Origin: Terriglobia bacterium
Lineage (GTDB): Bacteria > Acidobacteriota > Terriglobia > Terriglobales > Acidobacteriaceae
Length of the DNA stretch: 64,000 nt
Reading direction: 5' to 3'
Assembly: GCA_020073665.1 (NCBI GenBank)
Contig: JAIQEU010000001.1
Span: forward strand, 62,001-126,000
Shown here: piece after piece, positions 1 to 64,000 of the stretch
Position numbering within the stretch: position 1 is the stretch's first letter
How the letters are laid out: every line of letters starts with the position of its first letter
Made by a program: the position numbers and the translations under genes
Notes under the pieces: generated by a model
Database searches by the model: none
Seen by the model: only the letters and a program-made list of their open reading frames with translations
What the model was told of the DNA's origin: nothing

Positions 1-96
1 ATTAAGGGACGGGTGCTGCGCGCCCTTCCCTTCCGCCAAAAGCGAGCCGCCTGAGGCCGGCTCCAGTCCGGGGCTTCGACGAAACCTGTCGCCCGC

Positions 97-113
97 CTGA
101 CAAAATGTGTCAG
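97..113. repeat. Small inverted repeat upstream of PilZ gene
   Basis: CTGACA and TGTCAG flank a 5-base spacer. No U-tract follows, so it is not an obvious terminator. The first 285 bases otherwise hold no gene that I can support. A role as an operator for the downstream PilZ gene is possible but untested. Confidence 0.3.
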
Positions 114-285
114 TCGGGGCCGTATGTACCTTCGCGGGAACAAATCCCATACCGGCAAACCGTTGATCTATCAAGAGATCCGGGGTTCCATCTAGAGACC
201 GATCAAACCCTCCTCTGGCATCCCACCTGCACTTCAACGGGGTAGATTGGGCACTTTAAGCACGTCGGGGCCAGAAGGTGCAATC

Positions 286-636
286 ATGTCAACCGCAAGA
301 CGCAAGCACAAGCGCATCAAGATGGTTTTGCCGATTCGAGTTTGGGCGAAGGACATCACCAACAAAGCCTTCAACGAATTGGCCCACACCTTGGACATCA
401 CTCCCCAGGGTGCCCGTATTGGCGCCATTCACTACCAACTCAAGTTGGGTGACAAGGTGATGGTGCAGTACCGCCAGCGCAAGATTAGTTTTAAGGTTGT
501 TTGGGTAAGAGCACTGGAAGGCACCAAGGAATTCCAGATTGGGGTGGAAGCGCTGGAGAGTGGCGAGACCTGGGGCCTGGAACTCACTGGCTGCGACCAA
601 GCCGACTCCGACCAGCAGCCGGTCACTGTACAGTAG
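286..636 (+). CDS. PilZ-domain protein
   Basis: Small cytoplasmic protein of 116 residues with a PilZ-like pattern: an N-terminal basic box (RRKHKRIKM), then the beta-barrel motif LDITPQGARIG and a hydrophobic C-terminal half. PilZ domains bind cyclic di-GMP and control motility, exopolysaccharide or partner enzymes, but the canonical RxxxR plus D/NxSxxG signature is only partly kept here, so ligand binding is uncertain. The ATG at 286 is preferred over an upstream TTG because AGAAGGTG lies just before it. It is the first of three PilZ-type genes in the window (others near 3307 and 15243). It stands alone on the plus strand, facing the PEP-CTERM gene. Confidence 0.7.
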   Translation: MSTARRKHKRIKMVLPIRVWAKDITNKAFNELAHTLDITPQGARIGAIHYQLKLGDKVMVQYRQRKISFKVVWVRALEGTKEFQIGVEALESGETWGLELTGCDQADSDQQPVTVQ

Positions 637-1067
637 GCTGACTCACGTTCAATCTCTGGTGCAGATTTCGGAAAAATCAATCTCACAGCATGTCCACTGC
701 ACCGTCTCTCTCCGCTCGCGGTTGCCTTGAAGGCGGGGCGTCGGGCTCAAGATCCTATCCTCGTTAGAAGCTGGAACAAAGCCTGCAATTCAATCTTGCG
801 GTTCGCCGGCGGGTGGCCCGCCCTTGGCGGGCAATTGTAAGTCAGAAAAATAATTCGGGGGTGCCATGCTCCTTGCGGTTTTTTGCAAGGGGCGGGTGTG
901 TGCAGCGTCACCGAACTTTCCTTCATGGTGACGGTACGAACACCCGCATGCCGGGTGCTCCCACCGGCTGGGACGCCCGCGAGCCAACCGGTTTCAGGGC
1001 CCAACAAGAAAAACCCTGCCGTGTTGCCACGGCAGGGTTTAGAAGAAATCAGGGGTTCCGGGGTCGA
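637..1067. other. Intergenic region between convergent genes
   Basis: No credible gene: the open frames here on either strand lack ribosome binding sites and family features. It contains a 7-bp hairpin (CGTCACC with GGTGACG, about 907-935), a CCTTGC/GCAAGG hairpin around 870-892, and the terminator listed separately at 1011-1040. Confidence 0.5.
1011..1040 (-). terminator. Rho-independent terminator of the PEP-CTERM gene
   Basis: A perfect 13-bp stem (AAACCCTGCCGTG paired with CACGGCAGGGTTT) encloses a 4-base loop. On the minus strand it runs straight into a T-rich tract (TTTTTCTTGTT). It lies about 28 bases beyond the PEP-CTERM stop codon. Confidence 0.9.
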
Positions 1068-1682
1068 CTACGCCTTCTTTATCTTGCGGCGAACGACTCC
1101 GGCCAGGCTAACCAAACCGGTGCCCAGCAGGGTCAGAGAGCCCGGCTCGGGAACTACGATGTTGGTGTCACCGCTGGAGATCTGGGTCGAGCCATTGAAG
1201 AAGCCCTTGCCCGTATTGATGGTCAGCTGCACGGTCACGCCGTTGCTGGTGAAACCATTGGCATTGGTTCCCGTCAACACACCCGTCAGGATGTAGTTGT
1301 GGGTGCCGTTGGCCAGGGTTACTAGCGTCCAGCTTACCGGGCCGCTGAAACTGCCGGAGAAGATCACACCGTTGGGAACGCCATTGCTGCCGTTGCCCGC
1401 GATGGTAAAGCTGCCGCCGGCCGCAAACGTCCCACCCATCTGCAGTGAGCCGCTGGTCAGAGCGCCAGTGGAGAAGCTCAGGCTACCCAGGTTCGAACCG
1501 GTGATCAGTCCGCCCCCATTGAGCCCGTTGACGGCTACCAACGTGGAGCCACTCAGCGAAAGTCCGCTGCTGCTCCCGGTTAGCATGCCGCCGCTGTTGG
1601 TGAAATCTACTTGGCTGCTGGCAAACGCCGCCATCGGCAGAGCCAGAGCAAGAACAGCCAGTAGAATGAGTTTCTTTGCCAT
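1068..1682 (-). CDS. PEP-CTERM sorting-domain secreted protein
   Basis: Exported protein of 204 residues. It has a Sec signal peptide (MAKKLILLAVLALALPMAAFAS), a Ser/Gly/Thr-rich beta-type body, and a C-terminal PEP-CTERM tag: VPEPGS, a hydrophobic helix, then the basic tail RRKIKKA. In PEP-CTERM systems exosortase (EpsH/XrtA type) cleaves at this motif and the protein goes to the cell surface or the exopolysaccharide matrix; no exosortase is in this window. The ATG at 1682 is preferred over a GTG 36 bases upstream because GGGAGG precedes it and it begins the signal peptide directly. The body has no recognised enzymatic domain. The neighbouring sigma-54 activators recall PrsK/PrsR control of PEP-CTERM genes, but that link is inference. 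Confidence 0.88.
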   Translation of the reverse strand: MAKKLILLAVLALALPMAAFASSQVDFTNSGGMLTGSSSGLSLSGSTLVAVNGLNGGGLITGSNLGSLSFSTGALTSGSLQMGGTFAAGGSFTIAGNGSNGVPNGVIFSGSFSGPVSWTLVTLANGTHNYILTGVLTGTNANGFTSNGVTVQLTINTGKGFFNGSTQISSGDTNIVVPEPGSLTLLGTGLVSLAGVVRRKIKKA

Positions 1683-2036
1683 ACGTTTTACTGCCTCCCA
1701 GGAAGGTGCGAATTTCACCGCGTCAGGGGGGAATCGACGAAGTGGTTCCGCACGAGTGCGGGGGGAAGAATGCTCTCGTGCATCCTCTTAAAAGCACCCC
1801 GGATACCAAACTCGTGATTTTTGTAAGTTGCTACTGTTCAATAAGATAAGGAGCCCAAAGCAACCCACTCCCCGGCTTCCTATGCAAAGCCGTGCATAGC
1901 TAAGCAATATGTTTTCGCGTGTCAAAGATTGCAACACCCAAGAACAGGTCTGGCCACACCGGCTGGGTTGACACACGCGGCCGCGACTTGGAAGCACGCG
2001 AGGGCAAAGGAATCTGGAGGGGAGGAGGCTGGTTGG
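1683..2036. other. Intergenic region upstream of the PEP-CTERM gene
   Basis: No coding sequence. It carries a palindrome CCGCAC-GA-GTGCGG near 1747-1760 and the 20-bp inverted repeat at 1880-1899. A possible minus-strand promoter lies at 1897-1925. I did not find a well-spaced GG-N10-GC sigma-54 promoter here. Confidence 0.45.
1880..1925 (-). promoter_or_regulatory. Possible promoter with overlapping palindrome
   Basis: On the minus strand a perfect TTGACA (1925-1920) is followed after 17 bases by a weak -10, TAGCTA. That -10 overlaps one arm of an inverted repeat, CTATGCA-AAGCCG-TGCATAG (1880-1899). It could drive the PEP-CTERM gene through a leader of about 210 bases with a repressor site on the -10, but the poor -10 makes this tentative. 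Confidence 0.35.
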
Positions 2037-3107
2037 TTAGTCGGCAGCTGCACCCTGATTGGGCATTGGTTCAGCACGCCGCCGCGACGACCCGTTCGCT
2101 GGAAGACCCGCATCGCGGATCTTGTACAACAGCGCCCGGTAACTGATGCTCAGCGCACGCGCGGCTTGCTTGCGGTTCCAGTGATTGGCTTGCAGTACTT
2201 TCAAAATGACTTTGCGTTCCAGTTCGCGCACCGCCTGCCGGGTGAGCTTCTTAAGCGAGATGGGGCCATCCAGATTGATCTCGGGATTGAAGTACTCCTG
2301 CTCGCGCGAAACCAGGTCGGTGGTGATCACGTCTTCGTTGCCCAGAATCACGTAGCGTTTGATCAGGTTCTCCAGTTCGCGGATGTTGCCCGGCCAATGG
2401 TATTTCTGCAGGATCGCCATCAGGTCCGACGACAGCGCCCGCGCCCGGCAGTTGTACTTCCGGTTGTAGTATTCCAGGAAATACTGGGCCAGGTCTTCGA
2501 TGTCGCCCCGCCGTTCGCGCAGTGCCGGAAGGCGCAGATTCACCACGTTAATGCGGTAGAACAGGTCTTGGCGGAAGGTGCCGTTTTCGATTTCGGTTTC
2601 CAGCACGCGGTTGGTAGCGCACACGATCCGGACTTCCACTTTCTTGTCTTCTTGCGCGCCGATGCGGCAGAATTGCCCGTCCTGCAGCAACTGCAACAGC
2701 TTCGACTGCAGGGCCAGATCTAGTTCCGAAATTTCATCCAGGAAAAGGGTGCCGCGGTGGGCCATTTCAACCCGGCCCGGCTTCATCCCGTACGCACCGG
2801 TGAAGGCGCCTTTCTCGTAACCGAAAAGCTCACTCTCCAGCAAGGTGCCGGGGATCGCAGGGCAGTTCACCTTCACGTAGGGGCCGCTTTTCCACGGTGA
2901 AAAACTGTGAATCATGCGCGCGATGATGTCTTTGCCCGTGCCGCTTTCCCCCTGGATCAGGACCGGTACGTTGGCGCCGGCTACCTTGTCGAGGCGCTCG
3001 CGGACCGCCTGCATGACGCTGGACCGGCCAAAAACTACAGCGTCCGGCGGAATCTCCCCTAATGACTGAACCAGGGAACTGACGGGATTTGTCGGTGCTA
3101 TTGCCAT
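2037..3107 (-). CDS. Sigma-54-dependent activator without receiver domain
   Basis: Enhancer-binding protein of 356 residues that remodels RNA polymerase-sigma-54 using ATP. It has a central AAA+ domain with Walker A GESGTGKD (53-60), the sigma-54 contact loop GAFTGA (100-105), Walker B LFLDEI (121-126) and the WPGNIREL motif (238-245). A Fis-type helix-turn-helix covers about 295-332. There is no N-terminal receiver, GAF or PAS domain, only about 28 residues before the AAA+ core, so activity must be set by a partner or by expression level. Its recognition helix is almost the same as that of the NtrC-type regulator at 5000-6427 (both contain WNRKQAA and ALLYKIR), so the two may bind the same sites. 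The flanking PEP-CTERM gene is a candidate target. Confidence 0.93.
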   Translation of the reverse strand: MAIAPTNPVSSLVQSLGEIPPDAVVFGRSSVMQAVRERLDKVAGANVPVLIQGESGTGKDIIARMIHSFSPWKSGPYVKVNCPAIPGTLLESELFGYEKGAFTGAYGMKPGRVEMAHRGTLFLDEISELDLALQSKLLQLLQDGQFCRIGAQEDKKVEVRIVCATNRVLETEIENGTFRQDLFYRINVVNLRLPALRERRGDIEDLAQYFLEYYNRKYNCRARALSSDLMAILQKYHWPGNIRELENLIKRYVILGNEDVITTDLVSREQEYFNPEINLDGPISLKKLTRQAVRELERKVILKVLQANHWNRKQAARALSISYRALLYKIRDAGLPANGSSRRRAEPMPNQGAAAD

Positions 3108-3195
3108 TTGGGCCCCAAGTCTCCTATGTGCAGAACTTTTATGTGCACCCCGAGAGCCAAACTCCTGCCCCCACCAGGCACACCCCTCAAATCGT

Positions 3196-3292
3196 GGTTA
3201 AACCTATTCTCTTTATGAGATTACGGCGATTATGATGGGTTGGGGATGGGCTCGAAGGACCGTAGAAGTCCGGCCCATACTATGGTTTAACC
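3196..3292. promoter_or_regulatory. Pair of inverted GGTTTAACC sites
   Basis: GGTTAAACC at 3196-3204 and its inverted copy GGTTTAACC at 3284-3292 lie in the gap between the PilZ gene and the sigma-54 activator. The second is extended to a near-palindrome, CTATGG...CCGTAG (3280-3296). They are suited to binding a dimeric regulator of the activator gene; no known regulator is recognised. Confidence 0.3.
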
Positions 3293-3306
3293 GTAGGAAA
3301 AAGTTT

Positions 3307-3687
3307 TCACACCGAAGAAGCAACTTTCCGTCTGGCGGACTGAGTTTCGGAAAGGTGATTGAGCAGGGGCCGGGAGAATTTCAGTCCCACCAAGTGGTAA
3401 CCCTCGGCATGGGTTACGCGCAGCGTCTTGGCCCGCAAAGTCCGCGAAGCTTTGGGCAAAGCGGTGGTTGCGGACAGGGGCGCACTGGGGATCTCCAGCA
3501 AAACCTGCGCCGCTGGCGGCAAAGAGCGGCGCACGGCCACCAGCGCTCCACCCGCTGAAATGTTCAACGCCGTGGCGAACTCCAGGAATTCCTTGCCCTT
3601 TTCGTCGCGACTGCGCACAAACACGGGTATGGCAAGCGGCAAACGCGGCCACTTCCGGCGCTCAGTTTCTGGCTTCCGTGAAATCAA
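3307..3687 (-). CDS. PilZ-domain protein
   Basis: Cytoplasmic protein of about 126 residues with a PilZ arrangement: a basic ERRKWPRLPL box, then ATALNISAGGALV (matching the D/NxSxxG motif) and GLKFSRPL near the end, as in c-di-GMP-binding PilZ barrels. A longer frame begins at 3831, but the first 48 residues of it look non-coding. A TTG at 3687 sits 7 bases after AGAGG and lies just before the PilZ domain, so I chose that start; it is not certain. It lies upstream of, and in the same direction as, the sigma-54 activator, with 199 bases between them. Confidence 0.75.
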   Translation of the reverse strand: MISRKPETERRKWPRLPLAIPVFVRSRDEKGKEFLEFATALNISAGGALVAVRRSLPPAAQVLLEIPSAPLSATTALPKASRTLRAKTLRVTHAEGYHLVGLKFSRPLLNHLSETQSARRKVASSV

Positions 3688-3941
3688 GCAGGCCTCTTGC
3701 GTAGAGAATAACCGCCGTTGTACCGCACCTTGGGGGCCAAACCCCGATCCACTTCGACCAGCTTTTACCGGGAAATAGGGGGAATTCTGCCGGTTTTGCT
3801 GATCTTTCCATGCTGCTGCACCACATTGCACGGGTCAATTTTCGCCACGCATTCGCCCCTGTAGCGGCACTTGGCCTGCCTCTTGAAGTGCTTACAACCG
3901 CAAGGTTTTTCCCTTCCGTGACAATTTACGTGCATTTTTCG

Positions 3942-3970
3942 TTGACACCGGCTTGGGGCTGTCATAACAT
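3942..3970 (+). promoter_or_regulatory. Sigma-70-type promoter of the two-component operon
   Basis: A perfect TTGACA (3942-3947) and a TAACAT -10 (3965-3970) are separated by 17 bases. The predicted start near 3977 leaves a leader of about 80 bases before the histidine kinase ATG at 4056. Confidence 0.7.
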
Positions 3971-4055
3971 CCGGGGCATAGCATTCATCTTCAGCCAGAC
4001 CAAAGTTGAGTGCCGTTTCCCCTCCCCGGATTAGCCAAGCCACGCGATTGCGCAC

Positions 4056-5003
4056 ATGTCTGCAACACCTGACAACACGTGTCTCTCCCAGCCCTCAGAG
4101 TCAACTGCAGCGGCCGCGGAACTATGCCCGGCCAAGCCAGCCTCGGGACAAGCTTGTCCCGATCCCAGCTGCCGCCACGATCTGCTGCAGGAGTACACCC
4201 AGTTGCGGGAAAGGTTTTTGCGCACCACGAATGCCCTGGCCTCGGCGGCCCACGACCTGAAAACTCCGTTGGCCATCATGAACGGATACGTTGAATTGCT
4301 GCAGAGCGGGAAGCTGGGCACGCTCAACGACCGCCAGCGCGAAGTGTTGACCGACATGCACTCCAGCGGGCAACGTCTGCAAACCTTCATCCAGGACTTC
4401 CTCAGTTACAGCGTGCTGGAAATTGGCGAGATCCGCATGCAGTACGAGCCCGGCGACATGAACGCCTGCCTCTCCGAGGTCTGCCGCCTGTGGTCGAGCC
4501 GCTTTCAAGAGCGCGGGCTGGCGCTTTATTTTCTGGCCAACGACAAGCTCTCGCCGTTCCCCTTCGACTCCGCCAAAATACAGCGCGTGATCTCGAATCT
4601 GCTGGAAAACGCCTCCAAGTTCACGCCATCGGGCGGAACCGTTTGGCTGCACGCCGAACCCTACATGTGGGAACGCCGCGCGGCCGAGAAGCCGGGCATC
4701 ACCAGCGACCGCCGGCGGCAAAGTACTTCTCTCCCCAACTCCATCAAGGTGAGCGTTTCCGATACCGGGCCGGGCATCCCGGCGGAGTATCACATCGAAG
4801 TGTTCGACGACTTCTTCCGCCTGCCGCAGACCGAAAAACAGTCGGACGGAATGGGTCTGGGTCTGGCCATCGCGCGCCGCCTGGTGAATGGCATGGGCGG
4901 AAAAATCTGGGTAGAAAGCGACCCGGGGAGCGGCTGCAAGTTCTCTTTCATCATCCCGCTCAAGCCTGTGCCCAACTCGACCAACAAAGGGAAAAATAAA
5001 TGA
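4056..5003 (+). CDS. Cytoplasmic sensor histidine kinase
   Basis: Histidine kinase of 315 residues without transmembrane segments or a recognised sensor domain. The HisKA box AAHDLKTPL contains the phospho-acceptor His66. The HATPase_c domain shows the N box (NLLENASKF), G1 (DTGPGIP), F box (FDDFF) and G2 (GMGLGLAIARR). A Cys-rich N-terminal 40 residues and an insertion rich in Arg/Ser ahead of G1 are the only unusual parts. The stop overlaps the next gene's start in an ATGA, so the pair is co-translated; the regulator at 5000 is its probable partner. A strong sigma-70-type promoter lies upstream. Confidence 0.92.
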   Translation: MSATPDNTCLSQPSESTAAAAELCPAKPASGQACPDPSCRHDLLQEYTQLRERFLRTTNALASAAHDLKTPLAIMNGYVELLQSGKLGTLNDRQREVLTDMHSSGQRLQTFIQDFLSYSVLEIGEIRMQYEPGDMNACLSEVCRLWSSRFQERGLALYFLANDKLSPFPFDSAKIQRVISNLLENASKFTPSGGTVWLHAEPYMWERRAAEKPGITSDRRRQSTSLPNSIKVSVSDTGPGIPAEYHIEVFDDFFRLPQTEKQSDGMGLGLAIARRLVNGMGGKIWVESDPGSGCKFSFIIPLKPVPNSTNKGKNK

Positions 5004-6427
5004 GCGATACGGCCAACATTTTGCTGGTCGATGACGAACCGGGGATGTTGCGGTACATCAAGACCCTGCTGGAAGTCGACGACTACAAAGTCGAGACTGC
5101 ATCAACAGGTGAGGAAGCGCTGGAACGCGTGCAGAAAGGCTTGCATCCGGACCTGGTGTTGCTCGACCTGCTAATGCCCGGGATCGATGGGCTGGAAACT
5201 CTGGAGCAGCTGCGCCAGGCCTACCCCGGCGTGAAAGTGGTCATGCTTTCCTGCGTCAGCGACACCCGCAAGGTTGTGCAGGCGATTCGACTCGGCGCTC
5301 ACGATTACCTGACCAAGCCGTTTCAGAAAGCCGAACTGGACGCGGTCATTGATCAATGCCTGGGCACCAACCAGCAGAACTACGCTGGAGAAGTCGAAGA
5401 ACTTTGCGACGATGTGTTCTTCGTCGCCGCCAGTCCCGCCATGCGCAAGATCCGCTCGCAAGCCGCGCTGGTGGCCAACGTAGATATCCCGGTGCTGCTG
5501 CTGGGTGAAAGCGGGACCGGCAAAGAAGTTCTGGCGCGCCTGATTCACAAGCTTTCGCCGCGCGCCCATCGCACCTTCTTGAAAGTGAACTGCGCCGCCG
5601 TGCCTGCCGACTTGCTTGAGAGCGAGTTGTTTGGCTACGAAGCCGGCGCCTTCACCGGAGCCACCCATCCCAAGCCGGGCAAGTTCGAACTGTGCAACAA
5701 AGGCACCATCCTGCTGGACGAAATCGGCGAGATGCCGCCGCTTCTGCAGGCCAAATTGCTGCACGTCTTGCAGGACCAGCAATTCTCGCGCCTGGGCAGC
5801 CGCTCGGTCATCAAAGTAGACGTGCGCATCCTGGCCGCCACCAACATCAACATCCCGGAAGCCCTGGCTACCAAGCGTCTGCGCGAAGATCTGTATTACC
5901 GGTTGAATGCCTTCATGTTGCAGCTGCCGCCGCTGCGCGAGCGCAAAGAAGAAGTGCCGATCCTGCTGAAACACTTCATGTCGCGCATGTCGGAACGCTA
6001 CGCCCGCGCGCCGCTGCCGCTCTCGCCCACCATGATGCAGGCCTGCCAGGACTATTCCTGGCCGGGCAACCTGCGCGAAGTGAGCAACTTCATCAAGCGC
6101 TACTTGATCCTGGCCGACGAAAAGCTGGCCATCGCCGAACTGAATCCCAAGAACGACGGCAACGGCGCCGGCTTCGACACCGCGCCCCGCCACCCGGAAG
6201 CCGGAATGAGCGGCGGAGGCGGTGGCGGAGGCTTGAAGTCTCTCGCGCGCAACGCCAAGGACGAAGCCGAAGCGGAAGCCATCACGCAAGCGCTCGAACA
6301 AACCAACTGGAACCGCAAGCAGGCAGCCGCCATGCTGAAGATCAGCTACAAGGCGTTGCTCTACAAAATCCGCCAGTACGGAATCGCGCAGACCAAGAGC
6401 CACCACAAACTGTCGGCGGGGGCGTAG
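5000..6427 (+). CDS. NtrC-family sigma-54 response regulator
   Basis: Response regulator of 475 residues that activates sigma-54 promoters on phosphorylation. The receiver domain has DD (11-12), phospho-acceptor Asp56, Ser84 and Lys105. The AAA+ domain has Walker A GESGTGKE (169-176) and GAFTGA (216-221), followed by the WPGNLREV motif. A Gly-rich linker (GGGGGGG) precedes the C-terminal Fis-type HTH (WNRKQAAAMLKISYKALLYK). Translationally coupled to the histidine kinase through an ATGA overlap. The HTH closely matches that of the activator at 2037-3107, which suggests shared targets. The domain order is like PrsR of PEP-CTERM/exopolysaccharide systems, but also like many other NtrC proteins. 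Confidence 0.95.
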   Translation: MSDTANILLVDDEPGMLRYIKTLLEVDDYKVETASTGEEALERVQKGLHPDLVLLDLLMPGIDGLETLEQLRQAYPGVKVVMLSCVSDTRKVVQAIRLGAHDYLTKPFQKAELDAVIDQCLGTNQQNYAGEVEELCDDVFFVAASPAMRKIRSQAALVANVDIPVLLLGESGTGKEVLARLIHKLSPRAHRTFLKVNCAAVPADLLESELFGYEAGAFTGATHPKPGKFELCNKGTILLDEIGEMPPLLQAKLLHVLQDQQFSRLGSRSVIKVDVRILAATNINIPEALATKRLREDLYYRLNAFMLQLPPLRERKEEVPILLKHFMSRMSERYARAPLPLSPTMMQACQDYSWPGNLREVSNFIKRYLILADEKLAIAELNPKNDGNGAGFDTAPRHPEAGMSGGGGGGGLKSLARNAKDEAEAEAITQALEQTNWNRKQAAAMLKISYKALLYKIRQYGIAQTKSHHKLSAGA

Positions 6428-6758
6428 AAAGAACCCACACGTTCCGCCTGGAGCATGCGGGCGGTTCTGTTCCACCAACAGAGCCTATCGTCTCCAAGCC
6501 TTAAGTTTGCATGTTGCGCCTTGACCTTCTCCTCTGTCCCCGCGAAACTTCCTCGGCGAAGCCGGGTTTAAGAAATCGCACTCGGGTCCCGGCGTCAGTT
6601 CGAGAACGGCTCGCTCATCCCAGGGAAAATTGAATGTTTTCGGGCGGCTTGCACTTCCTCCGTGCTGCCGTTGCGTTGCTCGGGTCGTCCACATCCGCGG
6701 AAGGCCTCCTGGGATTGAGTGGAAAGCCAAGCCGGCGATCTCAACTTGGGAGTGGATC
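6428..6758. other. Intergenic region before the FG-GAP genes
   Basis: A GTG- or ATG-initiated extension of the downstream frame exists from 6630, but it lacks exported-protein character. No terminator, palindrome or clear promoter could be supported here. Confidence 0.4.
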
Positions 6759-8891
6759 ATGCGCAACTATCGGAGAATTTTCCAGCTCACAATCTCAGTT
6801 TCCATCTGCCTGCTGGCCAATGTTTCTTCGGCAGCGGACTTCTTCACACCCACCATGTTCAATGTAGGCTCGAATCCGCAAGCTGTCGCCAGTGGCGATT
6901 TCAACAATGACCAACTGACGGATCTAGTGGTCGCGAACAACGGCGACAACAACATCAGCGTGCTGCTGGGCCAGAGCAATGGCACGTTCAAGAGTGCAGT
7001 CAGTTATGCGGTGGGCACGGGGCCGGTGTCGGTGGGAGTGGCTGATTTCAACAACGACGGGCGGCCGGACATTATCGTCGCCAACGCCACGGGGACGACC
7101 CAGCTTAGTGTGTTGCTGGGCAACGGTGACGGCACGTTCCAGCCGGCTCATCCAATTTTCTATCAGGGACTGAAGCGCGCATGGCTGGTGGTCGGCGATT
7201 TCAATCAGGACGGCAATGCGGACGTCGCGGTCGCCAACACCACGAGCGCGACTGTTAGCGTTCTGCTGGGATTGGGGACGGGCAACTTCCAGCCGGCGGT
7301 CAGCTACACGTTGACAACGCGGTTCCGGCCGACGTTCATCACCGCGGGGGACATCAACAACGATGGCAAGCTTGATCTGGTGGTCACCGGGCTTGGCTTC
7401 GAGACCGTGGACGTGCTGCTGGGCAACAGTGACGGCACATTTCAGGCAGCCACTGCGCAGACGTTGAGCTTTGTTCCGATCACCTCAGTGCTGGCGGACG
7501 TCAATCGCGATGGCAAGCTGGATCTCGTCACGGTCGGCTCGAACCTCGCGGTAAACGTCTTAGTGGGCAATGGGGACGGCACGTTTCAGACAGGAGGCGC
7601 TTCTTATCCTGCGGGCACGGGACCTGAAGGGCTCGCACTGCTCGACCTGAATGGTGATAGCAAACTCGACGCGGTGGTGACGGATGCGGGTGGCGGCACA
7701 CTCAGCGTACTGCTGGGGAATGGCGATGGCACGTTCCAAAATGCGGTGTTCTACGGCGATGGAGTCGAGCCGTGGGGGATCGTGTCTGGAAACTTCGGCG
7801 CGGGCCACAAGCAGGGCGTGATCGCGACCGAACCGGCGGCGAAAACGGTGAGCCTGGTCATCAGCAATGCAGATGGCACGCTGCAGGCGCCGCGCGTCAC
7901 CCAGGGGCCAACCTTCAAGGGTCTGGTGGCGGCGGACGTGAATGGCGACGGCAAACTGGACGTGCTCGAAACTCTGGGCAGTCTGCAGGTGCTGAACGGC
8001 AATGGTGACGGCAGCTTTCAGCCGGCAATTCTCTATCCTGCTGGTGCTGACCCCGCAGCGATCGCTGCTGGGGACCTTAACGGGGACAACAAGCCGGACG
8101 TTGTGGTCACCAGCTCGGTGCCGCACAAAGGATCTACCGTCGAGGTGCTGCTCAACAACGGTGATGGGACATTCGGATCGTCAGTCAGCTACAGCGTGGC
8201 AGACGTTCCCAATGCAGTCGCGCTCGGGGATTTTAACGGCGATCACAAGCTCGACATCGCGGTCACGAACCTCAGCAACAACACGGTGAGCATCCTGCTC
8301 AATAACGGCGACGGCAGTTTCCAGTCGGCGGTTACGTATCCGGTTGCCTTTCTTCCCCTTTCGCTGGCGTTGGCGGATTTCAACGGTGACGGCAAGCTGG
8401 ACGTTGCGGTGCAAGGTTCAGCAAAAGTGACGGTGCTGCTTGGGAACGGCGATGGGACGCTGCGGGCGGGCAAGAACTATCCAGCGGGAAAATCGCTCTT
8501 GAGTATTCGTGCTGCGGACTTCAATGGCGACAATAAGCCCGACCTCATCGTGGCCAACAATACTTCTCCTTCCACCTTGAGCTTGCTCCTCAACAAAGGG
8601 GATGGGACGTTCGCTGCGCCGGTTGCGATTCCGGTGAACGCTGGACCTCGGTTCATCGAGGTGGGCGATTTCAATGGCGACGGCAATCAGGACATTGCGG
8701 TTTCCGATTCGTTTGTCGATATCCTGAATGGAAATGGCGATGGCACGTTCCAGCCGGCGTCCACGTTGAACGTGTGCGGTGGGTTAGTTCTGATATCTGC
8801 CAACTTCAATGCCGACAGCCGGCCAGATCTGCTGGACGCTTGCGGCACCGGACCACTGACTACGTTGCCCAACGCGGCGGGGCCGCACTAG
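6759..8891 (+). CDS. Secreted FG-GAP/VCBS repeat protein (copy 1)
   Basis: Exported protein of 710 residues. The signal peptide MRNYRRIFQLTISVSICLLA...SSAA is followed by about a dozen FG-GAP/VCBS-type repeats of roughly 50-60 residues. Each has a calcium-binding DxNxDGxxD loop (GDFNNDQLTD, ADFNNDGRPD, GDLNGDNKPD) and the phrase VLLGNGDGTFQ. Such repeats fold into integrin-like beta-propellers and usually act in adhesion or surface display. There is no catalytic domain and no C-terminal sorting tag. The ATG at 6759 is chosen because GGGAG precedes it and it begins the signal peptide. The next gene is a close paralogue with the same repeats and the same C-terminal ending (LPNAAGPH), so this is a tandem duplication. 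Confidence 0.88.
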   Translation: MRNYRRIFQLTISVSICLLANVSSAADFFTPTMFNVGSNPQAVASGDFNNDQLTDLVVANNGDNNISVLLGQSNGTFKSAVSYAVGTGPVSVGVADFNNDGRPDIIVANATGTTQLSVLLGNGDGTFQPAHPIFYQGLKRAWLVVGDFNQDGNADVAVANTTSATVSVLLGLGTGNFQPAVSYTLTTRFRPTFITAGDINNDGKLDLVVTGLGFETVDVLLGNSDGTFQAATAQTLSFVPITSVLADVNRDGKLDLVTVGSNLAVNVLVGNGDGTFQTGGASYPAGTGPEGLALLDLNGDSKLDAVVTDAGGGTLSVLLGNGDGTFQNAVFYGDGVEPWGIVSGNFGAGHKQGVIATEPAAKTVSLVISNADGTLQAPRVTQGPTFKGLVAADVNGDGKLDVLETLGSLQVLNGNGDGSFQPAILYPAGADPAAIAAGDLNGDNKPDVVVTSSVPHKGSTVEVLLNNGDGTFGSSVSYSVADVPNAVALGDFNGDHKLDIAVTNLSNNTVSILLNNGDGSFQSAVTYPVAFLPLSLALADFNGDGKLDVAVQGSAKVTVLLGNGDGTLRAGKNYPAGKSLLSIRAADFNGDNKPDLIVANNTSPSTLSLLLNKGDGTFAAPVAIPVNAGPRFIEVGDFNGDGNQDIAVSDSFVDILNGNGDGTFQPASTLNVCGGLVLISANFNADSRPDLLDACGTGPLTTLPNAAGPH

Positions 8892-9012
8892 ACGGATTCT
8901 TTTCGCTCTAATGGGAACCAGCCCTCGGGGTCGTCGATAGAGTGACCACGTGCGACGACATCGAGGCGGGACCGCACTGAGGGCTGAGGACAGATTGCTA
9001 GAGGAGACTGGA

Positions 9013-11124
9013 ATGACTTACAAATTGATCCTGACGTTAGTGCTGCTAGGTTGCGTCGTGAGCTTTACTCAAGTCGGGACGGCAGCTACTGCCGACTTCT
9101 TCGCCGTGCCCTCCTATCCGGTAACGGCCGCGAATAGCATCGCGATCGGCGACTTCAACAACGATGGGATTACCGATGTCGCCATCGCCGGAGCCAGCAC
9201 GGTCAGCGTGCTGCTTGGCAATAAGAACGGCACGTTCCAGGCAGCAGTGAACTACACTCTGACTGCAAGTGCGGTGGCAATTGGCGCAGGTGACTTCAAC
9301 AATGACGGGCGACCGGACATTGCGGTGCTCACCGGCACCGGCAGCGTGGGAATGAATCTGCTGCTGGGCAACGGCGACGGCACCTTTCAGACCGCGCATT
9401 CGGTGTTCTTCCAGGGATTGCGGCGACTCGCTTTTGTGTTGGGGGACTTCAACAAAGACGGCGATCTCGACGTCGCCGTGGCCAACAACTTCGGCCATAA
9501 CATCAGCGTGTTGCTCGGGACTGGCACAGGCTCATTCCAGGCTGAGGTGAATTACAGCACCGGTTCGACGCGCAACGATGCGCCGAGTTCACTATCGCTG
9601 GGTGACGTGAACGGCGACGGCAAACTCGACTTGGTGGCCGGCGTCGCAGGCAGTGGCAAAACCTTCCTGGGCAACGGAGATGGGACTTTTCAGTCGCCGA
9701 TTGCCTTTACTAGTGGGGGGCTCAATTTGAGCCTGGCTGACCTGAACCTGGACGGAAAGCTGGACCTGGTCGAAACGAATGGGTTTGTCAACGCGTTGTT
9801 TGTTCAGCTGGGGAACGGCGATGGCACATTCCAGAGCGCGACTTCGTATACCGTCGACGGCCAATCATCCTCCACTCAGGCCGCAGTCGTCCTTGATCTC
9901 AGCGGCGATGGAAAGCCAGACGTGGCCATTGCAAGCCCGCTGGGAGAAGTCAGCGTGCTGCTGGGAAACGGAGATGGAACCTTGCAAGCTCCGGTTGTTT
10001 ACGGCGTGGGATTGGGCCCGGTGGGACTTTTGAGCGCGAAGTTCGGAGTGGGACAGAAACTGGGGTTAGCGGTGGCAGACGGTGGGCAATTAGTCAGCCT
10101 GGCGATCATCAACCGCGATGGCAGCTTGCAGGCCCCGCGCGTGACCCCGGTGCCGGCACCGCAATCGGCGGCAATCGGCGACATTAACAGTGACGGGAAA
10201 ATGGACGCCATCATCGGAAACGGAGGCGATGTGGACGTTCTCAACGGGAATGGAGACTCCACGTTCCAATCGCCCACCGTCTATTCCCTAGGCGTCGAGA
10301 TCGGCCCGATTGCCGTCGGCGACCTCAACGGTGACGGGAAACCCGACGTAGTCGTAGCCAGCACCAGCGCTACGGGCTCGGTCCTGGTTCTTCTGAACAA
10401 TGGCGACGGCACTCTAGGCTCGCCGGTCACGTACAGTGCGGGCAGGGATGCGGTCGGGATAGCCTTGGGCGACTTTAACGGCGACCACAAACTCGACATC
10501 GCCGTCACCAGCTTAAAGGACAACACCATCAGCATCCTGCTGAATAATGGCGATGGCAGCTTCCAGTCGGCAGTTCCAACGGGGACGGCGTTCGATTCGT
10601 TCGCCGTCACCCTGGCCGACTTCAATGGAGACGGCAAACTGGATGCCGCCGTCCAAGGCTCGACTTCGATTACCGACCTGCTTGGCAAAGGGGACGGTAC
10701 CTTCTCAACGGTCAAGAACTACAACGCTGGTCAATTCCTGAAAGACGTTCGCGCTGCTGACTTCACCGGCGATGGAAAGCCGGACCTGGTAGCGTCGGAC
10801 TACAACAGCAACGCGCTCGACGTTCTCTTGAACAAGGGAGACGGCACCTTCGGAGCCGCGGTTCCAGTTCCACTGGGAGTCACTCCTACTAAGCTTGAGG
10901 TGGGCGACTTCAATGGCGACGGCAAGCAGGACGTCGCTGTGGCAGGCAGGACCGTAATCCTGAACGGAAACGGCAACGGAACTTTCCAGGCACCCAGCAC
11001 ATTGAACTCTTGTGGCGGGAGTTTCGTGTTTGCAGCGAACTTTAATGCCGATGGCCGGCCGGACCTGCTGAACGTCTGCAGCCTGCAATTCATGGTGCTG
11101 CCGAACGCGGCGGGGCCACACTAG
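9013..11124 (+). CDS. Secreted FG-GAP/VCBS repeat protein (copy 2)
   Basis: Exported protein of 703 residues, paralogue of the preceding gene. It has a signal peptide (MTYKLILTLVLLGCVVS...), FG-GAP repeats with calcium loops (GDFNNDGITD, GDFNKDGDLD, GDLNGDGKPD) along its whole length, and the same LPNAAGPH terminus. The gap of 121 bases and the good GAGGAG site before the ATG at 9013 suggest separate translation but possible co-transcription. Synonymous differences between the copies are plentiful, so the duplication is not recent. Role unknown; binding to surfaces or polysaccharides is inferred from the fold only. A strong bidirectional terminator follows at 11154. Confidence 0.88.
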   Translation: MTYKLILTLVLLGCVVSFTQVGTAATADFFAVPSYPVTAANSIAIGDFNNDGITDVAIAGASTVSVLLGNKNGTFQAAVNYTLTASAVAIGAGDFNNDGRPDIAVLTGTGSVGMNLLLGNGDGTFQTAHSVFFQGLRRLAFVLGDFNKDGDLDVAVANNFGHNISVLLGTGTGSFQAEVNYSTGSTRNDAPSSLSLGDVNGDGKLDLVAGVAGSGKTFLGNGDGTFQSPIAFTSGGLNLSLADLNLDGKLDLVETNGFVNALFVQLGNGDGTFQSATSYTVDGQSSSTQAAVVLDLSGDGKPDVAIASPLGEVSVLLGNGDGTLQAPVVYGVGLGPVGLLSAKFGVGQKLGLAVADGGQLVSLAIINRDGSLQAPRVTPVPAPQSAAIGDINSDGKMDAIIGNGGDVDVLNGNGDSTFQSPTVYSLGVEIGPIAVGDLNGDGKPDVVVASTSATGSVLVLLNNGDGTLGSPVTYSAGRDAVGIALGDFNGDHKLDIAVTSLKDNTISILLNNGDGSFQSAVPTGTAFDSFAVTLADFNGDGKLDAAVQGSTSITDLLGKGDGTFSTVKNYNAGQFLKDVRAADFTGDGKPDLVASDYNSNALDVLLNKGDGTFGAAVPVPLGVTPTKLEVGDFNGDGKQDVAVAGRTVILNGNGNGTFQAPSTLNSCGGSFVFAANFNADGRPDLLNVCSLQFMVLPNAAGPH

Positions 11125-11153
11125 GGCGCTCGCTTCGAACAATTGCGACCATG

Positions 11154-11188
11154 AAATGGGGCGGGCCAATATGGCCCGCCCCATTTTT
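11154..11188. terminator. Bidirectional terminator between convergent genes
   Basis: A perfect 15-bp stem (AAATGGGGCGGGCCA with its complement) closes on an ATA loop and ends in TTTTT on the plus strand. It separates the FG-GAP pair from the convergent SBBP gene; on the minus strand the trailing T run is short (ATTTCAT). Confidence 0.9.
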
Positions 11189-11205
11189 GTCTCCGTAGAT
11201 CTTGG

Positions 11206-14200
11206 CTACTTCACTACCAGCTGCACCGTCGCACTGTGAGGCACGGTTCCGGAAGTGGCAGTGATAGTGATGGGATACGTTCCCGCCGGCGTGCCGCTGA
11301 TGGGCACCGCAGCGGTGCTGCTGGTGCCGCATCCCGCCTGCAGCATCAGTAAGGCCAGGAACCCGCCCAGAACCAGGCCGCCCAGGAGTCGGCGCTTGCG
11401 CGACATTTTTCTGCCAATCCCCACGCCCAGCAGCGCCAATCCTGAAACTGGCAGCCAGGCAGCCGACAGCGGGCCGAGCGGACCCCCATGTTGAAACAAG
11501 CTAGCAACTGGGGTCGGACGCACCGTCGTGTTGATGTTCAAGGTAGTGCTGACCGCTCCATTGTCGAGGTTGGTGAATGTCCTCGTAGTGAAGTTACAGG
11601 TCGCCCCCGTCGGAGCGCCAGTACAGGAGAGGCCGACCGAGTTCGGGAAGGGTGTGGCAGTCGGTGTAATCATTACCTGGTAGGTGGCCGGCTTGCCCGC
11701 ATCCACGGTGACGCTCGACGGAGCCGGTGGCGGAGTTAGAGAGAAATCATTCACCGTGGCACTGGAACTGGCCGACACGGCGAACGCCGAACCGGCCACC
11801 GTAACCTGGCCGCTGTTGCCCACCGTAGGCCCCACCGTCGGTGTCACCAGGACCGTGATGGTCGCAATACCGCCGCCGTTCAAGGTCCCAATGTTGCAAA
11901 GTACTGTGCCTCCGTTGGCCGCACTGCAAGTGCCCGGCGATGCAGTGGGTGTGGATACCAGTGTGGAGCCGCTTGCGGCCAGGATGTCAGTAAAGCTGAC
12001 GCCCGAAACCGCGTCCCCATTGTTGGTGATGGTGTATTTGAAGGTCACCTCGTTGCCAACGCCAACCGTCACTGGGGCGGCTGGCGACGGGGTTACGGTA
12101 AGCGCCAGGTTCACGCTCGGTCCCAGCTTGGTGACGAAGGCATCGCTGCCGCCGCTCGGCGACGGCTGAAACGGATTGAGGGTGGGGAAATTGCCCGAAG
12201 CAGTCTCGCCGGCAAGGTAGGTGTTACTGCGGGAATCAAGCGCGATGCCGGTACCACTATCTGCGCCGCTGCCGCCCAGGTAAGTGGAGAAGTGACCCGA
12301 TGCGGTGTTGGTGGTTGCGGTGGTATCGATGCGCGCGGCAAAAGCGTCGGTAGGGCCTCCACCAAACCCCGCCTGCACGCTGGTGTTATTCAACAAATGA
12401 AAGTCGTTGGAGGCAGTCGAGCCGGTGATGCGCGCCCCCTGGTTTGGATCTACTACGATGCTGTAGCCAATGTCGTCCGCAGAACCGCCCAGGTACGAGA
12501 AGTAAACCAGCGGCACATTGGTCGTAGTGCAAGACACGCCCACGCAGGGAGGCGTGAACTTGGCGACAAAGGCGTCCTTTGCCGTCACGCCCGCAGGACA
12601 AGCCGTAGCCAACGCGCTGGCGGAATCCAGGCAGGGCTGGAATGGAACCACGGTGGTGGGATACACCGGGTCGCGAACCACAATCGTAGCCGAAGTTACA
12701 TCGGGCGACGTGGTAGAACCGGTGATGTAGACATCAAGGCTGCCATCCACGGCGATGCCGTAGCCGACGTCGTCTCCAGTCCCGCCCAGGTAAGTCAAGA
12801 ACAATTCCTGCGCCGATGAGGCCTTGGTGAGGTCAAAGCGTCCGGCAATGGCATGCCGGCAGTTGGGGAAACTCGCGCCGCATGAAATAAAGGTCTGCGA
12901 CGAGTTCAAGCCCATGTCCGCGTATGTGGTTCCTCCGGTGACGAAGACGTTGGAGGTATTGGCATCCACAAAGATGCCGCCGCCGACTGCCTCGCCGGGT
13001 GCTCCGAGCAAGGTTACAGCTCCGCCGAGGTAAGTGGAGTAGGCCAGACTGTTTGCTGAACTGGTGGCCACCGGATCCAGCTTGGTGATGAAGAACTGGC
13101 TGGCCGCCTTGGGCATGAGTTGAAATGCGGTCGCGGTGGTCGGAAAGTCGGTGGATGTGGTTGTCCCCGTAAGGTACATCTTGGCGTGGAAATCCAGGGC
13201 CAACCCGCTCGCCGTGTCCACACCGTCGCCGCCGAGATAGGTGGAATACAGAAGCGCGCTGCCATCGGGCGACAACTCGCTGGCAAAAACATGATTGGCC
13301 GCGGTGAGCGGGCCAACCTGCGGAGCATTCGCCGGAGTTACAGGAAAATCGGTGTTTGACAGGGTATTCCCTGCCACGTAAACATCGCTGGCCGCGTCCA
13401 CGGCCAACCCGGCAGTGGTGTCATCGAGACTGCCGCCCAGGTAGGTCGAGAACAGGATGGTCGATCCAGTCGGATCGAGCTTGGTGACGAACACATCGGC
13501 CCCACCCTTGAGCGCGGACTGGTACGGCAGCGGCCCCGTGGCGGGCGGAACCGGCGGCGGGGTCAGCGGGAAATCCGTGGAGGTAGTCGGACCGGCGACA
13601 TAGATGTTGAAAGCGGAATCTACCGCAATCGCAGGACAGCCCGAGGCGGTCACGCCGGTGATGGCCAGGCAACCTTCGTTGGCGTTGCCGCCGAGGTAGC
13701 TCGAGTAGGTCAGCACCGGATCGATCACCAGCTCGCGGCTGCGATCGTAGGCGCCAACCTCAAATCCAACCTGATCTTTTCCTCGGAGCGCGAAATGTCC
13801 CCGTACCGGCCGCTGCACGTCGCCAAACTTCTGGTACACGCGCGGCGCCTTCAGGCGGACATCGCCGTCGCGGCTGGCCAGCACCAGGTTGCCTTGAGCG
13901 TCGAGCTGCAGCGGCTCCGACCCCCGAAATTTCAGCGCCACCTGCGCCGGATCGGCGCCCGGAGCGACTTCAAAGTCGTATTCCAGCTGTCCCTGGTTGC
14001 CGTAGTAAACCAGATCGATCCCGGGATAAACCTGCTGGTACCGCACTCGCGCGAACTGCGGCACATTGCGATGCCACTTCGCCGGGTCGTTGCCGATGAA
14101 GTAGTTGCTCTTGCCGGGGAGCACGTCAGTACCTGTCACAACAGGGCTTGGACTTGCACCGACCAGCCCCATCGTGAGCACCGATGTCTTCCTGGCTGAC

Positions 14201-14556
14201 GACTGACGACCGACCGTTGACGATTGCAGCGCCAGCACGGCTTCCTCGCCCGTCAGGAACAACCCGTAGCCGCTGCCGCGCGCCAGGAATTTCACCCGGG
14301 GATCACTTTGTCCCTGGTTGCGCTCAAAGGCCAGCGGCAGGCGGCTGAAGTCAGTCCGAATCTGCGGAATTCCGCTCGCGGAAGGGTTCCGTTGGGAAGG
14401 CAACGCCGAGGCCGATTGGTTCCCGGGGCCCGCGGGGCGCACCTGACTGCTGGACCCCAGCACCAGGGCCACCGCCGTAAACACCAGTATCGCGCCCACC
14501 ACCAGCGCGCCGCTCCGCGAACCACCTGATCCCAACCCACGGTAATTCAATTTCAC
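11206..14556 (-). CDS. SBBP-repeat beta-propeller protein with DUF11-type domain
   Basis: Very large exported or membrane-anchored protein (about 1116 residues). An N-terminal hydrophobic segment (GALVVGAILVFTAVALVLG) is followed by an Acidobacteria-typical region (LPLAFERNQGQSDPRVKFLARG). Then come about nine SBBP beta-propeller repeats with the motif YSTYLGG and phrases such as GIAVDGSLDVYITGST. After these are a DUF11/CARDB-like beta-sandwich (VTPSPAAPVTVGVGNEVTF) and a putative second membrane segment plus a Cys near the C-terminus (LALLMLQAGCG). Start: a GTG at 14556 (or TTG at 14550) lies just after GGAGGAG; the frame is open to 14652 but without such a site. Function unknown; surface structural or carbohydrate-binding role is inferred. 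Confidence 0.85.
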   Translation of the reverse strand: MKLNYRGLGSGGSRSGALVVGAILVFTAVALVLGSSSQVRPAGPGNQSASALPSQRNPSASGIPQIRTDFSRLPLAFERNQGQSDPRVKFLARGSGYGLFLTGEEAVLALQSSTVGRQSSARKTSVLTMGLVGASPSPVVTGTDVLPGKSNYFIGNDPAKWHRNVPQFARVRYQQVYPGIDLVYYGNQGQLEYDFEVAPGADPAQVALKFRGSEPLQLDAQGNLVLASRDGDVRLKAPRVYQKFGDVQRPVRGHFALRGKDQVGFEVGAYDRSRELVIDPVLTYSSYLGGNANEGCLAITGVTASGCPAIAVDSAFNIYVAGPTTSTDFPLTPPPVPPATGPLPYQSALKGGADVFVTKLDPTGSTILFSTYLGGSLDDTTAGLAVDAASDVYVAGNTLSNTDFPVTPANAPQVGPLTAANHVFASELSPDGSALLYSTYLGGDGVDTASGLALDFHAKMYLTGTTTSTDFPTTATAFQLMPKAASQFFITKLDPVATSSANSLAYSTYLGGAVTLLGAPGEAVGGGIFVDANTSNVFVTGGTTYADMGLNSSQTFISCGASFPNCRHAIAGRFDLTKASSAQELFLTYLGGTGDDVGYGIAVDGSLDVYITGSTTSPDVTSATIVVRDPVYPTTVVPFQPCLDSASALATACPAGVTAKDAFVAKFTPPCVGVSCTTTNVPLVYFSYLGGSADDIGYSIVVDPNQGARITGSTASNDFHLLNNTSVQAGFGGGPTDAFAARIDTTATTNTASGHFSTYLGGSGADSGTGIALDSRSNTYLAGETASGNFPTLNPFQPSPSGGSDAFVTKLGPSVNLALTVTPSPAAPVTVGVGNEVTFKYTITNNGDAVSGVSFTDILAASGSTLVSTPTASPGTCSAANGGTVLCNIGTLNGGGIATITVLVTPTVGPTVGNSGQVTVAGSAFAVSASSSATVNDFSLTPPPAPSSVTVDAGKPATYQVMITPTATPFPNSVGLSCTGAPTGATCNFTTRTFTNLDNGAVSTTLNINTTVRPTPVASLFQHGGPLGPLSAAWLPVSGLALLGVGIGRKMSRKRRLLGGLVLGGFLALLMLQAGCGTSSTAAVPISGTPAGTYPITITATSGTVPHSATVQLVVK

Positions 14557-15242
14557 TAGCTCCTCCGAGTTCCCGATTTCCTGGAAGGAAGAAAAAACGG
14601 GGCACAAACAAAAATCCGGCTCGCGCAGGCGCATCGTCCTGCGAATGGTCACCAGAAATGGGTGAAAAAATTAAGTAACTACTTAAACATCTGACGGATA
14701 GCCTGTCAAGCCGCGCCCCGGCCTGAGCCCTGACTCGCACCGGTCCGTCTTGGTCAGATGCATCCGACCGCAGGCCGAGATGCCGAACATCGCCCGAAAG
14801 GGTCAGAAACATGAACCAACGCAAGCGCCCTGACGCTCTCACTTCGCAGAATTTCTGCAAATCATTTCAGCCGGTGCTGCGCTCGCTGATTCTCGGAGCC
14901 TGACAAGTCCTTTGTTTCGATTCCGCAAAACGCCTTTGGACAATCCCCTGGTCTGGCAGCACGATTGCTCTTTCTGTAGCGGCCCTTCTCTGCTCGTTTG
15001 TGGCTCTCCTCCGGTGCCCTCCCCAAGATTCCCTGGGCTGCCCAACTCGGATGCGTCCAGCAGGACCGGTTAACCGAGTCAGTTCCCAGCGATTTTGCGC
15101 TTGCAAACTGCTGACAAGTAAGTAATTCTGGGAAAAAGGGTGCACGGTTTTTCATAGTCACAAAGACGTCTCCGGGGCGTTGTGGGAAATGCCGGGTGTT
15201 GCGCAAAGCTGGATTACGATGCTGTTAGGAAGCGAAACCGAT
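14557..15242. other. Divergent intergenic region
   Basis: Nearly 690 bases between the SBBP gene and a PilZ gene. It holds the promoter/operator at 14671-14709. An open frame at 14862-15206 (minus) has a scrambled, Arg/Pro-rich composition and no ribosome binding site, so it is not annotated. Confidence 0.5.
14671..14709 (-). promoter_or_regulatory. Promoter with 16-bp palindrome over the -10
   Basis: On the minus strand TTGACA (14709-14704) is followed after 17 bases by TTAAGT, with a TG one base upstream as in extended -10 promoters. The -10 is the first half of a perfect palindrome, TTAAGTA-AC-TACTTAA (14671-14686 on the plus strand). It is well placed to drive the SBBP gene about 115 bases away, with a dimeric repressor able to block the -10. 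Confidence 0.6.
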
Positions 15243-15608
15243 ATGCTGCAGACACCGCAGGAACGACGCACCATGCGACGTTTCGATATGCGCCTGCCGG
15301 CATCCGTAAAAGTCGCCGGCACTGCCACCGATGAGTTGCTCACCGAGACCCAGAACGTCAGCGCGCGCGGCGTCTTCTTTTATCTCGACCGCTCGCTGGA
15401 CGAAGGCTCGCGGATCGAGGTGACCCTGACTTTCCCGCCTCACGTCACTCTGACCGATTCAGTACGCGTGAGATTTACCGCGCGCGTGGTGCGAGTAGAG
15501 GATCCCCTCCCCGCTTCCCGCATTGGCGTGGCCGCGCTGATCGAGGAATACGAATTCCTGCGTTCAGCTCCCGGGCCGGATTTTCTGAGCGATTGGAAGA
15601 GCAACTAG
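15243..15608 (+). CDS. PilZ-domain protein
   Basis: Cytoplasmic protein of about 121 residues with the PilZ signature: ERRTMRRFDMRLPASVKV (basic RxxxR box) and later TQNVSARGVFFYLD (N/DxSxxG). These residues bind cyclic di-GMP in characterised PilZ proteins. The ATG at 15243 was chosen because it follows AGGAAGCG and begins close to the domain; a TTG at 15180 and an ATG at 15219 are alternatives in the same frame. It lies next to the ccm operon but on the opposite strand (convergent), so a functional link is unlikely. Confidence 0.82.
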   Translation: MLQTPQERRTMRRFDMRLPASVKVAGTATDELLTETQNVSARGVFFYLDRSLDEGSRIEVTLTFPPHVTLTDSVRVRFTARVVRVEDPLPASRIGVAALIEEYEFLRSAPGPDFLSDWKSN

Positions 15609-15619
15609 CGGCGGCACCT

Positions 15620-15736
15620 CTACTTCTTCAGTTCCTGAATTTCTTTCCGCAGGCGTGAATAGCGCCGGGCCAGGCTTCCAAGGTAGAGAATGTGGATGAT
15701 CCAGGTAGCGGCATAGGCGGCGTAGAGGTAGGTCAT
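15620..15736 (-). CDS. ccmD: CcmD-like haem exporter small subunit
   Basis: A 38-residue protein that is easily missed: one membrane helix (YLYAAYAATWIIHILYLGSLA) followed by a highly charged tail (RRYSRLRKEIQELKK), the CcmD layout. CcmD helps release holo-CcmE from CcmABC during cytochrome c maturation. Its ATG overlaps the ccmC stop in a 4-base ATGA, as do the other genes of the operon. A longer frame from 15826 lies wholly within ccmC and is not a better start. Confidence 0.85.
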   Translation of the reverse strand: MTYLYAAYAATWIIHILYLGSLARRYSRLRKEIQELKK

Positions 15737-16422
15737 CGCGCACTCCTGGGTAACGCCAAGTCTTCCATTGCCTGGGCCTCTTCCACTTCCCGCTTTACTA
15801 CTTCCAGCCGGTAGCGCGACCAGCACACCACAAAGGCAAAGAACAGAAACGCCAGCCAGTTGATCAACAGCACACGGCCCATGCGCGGATCAAGCGATCC
15901 GCCGCCGCCAATCACAGGCGAGGGATGCTGGGTGCGGAAAAACCAGATCGAGAAGTACACAAAGGGAACGCACAAGGCACCGAAGACTGAGAGCGTGGCG
16001 GCCAGCATCGCCGTCTGTCCGCTCGAAGAAAAGCGGCGCAGCATCAGGTAGCTGACGTAGATGAGCCACATGATCAGCGTCGAGGTCAGGCGCATGTCCC
16101 AGGTCCACCAGATGCCCCACACCGGGCGCGCCCAGATCGGACCAGTCACCAGCACCACGGTGCAGAACACCACGCCGACTTCCGCCGAGACCAGGGCAAC
16201 GATGTCGGCTTTCACGCTGCGCCGGAAAAGGTAAATGACGGAGGCTACCAGGTTGATGGTGAAGAGCAGGAACGCGGTCCAGGCTGAGGGCACATGATAG
16301 TAGAAGATGCGCTGTACATCGCCCATGGTCGCTTCAGTCGGAGCAACTTCCAGCGCCTGGTACAGGGCATAGCTCAGTAGTACCGCGGTCACCACACAGA
16401 GGATGGGGAAGACCTTTTTCAT
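15733..16422 (-). CDS. ccmC: Cytochrome c maturation protein CcmC
   Basis: Integral membrane protein of 229 residues with six predicted helices. The haem-handling WWD domain shows GPIWARPVWGIWWTWDMRLT, and a conserved His lies in YYHVPSAW. CcmC loads haem onto CcmE at the outer face of the inner membrane. The operon is ccmE-ccmA-ccmB-ccmC-ccmD with 4-base overlaps at both of its own ends. ccmF and ccmH are not in the window and must lie elsewhere. Confidence 0.95.
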   Translation of the reverse strand: MKKVFPILCVVTAVLLSYALYQALEVAPTEATMGDVQRIFYYHVPSAWTAFLLFTINLVASVIYLFRRSVKADIVALVSAEVGVVFCTVVLVTGPIWARPVWGIWWTWDMRLTSTLIMWLIYVSYLMLRRFSSSGQTAMLAATLSVFGALCVPFVYFSIWFFRTQHPSPVIGGGGSLDPRMGRVLLINWLAFLFFAFVVCWSRYRLEVVKREVEEAQAMEDLALPRSAR

Positions 16423-17084
16423 TCTGCGTTCAAAACGATCTCAAATAAGAACAGGCAACCCGTAGTAAACACCACATCGTAGGCCGCAAGCAATACAATC
16501 CAGAATTTTGCCGAGTATTCGCCGGTCAAAATGGAACTGGTGGCCTCGACCATGGCCAGCACTGCCGGAATGGAAATGGGAAACAGCAGCAGCGGCAACA
16601 TGATCTCGCGGCTGCGGGTGCGCAGCGACATGGCGGCGAAGAACGTGCCATTCACCACCAGCGCCCACGTCCCCAGCGCCCCGACGATCGGCAACTGCCA
16701 GGCCGGGCCTAGTGCGCGCAGGTTGTAAAAAATTATGAACAGCGGCGTCATCAGCGCTTCCAGCACGATGACAAAAATGAAGTTTCCGAATGCCTTCGCC
16801 AGGAACAAGGCGTTGGCGGGCGCGGGAGAAACCCGGTAAGCATCGAGTACCTGGTTGCGCAATTCCCTTGCCCAGGTCTGGTTCAACGCCACCACGGCGG
16901 CGAAGAGGAAGGCGACCCATACCAGCCCTCCGGCGATGTGCCGCGACTCTTCGGCCGTGGGATCGAACGAGAAGCTGAAAATCACCACCACCAGCAGGGC
17001 AAAGAACAGCATGGAATTGATGGCGTCTTTCGAACGCCATTCCAGGCGCAGGTCCTTGGCCAGAGTGGCGCGGGTCAGGCTCAT
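16419..17084 (-). CDS. ccmB: Cytochrome c maturation permease CcmB
   Basis: Integral membrane protein of 221 residues with about six hydrophobic segments. It is the permease subunit partner of the CcmA ATPase in haem/CcmE processing. The frame is open much further upstream, but the ATG at 17084 overlaps the ccmA stop by 4 bases and begins MSLTRATLAKDLRLEWRSKD, the usual CcmB N-terminus; the upstream residues are out-of-frame ccmA. The downstream end overlaps ccmC by 4 bases. Confidence 0.93.
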   Translation of the reverse strand: MSLTRATLAKDLRLEWRSKDAINSMLFFALLVVVIFSFSFDPTAEESRHIAGGLVWVAFLFAAVVALNQTWARELRNQVLDAYRVSPAPANALFLAKAFGNFIFVIVLEALMTPLFIIFYNLRALGPAWQLPIVGALGTWALVVNGTFFAAMSLRTRSREIMLPLLLFPISIPAVLAMVEATSSILTGEYSAKFWIVLLAAYDVVFTTGCLFLFEIVLNAE

Positions 17085-17812
17085 CGCGCCTCCGTGCTGC
17101 TGGCAGGTGATTGTCCGGGGACGGGCGATTCGCCCGGCCTGTGCAACCCTGGAGTCCGATCCACAATCTGCCCCGCTTCCATCCACACAAACTCGTCGGC
17201 CGCGCCCTCGAGCAACGTGGCCTGGTGGGTAACCACGAAAATAGTTTTGCCTCCATCCCGCATCTGCTTCAGCAGGCCAACCATCTCGCGCGCGGAGCGG
17301 ACGTCCACATTGGAAAAAGGTTCGTCGAGCAGCAGGATTGCGGGATCGTGCAGCAGGGCGCGCGCCAGCGACATCCGCTGCCGCATGCCCTGCGAATATT
17401 GCCCGACGGGGCGGGCGAGCTCGGGATCGAGTTTCACCGCGCGGATGGCCGCGGCGCAACGCTGGTCATCCGCAATTCCGTAGAGCCGTGCGAAGTAGCG
17501 CAGGTTCTCCATCCCGCTCATCTCGTCATAGAGCAGCGACGGATGCGCCATGTAGCCATATTGCTGGCACACCTTGCGCAGATCCTTCGAGCCCAGCATG
17601 GAAACGCTTCCCCGCGTAGGCCGGTTCAGCCCGGCCAAGGTGCGCAGCAGCGTGGTCTTGCCGGCCCCGTTGTCGCCCAGGATGGCGTAGAGGCGACCGG
17701 CATCAAAGCTGGCGTCCACGCCGCGCAAGGCCGCAAAACGCCCAAATTGCTTGATGAGACCAGTAACCACGATGATCGGGGAACCACTCGGCGCGGTTTG
17801 GGTAGAAGTCAC
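17081..17812 (-). CDS. ccmA: Cytochrome c maturation ATPase CcmA
   Basis: ABC-type ATPase of 243 residues that powers release of haem-loaded CcmE. Walker A is GDNGAGKTT, the signature region YSQGMRQRMSLARALL, Walker B AILLLDEPFSNVD, and the switch His lies in VVTHQ. The extra C-terminal segment (PGLHRPGESPVPGQSPASS) falls on a REP-like palindrome (CGGGCG-ATT-CGCCCG near 17124-17138), so the tail may be a recent extension. Position and overlaps with ccmB make the assignment firm. Confidence 0.94.
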   Translation of the reverse strand: MTSTQTAPSGSPIIVVTGLIKQFGRFAALRGVDASFDAGRLYAILGDNGAGKTTLLRTLAGLNRPTRGSVSMLGSKDLRKVCQQYGYMAHPSLLYDEMSGMENLRYFARLYGIADDQRCAAAIRAVKLDPELARPVGQYSQGMRQRMSLARALLHDPAILLLDEPFSNVDVRSAREMVGLLKQMRDGGKTIFVVTHQATLLEGAADEFVWMEAGQIVDRTPGLHRPGESPVPGQSPASSTEAR

Positions 17813-17880
17813 GGGTGATGGGAGATGAAAATGTCGTCACGGGGAAGATAGCCGAAGCGCTGCCCGAAGTCGAGGAGAAG

Positions 17881-17902
17881 GTAGCACCGGCGGGACGCCG
17901 GT
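17881..17902 (+). repeat. GTAG-REP palindrome
   Basis: A GTAG foot (17881-17884) precedes a hairpin ACCGGCG-GGA-CGCCGGT (17886-17902). It lies in the gap between ccmE and ccmA. It belongs to the GTAG-footed palindromes also found near 18473, 18541 and 39547. Confidence 0.6.
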
Positions 17903-17910
17903 TACGAAGA

Positions 17911-18381
17911 CTAGTTCCCCATACTGGACGCGCCTGCGGGCTGCACCTGGGTCATGCTCTTGGGCTCGCCCCCCGGCTGCCCCTGCTGGGGCGCGTACTT
18001 CGAGGCACACTTGGCCTGCAGTTGCTTGGCATGGAACACGCCGTCTCGCCCGAAACTGCCATCAGCCAGCGCCTGGGAATTGTCTTTGAAGGTATCGGGA
18101 GGCGCCTCGGTACCGCTGTACACGACGGGCAGGCTGAGATCCTGCTCCACCAGGATGAATTCCACCTTGGTGCCGGTCCGCTTGATGGACCCGGGCTGCA
18201 CATTGCCAGCGACCCGCAGCCGCTTGGTGTAAGCGTCGTCGCCCATCCCGCGCAGCTCTTTGATGGTGACGTAGTAACTCTTGCTTTCCTGCACGCCGGT
18301 GTACGCCAGGTACGCAAGAGACACCAAGATGAGGGCGGTCGCGCCGCCGAATTTCAGGTATTTTGAGGTTTCGCTGGACAT
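17911..18381 (-). CDS. ccmE: Cytochrome c maturation protein CcmE, Cys-type
   Basis: Membrane-anchored haem chaperone of 156 residues: one N-terminal helix (ATALILVSLAYLAY) and an OB-fold domain exported to the periplasm. In Escherichia coli CcmE haem is bound covalently by His130 in a HxxxY motif. Here the matching stretch reads KCASKY, so Cys125 takes the place of the His and Tyr129 is kept. CxxxY variants are known in archaea and Desulfovibrio. A Pro/Gln-rich flexible tail follows. The gene starts the ccm operon; a 98-base gap with a GTAG-REP separates it from ccmA. Confidence 0.9.
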   Translation of the reverse strand: MSSETSKYLKFGGATALILVSLAYLAYTGVQESKSYYVTIKELRGMGDDAYTKRLRVAGNVQPGSIKRTGTKVEFILVEQDLSLPVVYSGTEAPPDTFKDNSQALADGSFGRDGVFHAKQLQAKCASKYAPQQGQPGGEPKSMTQVQPAGASSMGN

Positions 18382-18472
18382 AAGAAAGGCCCACGCCTAT
18401 ACACCAAACTCTATCGCCTGCTAGGACCGGGGTCAAGGTGTCCAGAAGTACGGATATCCGAACGATTTAGCC

Positions 18473-18560
18473 GTAGCGCCGGCGTCCCGCCGGCAATCCG
18501 TGAACCCCCGGGGACTTAAGGCTCCTGACCTCAGTAGTGGCCGGCGAGACGCCGGACTAC
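18473..18560. repeat. REPIN-like pair of GTAG palindromes
   Basis: First element: GTAG (18473-18476), then GCCGGCG-TCC-CGCCGGC (18478-18494). Second, inverted: CCGGCG-AGA-CGCCGG (18541-18555) with CTAC at 18557-18560, that is GTAG on the minus strand. The second contains the stop codon of the M13 peptidase gene (18557-18559). Two inverted REP units at short range form the usual REPIN layout. Confidence 0.65.
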
Positions 18561-20590
18561 CAAACCCGGCAGGCGTTCTCCGCCACCATCGGCTGCCCAG
18601 CCTTGCAGCCCCAGGCCTTCTGAAATTCAGGCATGTTCTGGACCACGCCATTGACCCGGTAGCGTCCCGGCGAGTGCGGGTCCACAGTGACTAGCGTGCG
18701 CGCCAGTTCCGGACGCTGCTGCTGGCACCAGACCCGGCCAAATCCCAGGAAGAAACGCTGCTCGGGCGTGTAGCCATCGATCTTCTCTCCTGCCTTGCCA
18801 GTCTTGTCTTGGGCAATGCTGTCGAGCAGCGCCATCAGGGCAATGCGTGCACCGCCGTTGTCGGCGGTGTTCTCGCCCAGGGTCAGGCGGCCGTTCAGCT
18901 TCAGGTCGTCGACCGCGACGAAACTACTGTATTCGTCGGCCACACAACTGGCGCGCTTTACGAACTCCTTGCCGTCTTGATCGGTCCACCAGTCGCGCAA
19001 GTTGCCCTGAGGATCGAACTTGCGGCCCTGATCGTCGAAGCCGTGGGTCAGTTCGTGGCCAATGACCACGCCGATGCCACCGAAGTTGACCGCGTCATCC
19101 ATCTTCTTGTCGAAGAACGGCGGCTGTAGAATGCCGGCCGGAAACACGATCTCGTTGCGCGACCCGTTGTAATAGGCGTTGACCGTGGGCGGCGTCATTC
19201 CCCATTCTTTGCGGTCGAGCGGCTTGCCGATCTTGGCGATCTGGCGGCGTGATTCAAATTCGTTGGCCCGGCTAATGTTGCCCAACAGGTCTCCAGCTTC
19301 GATCTTTACCGAGCTGTAATCCCGCCATACGTCGGGATATCCAATCTTGTTGCGGATGGCGACCAGTTTGAGTTTGGCCTGCTTCTTGGTCTCTTCCGAC
19401 ATCCAGCTCAATCCGTGGATGTCCTGGTCGAGCGAGGTTTCCAGTGCGTCCACCATTTTCAACATGCGCTGCTTGCCGTCTGGGCCAAAGGTCAGGTCAA
19501 CATACTTCTGGCCCAGGGCCTCACCCAGTTCGTTATCGGTCAGCCCCACACAGCGCTTCCAGCGCGCCTGGTTCTCGGCCTGCCCGGTCAGGTATTGCTG
19601 CATCTTGAATTGCGCATCCACGAAGGGCTTGGAAAGATACGGCGCCGCCGCTCTGAGCAGGTGCCAGCTCACGTACGTTTTCCAAGCGTCGAGCGGCTCC
19701 GAGGCCAGGACCGAATTCACGTCCTTGAAGAAATCGGGATTAGCCACGTTCAACTCGGAGAAGCTGGGCGCGCCTGAAGCGGCGAAATAGCGTTCCAGGG
19801 AAAAATTTGGGGCGAGGGCAAGCGCCTGCTCGCGAGTCATCTTGTGGTCGCGGTTCTTGGGGTCGCGGCGCAGGGTGCGGTCCATGGAAGCCTTGGCCAG
19901 CTCGGTTTCCAGGCGCAGCACGGCCTGGGCGGAATCACCCGCCTGCTGCGGCGACCGTCCGGCCAGGGTAAATACCTGGGTCGCGTACTCCACCAAGTGC
20001 TTGCGCATCTCCGCCATTTTGGGATCGTCTTTGATGTAGTAGTCGCGGTCGGGCAGCGACAGCCCGCCCTGATCGATGTAAGCGATCACCTGGTCGGCGT
20101 TATGCAGGTCTGGAGCGGAATAAAAATTGAACAACGGGTTAGGCCCTACCAGGTGTACGTGCGCAATCACATCGACCAGTGCAGCCTTGTCCTTGACCGC
20201 CGCCACCCGGTCGAGTTCCGGCTGTAGGGGTGCAACGCCCTTGGCGTCCGCGGCTTTTTCGTCCATGCAGGAACCGTAGAGGTCGCCAATTTTCTGCTCG
20301 ATCGGTGTGCGCCCCGGGGAGTTCACCGCGGCCTTCTCCAGGATGTCGCGCATAGTCCCCTGGTTGCGTTCGTTGAGTTCCACAAAGCTCACCCACTGCG
20401 CCTGGTCGGCGGGAATCACCGCCTGCTTGAGCCAGTTGCCGCAGGCATACTGGTAGAAATCAAGGCAGGGATCGACGCTTTTGTCGATGTTGTCGATGCT
20501 GAAGCCGGGAGCAAGTTTGGCGTTGGGATCGGACTGGGCGAAGGCGCACAGCGAAAGCAACAGGCAAAACGCAAGGGAATAAACACGCAT
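18557..20590 (-). CDS. M13-family metallopeptidase (PepO/neprilysin type)
   Basis: Exported zinc endopeptidase of 677 residues. The signal peptide is MRVYSLAFCLLLSLCAFAQS. The catalytic zinc motif HExxH is in GHELTHGFDDQG, with the third ligand in GENTADNGG (ExxxD). The substrate-binding NAYYN motif and the family's C-terminal CxVW ending (ACRVW) are present. M13 enzymes cleave oligopeptides in the periplasm or outside the cell. The gene is complete; the stop codon lies within a REP palindrome. It runs divergently from thiC, with about 150 bases between them. Confidence 0.95.
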   Translation of the reverse strand: MRVYSLAFCLLLSLCAFAQSDPNAKLAPGFSIDNIDKSVDPCLDFYQYACGNWLKQAVIPADQAQWVSFVELNERNQGTMRDILEKAAVNSPGRTPIEQKIGDLYGSCMDEKAADAKGVAPLQPELDRVAAVKDKAALVDVIAHVHLVGPNPLFNFYSAPDLHNADQVIAYIDQGGLSLPDRDYYIKDDPKMAEMRKHLVEYATQVFTLAGRSPQQAGDSAQAVLRLETELAKASMDRTLRRDPKNRDHKMTREQALALAPNFSLERYFAASGAPSFSELNVANPDFFKDVNSVLASEPLDAWKTYVSWHLLRAAAPYLSKPFVDAQFKMQQYLTGQAENQARWKRCVGLTDNELGEALGQKYVDLTFGPDGKQRMLKMVDALETSLDQDIHGLSWMSEETKKQAKLKLVAIRNKIGYPDVWRDYSSVKIEAGDLLGNISRANEFESRRQIAKIGKPLDRKEWGMTPPTVNAYYNGSRNEIVFPAGILQPPFFDKKMDDAVNFGGIGVVIGHELTHGFDDQGRKFDPQGNLRDWWTDQDGKEFVKRASCVADEYSSFVAVDDLKLNGRLTLGENTADNGGARIALMALLDSIAQDKTGKAGEKIDGYTPEQRFFLGFGRVWCQQQRPELARTLVTVDPHSPGRYRVNGVVQNMPEFQKAWGCKAGQPMVAENACRVW

Positions 20591-20700
20591 CAGTGACCTC
20601 TTTCTGGCAGAAGGGTGATTCTAGACCCGCGAGTGTTGGACGGACAACCGGGTGGAATGTTAGGAGCGTTCTGCCTGCGGAACTCAACTGCAGTGCGGCG

Positions 20701-20706
20701 TATAAT
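20701..20706 (+). promoter_or_regulatory. Putative -10 of the thiC promoter
   Basis: A perfect TATAAT sits 36 bases before the thiC ATG; the -35 region is poor. The implied leader of about 30 bases is too short for a TPP riboswitch, and no THI-box-like sequence is seen anywhere in the divergent spacer. Confidence 0.5.
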
Positions 20707-20729
20707 TACCAATCATACAGTTCTACTGA

Positions 20730-22190
<1,461 letters not shown>

Positions 22191-22201
22191 CGGCTAAGCT
22201 T

Positions 22202-22330
22202 GTGTGGGTGCGGGCGACTCGCCCGCACGACCGCTTAGGTAGGGATAGCACCCCGGCTGTCCGTCTTTCCTGGTCACCTCTCGCTGATCATTCGAACAAG
22301 CAGGCGCGGGCGAGTCGCCCGCGCCCACAC
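22202..22330. repeat. REPIN-like inverted pair of CACAC-type palindromes
   Basis: GTGCGGGCG-ACT-CGCCCGCAC (22208-22228) and, inverted, GCGCGGGCG-AGT-CGCCCGCGC (22304-22324). Each has a GTGTGGG (or complement) tag on its outer side, so the whole is one inverted unit. It fills the gap between the convergent thiC and NHL genes and may also terminate both transcripts. Confidence 0.65.
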
Positions 22331-22334
22331 GGCC

Positions 22335-24380
22335 TTAGTGAATCCTGCGCACGCGGGACGAGGTATCATCGAGCACAAACACGGTGCCCACGTTATCAAT
22401 ACCCACCGCAATCGGGCCGTCCAGGTTGGTGCTGACAGCCGGCAGACCTTCGCCGTTGTAGCCGCCGTTGCCCGAGCCCGCGAACGTGGTGATGGTACCG
22501 TTACGACTCAATTTGCGCACGCGAAGATTAAGGTAATCCCCGATATAGACGTTCCCCCTGGTGTCTACCGCAACCCCCTCCGGATTGCAGATCATGGCGG
22601 AAGCCCCCGGGCCGCCGTCTCCGCTGAACCCGCATGTTCCGTTGCCTGCAATCGTGCTGATAACTCCCTTACCATTCACCTTGCGAATGCGGTTGTTCAG
22701 CGTGTCACCCATGTAGATGTTGCCCCGGATATCCACGGCCACGCCATACGCACTGTTCAACTGGGCCGTGGTAGCCGGGATGCCATCGCCGTTATAGCCG
22801 CAAACGAACTCCACTCCCGCGACGATCGAGATCGCGCCAGTGATGGCATCGATTCTCCGGATCACGCAGGCACCGTCATCCGCGGAGTACACGTTGCCCG
22901 CGCTGTCGGTCGCCAGCGAAACCAGATCGGAAAAATTCGGGTCGCTGGCGAAGGTAGTGATGGTCTGCGAGGCGTCCACCTTGCGAATGACGACATTGCC
23001 GGTGTCGGCGATGTAGAGGTTGCCTGAATTGTCGGCGGCCACGCCGAACGGTCCGTTCAGTTGTGCCTGGGCCGCCGGGCCCCCGTCCCCGCTGTAGCCG
23101 GTAACGCCCATGACGCCAACGACGCTGGTGATTTGACCGGAACCCGCGTCGAGCTTGCGAATTCGGTTTCCGCCCCACTCGGCGATGTAGTAGTTGCCGG
23201 CCGAATCAAAAGCAAAATTCTCGGGTGTGGTCAAAGTGGCGAGTATTCCCCGCCGGTTATCGCCGACGAAGCCGCCCGCCTTCGTACTGCTAGCGGCGGC
23301 GGTCACTTCGCGCAGGCGGGCATTGAACTGGTCGGCGACCAGCAGGCTCCCAGTCGCCGTAAACTCTATGGCTGTCGGGCCGTTGAATTCGGTCAAGAGC
23401 GGCGGGTTGCCATCGCCATCGTAGCCGATGGTTGATCCGGCAAACGTGTTGATGATGTTCGGCGGATGGAAGTTCACCTTGCGGATGCGCGCTGCCCCTG
23501 CGTTACTGATGTAGAGCAGGTTTCCGCTGATCTGGAGGCCCCGCGGGTTGCCGATATTCGCGGTGGCCGCGGGCCCCCCGTCTCCGCTGAAACCGGTGTT
23601 GCCGGTGCCGGCGAATGTGGTGATGGTCCCGCTTGTGTCCACCTTGCGGACGCGGTGGTTCATGGTGTCGGCGATGTACAGGTTGCCGCTGGAATCTATT
23701 GCCAGCCCGCGTGGGAAGTTCAGCTGAGCCATGATTGCCGGGATGCCATCGCCGTTGTACCCGGCGGTCCCGGTGCCGGCCACGGTAGTGATAGTTCCGG
23801 CGGTGTCAATCTTACGAACCGCGTAGTTCAGGATGTCGCTGAAATAGAGGTTGCCCGCAGCATCCAGAAGCAATCCCCAGGGATAATTCAAGTCAGCCTG
23901 CAGCGCGGGACCGCCGTCTCCGCTGTAGCCCAACTGTCCGGTGCCAGCAATGGTGGTGATGATGCCAGAGGGATCAATTCTCCGGATGCGGTTGTTGCTG
24001 CCGTCGGCCACTAGCATGTTGCCGGCCGCGTCAAACAGAATCCCGCTGGGAGCATTCAGCATGGCGTTCCTGGCCAGACCGCCGTCACCGCTGAATCCGG
24101 CGATACCGGTGCCCGCAAAGGTACTGATGGTTCCGGATGGGGACACCTCACGAATGCGATGGTTGAAGGAGTCAACGATGAATGTGTTGCCCGCCTGGTC
24201 CTGGATCACGTCTCTTGGGTAGTTGAGACCCGCGTTGGTAGCGGGGCCGCCGTCTCCGATGTAACCGCCAACGGTCGTAGTGACCTTCTGGGCGGCCAGT
24301 GGCGTGGTTACCAGCAGTATGGTGAACAGCGCGAGGTCGCCCACTCGCCCCAAGGTCTGAATCGGTCTCAAAGCTTTCAT
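22335..24380 (-). CDS. Secreted NHL-repeat beta-propeller protein
   Basis: Exported protein of 681 residues. A hydrophobic N-terminal segment (LALFTILLVTTPLAAQ) serves as a signal peptide, and about 12 NHL repeats follow. Each repeat carries a phrase like GLAIDSSGNLYIADTMNHRVRKVD, alternating with TFAGTGxxGFSGDGGPA. These repeats form one or two beta-propellers of a kind common in acidobacterial exported proteins. No enzyme motif was found; a ligand-binding role is likely but unproven. It is convergent with thiC. Confidence 0.9.
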   Translation of the reverse strand: MKALRPIQTLGRVGDLALFTILLVTTPLAAQKVTTTVGGYIGDGGPATNAGLNYPRDVIQDQAGNTFIVDSFNHRIREVSPSGTISTFAGTGIAGFSGDGGLARNAMLNAPSGILFDAAGNMLVADGSNNRIRRIDPSGIITTIAGTGQLGYSGDGGPALQADLNYPWGLLLDAAGNLYFSDILNYAVRKIDTAGTITTVAGTGTAGYNGDGIPAIMAQLNFPRGLAIDSSGNLYIADTMNHRVRKVDTSGTITTFAGTGNTGFSGDGGPAATANIGNPRGLQISGNLLYISNAGAARIRKVNFHPPNIINTFAGSTIGYDGDGNPPLLTEFNGPTAIEFTATGSLLVADQFNARLREVTAAASSTKAGGFVGDNRRGILATLTTPENFAFDSAGNYYIAEWGGNRIRKLDAGSGQITSVVGVMGVTGYSGDGGPAAQAQLNGPFGVAADNSGNLYIADTGNVVIRKVDASQTITTFASDPNFSDLVSLATDSAGNVYSADDGACVIRRIDAITGAISIVAGVEFVCGYNGDGIPATTAQLNSAYGVAVDIRGNIYMGDTLNNRIRKVNGKGVISTIAGNGTCGFSGDGGPGASAMICNPEGVAVDTRGNVYIGDYLNLRVRKLSRNGTITTFAGSGNGGYNGEGLPAVSTNLDGPIAVGIDNVGTVFVLDDTSSRVRRIH

Positions 24381-24475
24381 AGATACCTCCAGGAAGTTCG
24401 GCCACCGCCGGTGCGCCGGCTCTGGTGTGCTTTCTCGCTTACAGATGCTTAATGAAAAGGCCGACTTACAAGGAA

Positions 24476-24495
24476 TCCGGACTTCATTGTCCGGA
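24476..24495. repeat. Inverted repeat between NHL and unknown genes
   Basis: TCCGGAC-TTCATT-GTCCGGA forms a 7-bp stem within the 238-base gap upstream of the NHL gene. It may be a weak terminator for the gene ending at 24619 or an operator for the NHL gene. A second, AT-rich repeat (ATTGAT-AAAAA-ATCAAT) lies near 24557-24573. Confidence 0.35.
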
Positions 24496-24618
24496 ATGGC
24501 CGCCTTCGGGGAAAGGTCGGAAGGGCGAGCCGAAATCGCCCGGAATCATACGCGCGATTGATAAAAAATCAATAGAGCCGTTTGGCCCTATGCGATAACT
24601 GAACAGGTAGACGCTGCG

Positions 24619-25632
24619 CTAGTTCAGGTCGGTGTAGCGCTTGATCGCGGATTTCTTCTGCGCCTGCAGAGGAGGAGGGGCGGCTGCCCTGCCGTAGCGG
24701 ATGACCGTGTCTTCGGCAATCAAATCCGATTCCGGATTACGACTGGCAGGATGCCGGGTGGAGGCCGCAACTCGCGTTATCGCCCGAGCAGGAGAACGCC
24801 GGACTCGCTCGGCGCGCGCTGCATTCGGCTTAAGCTCGGCAGTGGCAATAACCGGCGGTCGGGCGGTTGCTTTGCCCGCCGAGGGACTCGCGGCTTTGCC
24901 CTGCGCTCGCACAAACGGAGCTGCCTGCTGCACTTCCGCCGAGGGCTGCTCGAGGGCGGATGGCAACGGGGGCTGGCGGTGCGCCGACAAGGTCAGCAAT
25001 CCGCAGACCGAGAGTATGGCCACCGCCGTTGTAACCCGCCAGAACACTTTGTCGGATTGTGTGATTCGAATCCGCAGCGCTGGGTGCGGTTGAATCTTTC
25101 TGCCCTCATGAACCGCACTTGCCGCCTGGGGCTGAGGTCGTGTCACCGTCTCGCCTTCCAAAATGATGGCAGGAGAGTCCTCGGGAAATTCTGATTCCAA
25201 TTCGTCGCCCCGCGCCGGCAATTCGATCGCGCTCGGCTCGGCTACTTCGACAACATCATCCGAAGCAGCTAGTGCGGCCAGCTGCGGCTCGTCCTGATGA
25301 ACGGTCACTTCTTCGACAAGAGTGGGCTGTTCTGGGACCTGGACTTCGGCTGCCGGATCGGAGAACAGCGGAATCACGACCATGGGGCGGGCGCTTTCTA
25401 CAAGTGCGCCGGGAGCGATGAAGACGCAAACATCCTGCGGCTGGGAAGCGCTCTCTGCGTCAGTGAGAGCCTCTTCGGCCGCACACTCTTCCAGACTGAC
25501 TTCCAAGTCAACCGGGTGGTTGGGTACATCAGCAGGGGAGACGATCTCGATGTTGAACCCGCGGCCACGCAGATCATTCGCCAGCTCATCCGCGTCTTGC
25601 CTGACCCGCGTGATAATCCGTGCTAACGGCAT
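24619..25632 (-). CDS. Single-pass membrane protein of unknown function
   Basis: Protein of 337 residues. The N-terminal 35 residues (LARIITRVRQDADELANDLRG) look like a small alpha/beta module, followed by a long acidic, low-complexity linker. One transmembrane helix lies near residue 200-220 (VTTAVAILSVCGLLTLSA) and a Pro/Ala/Arg-rich tail follows. I do not recognise the family. The layout (cytoplasmic acidic domain, one helix, basic periplasmic tail) suggests an envelope anchor or regulator, but this is only inference. It is flanked by the NHL gene downstream and the M28 peptidase upstream, all on the minus strand. Confidence 0.65.
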   Translation of the reverse strand: MPLARIITRVRQDADELANDLRGRGFNIEIVSPADVPNHPVDLEVSLEECAAEEALTDAESASQPQDVCVFIAPGALVESARPMVVIPLFSDPAAEVQVPEQPTLVEEVTVHQDEPQLAALAASDDVVEVAEPSAIELPARGDELESEFPEDSPAIILEGETVTRPQPQAASAVHEGRKIQPHPALRIRITQSDKVFWRVTTAVAILSVCGLLTLSAHRQPPLPSALEQPSAEVQQAAPFVRAQGKAASPSAGKATARPPVIATAELKPNAARAERVRRSPARAITRVAASTRHPASRNPESDLIAEDTVIRYGRAAAPPPLQAQKKSAIKRYTDLN

Positions 25633-25841
25633 GTAGCCCTTTGACGAAGCGGTCGCTCAGTCAACCATGGTGGAGGTTACAGCCAGGATCGTCGAGGCGA
25701 CGTTAGACACGCCCCGCGTGCCACCCCAGCCCTTGGGATGCGCGTCCGCTGGGCTTAGTTTACTCCAGTCCGGATTGCTGAAACCAGATTTCGCGCGGGA
25801 AGCGTGGAGTGCAAGCTTTTGCACACTTCACCGATGCGACG

Positions 25842-28007
25842 TCAGCGGTAGTCTTCCAGCGTCCTGGTGGCGCGGTTCAGGGCCGCCGTCAAGGCGGTGA
25901 GTTGCTGCCGGGTACGCTCCGCGTCATGCTGGTCGATAGCCTCATTCACTCCAGGAATGACCACCGCTGCATATCCGGTGTACTGGCCGGGCGCGTAGAT
26001 GGCGTGGTGGAACCAGGGGCGGTTCGGCAAGCCGTCGGGAATCAGCAGCGCGCGCTCAGCTGCGAGCAGCGCCTGGTTGAGTTTGGCTGGATCGTGCGGT
26101 GGGTTCTTCTGCCGGGCCAGGATTTTCGCCCCGGCCTGCTGAAAGTGACGCGTTGCCTCGACCACCTCAGAGAAACTCGGCGAGTGGCTGCCCAACACCG
26201 ACTCCGACTTCTTCCTGGCCGCATCGAGATAAACCGAAATCTCCTTCCCGTATTCTTCGTAGTCGTAGGGAAGCACGTCGGCGTCCGCCATGCGAATGGC
26301 CTCCAAGCCGAATACCCGGGCCATCTCCTGCTCGTAGGTGAAATCGGGATCGCCGAACTTCTTGAACCAGTTGAAGTTATCGAATACCGAGTGATACACG
26401 CCGTAGGAACCGGTGGAACTGACGTCAGTCGCAGGCACCCCCAGGTGCTGCAGGAACACGGTGTAATCGGAACCGCTGCCCAGGTCGCCGACTGGAGCGT
26501 CGGCGGAAGGCGCTGCCGGCAATCGCTTGGTATCGCCGATGGCTTCAGTTGGCTCCTGCGTGGTTGGGGCGGCGGGCTGGTTGGCCCTGCGCCACACGTC
26601 GTATAACGTGCCTCCCTTAGGGCTGGGCACTGCCTTGCTGATATCACGCAGAAACTGTTTCAAACTCGGCACCGACGACGCCCCAAACTTCGCCCCGGAG
26701 ACCGCGACGTCCATGTTGAAGTAGGCGACCGCATTCGCCAGGTCGGTGGCATGCTGCTCGCCCCATTCGGTCGAGCCCATCAGGCCCTCTTCTTCGGCGT
26801 CCCAACTGCCAAACACGATGGTGCGCTTCGGCTTCCATCCCGATTTCAGCAGTTCGCCGATTCCGTGCACCGTCTCCAGCATGGCTGCGGTGCCGCTGTT
26901 GGGGTCGACGGCGCCATACACCCAGGCATCGCGGTGATTTCCGGCCACCACCCACTGGTTGGGCGACTCGCTGCCGGGCACGCGCCCGATCACGTCCCAA
27001 ATGGTGCGCAGCTGATAATCCTGCTTGAGGTGTATCTTCACTTTCACCGGTCCCGGGCCGACGTGATAGTTGAAAGGCAGCGCTCCTTGCCACTCCCGCG
27101 GAGATTCCGGTCCGGCCAGGTTCTCCAGAATCGGCCAGGCATCGGCGTAGGAAAGCGGGGTCGTCGGAATCTTCGGCATCTGCGCCGACTGTTCCGGAGC
27201 AATGCGCTTGTCAGCCGGAAGGGTCGGCACAGAGGCTACACCCGGCGTGGTGGGATCGCCGGGAAACTGGAACATGTATCCGATCGATCCGCGTTGCGCG
27301 CCGCTATCGGGACGCCACGGCCCGAGAGGATACTTGTCGCCGCGATGCCAGCCGTCATCGTAGGGGTCGGAGTAAATGATGACCCCGGCGGCGCCGTGTT
27401 CTTGGGCCACAAAGGCTTTCACTCCGCGGAAATTCTGTCCGTAGCGCACCAGCACGATCTTGCCGCGCACGTCGACCTTCATCTGGGCCAACTTCTGAAA
27501 GTCGTCGGGCGATCCGTAGTTGGCGTATACCACTTCGGCTTCCACATCGCCCGAGGGCGACATGGCGTTATAGGGCATCAGCACCCGCGGGTCGTCCTGA
27601 AAAGTGTCTCCCTCCACATGCTCGCGGGCGGGTCCGTGCATGCTCATTCCGGCCGGCGCAGTCACATCCACGCTGATCTCGCTGGGATAGTTGAACCATA
27701 CTTTGTACTCGACGATTTCGGTTTCCAAGCCAGCATCGCGGAACTTCTGCGCCACGTAGTCGGCCGTGGCCTTGTCTTCCGGCGACCCGGCGACATGCGG
27801 GGCCTGGGTAAGGATGCGCAAGTGCTCTTCCGCCAGTTTGGGATTGGGCACCGCCAAAAAGCGGGCCTCGCTCGCGGTCTCGTCGGTAGCGCTGCGGAAA
27901 CCGAAGATGACGGCGGAAGACTCGTCCGCCGAAGCGGCCACCGGCGCCGCCAGCGTGCTGGAGAAACAGCAGGTCGTTGCGAGAATGATCGTGGGAAGAA
28001 ATTTCAT
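25842..28007 (-). CDS. M28-family carboxypeptidase (glutamate carboxypeptidase II-like)
   Basis: Exported peptidase of 721 residues with the layout of human PSMA/GCPII: signal peptide (ILATTCCFSSTLAAP), PA domain (about 130-300), M28 catalytic domain, and C-terminal TFR-dimer helical domain. Zinc ligands are seen in NHRDAWVYGAVDPNSG, the catalytic EE in SWDAEEEGLMGS, the Asp in NMDVAVSG, and the final His in GVYHSVFDN. Such enzymes remove C-terminal glutamate or other residues from peptides outside the cytoplasm. Start ATG at 28007. It is followed after a few bases upstream by the peroxiredoxin-like gene on the same strand. Confidence 0.93.
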   Translation of the reverse strand: MKFLPTIILATTCCFSSTLAAPVAASADESSAVIFGFRSATDETASEARFLAVPNPKLAEEHLRILTQAPHVAGSPEDKATADYVAQKFRDAGLETEIVEYKVWFNYPSEISVDVTAPAGMSMHGPAREHVEGDTFQDDPRVLMPYNAMSPSGDVEAEVVYANYGSPDDFQKLAQMKVDVRGKIVLVRYGQNFRGVKAFVAQEHGAAGVIIYSDPYDDGWHRGDKYPLGPWRPDSGAQRGSIGYMFQFPGDPTTPGVASVPTLPADKRIAPEQSAQMPKIPTTPLSYADAWPILENLAGPESPREWQGALPFNYHVGPGPVKVKIHLKQDYQLRTIWDVIGRVPGSESPNQWVVAGNHRDAWVYGAVDPNSGTAAMLETVHGIGELLKSGWKPKRTIVFGSWDAEEEGLMGSTEWGEQHATDLANAVAYFNMDVAVSGAKFGASSVPSLKQFLRDISKAVPSPKGGTLYDVWRRANQPAAPTTQEPTEAIGDTKRLPAAPSADAPVGDLGSGSDYTVFLQHLGVPATDVSSTGSYGVYHSVFDNFNWFKKFGDPDFTYEQEMARVFGLEAIRMADADVLPYDYEEYGKEISVYLDAARKKSESVLGSHSPSFSEVVEATRHFQQAGAKILARQKNPPHDPAKLNQALLAAERALLIPDGLPNRPWFHHAIYAPGQYTGYAAVVIPGVNEAIDQHDAERTRQQLTALTAALNRATRTLEDYR

Positions 28008-28029
28008 CGGGCTCCTGTTGCCGCTGTCC

Positions 28030-28623
28030 TTACAGCTTGCGCAGGATTTCGAGGCTTTCCTGCAGGTCTGGCACTTCGTTCACCGCATAGATTCTGCCGA
28101 ATTGGATTTTTCCTGCCTTATCCACGATGAAGACGGCCCGCTCGCTGCATCCAGCAAAGGGCTCGGCTTCCCGCAGCACCCCGTATTTTAAGCTGACGTT
28201 GCCATGCGGCCAGAAATCGCTGCACAACGCATAGTCGAAGGGGCCAATCTCCCGTTCCCATGCGGTGGTGTTCATGATGGAATCAACGCTGATGCCCACC
28301 ACCTCGGTACTCGATTCCGCAAACTTTTCCCGCTCCACCTGGTAGGCCACCATCTGCTCAGTGCTGACCGGCTCCCAGTTCAGCGGATAAAAAGCCAGCA
28401 CCAGGTTCTGCCTGCCTCGCCGCTCACTGAGCTTAAACCGCTTCTTCACCCCGCCGATCAGGACAGGCAGATCGAAGTCGGGGGCGATGTCGCCGGGATG
28501 GAGCAAGGAGAGTTCACGCCTCCGGAGAAAATTCCAGCCGTCTTCGCGCCGGGAAGATGTTGATTGTACATCCTGGGGTTGGGGATCGTCCGGACGGCAT
28601 TCAGCCCAGAAGCCATCTCGCAC
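28030..28623 (-). CDS. Peroxiredoxin-like protein lacking the peroxidatic Cys
   Basis: AhpC/TSA-fold protein (thioredoxin superfamily). The core begins LHPGDIAPDFDLPV and continues with LVLAFYPLNWEPVSTEQ. In active peroxiredoxins the last motif reads PVCTxE; here Ser (codon AGC) replaces the peroxidatic Cys, so peroxide reduction by the usual mechanism is unlikely. Two other Cys (ALCSDFW and AGCSER) remain. The annotated GTG at 28623 gives 197 residues, with 39 unconserved residues first; a TTG at 28506 (GGAGG 12 bases upstream) would give the usual 158 residues and may be the true start. Confidence 0.75.
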   Translation of the reverse strand: MRDGFWAECRPDDPQPQDVQSTSSRREDGWNFLRRRELSLLHPGDIAPDFDLPVLIGGVKKRFKLSERRGRQNLVLAFYPLNWEPVSTEQMVAYQVEREKFAESSTEVVGISVDSIMNTTAWEREIGPFDYALCSDFWPHGNVSLKYGVLREAEPFAGCSERAVFIVDKAGKIQFGRIYAVNEVPDLQESLEILRKL

Positions 28624-28792
28624 CCAAAATAGTTGGTGGGAACACTATTAACCGAGTTTGCGATTGCGGGGTATGGGTCTATCTTGTCGGGTTGGTCGTT
28701 ACCATTTTGAAACTAGACATTCATCCAGCTTCGTCGGGCGTGGAGAGAGGTGGTTCGTCCACGAGTACAATCGGACATAGAGGGCAACCTCT

Positions 28793-30352
28793 ATGCAGGA
28801 TCTGGCAGACGTCCTTAGCGGATTTGGCACTCGCACCAACGATCTCTTGCGGGATACCTGGAAATTTACTCTTTCGCTCAACAACATCACCACCTATAGC
28901 CCGGTAGCCTGGAGCCACAAAGGGCTTGATCCGATCCCGTTCTCGAGGGCGATGCTGCGGCTCGAAGAAGAATTGAAGTCTCTGTCGAGAAGCATCATGG
29001 ACGCTCAGGACGATCGCAGTGTGCCCGCCCTGGAGCGGTTGTACGAGAAGGTTGAGCCCGCTTTCAGAGTCGTGCTTGGTGAGGGGAAGCATGAAGTCCA
29101 GTTGGCGGCGGACGCCATTAGCCTGTACCTGCAACAGCAACAGGTCCTGATCTTTACCTACACCAAGAAGACGTCGCAAGTCGTGCGGTCGTCTTATCAA
29201 GATATCTTTCTCCGTCAACTGGCCAGCCACACGCTGGTGAAGCATCCGTTTCTCTCGAAAGAGTCGCTGGATCGCGCAGGCGTGGAGCTCAAGGCGTACG
29301 CGGAGGACTTTCTGCGGTCGCTCCAGCGGATGTACCAGACGGATATCGAAGGGATCTTCAGGAATTATCACGCCCTGCTTGTGGACATGCATGACGCCCT
29401 CTCCAAGCATCCTCTCCGTGTGCCTACCTATGGAGGGGTTTCGCCCCGGCGAATTGCCCGCACCGATGCCGGCGTGGTGTCGGATTTCATCAGCGAGATG
29501 CGGGAGATGCCCAATCTTGAGGACTCCCAGCGCGAACAGATCCTGACCCTCCGCGACGCTGACGGAAGCGCCGAAATTGAGCTGTACCGGAGACTTGCCG
29601 TCTCGCCGGACTGGGGCGCCGATCTCGCCCATGTGGTGGCGTACATGCACCAGTGGAACCAGGACCCAATTACCAAGTACAAGGTTTTTGAAGCCGGACT
29701 TGAGGGGGAAATTGCGCCCGTCGAGATTGAGGAAGCGAAGAGCGATCAGGTCATCGATCAGGAGAAGAATGTGGCTCGACTTCGCACCCTGCTCACCGCG
29801 TTCGTCAAGGGGAGTCACATGCCCTTCACTCTCCTCGAAGGTGAGGGTGGCGTAGGCAAGACCCTCTCGCTCCAGGCGCTGGTTCGTGAGATTGAGGGTT
29901 TGAAGCTGGTCCTGATCTCTTCGGAACATCTCGGCCAGCTCCGGGAGTATGCACAACGCATGGCCGAGGAACCATGGAGGACGGTGCTCTACATCGATGA
30001 TATGACCTTTGACCCGCGTCACTACGAGAGCTTCAAGATTGGGACGCAAGGCATGAAACGCTTCTATGACAATGTCACGGTTATGGCGTCTGCAAACCCA
30101 TCGTCATTGGCGCATCTCCCGCCAGAGGTGTTGCGACGATGGCCGATCCGGATTAAGTATGGCCGGCCGAACTTGGCGGATGGCGCGACGTTGCGCAAGG
30201 TGCTCAAGGCAAATTGCGACCGCGTCAAAATGGAGTACGCGCCCAGCCTCGTGACCGCATTCCGGAAACAACATAGAAGCGAGCTGAAGACCCTGCCGCC
30301 CTCCGCGGTCTATGACTTCTTGCGGGAGGAAAAACTGACGCGCGGATTGTAG
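28793..30352 (+). CDS. AAA+ ATPase with large helical N-terminal region
   Basis: Cytoplasmic ATPase of 519 residues. The C-terminal 190 residues have Walker A GEGGVGKT (350-357), Walker B VLYIDD (398-403), sensor-1 ASAN (432-435) and an RRW arginine finger (448-450). The phrase RTVLYIDDMTFD, and the spacing, resemble the DUF815 family of predicted ATPases; that link is from memory and not firm. The first 340 residues are mostly helical and Glu/Arg-rich, with no domain I recognise. The gene stands alone: the genes on both sides are on the other strand. GAGGG precedes the ATG. Function unknown. Confidence 0.8.
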   Translation: MQDLADVLSGFGTRTNDLLRDTWKFTLSLNNITTYSPVAWSHKGLDPIPFSRAMLRLEEELKSLSRSIMDAQDDRSVPALERLYEKVEPAFRVVLGEGKHEVQLAADAISLYLQQQQVLIFTYTKKTSQVVRSSYQDIFLRQLASHTLVKHPFLSKESLDRAGVELKAYAEDFLRSLQRMYQTDIEGIFRNYHALLVDMHDALSKHPLRVPTYGGVSPRRIARTDAGVVSDFISEMREMPNLEDSQREQILTLRDADGSAEIELYRRLAVSPDWGADLAHVVAYMHQWNQDPITKYKVFEAGLEGEIAPVEIEEAKSDQVIDQEKNVARLRTLLTAFVKGSHMPFTLLEGEGGVGKTLSLQALVREIEGLKLVLISSEHLGQLREYAQRMAEEPWRTVLYIDDMTFDPRHYESFKIGTQGMKRFYDNVTVMASANPSSLAHLPPEVLRRWPIRIKYGRPNLADGATLRKVLKANCDRVKMEYAPSLVTAFRKQHRSELKTLPPSAVYDFLREEKLTRGL

Positions 30353-30384
30353 TCACGATCGCACCGTACCCGTGAGGGCGAGTT

Positions 30385-31641
30385 CTAGTCCCGAACCTGA
30401 CCGGTCCCGATCACTTCGTACTTGGTGGATGTCAACTCGGCCAGGGCGAAGGGGCCGCGGCAGTGCAGCTTCTGGGTGCTGATGCCCATTTCGGCGCCAA
30501 AGCCGAACTCACCGCCGTCGGAGAAACGCGTGGAGGCGTTCCAGTAGACCGCCGCCGAGTCCACGTAACGCAGGAACTGGCGGGCATTTTCTTGGTTGCG
30601 CGTGATAATCGCTTCCGAGTGCTTGGTGGAGTGGCGGTTGATGTGCGCGATTGCCGCTTTCACATCCGGAAGTACCCGCACCGCCATGCACAGCCGCAGA
30701 TACTCCTCTCCCCAGTCCTGGGCGCTGGCTGGGATTACGTCCAGACCGACGGCGAGGCGGACGGCCTCTTCGTCGCCGCGTACTTCCACGCCGCAGGCCA
30801 GCAGCTTTCTCACGATTCGTGGCACGTACTCGGACGCAATGCGCTCGTGCACCAACAGTTTTTCCGCGGCGTTGCATACCGACGGGCGCTGGGTCTTGGC
30901 GTTGATGACAATCTCGTCCGCCATATCGAGGTCGGCGGATTCGTCAACGAAGATGTGGCAATTCCCCGCCCCGGTCTCAATTACGGGCACAGCCGCGTTC
31001 TCGGTAACGAAGGAGATCAGCTCCGGCCCGCCGCGCGGGATCAGCACGTCCACCAGGCCGCGCGCCTTGATCAGTTCATGCACGGATTCACGAGTGCTCG
31101 AATCCAACAACTCGATGGCGCCTTCAGGCACTCCCGGCACGCGGGTAAGGAGGTCTACCAGGCACTGGTTGCTGCGGGCCGCTTCCTTGCCTCCACGCAG
31201 CACGATGGCGTTGCCGGTTTTGAGGGTGAGCGCCACTGTGTCTACAGTGACGTTCGGCCGTGACTCGTAAATGATGCCTACTACGCCCAGCGGCACGCGC
31301 AGCTTGCGGATTCGCAGTCCGTTAGGCCGCGTCCACTCGGCCAGAGTTTCGTACACCGGATCAGCAAGAGCGGCGACATCCCTCACAGCTTGCGCCATGG
31401 CCTTAATACGATCTTCATTAAGCAGCAAGCGGTCGCGCATGGCGCCCGCGAGCCCGGAACTTTCCAGGTCGGCCTGGTTCGCATCGAGAATGCCTTTGGC
31501 GTTGGCCTCGAGAGCATCGGCGATCACCAGCAGGAGAGCGTTTTTCTGCACGGTGGAAAGTTGCGCCAGGCGCTCCGCGGCTTTGCGGGCGCGCAGCAAC
31601 TTGTCGCGGGTGGAAGCCTGGGTGTGGGCGCTGGTGGCCAT
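30385..31641 (-). CDS. proA: Gamma-glutamyl phosphate reductase ProA
   Basis: Enzyme of 418 residues of the aldehyde dehydrogenase superfamily. It reduces gamma-glutamyl phosphate to glutamate semialdehyde in proline synthesis. Motifs include IYESRPNVTVD, LRGGKEA and the active-site region AKTQRPSVCNAAEKLLVH containing the catalytic Cys. The ATG at 31641 gives the usual ProA length; a longer frame from 31716 overlaps proB and is unlikely. proB ends one base upstream, so the two form one operon. Confidence 0.95.
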   Translation of the reverse strand: MATSAHTQASTRDKLLRARKAAERLAQLSTVQKNALLLVIADALEANAKGILDANQADLESSGLAGAMRDRLLLNEDRIKAMAQAVRDVAALADPVYETLAEWTRPNGLRIRKLRVPLGVVGIIYESRPNVTVDTVALTLKTGNAIVLRGGKEAARSNQCLVDLLTRVPGVPEGAIELLDSSTRESVHELIKARGLVDVLIPRGGPELISFVTENAAVPVIETGAGNCHIFVDESADLDMADEIVINAKTQRPSVCNAAEKLLVHERIASEYVPRIVRKLLACGVEVRGDEEAVRLAVGLDVIPASAQDWGEEYLRLCMAVRVLPDVKAAIAHINRHSTKHSEAIITRNQENARQFLRYVDSAAVYWNASTRFSDGGEFGFGAEMGISTQKLHCRGPFALAELTSTKYEVIGTGQVRD

Positions 31642-31642
31642 C

Positions 31643-32395
31643 TCAAGAAGCCCCGCGTGCGGGCGGAAAATAGGTTCCGATCTTGCGTTCGGTCGCCCAG
31701 CGAATGGCGTGCTCATGGCGTCCGTTCACGATGGCCACGTGCACTCCGGCCTCACTGGCCACTTTGGCGGCGCGAATTTTCGAGCGCATGCCGCCGGTGC
31801 CCAGCTTGCCGTGCCCATTACACAGTTCCTCCATCTGCGGCGTCAACTTGCGGACGGTGCGCAGCAGCCGCTGGCCCTTGCCATGGGGAACGTAGAAGCC
31901 GTCCACGTCGGTGAGCAGCAGCAGCCAGTCGGCTTTCACCGCGGTAGCCAGCAACGCGCTCAGTTCGTCGTTGTCGCCGAAGGCGCCCACCAGTTCGCGC
32001 ACTGAGACGCTGTCGTTCTCGTTGACCACCGGGACCACTCCCAGCTTGAGCAATTGCTGCAGCGCGTTCTGCAGGTTCTGGTAGCGAACCGGGGAGGTAA
32101 AGTCATCGCTCGAAAGCAGCAGCTGCGCCACCACTTTCTTGCCGAAGAAAAGCTGCTCGTAGGTGTGCATCAGCAAGCTCTGTCCGACGGCGGCACAGGC
32201 CTGCATCAGGGGAACGCTGCCCGGCTTCTCGCCCAGTCCGAGGTTCGACATGCCGGAGGCAATGGCACCCGAGCTCACGATCAAATATTCGTTATTGGAG
32301 AGGTCAAGCTGGTCAATCAGCGCCCGCATGCGGTTGGTATCAATGCGACCGCCGGGCGCAATCAGGCTGGTTCCGACTTTGACGACGAGGCGCAC
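31643..32395 (-). CDS. proB: Glutamate 5-kinase ProB (short form)
   Basis: Amino-acid kinase of 250 residues that phosphorylates glutamate as the first step of proline synthesis. It begins with VVKVGTSL and keeps ISSGAIASG-like (VSSGAIASGM) and GTGGMRSKIRAAKVA motifs. The C-terminal PUA domain of Escherichia coli ProB is absent, as in a number of other bacteria; the catalytic domain is complete. Start is GTG at 32395, just after the palindrome-containing spacer. Its product is thought to be channelled to ProA, encoded next. Confidence 0.95.
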   Translation of the reverse strand: MRLVVKVGTSLIAPGGRIDTNRMRALIDQLDLSNNEYLIVSSGAIASGMSNLGLGEKPGSVPLMQACAAVGQSLLMHTYEQLFFGKKVVAQLLLSSDDFTSPVRYQNLQNALQQLLKLGVVPVVNENDSVSVRELVGAFGDNDELSALLATAVKADWLLLLTDVDGFYVPHGKGQRLLRTVRKLTPQMEELCNGHGKLGTGGMRSKIRAAKVASEAGVHVAIVNGRHEHAIRWATERKIGTYFPPARGAS

Positions 32396-32492
32396 GTCGC
32401 CATTTTATGCAATTGGGACGCCATTCCGCTGCCCCAATAGCGCGGCCTTTGCCGAAGTGTGCCAGTCCCTATCAGCCTGAGTTGCACATTAA

Positions 32493-32508
32493 GTGAAAAA
32501 TATTTCAC
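32493..32508. promoter_or_regulatory. Operator-like palindrome in divergent spacer
   Basis: GTGAAA-AATA-TTTCAC lies between divergent proB and the methyltransferase gene. It has the size of a dimeric repressor site and no U-tract; the bound protein is unknown. Confidence 0.4.
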
Positions 32509-32555
32509 GAAAAGCGAGCCAGCCCCCGCCGACCTTGCCGCGATAAACTAGAGGT

Positions 32556-33320
32556 ATGCCAGTCGCAGATCCCACCCAGCGCTTCTCTTCCCGCGTCGAC
32601 AATTATGTTCGCTACCGTCCTGGATATCCACCTGAAGTTCTTGAACTGCTGAAGACCGACTGTGGCCTGACTCCTTCCAGCGTGATCGCCGACATCGGCT
32701 CCGGCACCGGCATTCTGACGCGCATTTTTCTCGAGAACGGCAACCGGGTGTTCGGAGTCGAGCCTAATGAAGACATGCGCCGCGCCGGGGAAGGGTTGCT
32801 GGCGGGCTATCCGCAATTCACCAGCGTGGCAGGCTCGGCCGAAGCTACGACACTGCGCGATCGCAGCGTTGACATGGTGACCGCCGCCCAGGCCGCCCAC
32901 TGGTTCGAGCGCGAAGCGGCGCGGCGCGAGTTCCTTCGCATTCTCAAGCCCGGCGCCTGGACCGTTCTGCTGTGGAACGAGCGCAAAACTGATTCGACGC
33001 CGTTTTTGCGGGAATACGAGAAGCTGTTGCTGACCTACGGCACCGACTACGAAGACGTGCGGCACGAACGCACTACGACTGCCATCGACGGCTTCTTCGC
33101 GCCCGCGCCCTACCAGGTGCGGGTCTTCGACATGCATCAGGAGTTCGACTATCCCGCGCTCGAAGGGCGGCTGCTCTCGTCGTCCTACACCCCCCAGCCG
33201 GGACATCCCAAGTACCGGCCGATGCTCAAGGAACTCCAGCGGATTTTCGAGGCACACCAGACCGCCGGCCGGGTGCGGTTCGAGTACAGCACCCGCGTGT
33301 ACTACAGTCAGCTGGCCTGA
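32556..33320 (+). CDS. Class I SAM-dependent methyltransferase
   Basis: Methyltransferase of 254 residues. The SAM-binding motif I is VIADIGSGTGILTR, motif II FGVEPNEDM, and motif IV VDMVTAAQAAHWF. The phrase RFSSRVDNYVRYRPGYPPEVLELL is characteristic of the widespread small-molecule or UbiE-like group whose substrates are mostly unknown. Start ATG at 32556, with GAGGT upstream. It stands alone, divergent from proB. Confidence 0.88.
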   Translation: MPVADPTQRFSSRVDNYVRYRPGYPPEVLELLKTDCGLTPSSVIADIGSGTGILTRIFLENGNRVFGVEPNEDMRRAGEGLLAGYPQFTSVAGSAEATTLRDRSVDMVTAAQAAHWFEREAARREFLRILKPGAWTVLLWNERKTDSTPFLREYEKLLLTYGTDYEDVRHERTTTAIDGFFAPAPYQVRVFDMHQEFDYPALEGRLLSSSYTPQPGHPKYRPMLKELQRIFEAHQTAGRVRFEYSTRVYYSQLA

Positions 33321-33410
33321 TTTTCGATTGCCGATTGGCGATTGAAAACCTCGGGACCCGTGCGGGACAATCGCGGGCTAGAGGACTGAATGCCGAGTGC
33401 TGAGTGCTCG

Positions 33411-34430
33411 CTACTGCCGCTTCCCCAGATCCTTGGGCTTGTCCGGCGGAGGCGCGACCTTGGCCGGGTCCGGTTTCCAGGCCCCGGTGTTCGCCGGTGC
33501 CGATGGGTTCACCCCGAAATCCCAGACGTAAAGATTCATGCCCTCTTTCCCCAGCATCTCCACCACAGCATACTCGCCGGGCGTGAGCGGCGCTGTGGGA
33601 GTGACCTTCACCCAGCGTCCGGTCAGGCGTTCCGCCGTGGTCGGAACCAGCTTCTGGTCCTGACTCACTTTGCCATACACGGCGATCTTGATGTCGCCGA
33701 CGATGCGTTTGTCCTGCTTGGGCTGTAAGCGAACGATTTTGAAGCGGTCCCAGGGCTCTTCCGGTTGCTGCGGCTGTTGCGGCTGCTGGGGCTGGTCGGT
33801 ATCGAGCGTGGAGCCGCTCGACCCCTGGGAACCTTCGCCCTGCTGGGCGAGGTTGACGTAGATTGCGGGCAGGGCGGCGTGGGCTTGAATTTTGGCGTGC
33901 AGCCCGGGAACTTCGACGGTCTGCTTGGCGCTGGCGATGGGATTGATCGCGGCCCGCAGAATGTTCCCTTTCATATTCTTGTTCAGCTCGCCGCCATTCT
34001 GCTGCAGTTCGACCAGTTGCGGCTGGGCCTGATAGGTGTCGAGCAGCACGACGCTGGCGTCCTCGGTAAGGCGCAGGCCGGGCGCAACCTCTGGGGTCTT
34101 GGCTTCTTCCGCCTTTTGCTCGGCTTCCAGCTCCTTGTCGAGCTCAACTGCTTCCGGGGAGGGGACCCCGGCGGCGCGATCTTTCTCGAACTTGTCGGTG
34201 GCCGGCCAATCCACCAGCGAGTTGGGAACTTCCTCCCAGGCCTCACGCTCGGCGCTGTAGTAGCGCACCCGGTCGCCCTTGACCTCCCACTTGGTAGCCA
34301 GCTGGTAAGAGCCGTCTTTCAGGATGAGGCGCTTGGCCAGTTCCTGGGAGTGGGCAGCCGACGGCAAGAACACGAGGAACGCCAGCGCTCCCAGGAGCAG
34401 GGCAATCATGGCTTTGGCTGATCGACGCAT
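33411..34430 (-). CDS. Exported protein of unknown function
   Basis: Protein of about 339 residues with a signal peptide (SAKAMIALLLGALAFLVFLPSAAHSQ). The first 60 mature residues (LILKDGSYQLATKWEVKGDRVRYYSAE) match a pattern common in acidobacterial exported proteins. A low-complexity linker (QQPQQPQQPQQPEEP) follows, and then a beta-rich C-terminal domain (YAVVEMLGKEGMNLYVWDFGV) ending in a Pro/Lys-rich tail. I cannot name a family. The ATG at 34430 begins the signal peptide; the frame is open further upstream but the extra residues are not export-like. It lies 56 bases downstream of the MerB-like gene, on the same strand. Confidence 0.72.
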   Translation of the reverse strand: MRRSAKAMIALLLGALAFLVFLPSAAHSQELAKRLILKDGSYQLATKWEVKGDRVRYYSAEREAWEEVPNSLVDWPATDKFEKDRAAGVPSPEAVELDKELEAEQKAEEAKTPEVAPGLRLTEDASVVLLDTYQAQPQLVELQQNGGELNKNMKGNILRAAINPIASAKQTVEVPGLHAKIQAHAALPAIYVNLAQQGEGSQGSSGSTLDTDQPQQPQQPQQPEEPWDRFKIVRLQPKQDKRIVGDIKIAVYGKVSQDQKLVPTTAERLTGRWVKVTPTAPLTPGEYAVVEMLGKEGMNLYVWDFGVNPSAPANTGAWKPDPAKVAPPPDKPKDLGKRQ

Positions 34431-34486
34431 AGGACAGTCTGTTAGATGCAGGCCGCGCGAGCTTAGTCTACCGCGGGCACCGCTCC

Positions 34487-35164
34487 TTAGTCCGGCAGCT
34501 TCCAGAAATCCCCGACCAGGCCAATGCGTGCCAAAGCGGCTTTGGCTTCGGGAAGCGTTTTCGCACGCCATTGCGGACTAAGCCGATCGCTGTACCATTC
34601 CTGGGCCAGTTGCCAAACCTGCTTCAAGCTCATGGTCCCGCCCCGAGGCCGGTTCCATTGCCGGCACCAGCGGTCCGCATGCCGTTCCGACCGGAACAGG
34701 AGCATGGTCTTTCAAGTGAAAACGATATCCTGATACCAGTCGCGCGCGGGTACGGCAAAGTGGACCGTGCCTTTCTTCTCGACCAGCACGCCGTCCTTCA
34801 CGTGCAGCACCATCTGGTAATTGCAGCAGCCGCAGGCGGCGTCAATGCGCGCATCCTTGTGCAGCATCGCTGCGATCCCGAGAGCATCCCAGATACAGTT
34901 GCCGTACCAGAAGCTTTTTCCAACAGTGACAGGAAAAGCTGTGGGGACAGCAGAAAACGGGGCGGACCGCCACAGTTCTCCGTTTTCCTGCAGGACGAAA
35001 GCGTGGGTCTGGCACAGGCGTTTGAGTGCCGCCCTGGTGTGCGGCAGTGCCGACTTCAACGCCGCAGCCATTTCAGCGACGGTTGGCGCCCGGCCTTTGC
35101 GGAGGAAGTGGCGGTAGATAGAGAGGCGCAATTTGTTGTCAACGGCCGCGAAAGTCTTTCTCAT
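34487..35164 (-). CDS. MerB-like alkylmercury lyase, probable selenoprotein (in-frame TGA)
   Basis: A single frame of 225 residues if the TGA at 34714-34712 is decoded; 150 residues if it is read as stop. It resembles MerB, which breaks carbon-mercury bonds and protonates the carbon with Cys96, Asp99 and Cys159. Here NCIWD matches Cys96-xx-Asp99. After the TGA the frame goes on as KTMLLFRSERHADRW and MSLKQVWQLAQEWY, which fits the MerB C-terminus. Aligning LLFRS with MerB HFFAS puts the TGA exactly at Cys159. A hairpin with a GGTC loop follows (34678-34706), much like an fdhF SECIS. I infer selenocysteine at the catalytic position. The alternative is a Cys-to-stop mutation. AGGGG precedes the ATG at 35164. 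The real substrate may not be a mercurial. Confidence 0.75.
34678..34706 (-). promoter_or_regulatory. Putative bacterial SECIS hairpin
   Basis: Read on the minus strand: lower stem CATG/CATG, a CTC bulge on the 5' side, upper stem CTGTTCC paired with GGAACGG (one U-G pair), and apical loop GGTC. The loop starts 19 bases after the TGA; in Escherichia coli fdhF a GGUC loop starts 18 bases after it. Such hairpins bind the elongation factor SelB. The hairpin sits inside the reading frame, as bacterial SECIS elements do. Confidence 0.65.
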
Positions 35165-35262
35165 GGTTCCCCTGGAAACATCCTAACTGCCGCGTTGGCT
35201 GAATGCTGAGTGCTGAATACCCGAAGCTATTTTTGCACGTTTTCTTCTGCCAACTTTTCTGG

Positions 35263-35268
35263 CATAAT
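35263..35268 (+). promoter_or_regulatory. Putative -10 of the pyrG promoter
   Basis: CATAAT 55 bases before the pyrG ATG is a fair -10; the -35 region is weak. No attenuator with a C-run (as in Gram-positive pyrG) was seen. Confidence 0.35.
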
Positions 35269-35311
35269 CAATCGTGCACCCCAGCCTGCACGAATTCAAA
35301 CCACAATTTAG

Positions 35312-36997
<1,686 letters not shown>

Positions 36998-37036
36998 ACT
37001 GGGGCCGGCTTATCTCGCTCGTGGTTGACCCTGCCT

Positions 37037-37465
37037 ATGCCGCAGACCAAAGTCGAGATTCGGTCTTTGGCCAACACCTCGCTGGCCGTCGGCTCCTCCG
37101 GCCCGCGAACCGTAACCGTAGACCGCTCCAAAGAAGCGGGCGGCCTGGGCTTGGGGTTCAATGGCGGAGAGCTGCTCCTGCTGGCCATCGGCGGCTGCTT
37201 CAGCAACGACATTTACCGCGAGGCGGCGAAGCGCGGCATGAACATCCGCAGTGTACAAGTGGACGTCGCAGCCGACTGGGGAGGAGAGCCGGTGCGCGCC
37301 CAGAATGTATGCTACACAGTGAAGGTCGAAGCGGACGCGACCGAAGCGGAAATTCTGGAGTTGATTCGGCATACGGATAGAGTCGCCGAAATACCCAACT
37401 CGCTACGATTCGCCACCCAGGTTCGGCTGACCGACGCCAAGGCACAAGCGACCAGAGAATTGTGA
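37037..37465 (+). CDS. OsmC/Ohr-family-like protein with one Cys
   Basis: Small protein of about 142 residues of the OsmC fold. The helix with the first active-site Cys is seen as [18 protein letters not shown]. In OsmC/Ohr peroxidases a second Cys lies near the C-terminal helix (CPVS type), but here that region reads [10 protein letters not shown], so it is absent. Classical hydroperoxide reduction is thus doubtful; other OsmC-like groups (YhfA type) also vary here. A TTG at 37025 is an alternative start. Its stop overlaps the kdsA GTG by 4 bases, so they are co-translated. Confidence 0.8.
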
Positions 37466-38313
37466 GATCCGGTTCATTCCAAGTCGAAGGCATCAGAATT
37501 GGCGATGGCGGCCTGTTCCTCATCGCCGGCCCGTGCGTGATTGAGAGCGAAAAGCACGCGCTGTTCATGGCGGAAGTCATTAAGGGTGTGACCCGCTCGC
37601 TGAACTTTCCTTTCATCTTCAAAGCCTCTTACGACAAGGCCAACCGGACGTCGATGAAGAGTTACCGCGGCCCGGGCCTGGCCGAGGGATTGCGCATCCT
37701 GAAGAAGGTAAAAGATGAAGTCCACGTGCCGGTGCTGACCGACGTGCATGAAGTCGCCGACGTTGCCAAGGTTGCCGAAGTGGCCGACATTCTGCAGATT
37801 CCCGCGTTCCTGTGCCGCCAGACTGACCTGGTGGTTGCCGCCGCCATGAGCGAGCGCGTCGTCAACATCAAGAAAGGCCAGTTCGTTTCTCCGTGGGACA
37901 TGAAGCATGCGGTAGAAAAATGTCACGCGGCCGGGAATGATCGGGTGTTTGTCACCGAAAGGGGATCAAGTTTCGGCTACAACAATTTGGTGGTCGACAT
38001 GCGCTCGCTGGCCATCATGCGCAAGTTTGCGGCGGTGGTGTTTGACGCGACACACTCGGTGCAATTGCCTTCCTCTTCCCACGGCGACGAAGACCAGCCG
38101 GCGGTGAGTGGAGGACAGCCGGAGTTCATCCCGGTGCTGGCCCGCGCCGCGGTGGCCGCCGGCGTGGACGGCGTGTTTCTGGAAGTCCACGACAATCCCA
38201 AGGAGGCTAAGTCGGACGGGGCGAATGCGCTGGAGTCAACCAAGCTGCGTGGGGTGCTGAAGGAACTGCTGGCGGTGCACGGGGCGCTGGCGGGGGCGCA
38301 CGCGAAACCGTAA
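37462..38313 (+). CDS. kdsA: 3-deoxy-8-phosphooctulonate synthase KdsA
   Basis: Enzyme of 283 residues that condenses phosphoenolpyruvate with arabinose 5-phosphate to make KDO 8-phosphate, an early step of lipopolysaccharide core synthesis. Motifs: [33 protein letters not shown] and LEVHDNP. Starts with GTG overlapping the upstream stop (GTGA). The product passes to KdsC (48720-49340), and arabinose 5-phosphate is made by KdsD (39594-40610), so three KDO steps lie in this window at separate sites. Confidence 0.97.
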
Positions 38314-38375
38314 AGCCGCAAACCATCTTCCTTTCCGAATCTGCTACCATCCCAATCTCATCTGAGCCGTAAGCC

Positions 38376-39518
38376 ATGCTGATCGTCTCTGCCATTGCCG
38401 GCGTTTTGATCATCGCCGCCGTCCTGCTGGACGCGTTTGAAACCATCGTCCTGCCGCGCCGGGTGCAGCGTTCCTTCCGGCTGACAGCGTTGTTTTACCG
38501 CAGCACATGGGTTCCCTGGATGAAGCTGGGGCGGCGCATCCCGTCGCTGACCCGGCGCGAATCGTTCCTTGGATATTTCGGGCCGCTGTCGCTCATCGTG
38601 CTGCTGGTGTGCTGGGCCGGCGGACTGATTTTCGGCTTCGCGTTGCTGCAATATGGACTGGGAGAGCATGTGCAGTTGGGCAACGAGCCCATCACGTTCG
38701 GCATTCTGCTCTACCACAGCGGTGAGACTTTCTTCACCCTGGGCTATGGCGACATCGTCCCCAGCTCCGGAGTGGCGCGGGCGCTGGCGGTGCTCGAAGC
38801 CGGCATGGGATTTGCGTTCCTAGGCGTGGTCATCGGGTATTTGCCGGTGGTGTATGCGTCGTTTGCCTCGCGGGAGATCGAGATCTCGATGCTGGATTCG
38901 CGGGCGGGTTCGCCACCGGCGGCCAGCGAGTTCCTCCGCCGCCTGGGATGCTGCACCGACCAGACCGTGATCGACCAGATCTTTCGCGACTGGGAACGCT
39001 GGTCGGCGGAATTGCTGTCCAGCCACTTGTCCTACTCGGTGCTGACCTTCTTCCGCTCGCAGCACGGCAACCAGTCGTGGCTGGGAGCGTTGACAACCAT
39101 GCTGGACGTCACCTCAGTGGTGATCAGCGGGGTGGACGGGATCCGTCCCGAGCAAGCCAAGCTTACCTTCGCCATGGCCCGGCACGCGGTGGTCGACTTG
39201 GCCCAGGTGCTGCGCGCGCAATACGACCCGCATGCCCACGACCGCCTGCCAGAGAGGGACTTGGAACAGTTGCTCAGCCTGCTGGTCAATGCCGGGGTAC
39301 GCGTGCGACGCGACGCCGAGGCCGAACAGAAGTTGCAGCAGCTACGCCTGCAGTACGAGCCTTATGTCGAGGCCTTGTCGCGCCGTCTCTTGATCGCGCT
39401 GCCATCGTGGATGCCCGCTGAAAAGAAGAAAGATAACTGGCAGGCCGGGCCCTGGGACAAGATCGTGCAGGCCAAGGGGCTGGGCCGGTTGGCAAAGGGG
39501 ATGGACGAGCATTTTTGA
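38376..39518 (+). CDS. Two-helix potassium channel-like protein
   Basis: Membrane protein of 380 residues. The N-terminal 160 residues hold three to four hydrophobic segments and a pore loop with the filter TLGYGD (121-126), close to the TVGYGD of K+ channels (ion_trans_2 type). The C-terminal 200 residues are soluble, helical and rich in Arg/Glu (ADFLRRLGC..., LERDLEQLLSLL). They may form a regulatory domain but do not look like RCK. It lies 62 bases after kdsA on the same strand. The assignment as a channel is good; ion selectivity is inferred. Confidence 0.82.
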   Translation: MLIVSAIAGVLIIAAVLLDAFETIVLPRRVQRSFRLTALFYRSTWVPWMKLGRRIPSLTRRESFLGYFGPLSLIVLLVCWAGGLIFGFALLQYGLGEHVQLGNEPITFGILLYHSGETFFTLGYGDIVPSSGVARALAVLEAGMGFAFLGVVIGYLPVVYASFASREIEISMLDSRAGSPPAASEFLRRLGCCTDQTVIDQIFRDWERWSAELLSSHLSYSVLTFFRSQHGNQSWLGALTTMLDVTSVVISGVDGIRPEQAKLTFAMARHAVVDLAQVLRAQYDPHAHDRLPERDLEQLLSLLVNAGVRVRRDAEAEQKLQQLRLQYEPYVEALSRRLLIALPSWMPAEKKKDNWQAGPWDKIVQAKGLGRLAKGMDEHF

Positions 39519-39546
39519 ACTGCAGTAGCCCGGGGTCAGGAGGCGA

Positions 39547-39564
39547 CGGCGAGTCGCCGACTAC
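39547..39564 (-). repeat. GTAG-REP palindrome (single)
   Basis: CGGCGA-G-TCGCCG (39547-39559) is followed by CTAC, so on the minus strand it reads GTAG then the hairpin. It sits between the channel gene and kdsD. Confidence 0.55.
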
Positions 39565-39593
39565 TGACTTTCTGCTACCATCCTCATTTCCTC

Positions 39594-40610
39594 ATGAAAC
39601 ACACAGGCGAGAACGTCGTCCGCATTGAGGCGGAGGCGCTGCGGGCGCTGGCTGATCGCATTGCCGGACCCATGGCCGAGGCCTTCAACCGCGCTGCCGA
39701 GTTGATCTACAGCTGCACCGGCCGCGTGGTGGTGACCGGCATGGGCAAGAGTGGCCTGATTGCGCGCAAGATCGCAGCCACGCTGAATTCCACCGGCACG
39801 CCTGCGCTGTTCATGCATCCCGTGGAAGCGGTGCATGGAGACCTCGGGATGGTTGTTCGGGGCGATGTGGTGGTGGCGCTTTCGTCTAGCGGCGAGACCG
39901 AAGAAATTCTGCGGCTGCTGGCGACCATCAAGCGGCTGCAGGTGCCGCTGATCAGCTTGACCGGGGATGCGTTGTACGGAAAAGCAGCGGGCGAGGGCGC
40001 CCGCTCCACACCAGCACAAGCAAAATCTACGCTGGCGGCAGCGGCGGATGTGGCCCTGGATTGCTCGGTGGATAAAGAAGCATGCACCCTGGGGTTGGCA
40101 CCAACCGCGTCGACTACCACCATGCTGGCGTTGGGCGATGCGCTGGCCGTTGCGCTCTCGGAGCGCCGCGGATTCAAAGAAGAGGACTTCGCCAACCTGC
40201 ATCCCGGAGGCAAGCTGGGCAAGCGCCTAGCCCGCGTGGAAACGCTGATGCACACTGGCGACGCCGTGCCGCGCGTCACTCCAAAAACCAAAATGATGGA
40301 TGTGATCTACGAGATGTCTCGCAAGAAGTTGGGCGTAACGGCAGTAGTGGAAGGCGAGAAGCTGGTGGGGATCATCAGCGACGGTGACCTGCGGCGTTTG
40401 CTCGAGAAGCGGGGCAAAGACGTGCTTGATCTCACTGCCGGCGAATGCATGAGCGGGCACCCGAAAACCATTGCCGCCGGAGAATTCGCCGCCACCGCGA
40501 TTGCCCTCATGGAAGAGAAGAAGATCACGTCGCTGATGGTGGTCGGCGAAGGCGGCAAGCTGGAAGGAATTGTTCACCTGCACGATTTGTGGGGAACGGA
40601 GATGATGTAG
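39594..40610 (+). CDS. kdsD: Arabinose-5-phosphate isomerase KdsD/KpsF
   Basis: Enzyme of 338 residues that turns ribulose 5-phosphate into arabinose 5-phosphate for KDO synthesis. It has an SIS sugar isomerase domain (VVVTGMGKSGLIARKIAATLNSTG, FMHPVEAVHGDLGM) and two C-terminal CBS domains. Between LTGDALYG and STLAAAADVALD there are about 17 extra residues (125-142), where homologues have only a few. The DNA here is a REP-like palindrome (39986-40005), so the element seems to have inserted in frame and been tolerated. The rest of the gene is intact. Confidence 0.93.
   Translation: MKHTGENVVRIEAEALRALADRIAGPMAEAFNRAAELIYSCTGRVVVTGMGKSGLIARKIAATLNSTGTPALFMHPVEAVHGDLGMVVRGDVVVALSSSGETEEILRLLATIKRLQVPLISLTGDALYGKAAGEGARSTPAQAKSTLAAAADVALDCSVDKEACTLGLAPTASTTTMLALGDALAVALSERRGFKEEDFANLHPGGKLGKRLARVETLMHTGDAVPRVTPKTKMMDVIYEMSRKKLGVTAVVEGEKLVGIISDGDLRRLLEKRGKDVLDLTAGECMSGHPKTIAAGEFAATAIALMEEKKITSLMVVGEGGKLEGIVHLHDLWGTEMM
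39986..40005. repeat. REP-like palindrome inside kdsD
   Basis: AGCGGGCG-AGGG-CGCCCGCT followed by CCACACCA. It has the same core and the same CACAC flank as the palindromes at 22208 and 22304. It lies in the coding frame and encodes the extra residues of KdsD. Confidence 0.6.
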
Positions 40611-40617
40611 GAATTGA

Positions 40618-40727
40618 AGCATTGGGAGATTGAGTCATTGAATCATTGAAAACCGCACTGCGAAGTACAATAGGCAAGGAGCTTGAGATTCGATTGATTC
40701 AATGAGTCAACCTCTCAATGATTCAAT
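40618..40727. repeat. AT-rich inverted repeat pair
   Basis: Two blocks made of ATTGA/TCAAT units (about 40618-40652 and 40694-40727) are arranged as imperfect inverted copies around a 40-base centre, in contrast to the GC-rich surroundings. They lie between kdsD and a small gene. Function unknown. Confidence 0.5.
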
Positions 40728-40730
40728 TTT

Positions 40731-40940
40731 ATGTATCACTACGATCCCAACACGGCGCTGGAAGAATTAACTGAAGAAGCGACTCTACCCAACCCGGTCC
40801 ACGTGCGCGACATGATTCTGCGCAAGCGTCCGGGCCCGGACAAGTCGCTGGAACTGAACCGGCTGTTCCTTGAGTACCAGAAGTTCTTCGGCGAGACGCA
40901 GAAGCTGGGGAAAGAGATTCTGAAGCAGTTAGCAGCATAG
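40731..40940 (+). CDS. Small protein of unknown function
   Basis: Protein of 69 residues: [19 protein letters not shown], then a charged helical stretch ([19 protein letters not shown]) and [12 protein letters not shown]. It is highly charged and probably helical, with no signal peptide. I do not recognise a family. The clear ATG start, balanced amino-acid use and helical periodicity argue that it is real. It lies between kdsD and proS and is followed by a REPIN-like pair. Confidence 0.6.
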
Positions 40941-40945
40941 TCCGC

Positions 40946-41074
40946 GTAGGGACAGCCGCCTCGGCTGTCCGGTCGCCGCAGGCGACAGCCGTTGCGAGCG
41001 CTACTTCTCTCATCTCAATTTCTACAGCCAGAGTTGCCGGCCTTCGCCCGCGCGGACAGCCGAGGCGGCTGTCT
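40946..41074. repeat. REPIN-like inverted palindrome pair
   Basis: First: GTAG, then GGACAGCCG-CCT-CGGCTGTCC (40946-40970). Second, inverted: GACAGCCG-AGG-CGGCTGTC (41055-41073). A 19-base stretch is shared by both on opposite strands. They flank about 85 bases with no gene, upstream of proS. Confidence 0.65.
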
Positions 41075-41184
41075 CCACGTGGGTAGTGGTGCTCCGATCG
41101 TTTACAATAGCCAATTCCCTTCCGAGAGCGAGAACTAATCCGTCGCTCGGTACTCGGTACTGGGTAGTCGGTATTAACAAAACT

Positions 41185-42954
41185 ATGCATCGCTGGTCAG
41201 AACTCTTCATTCCTACTCTTCGCGAGGCCCCGGCTGACGCCGAGGTCGCCAGTCACAAGTTCCTGGTGCGATCGGGCTACATTCGCCAGCTTTCCGCCGG
41301 GGTCTACTCCTATCTGTTCCTGGGGCAGCGTTCGCTCAACAAAATCATGGGCATCGTGCGCCAGGAGATGGACAAGATCGGGCAGGAGTTCTTTCTGCCG
41401 GCGCTACATCCGCGCGAGTTGTGGGAAGAAAGCGGGCGCTGGTCTGTCATGGGCGACAACATGTTCCGCCTGAAAGATCGTAAGGGCACCGACATGTGTC
41501 TGGGCATGACACATGAAGAAGTCATGACCTCGATCGCGCGTAAGGAACTGCGCAGCTACAAGCAACTGCCGCAGATCTGGTATCAGATCCAGACCAAGTT
41601 TCGCGATGAAGCGCGTCCTAAGGCCGGCCTGCTCCGGGTGCGGCAGTTCACCATGAAGGACGCTTACTCCTTCGACATCGACGCCGCTGGGCTGGATGTC
41701 AGCTATCTGAAACATTACGACGCCTATTGCCGCATCTTCGATCGCTGCGGGCTGAAGTATGTAGTAGTGGAAGCGCACTCCGGGGCCATGGGCGGATCGC
41801 AGTCACATGAATTCATGGTGCGGACGCCGGCTGGCGAAGACCAGATCGTCGGCTGCGAGAGTTGCAGCTACGCCGCCAACCTGGAAAAGGCTACGTCGAA
41901 GCTGGCTCCGGTCGAGGATCTGGCCGCGGCAGGCGACGGCAGGCCGCTCGAAGTCCATACCCCGAATATGAAGACCATCGAGGATGTCTCGAAGTTTCTG
42001 GGGACGTCCCCGAAGAACAACATCAAGACCTTGGCCTACATGGCGGACGAAACCGACCCTGAGAACGGCAAGGCCAAGCTCCGCGCGGTCGTAGCGCTGC
42101 TACGCGGCGATCATCAATTGCATGAGACCAAGCTTTCGAGTGCGCTGGCGGGCCGGCAAACTCGTCCCATGCAAGAAGAGGAAATCAAGCGGTTTTTCGG
42201 TTCTCCGGCCGGATACCTGGGTGCGACGGGAATCGAGTGGGCCAAGGATCTGGGGGACCGCGAACGTCCGGTGCTCCTGGTGGACAAGGCCCTGGAAGGG
42301 CGCGCCAACCTGGTCGGAGGCGCAAACAAAGAAGGTTACCACCTGAAGAATCTGACTCCCGGCCGCGACTTCCAGCCGACCATTTACGCCGACCTGCGCA
42401 CCGTCACCGCGGGGGAAGACTGCAGCAATTGCGGCGGGCGGCTGCGCATCGATACAGCAGTCGAGGTCGGACACATCTTCAAGTTGGGCTACAAGTACTC
42501 CGAGTCCATGGGTGCGCGGGTGCTTGACCGTAACGGCAAGGAAGTAGCGCCGATCATGGGCAGCTATGGCATTGGGATCGAGCGCATCTTGACTGCGGCA
42601 ATCGAACAAAGCAACGATGAGAACGGCTTCTGGCTGCCGCCGCAGATTGCCCCGTTCGAGATCCTGGTCACGCCGACCAATATGAAGGACGACATCCTGA
42701 GCAGCACGGCGCTGGACATCGTGCGGCGGCTGGAGGCGGCGGGATTCGAGGTATTACTGGACGACCGCGACGAACGGCCAGGGGTAAAGTTCAAGGACGC
42801 TGACCTGGTGGGCATACCCTTTCGTGTCACCGTGGGCAAGAAGGTTACCGAAGGCACTGTGGAAGTGGTTCGGCGCTCGACACGCGAAATTCAGGATGCT
42901 AGCATCGCGGCTATAACTGAGTATTTCGAAAAGCTTTTACGGCCGTCGCGCTAG
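41185..42954 (+). CDS. proS: Prolyl-tRNA synthetase ProS
   Basis: Class II aminoacyl-tRNA synthetase of 589 residues charging tRNA-Pro. Motif 1 ([21 protein letters not shown]), motif 2 ([17 protein letters not shown]) and motif 3 ([11 protein letters not shown]) are present. The bacterial INS editing domain lies between motifs 2 and 3 (about 230-400). A further frame runs upstream to 41086, but the ATG at 41185 begins [14 protein letters not shown], the normal N-terminus. No strong ribosome binding site was seen. Confidence 0.96.
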
Positions 42955-42981
42955 TGGGGAATCGATGACGCGCGGCCGCAA

Positions 42982-43350
42982 ATGGAGCGCGTTATGGGCA
43001 CCATCAAAATGGTTTTGGGAATCCTCGTCATGGTTGCGACCGTGTACCTGATCGCGGAACTGGCGCCGCCATACTTCGCCAACTACCAGTTTCAGGACGC
43101 CATTCGCAACGAGGCCACCCTGAACACTTACAACACCAAGCCGGAAGACGCGATTCGCGACACCATCTACAAGAAAGCGCAGGACTTGGACATCCCGCTG
43201 ACTAAAGAGCAGATCAAAGTGAAGCGCACCGGCCCGTTGGGCAGCGGTTCACTGGTCATCGACGCGGAGTACAGCGTGCACGTGGACCTGCCGGCGTATC
43301 CTCTCGATCTGCAGTTTGAAGCCGCCACCAGCAACAAGGGTGTGTTTTAG
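42982..43350 (+). CDS. Single-pass membrane protein (DUF4845-like)
   Basis: Protein of 122 residues with one N-terminal helix (MVLGILVMVATVYLIAELA) and a small soluble domain with a Lys/Asp-rich alternating pattern (KKAQDLDIPLTKEQIKVKRT, ... LVIDAEYSVHVDLP). The layout fits the DUF4845 group of small envelope proteins, a guess from overall form. Start ATG at 42982 or, 12 bases later, ATG GGC. Only 27 bases follow proS, so it may be co-transcribed. Confidence 0.6.
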   Translation: MERVMGTIKMVLGILVMVATVYLIAELAPPYFANYQFQDAIRNEATLNTYNTKPEDAIRDTIYKKAQDLDIPLTKEQIKVKRTGPLGSGSLVIDAEYSVHVDLPAYPLDLQFEAATSNKGVF

Positions 43351-43515
43351 CCGACCCGACCGGACTTACCGTTCCAGGAACCCGGACAGCCACTGGCTAC
43401 TTACGTTCGTAACCTTGTGCTGCGCTCAGGTAACTCCTACCATCCCGCATAGGTAACCCAGGGTTTGAGCGCCACCCCATGTGCGCTCCCACGTCTGAGA
43501 CTTGCGGAGGAGTTT

Positions 43516-44724
43516 GTGAGAGCGAAAAGCAGATTCTTTGTCTTGCTACCAGCGATCGTAGTTGCGATGTTGCTCACCGGCTGCAGCTATCGCTACAAGT
43601 GCAGTACTACCTTTGGCAGCTCTTCCTGCACGCCGTCGGGGGGTGGCATTGGCGGTGGGGGCGGCAACGGTGGCGGTGGCGGAGCCAGCCTCGCGGCGTT
43701 TGTCTATTACGCGGACGACAATGCCGGCACGATTAACGCCATCAGCCTGGACACGACCAGCAATTTCCTGCCGATTTCCGGCTTCGCGAGTCCGACGTTC
43801 ACCTCTGACATTGACGGCGGCATGAAAATCGTGAACTCGAAATTCCTCTATCTGAATCTGATCATCGCCGGCGAAGTGCTGGCATATAGCATCAATCATA
43901 CCGATGGAAGCCTCACGCCTGTTGTCGGCGGTCCGTTTGTGGGGCCGGCGGGCATTTCCATCGCTAGCGATCCAGCCGGGAAGTTCCTCTTTGTCGGCGA
44001 TGAAAATGGAATCGACGTGTGGGCATACACCATCAACCAAACCACTGGGGCGCTGTCTACAGTTCCAGGATCTCCCTTCGCTTACACCGGGCCCTTTTTT
44101 GACCGCATGACGGTCGACGGGAAAGGCAAATTTCTCTACGGGTCGGGGTTTCAGGGTAGCTCGGTAGCCGCCTTCTCTATCGATCAGAGTACGGGTGCGC
44201 TGACTGCCGTTCCAGGCAGCCCGTTCACGTTCAACATCCAGGACGTCAAGGGTGAGGCGAGCGGTAAGTATCTGGTGGGCGTAAGTGGCCAAACTGGTGT
44301 CGGCGGCACCATCGTCGATGACCACATCTATGTCTTCGCAATCGATCAGGTCACAGGTGCGATTTCGCAGGTGAGCGGATCGCCTTTCGCCACCACGTCA
44401 GCCCCCTTCGGGCTAGTCGTGTCTCCGAACGGTAACTTCGTATATACCTTCAATGAAAATACGGGAGGGTCTCTAGATCCGATTGAAGGCTACGGGATCA
44501 ACTCCACAACCGGCGCCCTTACCGCGGTCACAGGCTCTCCGTTTACTGGCCTCTTGCCGTATCCAGGAATATGCTTCTTTGAGGAAACTGGGACTGAGCT
44601 CTTCTGTCATCCGGACTTTGACTTTTCGGTCCTGAATGCCAACGTGACAACCGGGACCATGACCCAAACGATTACTGGCCAGGGCGTAAGCAGTAACTTC
44701 TCGTATGCCGTAACCGACCAATAG
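43516..44724 (+). CDS. Lipoprotein with lactonase-type beta-propeller
   Basis: Lipoprotein of about 402 residues. The signal (VLLPAIVVAMLLTGC) ends in a lipobox LTGC, so the Cys is lipidated. A Gly-rich linker (GGGIGGGGGNGGGGG) leads to a seven-bladed beta-propeller of the 6-phosphogluconolactonase-like family, with repeats such as AYSINHTDGSLTPVVGGPF and AYTINQTTGALSTVPGSPF. Such proteins in Acidobacteriota are mostly uncharacterised, and an enzymatic role is not shown. The GTG at 43516 follows GGAGGAG and is preferred over a frame from 43465. A strong terminator follows. Confidence 0.86.
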   Translation: MRAKSRFFVLLPAIVVAMLLTGCSYRYKCSTTFGSSSCTPSGGGIGGGGGNGGGGGASLAAFVYYADDNAGTINAISLDTTSNFLPISGFASPTFTSDIDGGMKIVNSKFLYLNLIIAGEVLAYSINHTDGSLTPVVGGPFVGPAGISIASDPAGKFLFVGDENGIDVWAYTINQTTGALSTVPGSPFAYTGPFFDRMTVDGKGKFLYGSGFQGSSVAAFSIDQSTGALTAVPGSPFTFNIQDVKGEASGKYLVGVSGQTGVGGTIVDDHIYVFAIDQVTGAISQVSGSPFATTSAPFGLVVSPNGNFVYTFNENTGGSLDPIEGYGINSTTGALTAVTGSPFTGLLPYPGICFFEETGTELFCHPDFDFSVLNANVTTGTMTQTITGQGVSSNFSYAVTDQ

Positions 44725-44750
44725 CTGATTGGAGCGAATCCTCTGTGCTC

Positions 44751-44785
44751 GGGAGTGCGACGTAGATCGCACTCCCTTTTTCTTT
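44751..44785 (+). terminator. Rho-independent terminator
   Basis: A perfect 10-bp stem (GGGAGTGCGA with TCGCACTCCC) and 6-base loop is followed by TTTTTCTTT. It lies 27 bases after the lipoprotein stop codon. Confidence 0.95.
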
Positions 44786-45020
44786 ACTACCTGCTGACCG
44801 GTTTTAGGTTACCTTCGCCGGTACCGTGACCTGTACGAAAGCCCACGGCAATAGCCCTGCCAACACTGTAAAATGTGGATATCCTTCCCGTGAAGTCTAT
44901 GGCTATCTGCGCAAGCAACGGGAATGCTAGAAATCTCGGCGACAGCACGAACTCGGCAGCGTCTAAACGCGTCTAAATGTAGGGGGGGCGGCCCAGAAGA
45001 GCTGGATCCATCCAAATTGC

Positions 45021-47579
45021 GTGACCATTAAGCTCAAAATCCCGAAAGGCAAGCCGCCCGCCAAAGCTGGCAAAGGGATCCTCTCTCGCGACCCGGTGAT
45101 CCGGATTGCCGTGTTCGCCTTCTTGCTGCTGGCGCTGTCGTTCGGAGGAATGTTTTCGTACTACTACGTCAAGTACGACTACATCATTGACCAGAAGTTC
45201 AAGGGCTCGGTATTCGCCAACTCGGCCAAGATTTATGCCATCCCGCACGCGGTGCAGGTGGGGGAGAAGATCGAACCCCGGGACATCGCGTCGGAGCTGC
45301 GCCGAGCCGGTTATTCGGACAAAGACGGGCAGTCCCGGATGGGCACGTACCGCTTGCTGGACAAGGGCATCGAGATCAGGCCCGGCCCCGATTCTTACCA
45401 TAGCCCCGAACCCGCCACCATCCATATCACCGCAGGCCAGGTGGACAGCATCACCAGCAGTTCCGGCCAACTGGACGCCTACGAACTGGAGCCCCAGCTA
45501 GTGACGGCGCTGTTCGACGCCGAGCAACGCTCCAAGCGCCAATTGGTGAAGTACGACGAGATTCCCAAGGTGGTGGTCGACGCCGTCACCGCCATTGAGG
45601 ACCGCCGTTTCTTCCAACACGGTGGAGTCAATTACATCCGCCTGCTGGAGGCGGCCTGGGTTGACTTCACCCACCAGCGACATGAGCAGGGCGGGTCCAC
45701 CATCACCATGCAGCTGTCGCGGGCGTTCTTTCTGACGCCGGAAAAAACCGTCAAACGCAAGATGGCCGAGATGGTCATCGCCATCGAACTGGAGCAGAAG
45801 TTCAGCAAGCAGCAGATTTTCGAGTTCTACGCCAATCGCGTGGACCTGGGACAGCGCGGATCCTTTGCCATCGCCGGCCTGGCGGAGGCTTCGCGTTCGT
45901 ATTTCAACAAGGACCTGAAAGATATCTCGATCCCTGAAGCCGCCCTGCTGGCCGGGTTGATCCAGGCGCCCAGCTACTTGTCGCCCTACCGACATCCGGA
46001 GCGGGCGCTGGAGCGGCGCAACGTGGTGCTCGACAGCATGGTCGAAACCCATGCCATCACCAAGGAAGAAGCGGCCAAGGCGAAGGCTACGCCCTTGAAG
46101 CTGGCGCCGCCGAATGTGGAGGCCAGCGACGCGCCTTACTTCGTGGACCTGGTTCGCGACACCGTGATCAGCAGGCTGAACGAGCGCGAGATGAACGACC
46201 AGTCCTACCGCATCTACACCACGCTCAATCCCGAGTTGCAGAAGGCCGCCGCCAATGCCGTCCAAGTGGGCATAAAGCTGGTGGACGATCAAGTCACCAA
46301 GATGCGTACCAAGCGCATCAAGGTATCCAAGGGGAAATTCGAGACTAAGGTGGAACCTGGCCCACAGGCGCAGGTGGCGCTGGTAGCGATGGATCCGCAC
46401 ACCGGCGAGGTTCTCGCCCTGGTCGGCGGGCGCAACTACGGCATGAGCCAGCTGAACCATGCGGTGGCCAGACGTCCCACCGGGTCCATCTTCAAGCCTT
46501 TCGTCTATGCGGCCGCCATGAACACCGCGCTCGACGGAGCGAACCCGGTGTTGACCCCAGCCTCGATGGTCGAAGATCAACCCACCACCTTCACCTACGG
46601 TGATCAGATCTACGAGCCGCGCAACTACAAAGAGGAGTACCACGGAGAAGTGACCGCACGCTTTGCCTTGGCAATGTCGCTCAACAACGCCACGGTCAAG
46701 ATGGCCGAGGAGGTGGGCTACGACAAAGTCGCCGACCTGGCCAAAGCTGCCGGCATCACTTCCGTGAAGGCGACACCGGCGATGGCACTGGGCGCCTACG
46801 ACGCCACCCCTCTGGATATGGCTGCCGCCTACACCGTGTTTGCTAACGGCGGGATGCGCATCTCACCCGCCCTGGTGAATTCGGTACGCAACGCCAACGG
46901 CGACGTGGTGCTCGACTTCAAGACCGACAAACGGCAGGTGCTCGATCCCAGGGTGTCTGCGGTCATGACCAACATGCTGGAGGGCGTGCTCAACTTCGGC
47001 ACCGGCTTTGCAGTGCGGACTCGCGGCTTTAACGCTCCGGCCGCAGGCAAGACGGGCACGTCCCACGACGGCTGGTTCGCCGGCTACACCAGCAACCTGC
47101 TGTGCATCGTGTGGGTCGGATACGACGACTATAGTGACATTCGCCTGAGCGGCGCCCAGACGGCAGCTCCCATCTGGGCCGAGTTCATGAAAAAAGCAGT
47201 GACGCTGCCTGCCTATTCCAATGCCAAGCCTTTTAGCCAGCCCGCAGGGGTAGTCGAGGTACAGTTAGACAAAGTGACCAACCTGCTGGCGACTCCAGCC
47301 TGCCCGGAAACCTATACTGCGGCGTTCATTGCTGGCACCGAGCCGAACCAGACCTGCGATCAGGCCACCGGAGTGAAGGGCTTCTTTTCTCGAGTCTTTG
47401 GCTTGGGAGCGGAAAAACCCTTGCCACCGCCCCCTGCGGGCACCCCGGATGCCGCCAACGAGGACCCGAACAAGAAGAAAAAGAGCTTCTTTGGCAAGAT
47501 CGTTGGTGTCTTTAAGGATGACAAGGCGTCTAACCCGCAGCCTCGCCCCGCCGACAATGCGGGTAATCCGCCACAGTAG
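45021..47579 (+). CDS. mrcB: Class A penicillin-binding protein (PBP1b type)
   Basis: Bifunctional peptidoglycan synthase of 852 residues. One N-terminal membrane helix (AVFAFLLLALSFGGMFSYYY) is followed by a UB2H-like region (about 60-150), which in Escherichia coli PBP1b binds LpoB. The glycosyltransferase 51 domain has catalytic Glu193 in AIEDRRFF. The transpeptidase domain has Ser489 in TGSIFKP, SLN (553-555) and KTGT (677-680). The C-terminal 130 residues are a Pro/Lys-rich tail. Start GTG at 45021 follows no strong ribosome site. The following TPR gene (20 bases on) may encode an envelope partner. Confidence 0.94.
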   Translation: MTIKLKIPKGKPPAKAGKGILSRDPVIRIAVFAFLLLALSFGGMFSYYYVKYDYIIDQKFKGSVFANSAKIYAIPHAVQVGEKIEPRDIASELRRAGYSDKDGQSRMGTYRLLDKGIEIRPGPDSYHSPEPATIHITAGQVDSITSSSGQLDAYELEPQLVTALFDAEQRSKRQLVKYDEIPKVVVDAVTAIEDRRFFQHGGVNYIRLLEAAWVDFTHQRHEQGGSTITMQLSRAFFLTPEKTVKRKMAEMVIAIELEQKFSKQQIFEFYANRVDLGQRGSFAIAGLAEASRSYFNKDLKDISIPEAALLAGLIQAPSYLSPYRHPERALERRNVVLDSMVETHAITKEEAAKAKATPLKLAPPNVEASDAPYFVDLVRDTVISRLNEREMNDQSYRIYTTLNPELQKAAANAVQVGIKLVDDQVTKMRTKRIKVSKGKFETKVEPGPQAQVALVAMDPHTGEVLALVGGRNYGMSQLNHAVARRPTGSIFKPFVYAAAMNTALDGANPVLTPASMVEDQPTTFTYGDQIYEPRNYKEEYHGEVTARFALAMSLNNATVKMAEEVGYDKVADLAKAAGITSVKATPAMALGAYDATPLDMAAAYTVFANGGMRISPALVNSVRNANGDVVLDFKTDKRQVLDPRVSAVMTNMLEGVLNFGTGFAVRTRGFNAPAAGKTGTSHDGWFAGYTSNLLCIVWVGYDDYSDIRLSGAQTAAPIWAEFMKKAVTLPAYSNAKPFSQPAGVVEVQLDKVTNLLATPACPETYTAAFIAGTEPNQTCDQATGVKGFFSRVFGLGAEKPLPPPPAGTPDAANEDPNKKKKSFFGKIVGVFKDDKASNPQPRPADNAGNPPQ

Positions 47580-47599
47580 GCCGCTCCCGGAGGTAAACG

Positions 47600-48409
47600 A
47601 TGCGTCGTCAGTTGGTGTTTCTGGTGCTGGCTGTCGTGCTGTGTGCCGCTCCATTGCTCCCGGGGCAAACCTCTCCCTCCGAACAAGTGCAGGTCGGGCC
47701 ACCGCCAGTACGGCGCGCCGAAGCCCCGTCGGCCAGCGCCACGGTGGAAGAGTTGGAACAGAAAGGCGACGCCTTCCAGGCAGACAAGAACTACATCGAC
47801 GCTGCGGACTACTACCGCGCCGCCTTGAAGAAGCAGCCCAACCTGGCGCGGCTTCACAACAAATTGGGGATCTCCGAGCTGCAAAGACAGCGCTTCAAAG
47901 AAGCTAAGAAGGAATTTGAACGCGCCATCAGGACCGATCACCAATATGCCGACGCCTACAACAACCTCGGTGTCGTGTTCTACGAACAGAAAAACTACGG
48001 AAAGGCGATCAAACAGTATCAGAAGGCAATCGCCATTCGGGCTGACGCGGCCTCATACTTTTGCAATATGGGTGCAGCCTACTTTAACAAGAAAGAAATC
48101 GAGAATGCGTTCCGGGCTTACAGCCAGGCGCTTCAGTTGGATCCCGATGTTCTGGAGCGTACCTCGCGTACTGGTGTGACCGCCCAGTTGCCGTCCCCTG
48201 AGGACCGTGCCCACTACGATTACGTAATGGCGAAGCTATGGGCAAAGATTGGCAATACCGACCGCTCCTTGGAGTATCTGAAGCGAGCGGTGGAAGAGGG
48301 CTATAAGGGGATCGACGACGTCTACAAGGATGCCGAATTTGCCGGGCTGCGCAAGGACCCCCGCTTCACCCAGTTGATGGCCGCCCGGCCACCGGCAATT
48401 CCGGAATAA
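47600..48409 (+). CDS. Exported TPR protein
   Basis: Exported protein of 269 residues. The signal peptide is MRRQLVFLVLAVVLCAAPLLP. At least four TPR repeats follow (YRAALKKQPNLARLHNKLGI, FERAIRTDHQYADAYNNLGV, YQKAIAIRADAASYFCNMGA, YSQALQLDPDVLERTSRTGV). The C-terminus is a further helical repeat (YLKRAVEEGYKGIDDVYKD). TPRs hold protein-protein contacts; with the PBP gene just 20 bases upstream it may serve in cell-wall assembly, but this is inference. GGAGG precedes the ATG. Confidence 0.88.
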   Translation: MRRQLVFLVLAVVLCAAPLLPGQTSPSEQVQVGPPPVRRAEAPSASATVEELEQKGDAFQADKNYIDAADYYRAALKKQPNLARLHNKLGISELQRQRFKEAKKEFERAIRTDHQYADAYNNLGVVFYEQKNYGKAIKQYQKAIAIRADAASYFCNMGAAYFNKKEIENAFRAYSQALQLDPDVLERTSRTGVTAQLPSPEDRAHYDYVMAKLWAKIGNTDRSLEYLKRAVEEGYKGIDDVYKDAEFAGLRKDPRFTQLMAARPPAIPE

Positions 48410-48719
48410 GTATTTTCCCAAGAGGTGGTTACGGAGATCTAGAAAAATTCTTGCGGGCCGCGAAACTTTTCTCCTCGGCCGGGTTTAATTTGAGCAAATG
48501 CTCCTGAAAACAACAGGGTGAGTAAGGAGAAACGGTAGCCCACCGGTGGTCGACCCGAGCACGCCCCAAGCAGACAACCGGTGGGAGTTTTTTTGCAATG
48601 AAAACCGCAGGGGACGCCGAGGACGCGGAATTCCCGGTTCCATACGTCGGGACAGCACCAGCGATTCTCCTCCTTCTAGAATCAAATAGCTCAAATTCGC
48701 TCTGCGGCCCCAGCGGTCT
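48410..48719. other. Intergenic region after the TPR gene
   Basis: No gene could be supported. It has a long hairpin with a T-run (listed separately) preceded by a purine-rich stretch (about 48510-48532), so a small RNA or a structured 3' end is possible, but no family is recognised. Confidence 0.4.
48539..48594 (+). terminator. Long hairpin terminator
   Basis: CCCACCGGT (48539-48547) pairs with ACCGGTGGG (48577-48585), with further pairing inside the 29-base loop (GTC/GAC), followed by TTTTTTT. It lies 130 bases after the TPR stop and would end the PBP-TPR transcript. Confidence 0.75.
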
Positions 48720-49340
48720 TCACTTGGGTTTCGGGCTTCGTTCGCAGGTGTACTCGCTCACAACCTTTTTCCACTTTCCCTGAGCCTTGAGGACGTACTC
48801 AACCGCATCGCGCAGCGCCCCATCGCCTCCGGCGTGGGGAGTGACGTAATGGGCTTCCTGCTTGACCTCGCGACGGGCGTTGGCCACGGCTACCGCGAAC
48901 CCGCAGCTGCGCATCACCGGCAAGTCGATCACGTCATCCCCGACGAACGCGGCTTCGCTGGCGCGCAACCTTTCCTGCCGCAGGATCGCTTCGAAACAGG
49001 TCAGCTTGTCCTGAATGCCCTGGTGGACGTGCTCCAGCCTGAGGTCGCGGGCGCGCAGGGCAACGGTCTCCGAAATACGTTTGGTGATAAGTCCGGTCTT
49101 GATGCCTGCCAATCGCGCCAGAGAAATGGCCGTACCATCGTGGGCATGAAAGCCCTTGGCCTCGACGTAGTTCTGGCTGACCAAGCCAAAGCCGCCTTGC
49201 CCGCCATGCTGGGCAGCCTGCTGCTGCGTGGTTTGCTGCGCGTTGGCGGGAGCAGGAAAGACCCAGATTTTGCCGTCGGTAAGAACCCCGTCTACATCGA
49301 ACAGCAGGAGTTTGATCTTCTTGGCGCGAGCTTTGGACAT
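48720..49340 (-). CDS. kdsC: KDO 8-phosphate phosphatase KdsC (with insertion)
   Basis: HAD phosphatase of 206 residues that removes phosphate from KDO 8-phosphate. The catalytic DxD is FDVDGVLTDGKI (Asp15, Asp17), with KTGLITKR (motif II) and FVGDDVIDLPVM (motif IV). Between KIWV and GFHAHDG there is an insertion of some 30 residues (about 29-58) rich in Gln and Ala (QQTTQQQAAQHGGQGG), where most KdsC proteins have a short loop. The ATG at 49340 begins the normal N-terminus; an upstream in-frame extension overlaps the lhr leader. It is divergent from lhr. Confidence 0.88.
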   Translation of the reverse strand: MSKARAKKIKLLLFDVDGVLTDGKIWVFPAPANAQQTTQQQAAQHGGQGGFGLVSQNYVEAKGFHAHDGTAISLARLAGIKTGLITKRISETVALRARDLRLEHVHQGIQDKLTCFEAILRQERLRASEAAFVGDDVIDLPVMRSCGFAVAVANARREVKQEAHYVTPHAGGDGALRDAVEYVLKAQGKWKKVVSEYTCERSPKPK

Positions 49341-49476
49341 GGGCGGGATTCTAGCATCTGAGCCGGTCCGGGCAGTCCCATTCGAAACAAAGCTGCAAAG
49401 GGCTATTAGCTTAGGAGCTGGCGGTTCTAAAAGCGAACATTTTACGAAAGTCCAATTTCCGGCTACAATACCGCCA

Positions 49477-52400
49477 ATGTCGTCCCTGCCTTCACCTCTT
49501 GCCTGGGCCCACCCTCTAGTTCGGGAATGGTTTGTGCGGCGGTTTGGCACGCCGACCGAACCCCAGGAGCAGGGCTGGCCGCATATTCTGGCCGGGCGCA
49601 CGACGCTGATTTCTGCGCCGACTGGTTCGGGTAAAACGCTCGCCGCATTCCTGGCCTGCATTGATCGCCTGGTGAAGAAAGCTCTGGCGGGCGATCTTCA
49701 CGACCGCACGGAAGTGCTCTATGTCTCACCTTTGAAGGCGCTGGGCAACGACATCCAGAAGAACCTCGAAGTTCCTCTCGGCGAAATTCTGCAGATGGCG
49801 GGCGAGCGCGGGCTGCTGATGCCGGAGATTCGCACTGCGGTGCGCACCGGCGACACGCTCATGCACGAGCGCCGGGCCATGCTGAAGCGGCCACCGCACA
49901 TTCTGGTCACGACGCCCGAGTCGCTCTACATCCTGCTCACGGCGGAGAAGAGCCGCGCCATCCTGCGCGATGTCGAGACTGTGATCGTGGACGAAATCCA
50001 CGCCGTGGCCGACGACAAGCGCGGCGCGCACCTGACACTTTCGTTGGAGAGGCTGGAAGCGCTCACTCATCACTCGCCGGTGCGCATTGGGCTTTCGGCA
50101 ACACAGAAGCCCATTGAAGAAGTCGCGCATTTCCTCACGGGCAACGGCCGGCCTGACCCCGTCATCGTGGACGTTGGCCACAAGCGTCAACTCGACCTCG
50201 CTGTCGAAGTACCCGGCAGCCCGCTGGGCCCAGTGGCCTCCAACGAAATGTGGGACGAGATCTACACCCGCCTGGTGGAGTTGATCGAGCAGCATCGCTC
50301 CACATTGGTGTTCGTCAACACCCGGCGGCTGGCGGAGCGGATATCCCACAACTTGGGCGAGCGCCTTGGGGAAGACAACGTTGCGGCGCATCACGGCAGC
50401 CTGTCGCGCAAGTTGCGACTTACGGCGGAAAAGAAGCTTAAAGAGGGTCAGGTTAAGGTGCTGGTCGCCACCGCTTCGCTGGAGTTAGGAATTGATATCG
50501 GCACGGTGGACCTGGTGGCGCAGATCAGCTCTCCGCGGGCGATTGCGGTTGCGCTGCAGCGCGTGGGACGTTCGGGTCACTGGCGTGGCGCGGTGCCCAA
50601 GGGACGTTTTTTCGCCACCACGCGCGACGAATTGCTGGAGATCGCGGCCCTGGTGCGGGCCATCCATCACGACGATCTGGACCGCCTGATCATCCCCGAA
50701 TCGCCGCTGGACATTCTGGCGCAGCAGATCGTGGCCGCTTGCGCATCGGCGGAAGCTGGCAGTGCCGAGAATGCCGGCGGTTGGGATGAAGATGAACTGT
50801 TTGCCCTGGTTAAGCGCGCGTATCCCTACCGCAATCTTTCGCGCGCAACCTTCGAGTCGGTGCTCGAGATGCTTTCCGAAGGCATCGCGGCGCGGCGTGG
50901 CCGCTATGGGGCTTACATCCACCGCGACCGGGTGAATGGCAAGTTGCGGGCGCGGCGGGGCAGCCGTCTGGCGGCTATCACCAGCGGCGGCGCTATCCCG
51001 GAAACCGCGCTTTTTAATGTGGTCGTGGAACCAGAAGGTTCTGTGATTGGCACCGTGGACGAGGACTTCGCCGTGGAAAGCATGGCGGGCGACGTCATGC
51101 TGCTGGGCAATAGTTCCTGGCGCATTCGCCGGGTGGAGGGCAAGTCGGGACGGATGTTGGTGGAGGATGCCCACGGCGCGCCGCCCAATGTTCCCTTCTG
51201 GCGCGGAGAAGCTCCGGCGCGGACCGAAGAGCTTTCCCACCACGTCGGTGAATTGCGGCAGAAGATGAGCGACATGCTGGGCAACACTTTCCCGGTGGGC
51301 ATTTCGTGGAGCAATCCAGAAGTGGCTGCCACCGTGGAGTGGTTGAAACAGGAGTGTGGTCTCGACCAGTCCGGAGCCGAGCAGGCCATTGAGTACATTC
51401 TGCAGGGCCGCGCGGTGCTGGGTGCTGTGCCCACGCCCGACACCATCATCGCCGAGCGGTTTTTCGACGAAGGTGGCGGCATGCAGCTGGTGATTCATGC
51501 TCCGCTGGGCGGCCGCATCAACAAGGCCTGGGGGCTGGCGTTGCGCAAGCGATTCTGCCGCGGCTTCAACTTCGAGTTGCAGGCGGCAGCCACCGACAAT
51601 GGCCTCAACATCGCGTTGGCCGAGCAACACAGTTTTCCGCTGGCGGACGTCTTCCAGTTTCTGGCCGCAGACACTGTCCAGCCCATCCTGGAACAGGCCG
51701 CGCTGGCTTCGCCGATTTTCGGCACCCGCTGGCGCTGGGACGCCAACCGGGCGCTGGCGCTGCTCCGCTTCCAGGGTGGAAAGAAAGTGCCGCCGCAGAT
51801 TCAGCGCATGCGCTCCGATGACTTACTGGCCTCAGTCTTTCCCGACGTTGCCGCCTGCCAGGAAAATATTGTCGGCGACATTCAGATTCCTGACCATCCG
51901 CTGGTGAGCGAGGTCATGAAAGATGTGCTTACCGAGGCCATGGACCTGGAAGGCCTGAAGAACCTGCTGCGCGGAATGGAGCAGGGACGCATCCGCTGCC
52001 TCGCCGTGGATACACCAGTGCCGTCGCAGTTTTCGCACGAAATTCTGAATGCAAATCCGTACGCCTACCTGGACGACGCGCCGCTGGAGGAGAGACGGGC
52101 GCGCGCGGTTGAGATGCGCCGGATTCTGCCCGAGTCGGTGCTGGAGGAAGTGGGGAAACTCGACCTTGCGGCCATTGCGCAGGTCAAGGAAGAAGCCTGG
52201 CCAGATGTGCGGGATGCCGATGAACTCCATGATGTGCTGCACACGCTGGTGGCGTTGCCGGAGGAAATCGGCCTGGGAGCAAAGTGGCACATCCACTTCG
52301 AGCGACTGGTCGAACACGGCCGGTCCGCCACGGCCATCGATGGAGGTCGCTCTTATTGGGTCGCAGCCGAGCGCGCCAAGACATTTGCTCTACTTTTCCC

Positions 52401-53793
52401 GAACACGACCTTCGATCGGCCGCTGGCTCATGTCGAGGCAACCACACTCTCTGCCGACGATGCTTTGCTGGCGCTGGTCACCGGCTGGATGACCCACATG
52501 GGGCCGACTTCCGCTGACGAACTGGCAACACTCTTAGGGCTTCCCTCTTCTGCGCTGGAACAAGCGCTGCTCCGCATGGAAGCTAGTGGAGCGATCTTAC
52601 GCGGGAATTTCACGGGCCAAGAGCCGCGGGTGGGGGCGCCCGCGCCACACGAGTGGTGCGAGCGGCGGCGGCTGGCTCGCATTCACCGGCTCACCGTCGC
52701 CACTCTGCGCAAACAGATTGAGCCAGTCACCGCGGCGCAGTTCATGCGCTGGTTATTGCGCTGGCAACACCTGGCGCCGGGTACGCAGGTCGAGGGCGAG
52801 CGCGCCACGCTCGAAGTGCTCCGGCAACTGCAGGGGTTCGAAATTCCCGCCAATGCCTGGGAGCGCCAGATTCTGGCGCGGCGCATCACCAACTACGATC
52901 CCAAGTGGCTCGACCAGCTCTGCCTGACCGGCGCCGTAGGCTGGGGACGCCTGTCACCGCATCCGGCGACGCTCGAAGACTCGACGTCAGGCAAGCGCCG
53001 GGTGATTCCCACCAGCGTGGCGCCGATTACGTTCTTCGTCCGCGAGGAAGCCGATTGGATGTCGCCGCACAACCCCGCCGGCGAGCAACCCGAGAAGCGC
53101 GGCCTGAGCCACGGCGCGCAACAAGTGCTGGAATTTTTGCGGCAGCGCGGAGCTTCGTTCTTTGCCGACATTGTCCGCGGAACGGACAAGCTGAAGGCAG
53201 AAATTGAAACCGCTCTGTGGGAACTGGTGGCGGCGGGCGTGGTCACCGCCGATGGCTTCGACAACTTGCGCTCCCTGATCGATCCCAAGCGCCGTGCGGG
53301 ACAGGGCAGCGGGCGCAGCACCCGCCCCCGGCACAGCAGCGGACGCTGGGCGTTGCTCTATACCGACCAGGCAGTGGAGCGGAACCGCGCGGTCGAGGCT
53401 ACCTGCTGGATGCTGCTTAAGCGCTATGGCTTGGTTTTCCGCGATTTACTTGCCCGCGAAACCAACCTGCCAAAGTGGCGAGAACTACAGATGGCCTTCC
53501 GCCGGCTCGAGGACCGGGGCGAGATCCGCGGGGGACGCTTTGTGGACGGATTCCTGGGCGAACAATTTGCTCTGCCGGTAGCGGTCGAGTCTTTGCGCGC
53601 GACTCGGAAGATGCAAACCACAGGAGAGACATTGGTCCTTTCGGCTGCTGATCCTCTGAATCTGGTTGGCATCCTGGTGCCAGGAGAACGGGTGCCTGCT
53701 ATCTCGGGCAGGAGCGTAACTTTTCGAGATGGTGTCGCGGTGCCTCAGGACACCCACCCAGTTTTGCCGCAACCCTCCGTGGCCGCCGGCTAG
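49477..53793 (+). CDS. lhr: Lhr-type superfamily 2 DNA/RNA helicase
   Basis: Helicase of about 1438 residues. SF2 motifs are intact: Walker A SAPTGSGKT, DEIH box in VIVDEIHAV, motif III LSATQKP, motif VI QRVGRSGHW. The C-terminal half matches the Lhr core and winged-helix region, ending with the extended Lhr-C-type domain found in Escherichia coli Lhr. Lhr helicases unwind DNA or RNA-DNA hybrids in DNA repair. Between GNFTG and EWCERRRLARIHR there are about 10 extra residues (near 1050-1058) that fall on a REP-like palindrome. The ATG at 49477 begins MSSLPSPLAW; the long upstream frame is not coding-like. Confidence 0.93.
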   Translation: MSSLPSPLAWAHPLVREWFVRRFGTPTEPQEQGWPHILAGRTTLISAPTGSGKTLAAFLACIDRLVKKALAGDLHDRTEVLYVSPLKALGNDIQKNLEVPLGEILQMAGERGLLMPEIRTAVRTGDTLMHERRAMLKRPPHILVTTPESLYILLTAEKSRAILRDVETVIVDEIHAVADDKRGAHLTLSLERLEALTHHSPVRIGLSATQKPIEEVAHFLTGNGRPDPVIVDVGHKRQLDLAVEVPGSPLGPVASNEMWDEIYTRLVELIEQHRSTLVFVNTRRLAERISHNLGERLGEDNVAAHHGSLSRKLRLTAEKKLKEGQVKVLVATASLELGIDIGTVDLVAQISSPRAIAVALQRVGRSGHWRGAVPKGRFFATTRDELLEIAALVRAIHHDDLDRLIIPESPLDILAQQIVAACASAEAGSAENAGGWDEDELFALVKRAYPYRNLSRATFESVLEMLSEGIAARRGRYGAYIHRDRVNGKLRARRGSRLAAITSGGAIPETALFNVVVEPEGSVIGTVDEDFAVESMAGDVMLLGNSSWRIRRVEGKSGRMLVEDAHGAPPNVPFWRGEAPARTEELSHHVGELRQKMSDMLGNTFPVGISWSNPEVAATVEWLKQECGLDQSGAEQAIEYILQGRAVLGAVPTPDTIIAERFFDEGGGMQLVIHAPLGGRINKAWGLALRKRFCRGFNFELQAAATDNGLNIALAEQHSFPLADVFQFLAADTVQPILEQAALASPIFGTRWRWDANRALALLRFQGGKKVPPQIQRMRSDDLLASVFPDVAACQENIVGDIQIPDHPLVSEVMKDVLTEAMDLEGLKNLLRGMEQGRIRCLAVDTPVPSQFSHEILNANPYAYLDDAPLEERRARAVEMRRILPESVLEEVGKLDLAAIAQVKEEAWPDVRDADELHDVLHTLVALPEEIGLGAKWHIHFERLVEHGRSATAIDGGRSYWVAAERAKTFALLFPNTTFDRPLAHVEATTLSADDALLALVTGWMTHMGPTSADELATLLGLPSSALEQALLRMEASGAILRGNFTGQEPRVGAPAPHEWCERRRLARIHRLTVATLRKQIEPVTAAQFMRWLLRWQHLAPGTQVEGERATLEVLRQLQGFEIPANAWERQILARRITNYDPKWLDQLCLTGAVGWGRLSPHPATLEDSTSGKRRVIPTSVAPITFFVREEADWMSPHNPAGEQPEKRGLSHGAQQVLEFLRQRGASFFADIVRGTDKLKAEIETALWELVAAGVVTADGFDNLRSLIDPKRRAGQGSGRSTRPRHSSGRWALLYTDQAVERNRAVEATCWMLLKRYGLVFRDLLARETNLPKWRELQMAFRRLEDRGEIRGGRFVDGFLGEQFALPVAVESLRATRKMQTTGETLVLSAADPLNLVGILVPGERVPAISGRSVTFRDGVAVPQDTHPVLPQPSVAAG
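52625..52644. repeat. REP-like palindrome inside lhr
   Basis: CGCGGGTG-GGGG-CGCCCGCG followed by CCACACGA, with one G-T pair. It has the same core and CACAC flank as the palindromes at 22304 and in kdsD. It encodes part of a short extra segment of the Lhr protein. Confidence 0.55.
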
Positions 53794-54145
53794 TCCGCGT
53801 CAACACTTGGGCGAGGAAGTAGCATTCACCCTGGCAATAGAAGAGCAGCTTTGGTAACGCGGCCGAAGTCTTCCCAGGTATGCAGATGGCCTGTACCAGG
53901 ATTGGCTGGGAAGTGCCGTCGGCCCGCCGCACGACCAGCATCCCCGCCAGTCCGCTCGGTTCAACCGAATAGAGCCCGGCCCCCAATACCCTTTCTCCTA
54001 CGAGAAAGTCAAAAGGGATATGGGCAAAGGTGCACGGCAACGATGATCCCTCGGCAGCTACAGAGACCAAGGCCACCGTGGCGAAGGAACATTCTGGAGT
54101 GTCCAGAGGATTTCCGGGCAGGTGCCGGGCCGGGAGCCGTTTCAT
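53699..54145 (-). CDS. Acidobacterial small exported-type protein
   Basis: Frame of 148 residues. The centre (IPFDFLVGERVLGAGLYSVE and later LLFYCQGECYFLAQVL) matches a small secreted family that is frequent in Acidobacteriota, whose usual form is PFDFxVGxxxLPAGxYxV. The N-terminus has a weak hydrophobic stretch (ATVALVSVAAEG) but no clean signal peptide. The 3' end runs 95 bases antisense into the end of lhr. This degraded look suggests either a young gene or a decaying copy; I would not exclude a pseudogene. Confidence 0.5.
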   Translation of the reverse strand: MKRLPARHLPGNPLDTPECSFATVALVSVAAEGSSLPCTFAHIPFDFLVGERVLGAGLYSVEPSGLAGMLVVRRADGTSQPILVQAICIPGKTSAALPKLLFYCQGECYFLAQVLTRTSRRPRRVAAKLGGCPEAPRHHLEKLRSCPR

Positions 54146-54521
54146 GGAAATTTGTCCCCAAGAAATTAATCGGGAACCCGATGAGGGGGTCCCTCGGGTC
54201 CCCGATGAGCGATGCCCGGCAGGACTGCTTCAAAAGCGCTTCCCCCGTCGCTTTTGCCGGACCAGTCGTCATCTACCGCAATGCACGCGTCTGGCCAGCC
54301 TGTTGGAGATTGCCAGGAGTGACCGATTACCGCCTCTATGTGATTGATTTGGCGAGTATTGTTCCTCTCGCACCAAGTGGAGCGAGGGGCAAAAGATGGG
54401 CTGTACTTTCTATCCGTTCAGATAGAAGCTATCTGTTCGGATAGCAGAACAAGACTGCTGTCGCGGCGAAACTCGATGCACCGGTGTGGTAAACCAGAGA
54501 GCCAACGACCGAGGTAGATGC
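54146..54521. other. Intergenic region before the FHA regulator
   Basis: No gene. The only structure noted is the tandem operator pair at 54410-54444. An open plus-strand frame at 53851-54444 has no family similarity and no ribosome site. Confidence 0.45.
54410..54444 (+). promoter_or_regulatory. Tandem 16-bp operator-like repeats
   Basis: Two near-identical copies of CTATCYGTTCRGATAG (54410-54425 and 54429-54444), each an imperfect palindrome with CTATC/GATAG arms, lie 19 bases apart centre to centre. They are about 80 bases before the chosen start of the FHA regulator. This is the form of a pair of dimeric sites for a regulator, perhaps the FHA regulator itself. Confidence 0.55.
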
Positions 54522-56423
54522 GTGGAACCTAGATTGGCAGTCGTTGCCGGACCGATGAAAGACTCTGCTTTTGTTCTGTCCAGCAGCGAGGTCCCGATTG
54601 GACGGGACCCGGCCAACCTGCTCAGCGTCAGCGATCCTTCCCTGTCCCGGCGTCACTGCGTGATCACCCGCGAGGGGGAGCGCTACAAGATTCGCGACTT
54701 GGACAGCCGCAACGGCACCTTCGTCAACGGAGAGGCGGTTAAAGAGACCTGGCTGCAGCACGGAGACCAGATTTCTCTCGGGGACTCCGTCTTCGTCCTG
54801 CAGTTGGCCGACGACGGGGAGGAGCCGGCCGGCGGCAAGGTTGAGTTTGACGACGCGATTACTCACGCGACGGCGCAGTTGCGGCCGCAAGATGTGCTCT
54901 ACCTTCATCCCGACCGCATCCAGAACCAGCTGCCTGCGACCTCCCGCCTGTCCCGGAACCTGAATGCGCTGCTCAAAATCAGCCGCATGGTGCACGCCAT
55001 ACGCGACCTGGAACAACTGCAGGCGCAGATCCTCGACCTGATCTTTGAGGTATCTCCGGCCGAGCGTGGCGCCATTCTGCTCGACGGAAAGGGCAGTGAG
55101 CAATTCGCGTCGGTCTTTGCCCGTTACCGCGGGGCTTCCAGCGCCCAGACCGTGCGGGTAAGCCGCACGATCGCCCGCCGCGTACTGCAGGAAGGCGTGG
55201 CCATCCTCGGCGCCGATGTACCCTCCAGCGGCGGATTGAACGTAGTGGAGAGCCTGGTAGTTTCCAACGTCCGCTCCCTGCTCTGCGTTCCCCTGACCGT
55301 CTTCCAGCGGGTCATTGGCTGCATTTACATGGACACGACCAGCGCAGCCGGCCGCTTCGACGAAGATCATCTGCAGCTGGTAGCGGCGATTGCCGGTATT
55401 TGCGCAGTAGCCCTGGAGAACGCCCGCCGCCAGCAGTGGCTGGAGCAGGAGAACCTGCGGCTGACGACGGAAATCAATCTGGAGCACAACATGGTGGGCG
55501 AAAGCCCGCGCATCCGGGAAGTCTACCAGCTGCTGTCGCGCGTGGCGCCTACCGACTCGACAGTATTGATTGAAGGCGAGAGCGGCACCGGCAAGGAATT
55601 GGCAGCGCGCGCCCTGCATCGCAACAGCCCGCGCTCCAGCAAGTCTTTCGTCGCCATCAACTGCGCGGCCATCCCCGCCGAGTTGCTGGAAACTGAGCTG
55701 TTCGGGCACGAACGGGGCGCGTTCACCGGAGCGGTGGCCCAGAAAAAAGGCCGCCTGGAGGTGGCCGACGGGGGCACCGTGTTCCTGGACGAAATCGGAG
55801 AACTGGCTCCTGCCTTGCAGGTGAAACTGCTGCGGGTTCTGCAGGAACGCGAGTTCGAGCGGGTGGGTGGCACGCGGCCCATCGGAGTCGATATCCGGTT
55901 GATCGCCGCCACCAACAAAGACTTGGGCGAGGCGGTCAAGGCAAAGACGTTCCGCCAGGATCTCTATTTCCGGTTGAATGTGGTCTCGCTGGTCATGCCT
56001 CCGCTGCGCGAGCGGCGTGAAGATATCCCCATGCTGGCGGGGTATTTCATCGCCAAGCACAGCAAGAAATGTAAGGTAAGGCCCAAGAGCTTTTCTGAGG
56101 AAGCCATGGCCTGCCTGGTGAATTACGACTGGCCGGGCAATGTGCGCGAACTGGAAAACGCCATTGAGCGGGCGCTGGTGATGAGCTTGTCGGACGTGAT
56201 CCTGCCGGAAGACTTGCCGGAGTCGCTGCTGGAAAAGCACGCACCGACGGGAATGTCGACCGCGAAGTATCACAGTGCGGTCAAAGAGTTGAAGAAGCGG
56301 CTGATCGTCAGTGCCGTGGACGAGGCCAAGGGAAACTACACCGAAGCCGCCCGCCTGCTGGGAGTGCATCCCAACTACCTGCACCGCCTGATCAAGAATT
56401 TGGATTTGAAGGGCGAACTTTGA
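54522..56423 (+). CDS. FHA-GAF sigma-54-dependent activator
   Basis: Transcription activator of about 633 residues with a rare layout: N-terminal FHA domain (about 15-98; phosphothreonine-binding motifs GRDPAN and SLSRRH, NGTFVNG), a GAF domain (150-300), an AAA+ domain with Walker A GESGTGKE (352-359) and GAFTGA (399-404), and a C-terminal Fis-type HTH ([18 protein letters not shown]). FHA input suggests Ser/Thr kinase signalling; GAF suggests a small-molecule or redox ligand. Start GTG at 54522, with GAGGTAG upstream; a GTG at 54486 is an alternative. It is convergent with the M23 peptidase gene. Confidence 0.93.
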
Positions 56424-56436
56424 TTCGCAGTATCCC

Positions 56437-57444
56437 CTAGGGAAGCTTGAGCCGGAGCAGCGTTGCCGGATCTAGATACACGCTCTGCCAGCGCACCGCG
56501 ACGTGCAAATGCGGCCCGGTGGCGCGCCCGGTGCCGCCGCTTAGTCCGAGTTGCTGCCCGCGCTCCACTTGTTCGCCTTCTTTTACTTTGATCTCCGACA
56601 TGTGGAGGTAGAGGGTCAGCAGCCCCTGGCCATGATCGAGCACCACGCAATTGCCTTCGAAATACAGCGGACGCGCCAGCAGCACCGTCCCACGGTTGAG
56701 CGCAGCCACCGGCGTGCCGGCGGGCACCGCGTAGTCGAGTCCCTGGTGCATGCTCTGCACCTTGCCGTTGAAAACGCGGCGCGTACCGAAGATGTCGGAG
56801 ATGCGCGCCTCCACTGGCGCACGGAAATCGCCCGACCACTCGCGCTCCTGCGTAACACGTGAAAACAATTCTTCTTTGACAGCCTTGTCCTCGCTGATCT
56901 GTTTCAGTTGCTCGGGGCTGGGCTCGGTAAACTTCTTGGCCACACTCACGTGCACGCTGGGATACTTTGCCGCTTTGACGCTGACCGTCCGCTGAAACAC
57001 CAGTTCTTTTCCCTGCGCGGTGGTCCCCTTCAGGGTCAGCGCATAACTGCCCGGTGGAGTCTCCAGGCTGACCCCGGCAATCCCGTACCAGGCCTTGCTA
57101 GCCGCCGCATCGGAGCTAAAGAAAATTTCGTGACTCAGCCAAGTCCCCGACAGCGAAGCTAAGCGGGCCGGAGGCGTCACGCTGAAAATGACTGGCGTCC
57201 CGTTGACCAGGCGGGTGGGCTGCCAACGAACCGACCAGGATTTTGGAGGTATGGCCTTGGAGGAAGGAACATTACCGGCAATGAGGCGGCCGGCAGAGGC
57301 AAGCAGCAAGGCGAGCAGGCAGACTAGGCGCCATCTCAATGGCAGAGCAATAGTTGGAAGTGTTCGTGGCAAGACTGGAGCCAGCGTAGCACAAGAGTTT
57401 GACGAAATCTGGGGGGCGGTACCCGACGGCACACCTATTGGCAA
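56437..57444 (-). CDS. M23-family peptidase (LytM type)
   Basis: Exported zinc endopeptidase of about 300-335 residues. A hydrophobic segment (LVCLLALLLASAGRLIAG) serves as signal or anchor. An Ig-like middle domain (about 70-160) is followed by the M23 domain with its zinc and catalytic residues in HQGLDYAVPAG and GPHLHVAVR. LytM-type enzymes cut peptidoglycan cross-links or, when inactive, activate amidases; the ligands here look intact. The listed TTG start at 57444 is uncertain: a TTG nearer the hydrophobic segment may be the true start. Confidence 0.86.
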   Translation of the reverse strand: MPIGVPSGTAPQISSNSCATLAPVLPRTLPTIALPLRWRLVCLLALLLASAGRLIAGNVPSSKAIPPKSWSVRWQPTRLVNGTPVIFSVTPPARLASLSGTWLSHEIFFSSDAAASKAWYGIAGVSLETPPGSYALTLKGTTAQGKELVFQRTVSVKAAKYPSVHVSVAKKFTEPSPEQLKQISEDKAVKEELFSRVTQEREWSGDFRAPVEARISDIFGTRRVFNGKVQSMHQGLDYAVPAGTPVAALNRGTVLLARPLYFEGNCVVLDHGQGLLTLYLHMSEIKVKEGEQVERGQQLGLSGGTGRATGPHLHVAVRWQSVYLDPATLLRLKLP

Positions 57445-57495
57445 TCCAGCCGTAGCAGGAACCTGGCGGACTCAGAGGACATCAACCGATGAAGC

Positions 57496-57783
57496 TCAGT
57501 TCAGGAAGGAAAATCGTGCCGCCACTTTCACCAGCTTCAGCACTTTGTAGATTTCGACGTTGACGCCGCGTAACCCGACCTTCATGGCTTTACGGTCAGC
57601 GATTCTCGCCAACGCTTCCAGTTCTCGGACCGCGCCGGGATCGATCCGGTGCACCGACGAGAAATCTAGAACCACTTCGCCCAAGGCACTATCCAACTTC
57701 TCGCTGGCCTGTTGCAAGGACTGGACCACGCGCTCTCCATCAATCTTGAGCCACTCCGAAATCATTGGCATAGTCACGACCAT
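57496..57783 (-). CDS. STAS-domain protein without the usual Ser
   Basis: Protein of 95 residues with the STAS fold of SpoIIAA-type anti-anti-sigma factors (VVLDFSSVHRIDPGAVRELEALARIA). In SpoIIAA-like proteins the motif reads DSxG and its Ser is phosphorylated; here the residue after Asp is Pro (IDPGA), so that switch is missing. It starts 3 bases after the adhE stop on the same strand, so it may be co-transcribed with adhE. Start ATG at 57783; an internal ATG lies 12 bases later. Partner unknown. Confidence 0.75.
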   Translation of the reverse strand: MVVTMPMISEWLKIDGERVVQSLQQASEKLDSALGEVVLDFSSVHRIDPGAVRELEALARIADRKAMKVGLRGVNVEIYKVLKLVKVAARFSFLN

Positions 57784-57786
57784 CCA

Positions 57787-60465
57787 TTACGCAGTTTTTT
57801 TTTGAGAGGCGTCGGGCAGCTTCGCCGAGCTACGCCCCTGATATGCACTCCAAAACAGTTCTACCATTTCGCTTACCAGCGGCATCCGAGGGTTCGACCG
57901 CCAGGAAGGATCGTCAAAGGCATTCTTGGCCAGATCGGGCATGGCGCGCTCGAATTCTTCCTTGGAGATCCCCAGGTCGGCGATCGAACGAGGAACCGCC
58001 AGTTGGTCGAGTAGTTGCTCTGTCGCCTTGACCAGGTTTTTCACTTTCTCCTCAACCGTTTGTCCGCCCAGGCCCAGTAAGTCCGCAATCATGGCGTACT
58101 TCTTGTGCGCGATGTAGCCCTTCTGGTTGGGCGAGGGCGTGAATTTGGTGGGGACCGCCGCGTTGTAAGCAATGACGTGCGGCAGCATGAGAGCGTTGGC
58201 TCGACCGTGGGCCACCCCGAAACGCGCTCCGAAGGCATGGGCCAGCGCGTGATTTACCCCCACCGCCGCATTGGAAAACGCAATGGCCGCAATGCAAGCC
58301 GCATTGTGCATCATGCTGCGCGCCTCTTCGTCGTGGGGATGCTCATAGGCGATGGGCAGATACTTGAACACCAGGCGAATCGCCTGCATGGCGTTGGAGT
58401 CGGTATAAGGGGACGCCAAAATCGATACTCCGGCTTCCAATGCGTGGGTCAAACAATCGATCCCGGTATCGGCGGTAAGGCCTTTGGGCATCGACATGAC
58501 GAACTGCGGGTCGACGATGGCCACGTCCGGGGTCAGCGAGTAGTCGGCAAGGGTCACCTTGCGCCCGCGTTCCTTGTCAGACAGGACGGCAAACGGTGTG
58601 ACTTCGCTTCCGGTTCCGCTGGTGGTAGAAATGGCAACCAACCGCGCCCGGTTAATCTTTTCGGTCGGGTACTCGACCACGCGCTTACGGATGTCCATGA
58701 ACGGCGCAGCCAGTTCCTCCAGGTCAGCCTGGGGCGATTCATACTTGAGTTTCATGATCTTGGCTGCGTCGATCACCGACCCGCCGCCCAGCGCGATAAT
58801 CTGGTCGGCTTTGTAGTAGTTGAGGGCCTCTACTCCCTGCATGACGACTTTGACTTCAGGCTCGGCGTCCGGAATCACCGTGACATGGACCAGAGTCTGC
58901 GCGGGCAGGTTGCGCCGCAGAATGTCGACGTGGCCGAATTGCTCCATAGCCGGGTTGGTAACAATGACGGTGGAGCGCGATGAGAGATGGCGCAGATTCT
59001 CGACCGCGTTCATGTTGAAGTAGATTTGATTGGGAACGCGGAACCACATATGCGCCTGTGTCCTCCGGGCCACGCGTTTGATGTTGAGGTAGTGATACAC
59101 ATTCACGTTGTCGGTAGTGCTGTTGCCGCCCGCGGTCCCGCACCCGAAGGAAAAGGTGGGCACCATATCGTTGTACACCCCGCCAAACGCTCCGACGGAA
59201 CCTGGGGAATTCACGATGATCCGCCCCGCGTTGATCACGTCGCTAAACTTTCGGATGATCTCATCATTGCGCGAGAAAACCACCGCCGTATGGCCAAGCC
59301 CGCCGGCATGATTCACGTCGACACAGACTTTGAGCGCCTCATCGACGGACTTCGACCGATAAACCGCGAGCACGGGGAATAGTTTCTCGACCGACAAGGG
59401 ATGTTCGCGGCCCACGCCTTGAATGGGCGTGATCAATAGTTTGGTGTTCGGCTTGACTGCCAGGCCGACCATGCGGGCGATATCGGTGGCTTTCTGGCCG
59501 ACTGCCATGGGCTGCATGAACCCGGTTTCGGGATCGATCACCGTGCGTCCGAGGAGCTTGGTCTCGGCCTCATTGCAGATGTGCGCGCCCAGGTCGGCAA
59601 ATTTCTTCAGCACCAGGTCATAAATCTCGTCGTCAATGACTACTGTCTGCTCGGAAGCGCAGATGGTTCCGTTATCGAACGTTTTGGAAGTGATGATGTC
59701 GACCACGGCCATGTTCAGGTCAGCGGTTTTTTCCAGATAGACCGGGGTATTACCCGGCCCGACCCCAAGAGCGGGCTTGCCCGAGCTATAGGCGGCTTTC
59801 ACCACCCCAGGCCCACCGGTGGCATCAATCAGACCGATGTCCTGGTGGTGCATCAGGTAAGCGTTGTCCTGCAGGTCGTGCGATTCCAGGCAGGTGAAAA
59901 CCCCTTCGGGCGCACCATGCTTCGCCGCCGTCTCGTACATGATCCGCACCGCTTCGTGGCAACAGCGCCAGGCGCCAGGGTGGGGGCTGAAAATGACGGC
60001 GTTCCGCGTCTTGATAGCCATGATGCATTTGAACAGAACCGTCGAAGTGGGGTTGGTAATTGGGGTCATCGAGAGGATGACTCCGATCGGTTCCGCCACC
60101 TCTACCACACCCCGTTCGGGAAACTCGCGAATGACGCCGACGGTGCGCTTGTCCTTGACGTAGTTGTAGACGAATTCCGTTGCCACCATGTTCTTGATGG
60201 CCTTGTCTTCGAGCACGCCGAGCCTGGTTTCCTCAATGGCCAGGCGGGCCAGATTTTGAGCTTGTTGCAGTCCGGCCACGACCATCGGTTTGACGATGCG
60301 ATCGACGTCCGCTTGGGTGCATTGGGTAAAGACGGCAGCGGCGGTTCTGGCTTGACTGACCAGTCCTTCGAGGTAGGCGATCCGTTCCGGGCTGAGGCTT
60401 CGAACCTTCTCGGTTCTACCTTCTTTTTTGCATTCCAGGTCGCGCAGCGGTGTAGCGCTTACCAT
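57787..60465 (-). CDS. adhE: Bifunctional acetaldehyde-CoA/alcohol dehydrogenase AdhE
   Basis: Enzyme of 892 residues that reduces acetyl-CoA to ethanol in two steps during fermentation. The N-terminal aldehyde dehydrogenase half has catalytic Cys269 in FDNGTICASEQ. The C-terminal iron-dependent alcohol dehydrogenase half shows the NAD loop GGGSVIDAAK and metal-binding His residues in NHALAHAFGARFGVAHGRANA. AdhE enzymes form long helical filaments (spirosomes). A GGAGG site lies before the ATG at 60465. The C-terminus reads SQKKTA, with a run of nine A on the coding strand. Suggests at least occasional anaerobic growth. Confidence 0.97.
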   Translation of the reverse strand: MVSATPLRDLECKKEGRTEKVRSLSPERIAYLEGLVSQARTAAAVFTQCTQADVDRIVKPMVVAGLQQAQNLARLAIEETRLGVLEDKAIKNMVATEFVYNYVKDKRTVGVIREFPERGVVEVAEPIGVILSMTPITNPTSTVLFKCIMAIKTRNAVIFSPHPGAWRCCHEAVRIMYETAAKHGAPEGVFTCLESHDLQDNAYLMHHQDIGLIDATGGPGVVKAAYSSGKPALGVGPGNTPVYLEKTADLNMAVVDIITSKTFDNGTICASEQTVVIDDEIYDLVLKKFADLGAHICNEAETKLLGRTVIDPETGFMQPMAVGQKATDIARMVGLAVKPNTKLLITPIQGVGREHPLSVEKLFPVLAVYRSKSVDEALKVCVDVNHAGGLGHTAVVFSRNDEIIRKFSDVINAGRIIVNSPGSVGAFGGVYNDMVPTFSFGCGTAGGNSTTDNVNVYHYLNIKRVARRTQAHMWFRVPNQIYFNMNAVENLRHLSSRSTVIVTNPAMEQFGHVDILRRNLPAQTLVHVTVIPDAEPEVKVVMQGVEALNYYKADQIIALGGGSVIDAAKIMKLKYESPQADLEELAAPFMDIRKRVVEYPTEKINRARLVAISTTSGTGSEVTPFAVLSDKERGRKVTLADYSLTPDVAIVDPQFVMSMPKGLTADTGIDCLTHALEAGVSILASPYTDSNAMQAIRLVFKYLPIAYEHPHDEEARSMMHNAACIAAIAFSNAAVGVNHALAHAFGARFGVAHGRANALMLPHVIAYNAAVPTKFTPSPNQKGYIAHKKYAMIADLLGLGGQTVEEKVKNLVKATEQLLDQLAVPRSIADLGISKEEFERAMPDLAKNAFDDPSWRSNPRMPLVSEMVELFWSAYQGRSSAKLPDASQKKTA

Positions 60466-60685
60466 AGCCGCCTCCCTCCATGCCGCTCTACGAAGATAAC
60501 TTGCGGCGCGGCCCGAGGTCGGTGATGGAACTCACCCCATGCGGTGACCGCGGCGCGGTCAGGAAGGCAAATATGAGCATTCCATACGGTTGTGCAGTAT
60601 GCCCTGCGGGGAGTGCCAGAGCAGCGGTCTGGCCACCACGGGTGATCACAAGTCTCAAGCGCCCCGTCTGAGATATTGGGAACTT

Positions 60686-60761
60686 TGGTGGACCTGGTCG
60701 GGATCGAACCGACGACCTCTTCCATGCCATGGAAGCGCGCTCCCAGCTGCGCCACAGGCCC
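60686..60761 (-). tRNA. tRNA-Ala (anticodon GGC)
   Basis: A complete cloverleaf of 76 bases on the minus strand: 7-bp acceptor stem (GGGCCTG with CAGGTCC), D arm GCGC/GCGC, anticodon arm CTTCC-ATGGCAT-GGAAG with GGC at positions 34-36, T arm GTCGG-TTCGATC-CCGAC, and an encoded CCA end. Confidence 0.97.
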
Positions 60762-60943
60762 ACTGCTTGCGGAGGGAAACTGGCAATCAATTCTCGCTTA
60801 CTGCCACAGGTTAGTCAAACTTCGTGTCCGGCGTTTTGATCGCCGCGACGCACAAGACGGCCGCTGCTCCCAGCCTCTCTGCGCGAGCGTACGCCTCAAA
60901 ATTTTGCGAAAACTACGAAACTTAGTATGCTGTGGCCACCAAC

Positions 60944-61636
60944 ATGAACTGGAGCCCTATCCGCGCAACCTTCCTGCTGCCCATACTGGTGTTGGCAGCT
61001 GCCGCACAAACTCCATCCAACCAGGTGCCCGCTCCGCCTGCCGCGGCGCCGCCGGTGGCTTACTCGTCGGTGAGCCAGCTGAACCTGATGCTCTCGCAGT
61101 TGGAGCAGGCTTCGCAGGCCGCGCAATTGGACCTGGCGAAGCTGCGTATCGAGAGGTGGAAGACCGACTCCAACACCAAGCGCCAGGAACAGGCGAATAT
61201 CGAATCATTGCAGCGCAACTTGCAGTCGGCGCTCCCGGAGATCATTGCGGAGCTGCGTCTTTCCCCGGAAAATCTGACCAGCACCTTCAAGCTCTACCGC
61301 AACCTCGACGCGCTTTACGATGTTTTCGGTTCGGTGGTCGAGTCCACCGGAGCGTTTGGCTCCAAGGATGAGTTCCAGTCGCTGGAGAACGATCTGACCG
61401 CGCTGGAGAAGTCGCGCCGCTCCTTTGCCGACCGCATGGAGACCCTGGCCGGCGCCAAAGAAGTGGAGTTGACCCGGTTGCGCAGCGAAGTCCGCACCGC
61501 CCAGGCCGCGACTCCGGCAACGGCGCCAAAGAAAGTCATCGTGGACGACAACGAGCCTCCCAAAAAACCTGCCAAGAAGAAAGCGCCCGCTAAACCTAGC
61601 ACCAGCACAACGCCAGCCGCAGCCCCTCCGAAGTAG
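60944..61636 (+). CDS. Exported coiled-coil protein of unknown function
   Basis: Protein of about 230 residues with a signal peptide (IRATFLLPILVLAAAAQT), a helical centre that looks like coiled coil (LMLSQLEQASQAAQLDLAKL, NIESLQRNLQSALPEIIAEL) and a Lys/Pro/Ala-rich tail (PKKPAKKKAPAKPS). I recognise no family. ATG at 60944 is favoured over one at 60932 because it is nearer the hydrophobic segment. It lies between the tRNA and the sigma factor genes. Confidence 0.72.
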   Translation: MNWSPIRATFLLPILVLAAAAQTPSNQVPAPPAAAPPVAYSSVSQLNLMLSQLEQASQAAQLDLAKLRIERWKTDSNTKRQEQANIESLQRNLQSALPEIIAELRLSPENLTSTFKLYRNLDALYDVFGSVVESTGAFGSKDEFQSLENDLTALEKSRRSFADRMETLAGAKEVELTRLRSEVRTAQAATPATAPKKVIVDDNEPPKKPAKKKAPAKPSTSTTPAAAPPK

Positions 61637-61875
61637 GGGCTGGGACGGTGTGGGAGCCGCTAAACTCGGACCATCGCACCACCCTAGCGTCTGCTTGCGG
61701 GTTACTTTCCGTAACTCATTGAAACCAAATATTTTCTCGATGTGGGAACTCTTAACACCTGAGTGGAGTCTATGTAATCAGGCCAGGTAAGCGCGGTCTT
61801 GGGACTCGATGCTGGCCAGGGCCACTTTTGGGCCAGGCTGGCGATGGGAAAAGAACCTATAATGGGGGTTACGCC

Positions 61876-62625
61876 ATGAGAGTTATGGCGGGAGCAACCA
61901 CCTTGGGTGATCTTGCAGGCGCGCTCGGCGTCAGAGCTGAGGAATCCGCGATCGTGGCCGAACTGAAGGCTGGGTCCGAGGATGCCTACACTTGGCTTAT
62001 CGGGGAGTTCCACCAGCCTATTTATAGCTTGGTGTACCGCATGGTGTCGGATCCGGCCGATGCCGCAGACACCACGCAGGAGGTCTTCCTGAAGGTGTTC
62101 CGCGGCATGAAGCACTTCCACGGCGAATCGAGCCTGAAGACCTGGATCTACCGCATCGCGGTGCATGAAGCATCGAACCGGCGGCGCTGGTGGTTCCGGC
62201 ACAAGGCGCATGAGACCTCGATCGAACCGGCACATGCCGAGTTTGAGTCGGGGGCGGCGCCGGCGCTCAAAGACATGCTGGTGGACGGGGGAGAATCTCC
62301 ATTCGATAACGTGGTGCACGAAGAAGTGAGCGCACGCGTCGAACAGGAATTGCGCGAGGTTGCCGAACCGTATCGCACCACTGTGGTCTTGCGCGATCTG
62401 GAAGGGATGTCGTACGAAGAGATTGCAGAGATAACCCAGGTTTCGCTGGGGACGGTGAAGTCAAGATTGACTCGTGGCCGCAACGCGCTGCGGCAGCGCC
62501 TGCTGGCGTACGTGCGGGAAGTTGGGCCGCAGTTGGGTCTGCAGGCTCCGGAGGAGCGCGAAGCCCGGCTGCAAGCGCCTCCCCGGTTCTCTCCAGATGG
62601 CAGGGAAGTTGAGGTGACGCCATGA
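61876..62625 (+). CDS. ECF (sigma-E type) RNA polymerase sigma factor
   Basis: Sigma factor of 249 residues. Region 2 is QPIYSLVYRMVSDPADAADT and region 4 is EGMSYEEIAEITQVSLGTVK, with the TVKSRLTRGR recognition helix. It is longer than usual ECF sigma factors, with about 28 extra N-terminal residues and a 40-residue linker. The ATG at 61876 follows GGGGG; a TATAAT sits at 61858-61863 but a matching -35 is unclear. The stop overlaps the next start by 4 bases (ATGA), and that gene is the anti-sigma factor. Confidence 0.94.
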   Translation: MRVMAGATTLGDLAGALGVRAEESAIVAELKAGSEDAYTWLIGEFHQPIYSLVYRMVSDPADAADTTQEVFLKVFRGMKHFHGESSLKTWIYRIAVHEASNRRRWWFRHKAHETSIEPAHAEFESGAAPALKDMLVDGGESPFDNVVHEEVSARVEQELREVAEPYRTTVVLRDLEGMSYEEIAEITQVSLGTVKSRLTRGRNALRQRLLAYVREVGPQLGLQAPEEREARLQAPPRFSPDGREVEVTP

Positions 62626-63293
62626 AATGCGCCCAGGCCAAATCGTTGTTCTCGCCTTACCTGGACGGCGCGGTGACTGGTACCGAGATGCACATGCTCG
62701 GCCAGCATCTGGATACCTGTGCTGCCTGCCGGCAGGAATATTTCTCTTTGCACCAGGTGGCGCAATTGCTGAACCAGGTGGGCCGCAAGAAAGCTCCGGC
62801 GGATTTGAGTTTGCGGCTGCGGGTGGCGATGTCGCGCGAAATCGCGCACACCCGGCGTCCATATCTCGAAGGCATGCTGGTGCGTCTGGAAAATACCGTC
62901 AACGCATTCATGGTTCCGGTGACCGCGGGACTGGCCACTGCCGTGGTGATCTTTGGACTGCTCATGGGTTTTTTGGCCCTGCCCGGACAGTTGCAGGCCG
63001 ACAATGACGATGTGCCGCTGATGCTCTACACCGCGCCGCAGTTGCAGCAGTCCGGCTTCGGTACCACGCTGGAGTCCATCAGTGATGACTCCCTGGTGAT
63101 TGAGGCGTATGTGGATTCGAACGGCCGGGTGCAGGACTACCGCATCCTGTCGCATCCCCAGGAGACCCAGACCTTGCTGCCGCAGGTGAAGAACATGCTG
63201 ATCTTCACCACTTTCCGCCCGGCTTTGTCCATGGGCAGGCCGACTGCGGGAAAAGCCGTGCTGTCGTTCTCAAACATCAAGGTGCGGGGATAG
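62622..63293 (+). CDS. Zinc-finger anti-sigma factor with TonB-like C-terminus
   Basis: Membrane protein of 223 residues. The N-terminal zf-HC2/ZAS motif HLDTCAACRQ (HxxxCxxC) binds zinc and the sigma factor. One membrane helix lies near 100-120 (TAGLATAVVIFGLLMGFLAL). The periplasmic domain reads VIEAYVDSNGRVQDYRIL ... IFTTFRPALSMGRPTAGKAV, which follows the plan of the TonB C-terminal domain (VxVDxxGxV, FxPAxxxGxPV). It is translationally coupled to the sigma factor and is its likely anti-sigma. The TonB-like sensor fused to a ZAS domain is unusual. Confidence 0.88.
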   Translation: MKCAQAKSLFSPYLDGAVTGTEMHMLGQHLDTCAACRQEYFSLHQVAQLLNQVGRKKAPADLSLRLRVAMSREIAHTRRPYLEGMLVRLENTVNAFMVPVTAGLATAVVIFGLLMGFLALPGQLQADNDDVPLMLYTAPQLQQSGFGTTLESISDDSLVIEAYVDSNGRVQDYRILSHPQETQTLLPQVKNMLIFTTFRPALSMGRPTAGKAVLSFSNIKVRG

Positions 63294-63388
63294 GAAGCTT
63301 CTAGCTCTTAGCCATTAGCTCTCAGCGTGAACCTGGGCGCGGCAGCCCCGTGCGCACTGGCTAAAGGCCAAAAGCTCGGCTGTTTCGT

Positions 63389-63417
63389 TTGACCCTCTGC
63401 GGAGAACCCCTTAAACT
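63389..63417 (+). promoter_or_regulatory. Sigma-70-type promoter of the last gene
   Basis: TTGACC (63389-63394) and TAAACT (63412-63417) are separated by 17 bases. It lies about 45 bases before the proposed start at 63461, and in the 167-base gap after the anti-sigma gene, so the gene likely has its own promoter. Confidence 0.6.
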
Positions 63418-63460
63418 ACCAAGTTAGCCCGCACATCCCACCGACCGGCAGGAGGCTTTC

Positions 63461-64000
63461 CTGAGTTTTCGGTTACGACCCTGGCAGTACGCTGCTGTCC
63501 TCGCGCTGTGCGCACAGGTGTCTGTGGCCCAACCGTCTCCCCAGGTAGTTCTGGATACCAATGAAAGCCTGTTCAGCGTGCTGGTGGCCATCAACACCTG
63601 TGGATACGACCAGGAACTGGGCGCGTCATCGCCGTTGCGCACCCAGATTCGGAGCGAAGTCGCGAAAGCGATTCAAGCCTCGCCCGAAACCAAGGATGCC
63701 AGCAAGTTGATGTGCGAGTATTACGATGAACATCAATTGCCGGATTCTTCCCGTACCCTGGCGCAATACATTTCGCTGGCGCTTTATCTGGGCCCACCGC
63801 CCGAGTTTACTCCCAAGGTAAAAGAGGCCGAACTGCCGCCCGACGCCAGGGGGGTGGTCGGCTTGGTGCAGTTTCTGCGGACCTTCTCGCAAAAAGCGGG
63901 ATTGCACGCCATCTGGCAGCGCCACGAACAGGCTTACCTGGGCCTGAGTGACCGCTACCACGAACCGCTGGCCAAGATGTTGTTCGACACCGAGGTATAT
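63461..64000 (+). CDS. Exported protein of unknown function (cut by window end)
   Basis: The first 180 codons of a gene that runs past the window edge. It has a signal peptide-like start (LRPWQYAAVLALCAQVSVAQ) and continues QVVLDTNESLFSVLVAINTCG, then a helical region (REVAKAIQASPETKDASK type) and YLGPPPEFTPKVKEAELPPD. No family recognised. The best start is CTG at 63461, 5 bases after AGGAGG; CTG starts are rare, so a later start cannot be excluded, but no ATG, GTG or TTG lies in the signal region. A sigma-70-type promoter is at 63389-63417. Confidence 0.7.
   Translation, partial: MSFRLRPWQYAAVLALCAQVSVAQPSPQVVLDTNESLFSVLVAINTCGYDQELGASSPLRTQIRSEVAKAIQASPETKDASKLMCEYYDEHQLPDSSRTLAQYISLALYLGPPPEFTPKVKEAELPPDARGVVGLVQFLRTFSQKAGLHAIWQRHEQAYLGLSDRYHEPLAKMLFDTEVY

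Follow-up and report, generated by a model that had tools for sequence, protein, structure and literature searches.

Whether an in-frame TGA codon ends a gene or is decoded as selenocysteine (Sec) is the question raised by a locus on the reverse strand of the window, i.e., the whole stretch of 64,000 nucleotides that was analysed. A sequence-only reading had proposed that this locus encodes a homologue of the organomercurial lyase MerB, carrying Sec in place of a catalytic Cys.

The gene and its internal TGA codon

The frame that runs from the ATG at 35164 to the TAA at 34487 contains a single stop, the TGA at 34714-34712, at residue 151 of 225; apart from this codon it is uninterrupted, as the sequence-only reading had stated. 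The features considered here are the following.

34487-35164, reverse strand: Sec-MerB gene, from ATG (35164) to TAA (34487), 225 residues, with the predicted Sec at residue 151
34712-34714, reverse strand: in-frame TGA, putative Sec (U151), equivalent to the catalytic Cys159 of MerB, based on conservation of the UGA column and on alignment
34895-34897, reverse strand: codon of C90, equivalent to Cys96 of MerB, invariant in the 15-row alignment A1 and placed by alignment with solved MerB
34886-34888, reverse strand: codon of D93, equivalent to Asp99 of MerB, identical in all 11 rows of alignment A2 that hold Sec forms
34955-35146, reverse strand: N-terminal part of the MerB fold, helical and winged-helix-like (residues 7-70), based on predicted helices and a structure match
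35168-35173, reverse strand: possible ribosome-binding site AGGGGA just 5' of the ATG, from reading of the sequence only

Membership of the Pfam family MerB (PF03243) was indicated by the curated profile cut-off (27 bits), as the read-through protein scored 104.7 bits over residues 70-191. Both halves are MerB-like, as had been claimed, with scores of 60.2 bits for the part before the TGA and 27.8 bits for the part after it, each above the cut-off. Similarly, the profile alignment with solved MerB, from which the MerB residue numbers were counted by hand, placed C90 on Cys96, D93 on Asp99, and the UGA-encoded residue on Cys159. This agrees with the earlier claims that the first half carries a CxxD motif (C90-x-x-D93) and that the TGA falls on the catalytic Cys159. 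As regards the catalytic residues of MerB, the equivalents of Cys96 and Asp99 are present and the UGA residue occupies the site of Cys159; the window protein has TUK where MerB2 has TCK.

Conservation among relatives and selection downstream of the TGA codon

An order-level survey retrieved a relative in 15 of 298 genomes, ten of them with exactly one internal TGA, four full-length without a stop, and one (G225) fragmentary, the latter consisting of two contig-end fragments that do not reach the UGA column and that were left out of the Sec and Cys counts. At the phylum level, 20 of 396 genomes matched alignment A1, four of which were common to the order-level set. An additional relative from a contig collection (L024) was counted as the 23rd Sec form beside those of 22 genomes, and L028, L025, and L026 were counted as duplicates of L023, L029, and L032. 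In total, UGA occurred in a single alignment column in 23 full-length sequences (22 from genomes of 12 families, plus L024), whereas the eight non-UGA relatives had Cys (seven sequences: L037-L040, L054, L061, and L062) or Trp (L057) in this column. The in-frame UGA is thus aligned with a Cys conserved in homologues, as is expected of a selenoprotein. Stops at varied positions, which the sequence-only reading had named as evidence against its proposal, were not encountered among these sequences, and its argument that a stop at the reactive Cys site is hard to explain as chance is strengthened by the presence of the UGA in the same column in all 23 UGA-bearing homologues. Furthermore, the equivalents of Cys96 and Asp99 were retained in 23 of 23 Sec forms, and the residue preceding the predicted Sec was Thr or Asn in every one of them.

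The part after the UGA showed dN lower than dS in 12 of 12 pairs (dN 0.055-0.306, dS 0.311-2.165, ratio at most 0.31), these pairs being hand-chosen from 253 possible ones and several dS values being near saturation. In addition, many residues 3' of the UGA did not vary among the 11 Sec forms aligned in A2. The purifying selection indicated by dN/dS makes it very probable that the part after the UGA is translated and useful.

Several relatives deserve separate mention. In L057 (genome G448), the Sec codon is replaced by TGG (Trp) and the Cys96 equivalent is lost, while the genome keeps selA and tRNA-Sec; this sequence is probably a non-catalytic descendant. The apparent second TGA codons of L048 and L056 and the TGA of L062 are ordinary terminators that the search had read through; at the catalytic column, L062 carries Cys. 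On plasmid 1 of Rubrobacter radiotolerans (NZ_CP007515.1; L064, 3953-4420), a 270-base annotated merB ends at a TGA whose context, VFA-U-ANILLL, is the same as in the Sec forms; the later similarity resumes in other frames, so that this gene resembles a Sec form from a different phylum that has decayed or been misread. A search of phage records and viral contigs retrieved no relatives.

A SECIS-type hairpin downstream of the TGA codon

The sequence-only reading had noted a strong hairpin after the TGA, and this observation holds, with the addition that the structure is conserved with compensatory changes.

34682-34699, reverse strand: predicted bacterial SECIS-type hairpin with a 7-bp stem and the apical loop GGUC (34692-34689)

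In the window, the stem starts 12 bases after the UGA and the loop lies 19 nucleotides after it, with a predicted energy of -8.2 kcal/mol. Across 21 distinct sequences, 95.2% of the cells were paired, 11 cells were changed on both sides, and the covariation score was 0.295. None of 500 shuffles equalled the observed values for pairing, for double-change cells, for further pair types, or for the covariation score, while the fifth covariation measure, the number of pairs with a double change (three), was attained in 25 of 500. With slid controls, pairing was 59.2% at most. These statistics are favoured by the fact that the structure was picked on the same sequences.

Codon usage points in the same direction. 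The loop Arg codon was CGG in 20 of 22 sequences and the loop Ser codon TCG in 21 of 22, versus 25% and 32%, respectively, at other positions of these genes; L061 and L062, being distant, were excluded from this codon comparison. CGG-TCG occurred at the loop position in none of the eight non-UGA relatives. Likewise, GGTC at a spacing of 19 with a stem of at least 5 bp was present in 20 of 23 Sec forms, compared with 1.2 on average when the same peptides were recoded with synonymous codons. A bSECIS rule with an energy limit, taken from PMC13188914 and simplified here to unbroken stems, was passed by the window and by 16 of 23 Sec forms, versus a mean of 3.8 and a maximum of 9 in 200 rounds of synonymous recoding. 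Among the eight non-UGA homologues, three (L054, L057, and L062) passed the looser form of this rule and two (L054 and L057) the stricter one. An Rfam scan of 141 bases gave no match. The Rfam model SECIS_1 did not match the window's genome either, a result that is weakly informative because none of its 14 controls matched. In the relative L034 (genome G135), an insertion of ten residues directly follows the hairpin, which is itself intact.

Selenocysteine machinery and the decoding of the TGA codon

The sequence-only reading had called for a search for selA, selB, selC (tRNA-Sec), and selD, and had named their absence as refuting; all four were found in the window's genome (5.42 Mb in 62 contigs), with scores of 533.2 bits for selA, 383.5 bits for selB, and 70.6 bits for tRNA-Sec, the anticodon of the latter being TCA according to ARAGORN. 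The selD gene (L018, 1501-1600; contig C47, 45138 onward) has its own in-frame TGA near the start (U11 in the translated fragment), and, judging from this codon, the selenophosphate synthetase of the window's organism is probably a selenoprotein as well. Because selD too has an in-frame TGA, UGA is apparently used as Sec in at least two genes of the organism.

A selA gene above the cut-off was present in 21 of 22 Sec-form genomes versus 3 of 20 non-carriers (Fisher P 9e-8), the non-carriers all belonging to the window's family, 12 of them to one genus, and not being randomly drawn. The remaining Sec-form genome (G145) had no selA match and did have tRNA-Sec. At E 1e-9, tRNA-Sec was found in 20 of 22 Sec-form genomes, i.e., in all except G321 and G464, which are both selA-positive, and in 3 of 20 non-carriers (G004, G014, and G035, judged by profile match). 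A further match, in G028, was called tRNA-Ile by ARAGORN and was dropped from the count. Hence, each of the 22 Sec-form genomes contained selA, tRNA-Sec, or both. The seven Cys-form genomes were divided, as neither marker exceeded its cut-off in G052, G079, and G193, whereas both did in G232, G596, G365, and G636.

Three readings of the locus do without Sec. According to one of them, the gene is a pseudogene or a natural truncation, with translation ending at the TGA and a decaying 3' part. TGA does serve as stop in other genes, as this reading would have it, but the UGA falls on a single column in all 23 genes (of which 22 belong to genomes representing 12 families), there is one internal stop only, dN is lower than dS downstream in all 12 chosen pairs, many residues 3' of the UGA are invariant, and the Sec machinery is present, which makes this reading extremely improbable. 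Still less probable is a sequencing or assembly error that turned a Cys codon (TGC or TGT) into TGA, the error that the sequence-only reading would have had checked in read data; comparison of assemblies took the place of reads here, and the same TGA was found in separate assemblies of 22 genomes and in one further contig, and the loop codons of the UGA forms were seen in none of the eight non-UGA relatives. On these comparisons, both pseudogene and sequencing error can be regarded as effectively excluded. Insertion of Trp or Cys at the TGA by an ordinary tRNA, through reassignment or readthrough, would fit the TGG (Trp) codon of L057, but that sequence is also without the Cys96 equivalent; moreover, TGA is the terminator in 8 of 11 Sec-form genes, and neither the conservation of the hairpin nor the co-occurrence with selA and tRNA-Sec would be explained. 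It is as improbable as decay of the gene. The reading as Sec is therefore preferred: as judged from sequence comparison, the window gene almost certainly encodes a selenoprotein, in which Sec would be inserted at the UGA in the cell.

Fold and phylogeny

The AlphaFold2 model of the window protein (mean pLDDT 88.4) has predicted helices at residues 7-23, 29-36, and 40-53. The best solved structure was mercury-bound MerB2 (5c17; Foldseek E 1.1e-11), with MerB next. Structural alignment of the predicted model covered nearly its whole length with 5c17 (Z 18.9, 191 aligned residues, rmsd 3.4) and gave Z 14.9 with 3f2f (179 aligned residues, rmsd 4.2). As modelled, the window protein is of the MerB fold.

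A midpoint-rooted tree was built from 37 rows. Of these, 31 formed one group, which comprised the 23 Sec forms together with L057 and seven Cys forms with CxWC (including the plasmid genes L063 and L121); it was split with a support of 100/96 from the plasmid MerBs L122-L125 and from L061 and L062. The seven CxWC Cys forms constituted one group (support 100/99). The Sec label required three changes on the tree as drawn, in which the branching order of the Sec lineages and the CxWC group is poorly supported; the tree may be compatible with a single origin of Sec. The Sec form L036, from a genome of the window's family (G145), fell into a group of four rows whose other members come from three different families (support 100/98), suggesting horizontal transfer.

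Gene neighbourhood

The neighbourhoods of 27 loci (22 Sec-form loci and five others; L024 was left out) were surveyed over approximately 6 kb on each side, or less at contig ends, with the neighbouring reading frames chosen mechanically. No gene cluster was shared by more than three genomes among these loci, and those genomes were close relatives. Similarly, among the 25 commonest of the 97 Pfam families matched by 104 neighbour proteins, none was matched by more than three proteins, and an NCBIfam scan of ten neighbours yielded no Sao match at E 1e-10. In the window, the gene and a CTP synthase gene lie back to back, the latter being a neighbour in G072 and G151 too (the Pfam family CTP_synth_N had three members among the neighbour proteins), and a reading frame of 386 residues comes next on the other flank of the gene. 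MerA exceeded its curated cut-off in one of 22 Sec-form genomes (G321), the best match in the window's genome reaching 326.6 bits, below the cut-off of 454.45. This absence of a conserved neighbourhood and the occurrence of MerA in one of 22 genomes do not indicate a classical mer pathway, and the genomic context gives an organomercury role no support.

Proposed function

The mechanism of MerB, which involves Cys96, Asp99, and Cys159, is known in atomic detail. The locus is very probably a functional selenoprotein gene for an enzyme of the MerB fold with Sec at the Cys159 position. In the proposed course of events, SelB with Sec-tRNA-Sec would bind the hairpin 19 nucleotides downstream and decode the UGA at 34714-34712 as Sec, giving a 225-residue enzyme. 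In analogy to the MerB reaction, the substrate would be an alkyl-metal compound, most likely organomercury, whose metal is attacked and held by Sec151 and Cys90. The proton that breaks the carbon-metal bond would be passed on by Asp93, as it is by Asp99 in MerB; the alkane would then leave, and a partner with a thiol or selenol group would take over the metal. With Sec, the nucleophile has a lower pKa, and this residue may change the rate or the substrate range of the enzyme. Organometal lyase activity is probable on the strength of this analogy; for mercury as the natural substrate, the case is evenly balanced.

A selenoprotein of the MerB fold could also perform another task, such as the binding or sensing of soft metals, for instance Hg(II) or As(III), or a redox reaction. 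This alternative would be in line with the lack of a conserved neighbourhood, the occurrence of MerA above its cut-off in one of 22 Sec-form genomes, and the low scores of ten Sec forms (27.2 to 52.8 bits) relative to the cut-off of 193 of the MerB equivalog NF009710. In addition, Sec binds Hg very tightly, which could slow turnover. It is unlikely, as the equivalents of Cys96 and Asp99 are retained in all 23 Sec forms, and L057, in which Sec is replaced by Trp, is also without the Cys96 equivalent, as would be expected of a shared catalytic site. The Sec-dependent lyase is the preferred reading. It is conceivable, albeit somewhat doubtful, that the Sec forms represent a widespread Acidobacteriota lineage of Sec-dependent organometal lyases that use Sec at the Cys159 position, with Cys and Asp as partners, to demethylate methylmercury or other alkyl-metals or alkyl-metalloids without MerA. 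Their genes would stand singly, would sometimes have been transferred horizontally, and would be retained in genomes capable of decoding Sec.

With a Sec-dependent lyase, the selenoproteome of a major phylum would gain an active site of the lyase type. Since natural Sec and Cys forms exist and the mechanism of the family is known, the effect of selenium on carbon-metal cleavage is directly testable. If methylmercury is a substrate, annotation that stops at the UGA would hide part of the methylmercury-degrading potential of a bacterial community.

Comparison with known systems

The window protein resembles MerB (PF03243; 3f0o, 3fn8, and 5c17) in its predicted fold over nearly the whole length and in having the equivalents of Cys96 and Asp99 and the site of the third catalytic residue. 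It differs from MerB in the predicted Sec in place of Cys159 and in its low identity (17-21%) in structure alignments with MerB entries. It also misses the cut-offs of the NCBIfam MerB equivalogs NF009710 (41.8 bits versus a cut-off of 193) and NF033555 (30.3 versus 200).

Another related group are the Cys forms of the CxWC clade (L037-L040, L054, the Paraburkholderia plasmid gene L063, and the Sphingomonas plasmid gene L121), which are of similar length and belong to the same 31-row group as the Sec forms. These have Cys at position 151 and Cys instead of Asp at position 93, whereas the Sec forms combine CxWD with Sec; three of the five carrier genomes tested contained neither tRNA-Sec nor selA above the cut-off. 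The two sites are not strictly coupled, because the distant MerBs (L061, L062, and L122-L125) pair Asp with Cys. On the Jiella pelagia plasmid that carries L125, a gene annotated as encoding a GDCCVxC domain-containing (seleno)protein (3007-3231) lies near merB and a merT-family gene.

A Sec-containing relative of MerB has been described before, a point that the sequence-only reading did not mention. PMC13188914, citing Haft and Gwadz (2023), lists the MerB-like SaoL (NF040728, motif CU) as a Sec family, and under the accession NF040728 PMC9312934 likewise lists a Sec protein, described as alkylmercury lyase MerB-like. MerB did not turn up as a term in the main texts of PMC12013277, PMC5029168, and PMC2398784, and among the literature records listed for selenoproteins, MerB, SaoL, and Acidobacteri, none concerned the present lineage. 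SaoL and the present lineage are alike in being MerB-like with Sec, which in the present lineage is predicted. However, the window protein scored 44.6 bits against NF040728, versus a cut-off of 140, and of the nine other Sec forms scanned, eight matched at 32.9-41.4 bits and L060 did not match at E 0.001. Furthermore, SaoL is listed with the motif CU, whereas Thr or Asn precedes Sec in 23 of 23 Sec forms, and it belongs to a SAO operon with other Sec proteins, an operon of which no trace was found among the neighbours surveyed at the present loci. The scores below the SaoL and MerB cut-offs and the Thr or Asn instead of Cys before Sec point to a separate lineage. With a Sec-containing MerB relative, SaoL, already in print, what is new here, as judged from these sequence comparisons, is a second lineage of predicted Sec-containing MerB relatives.
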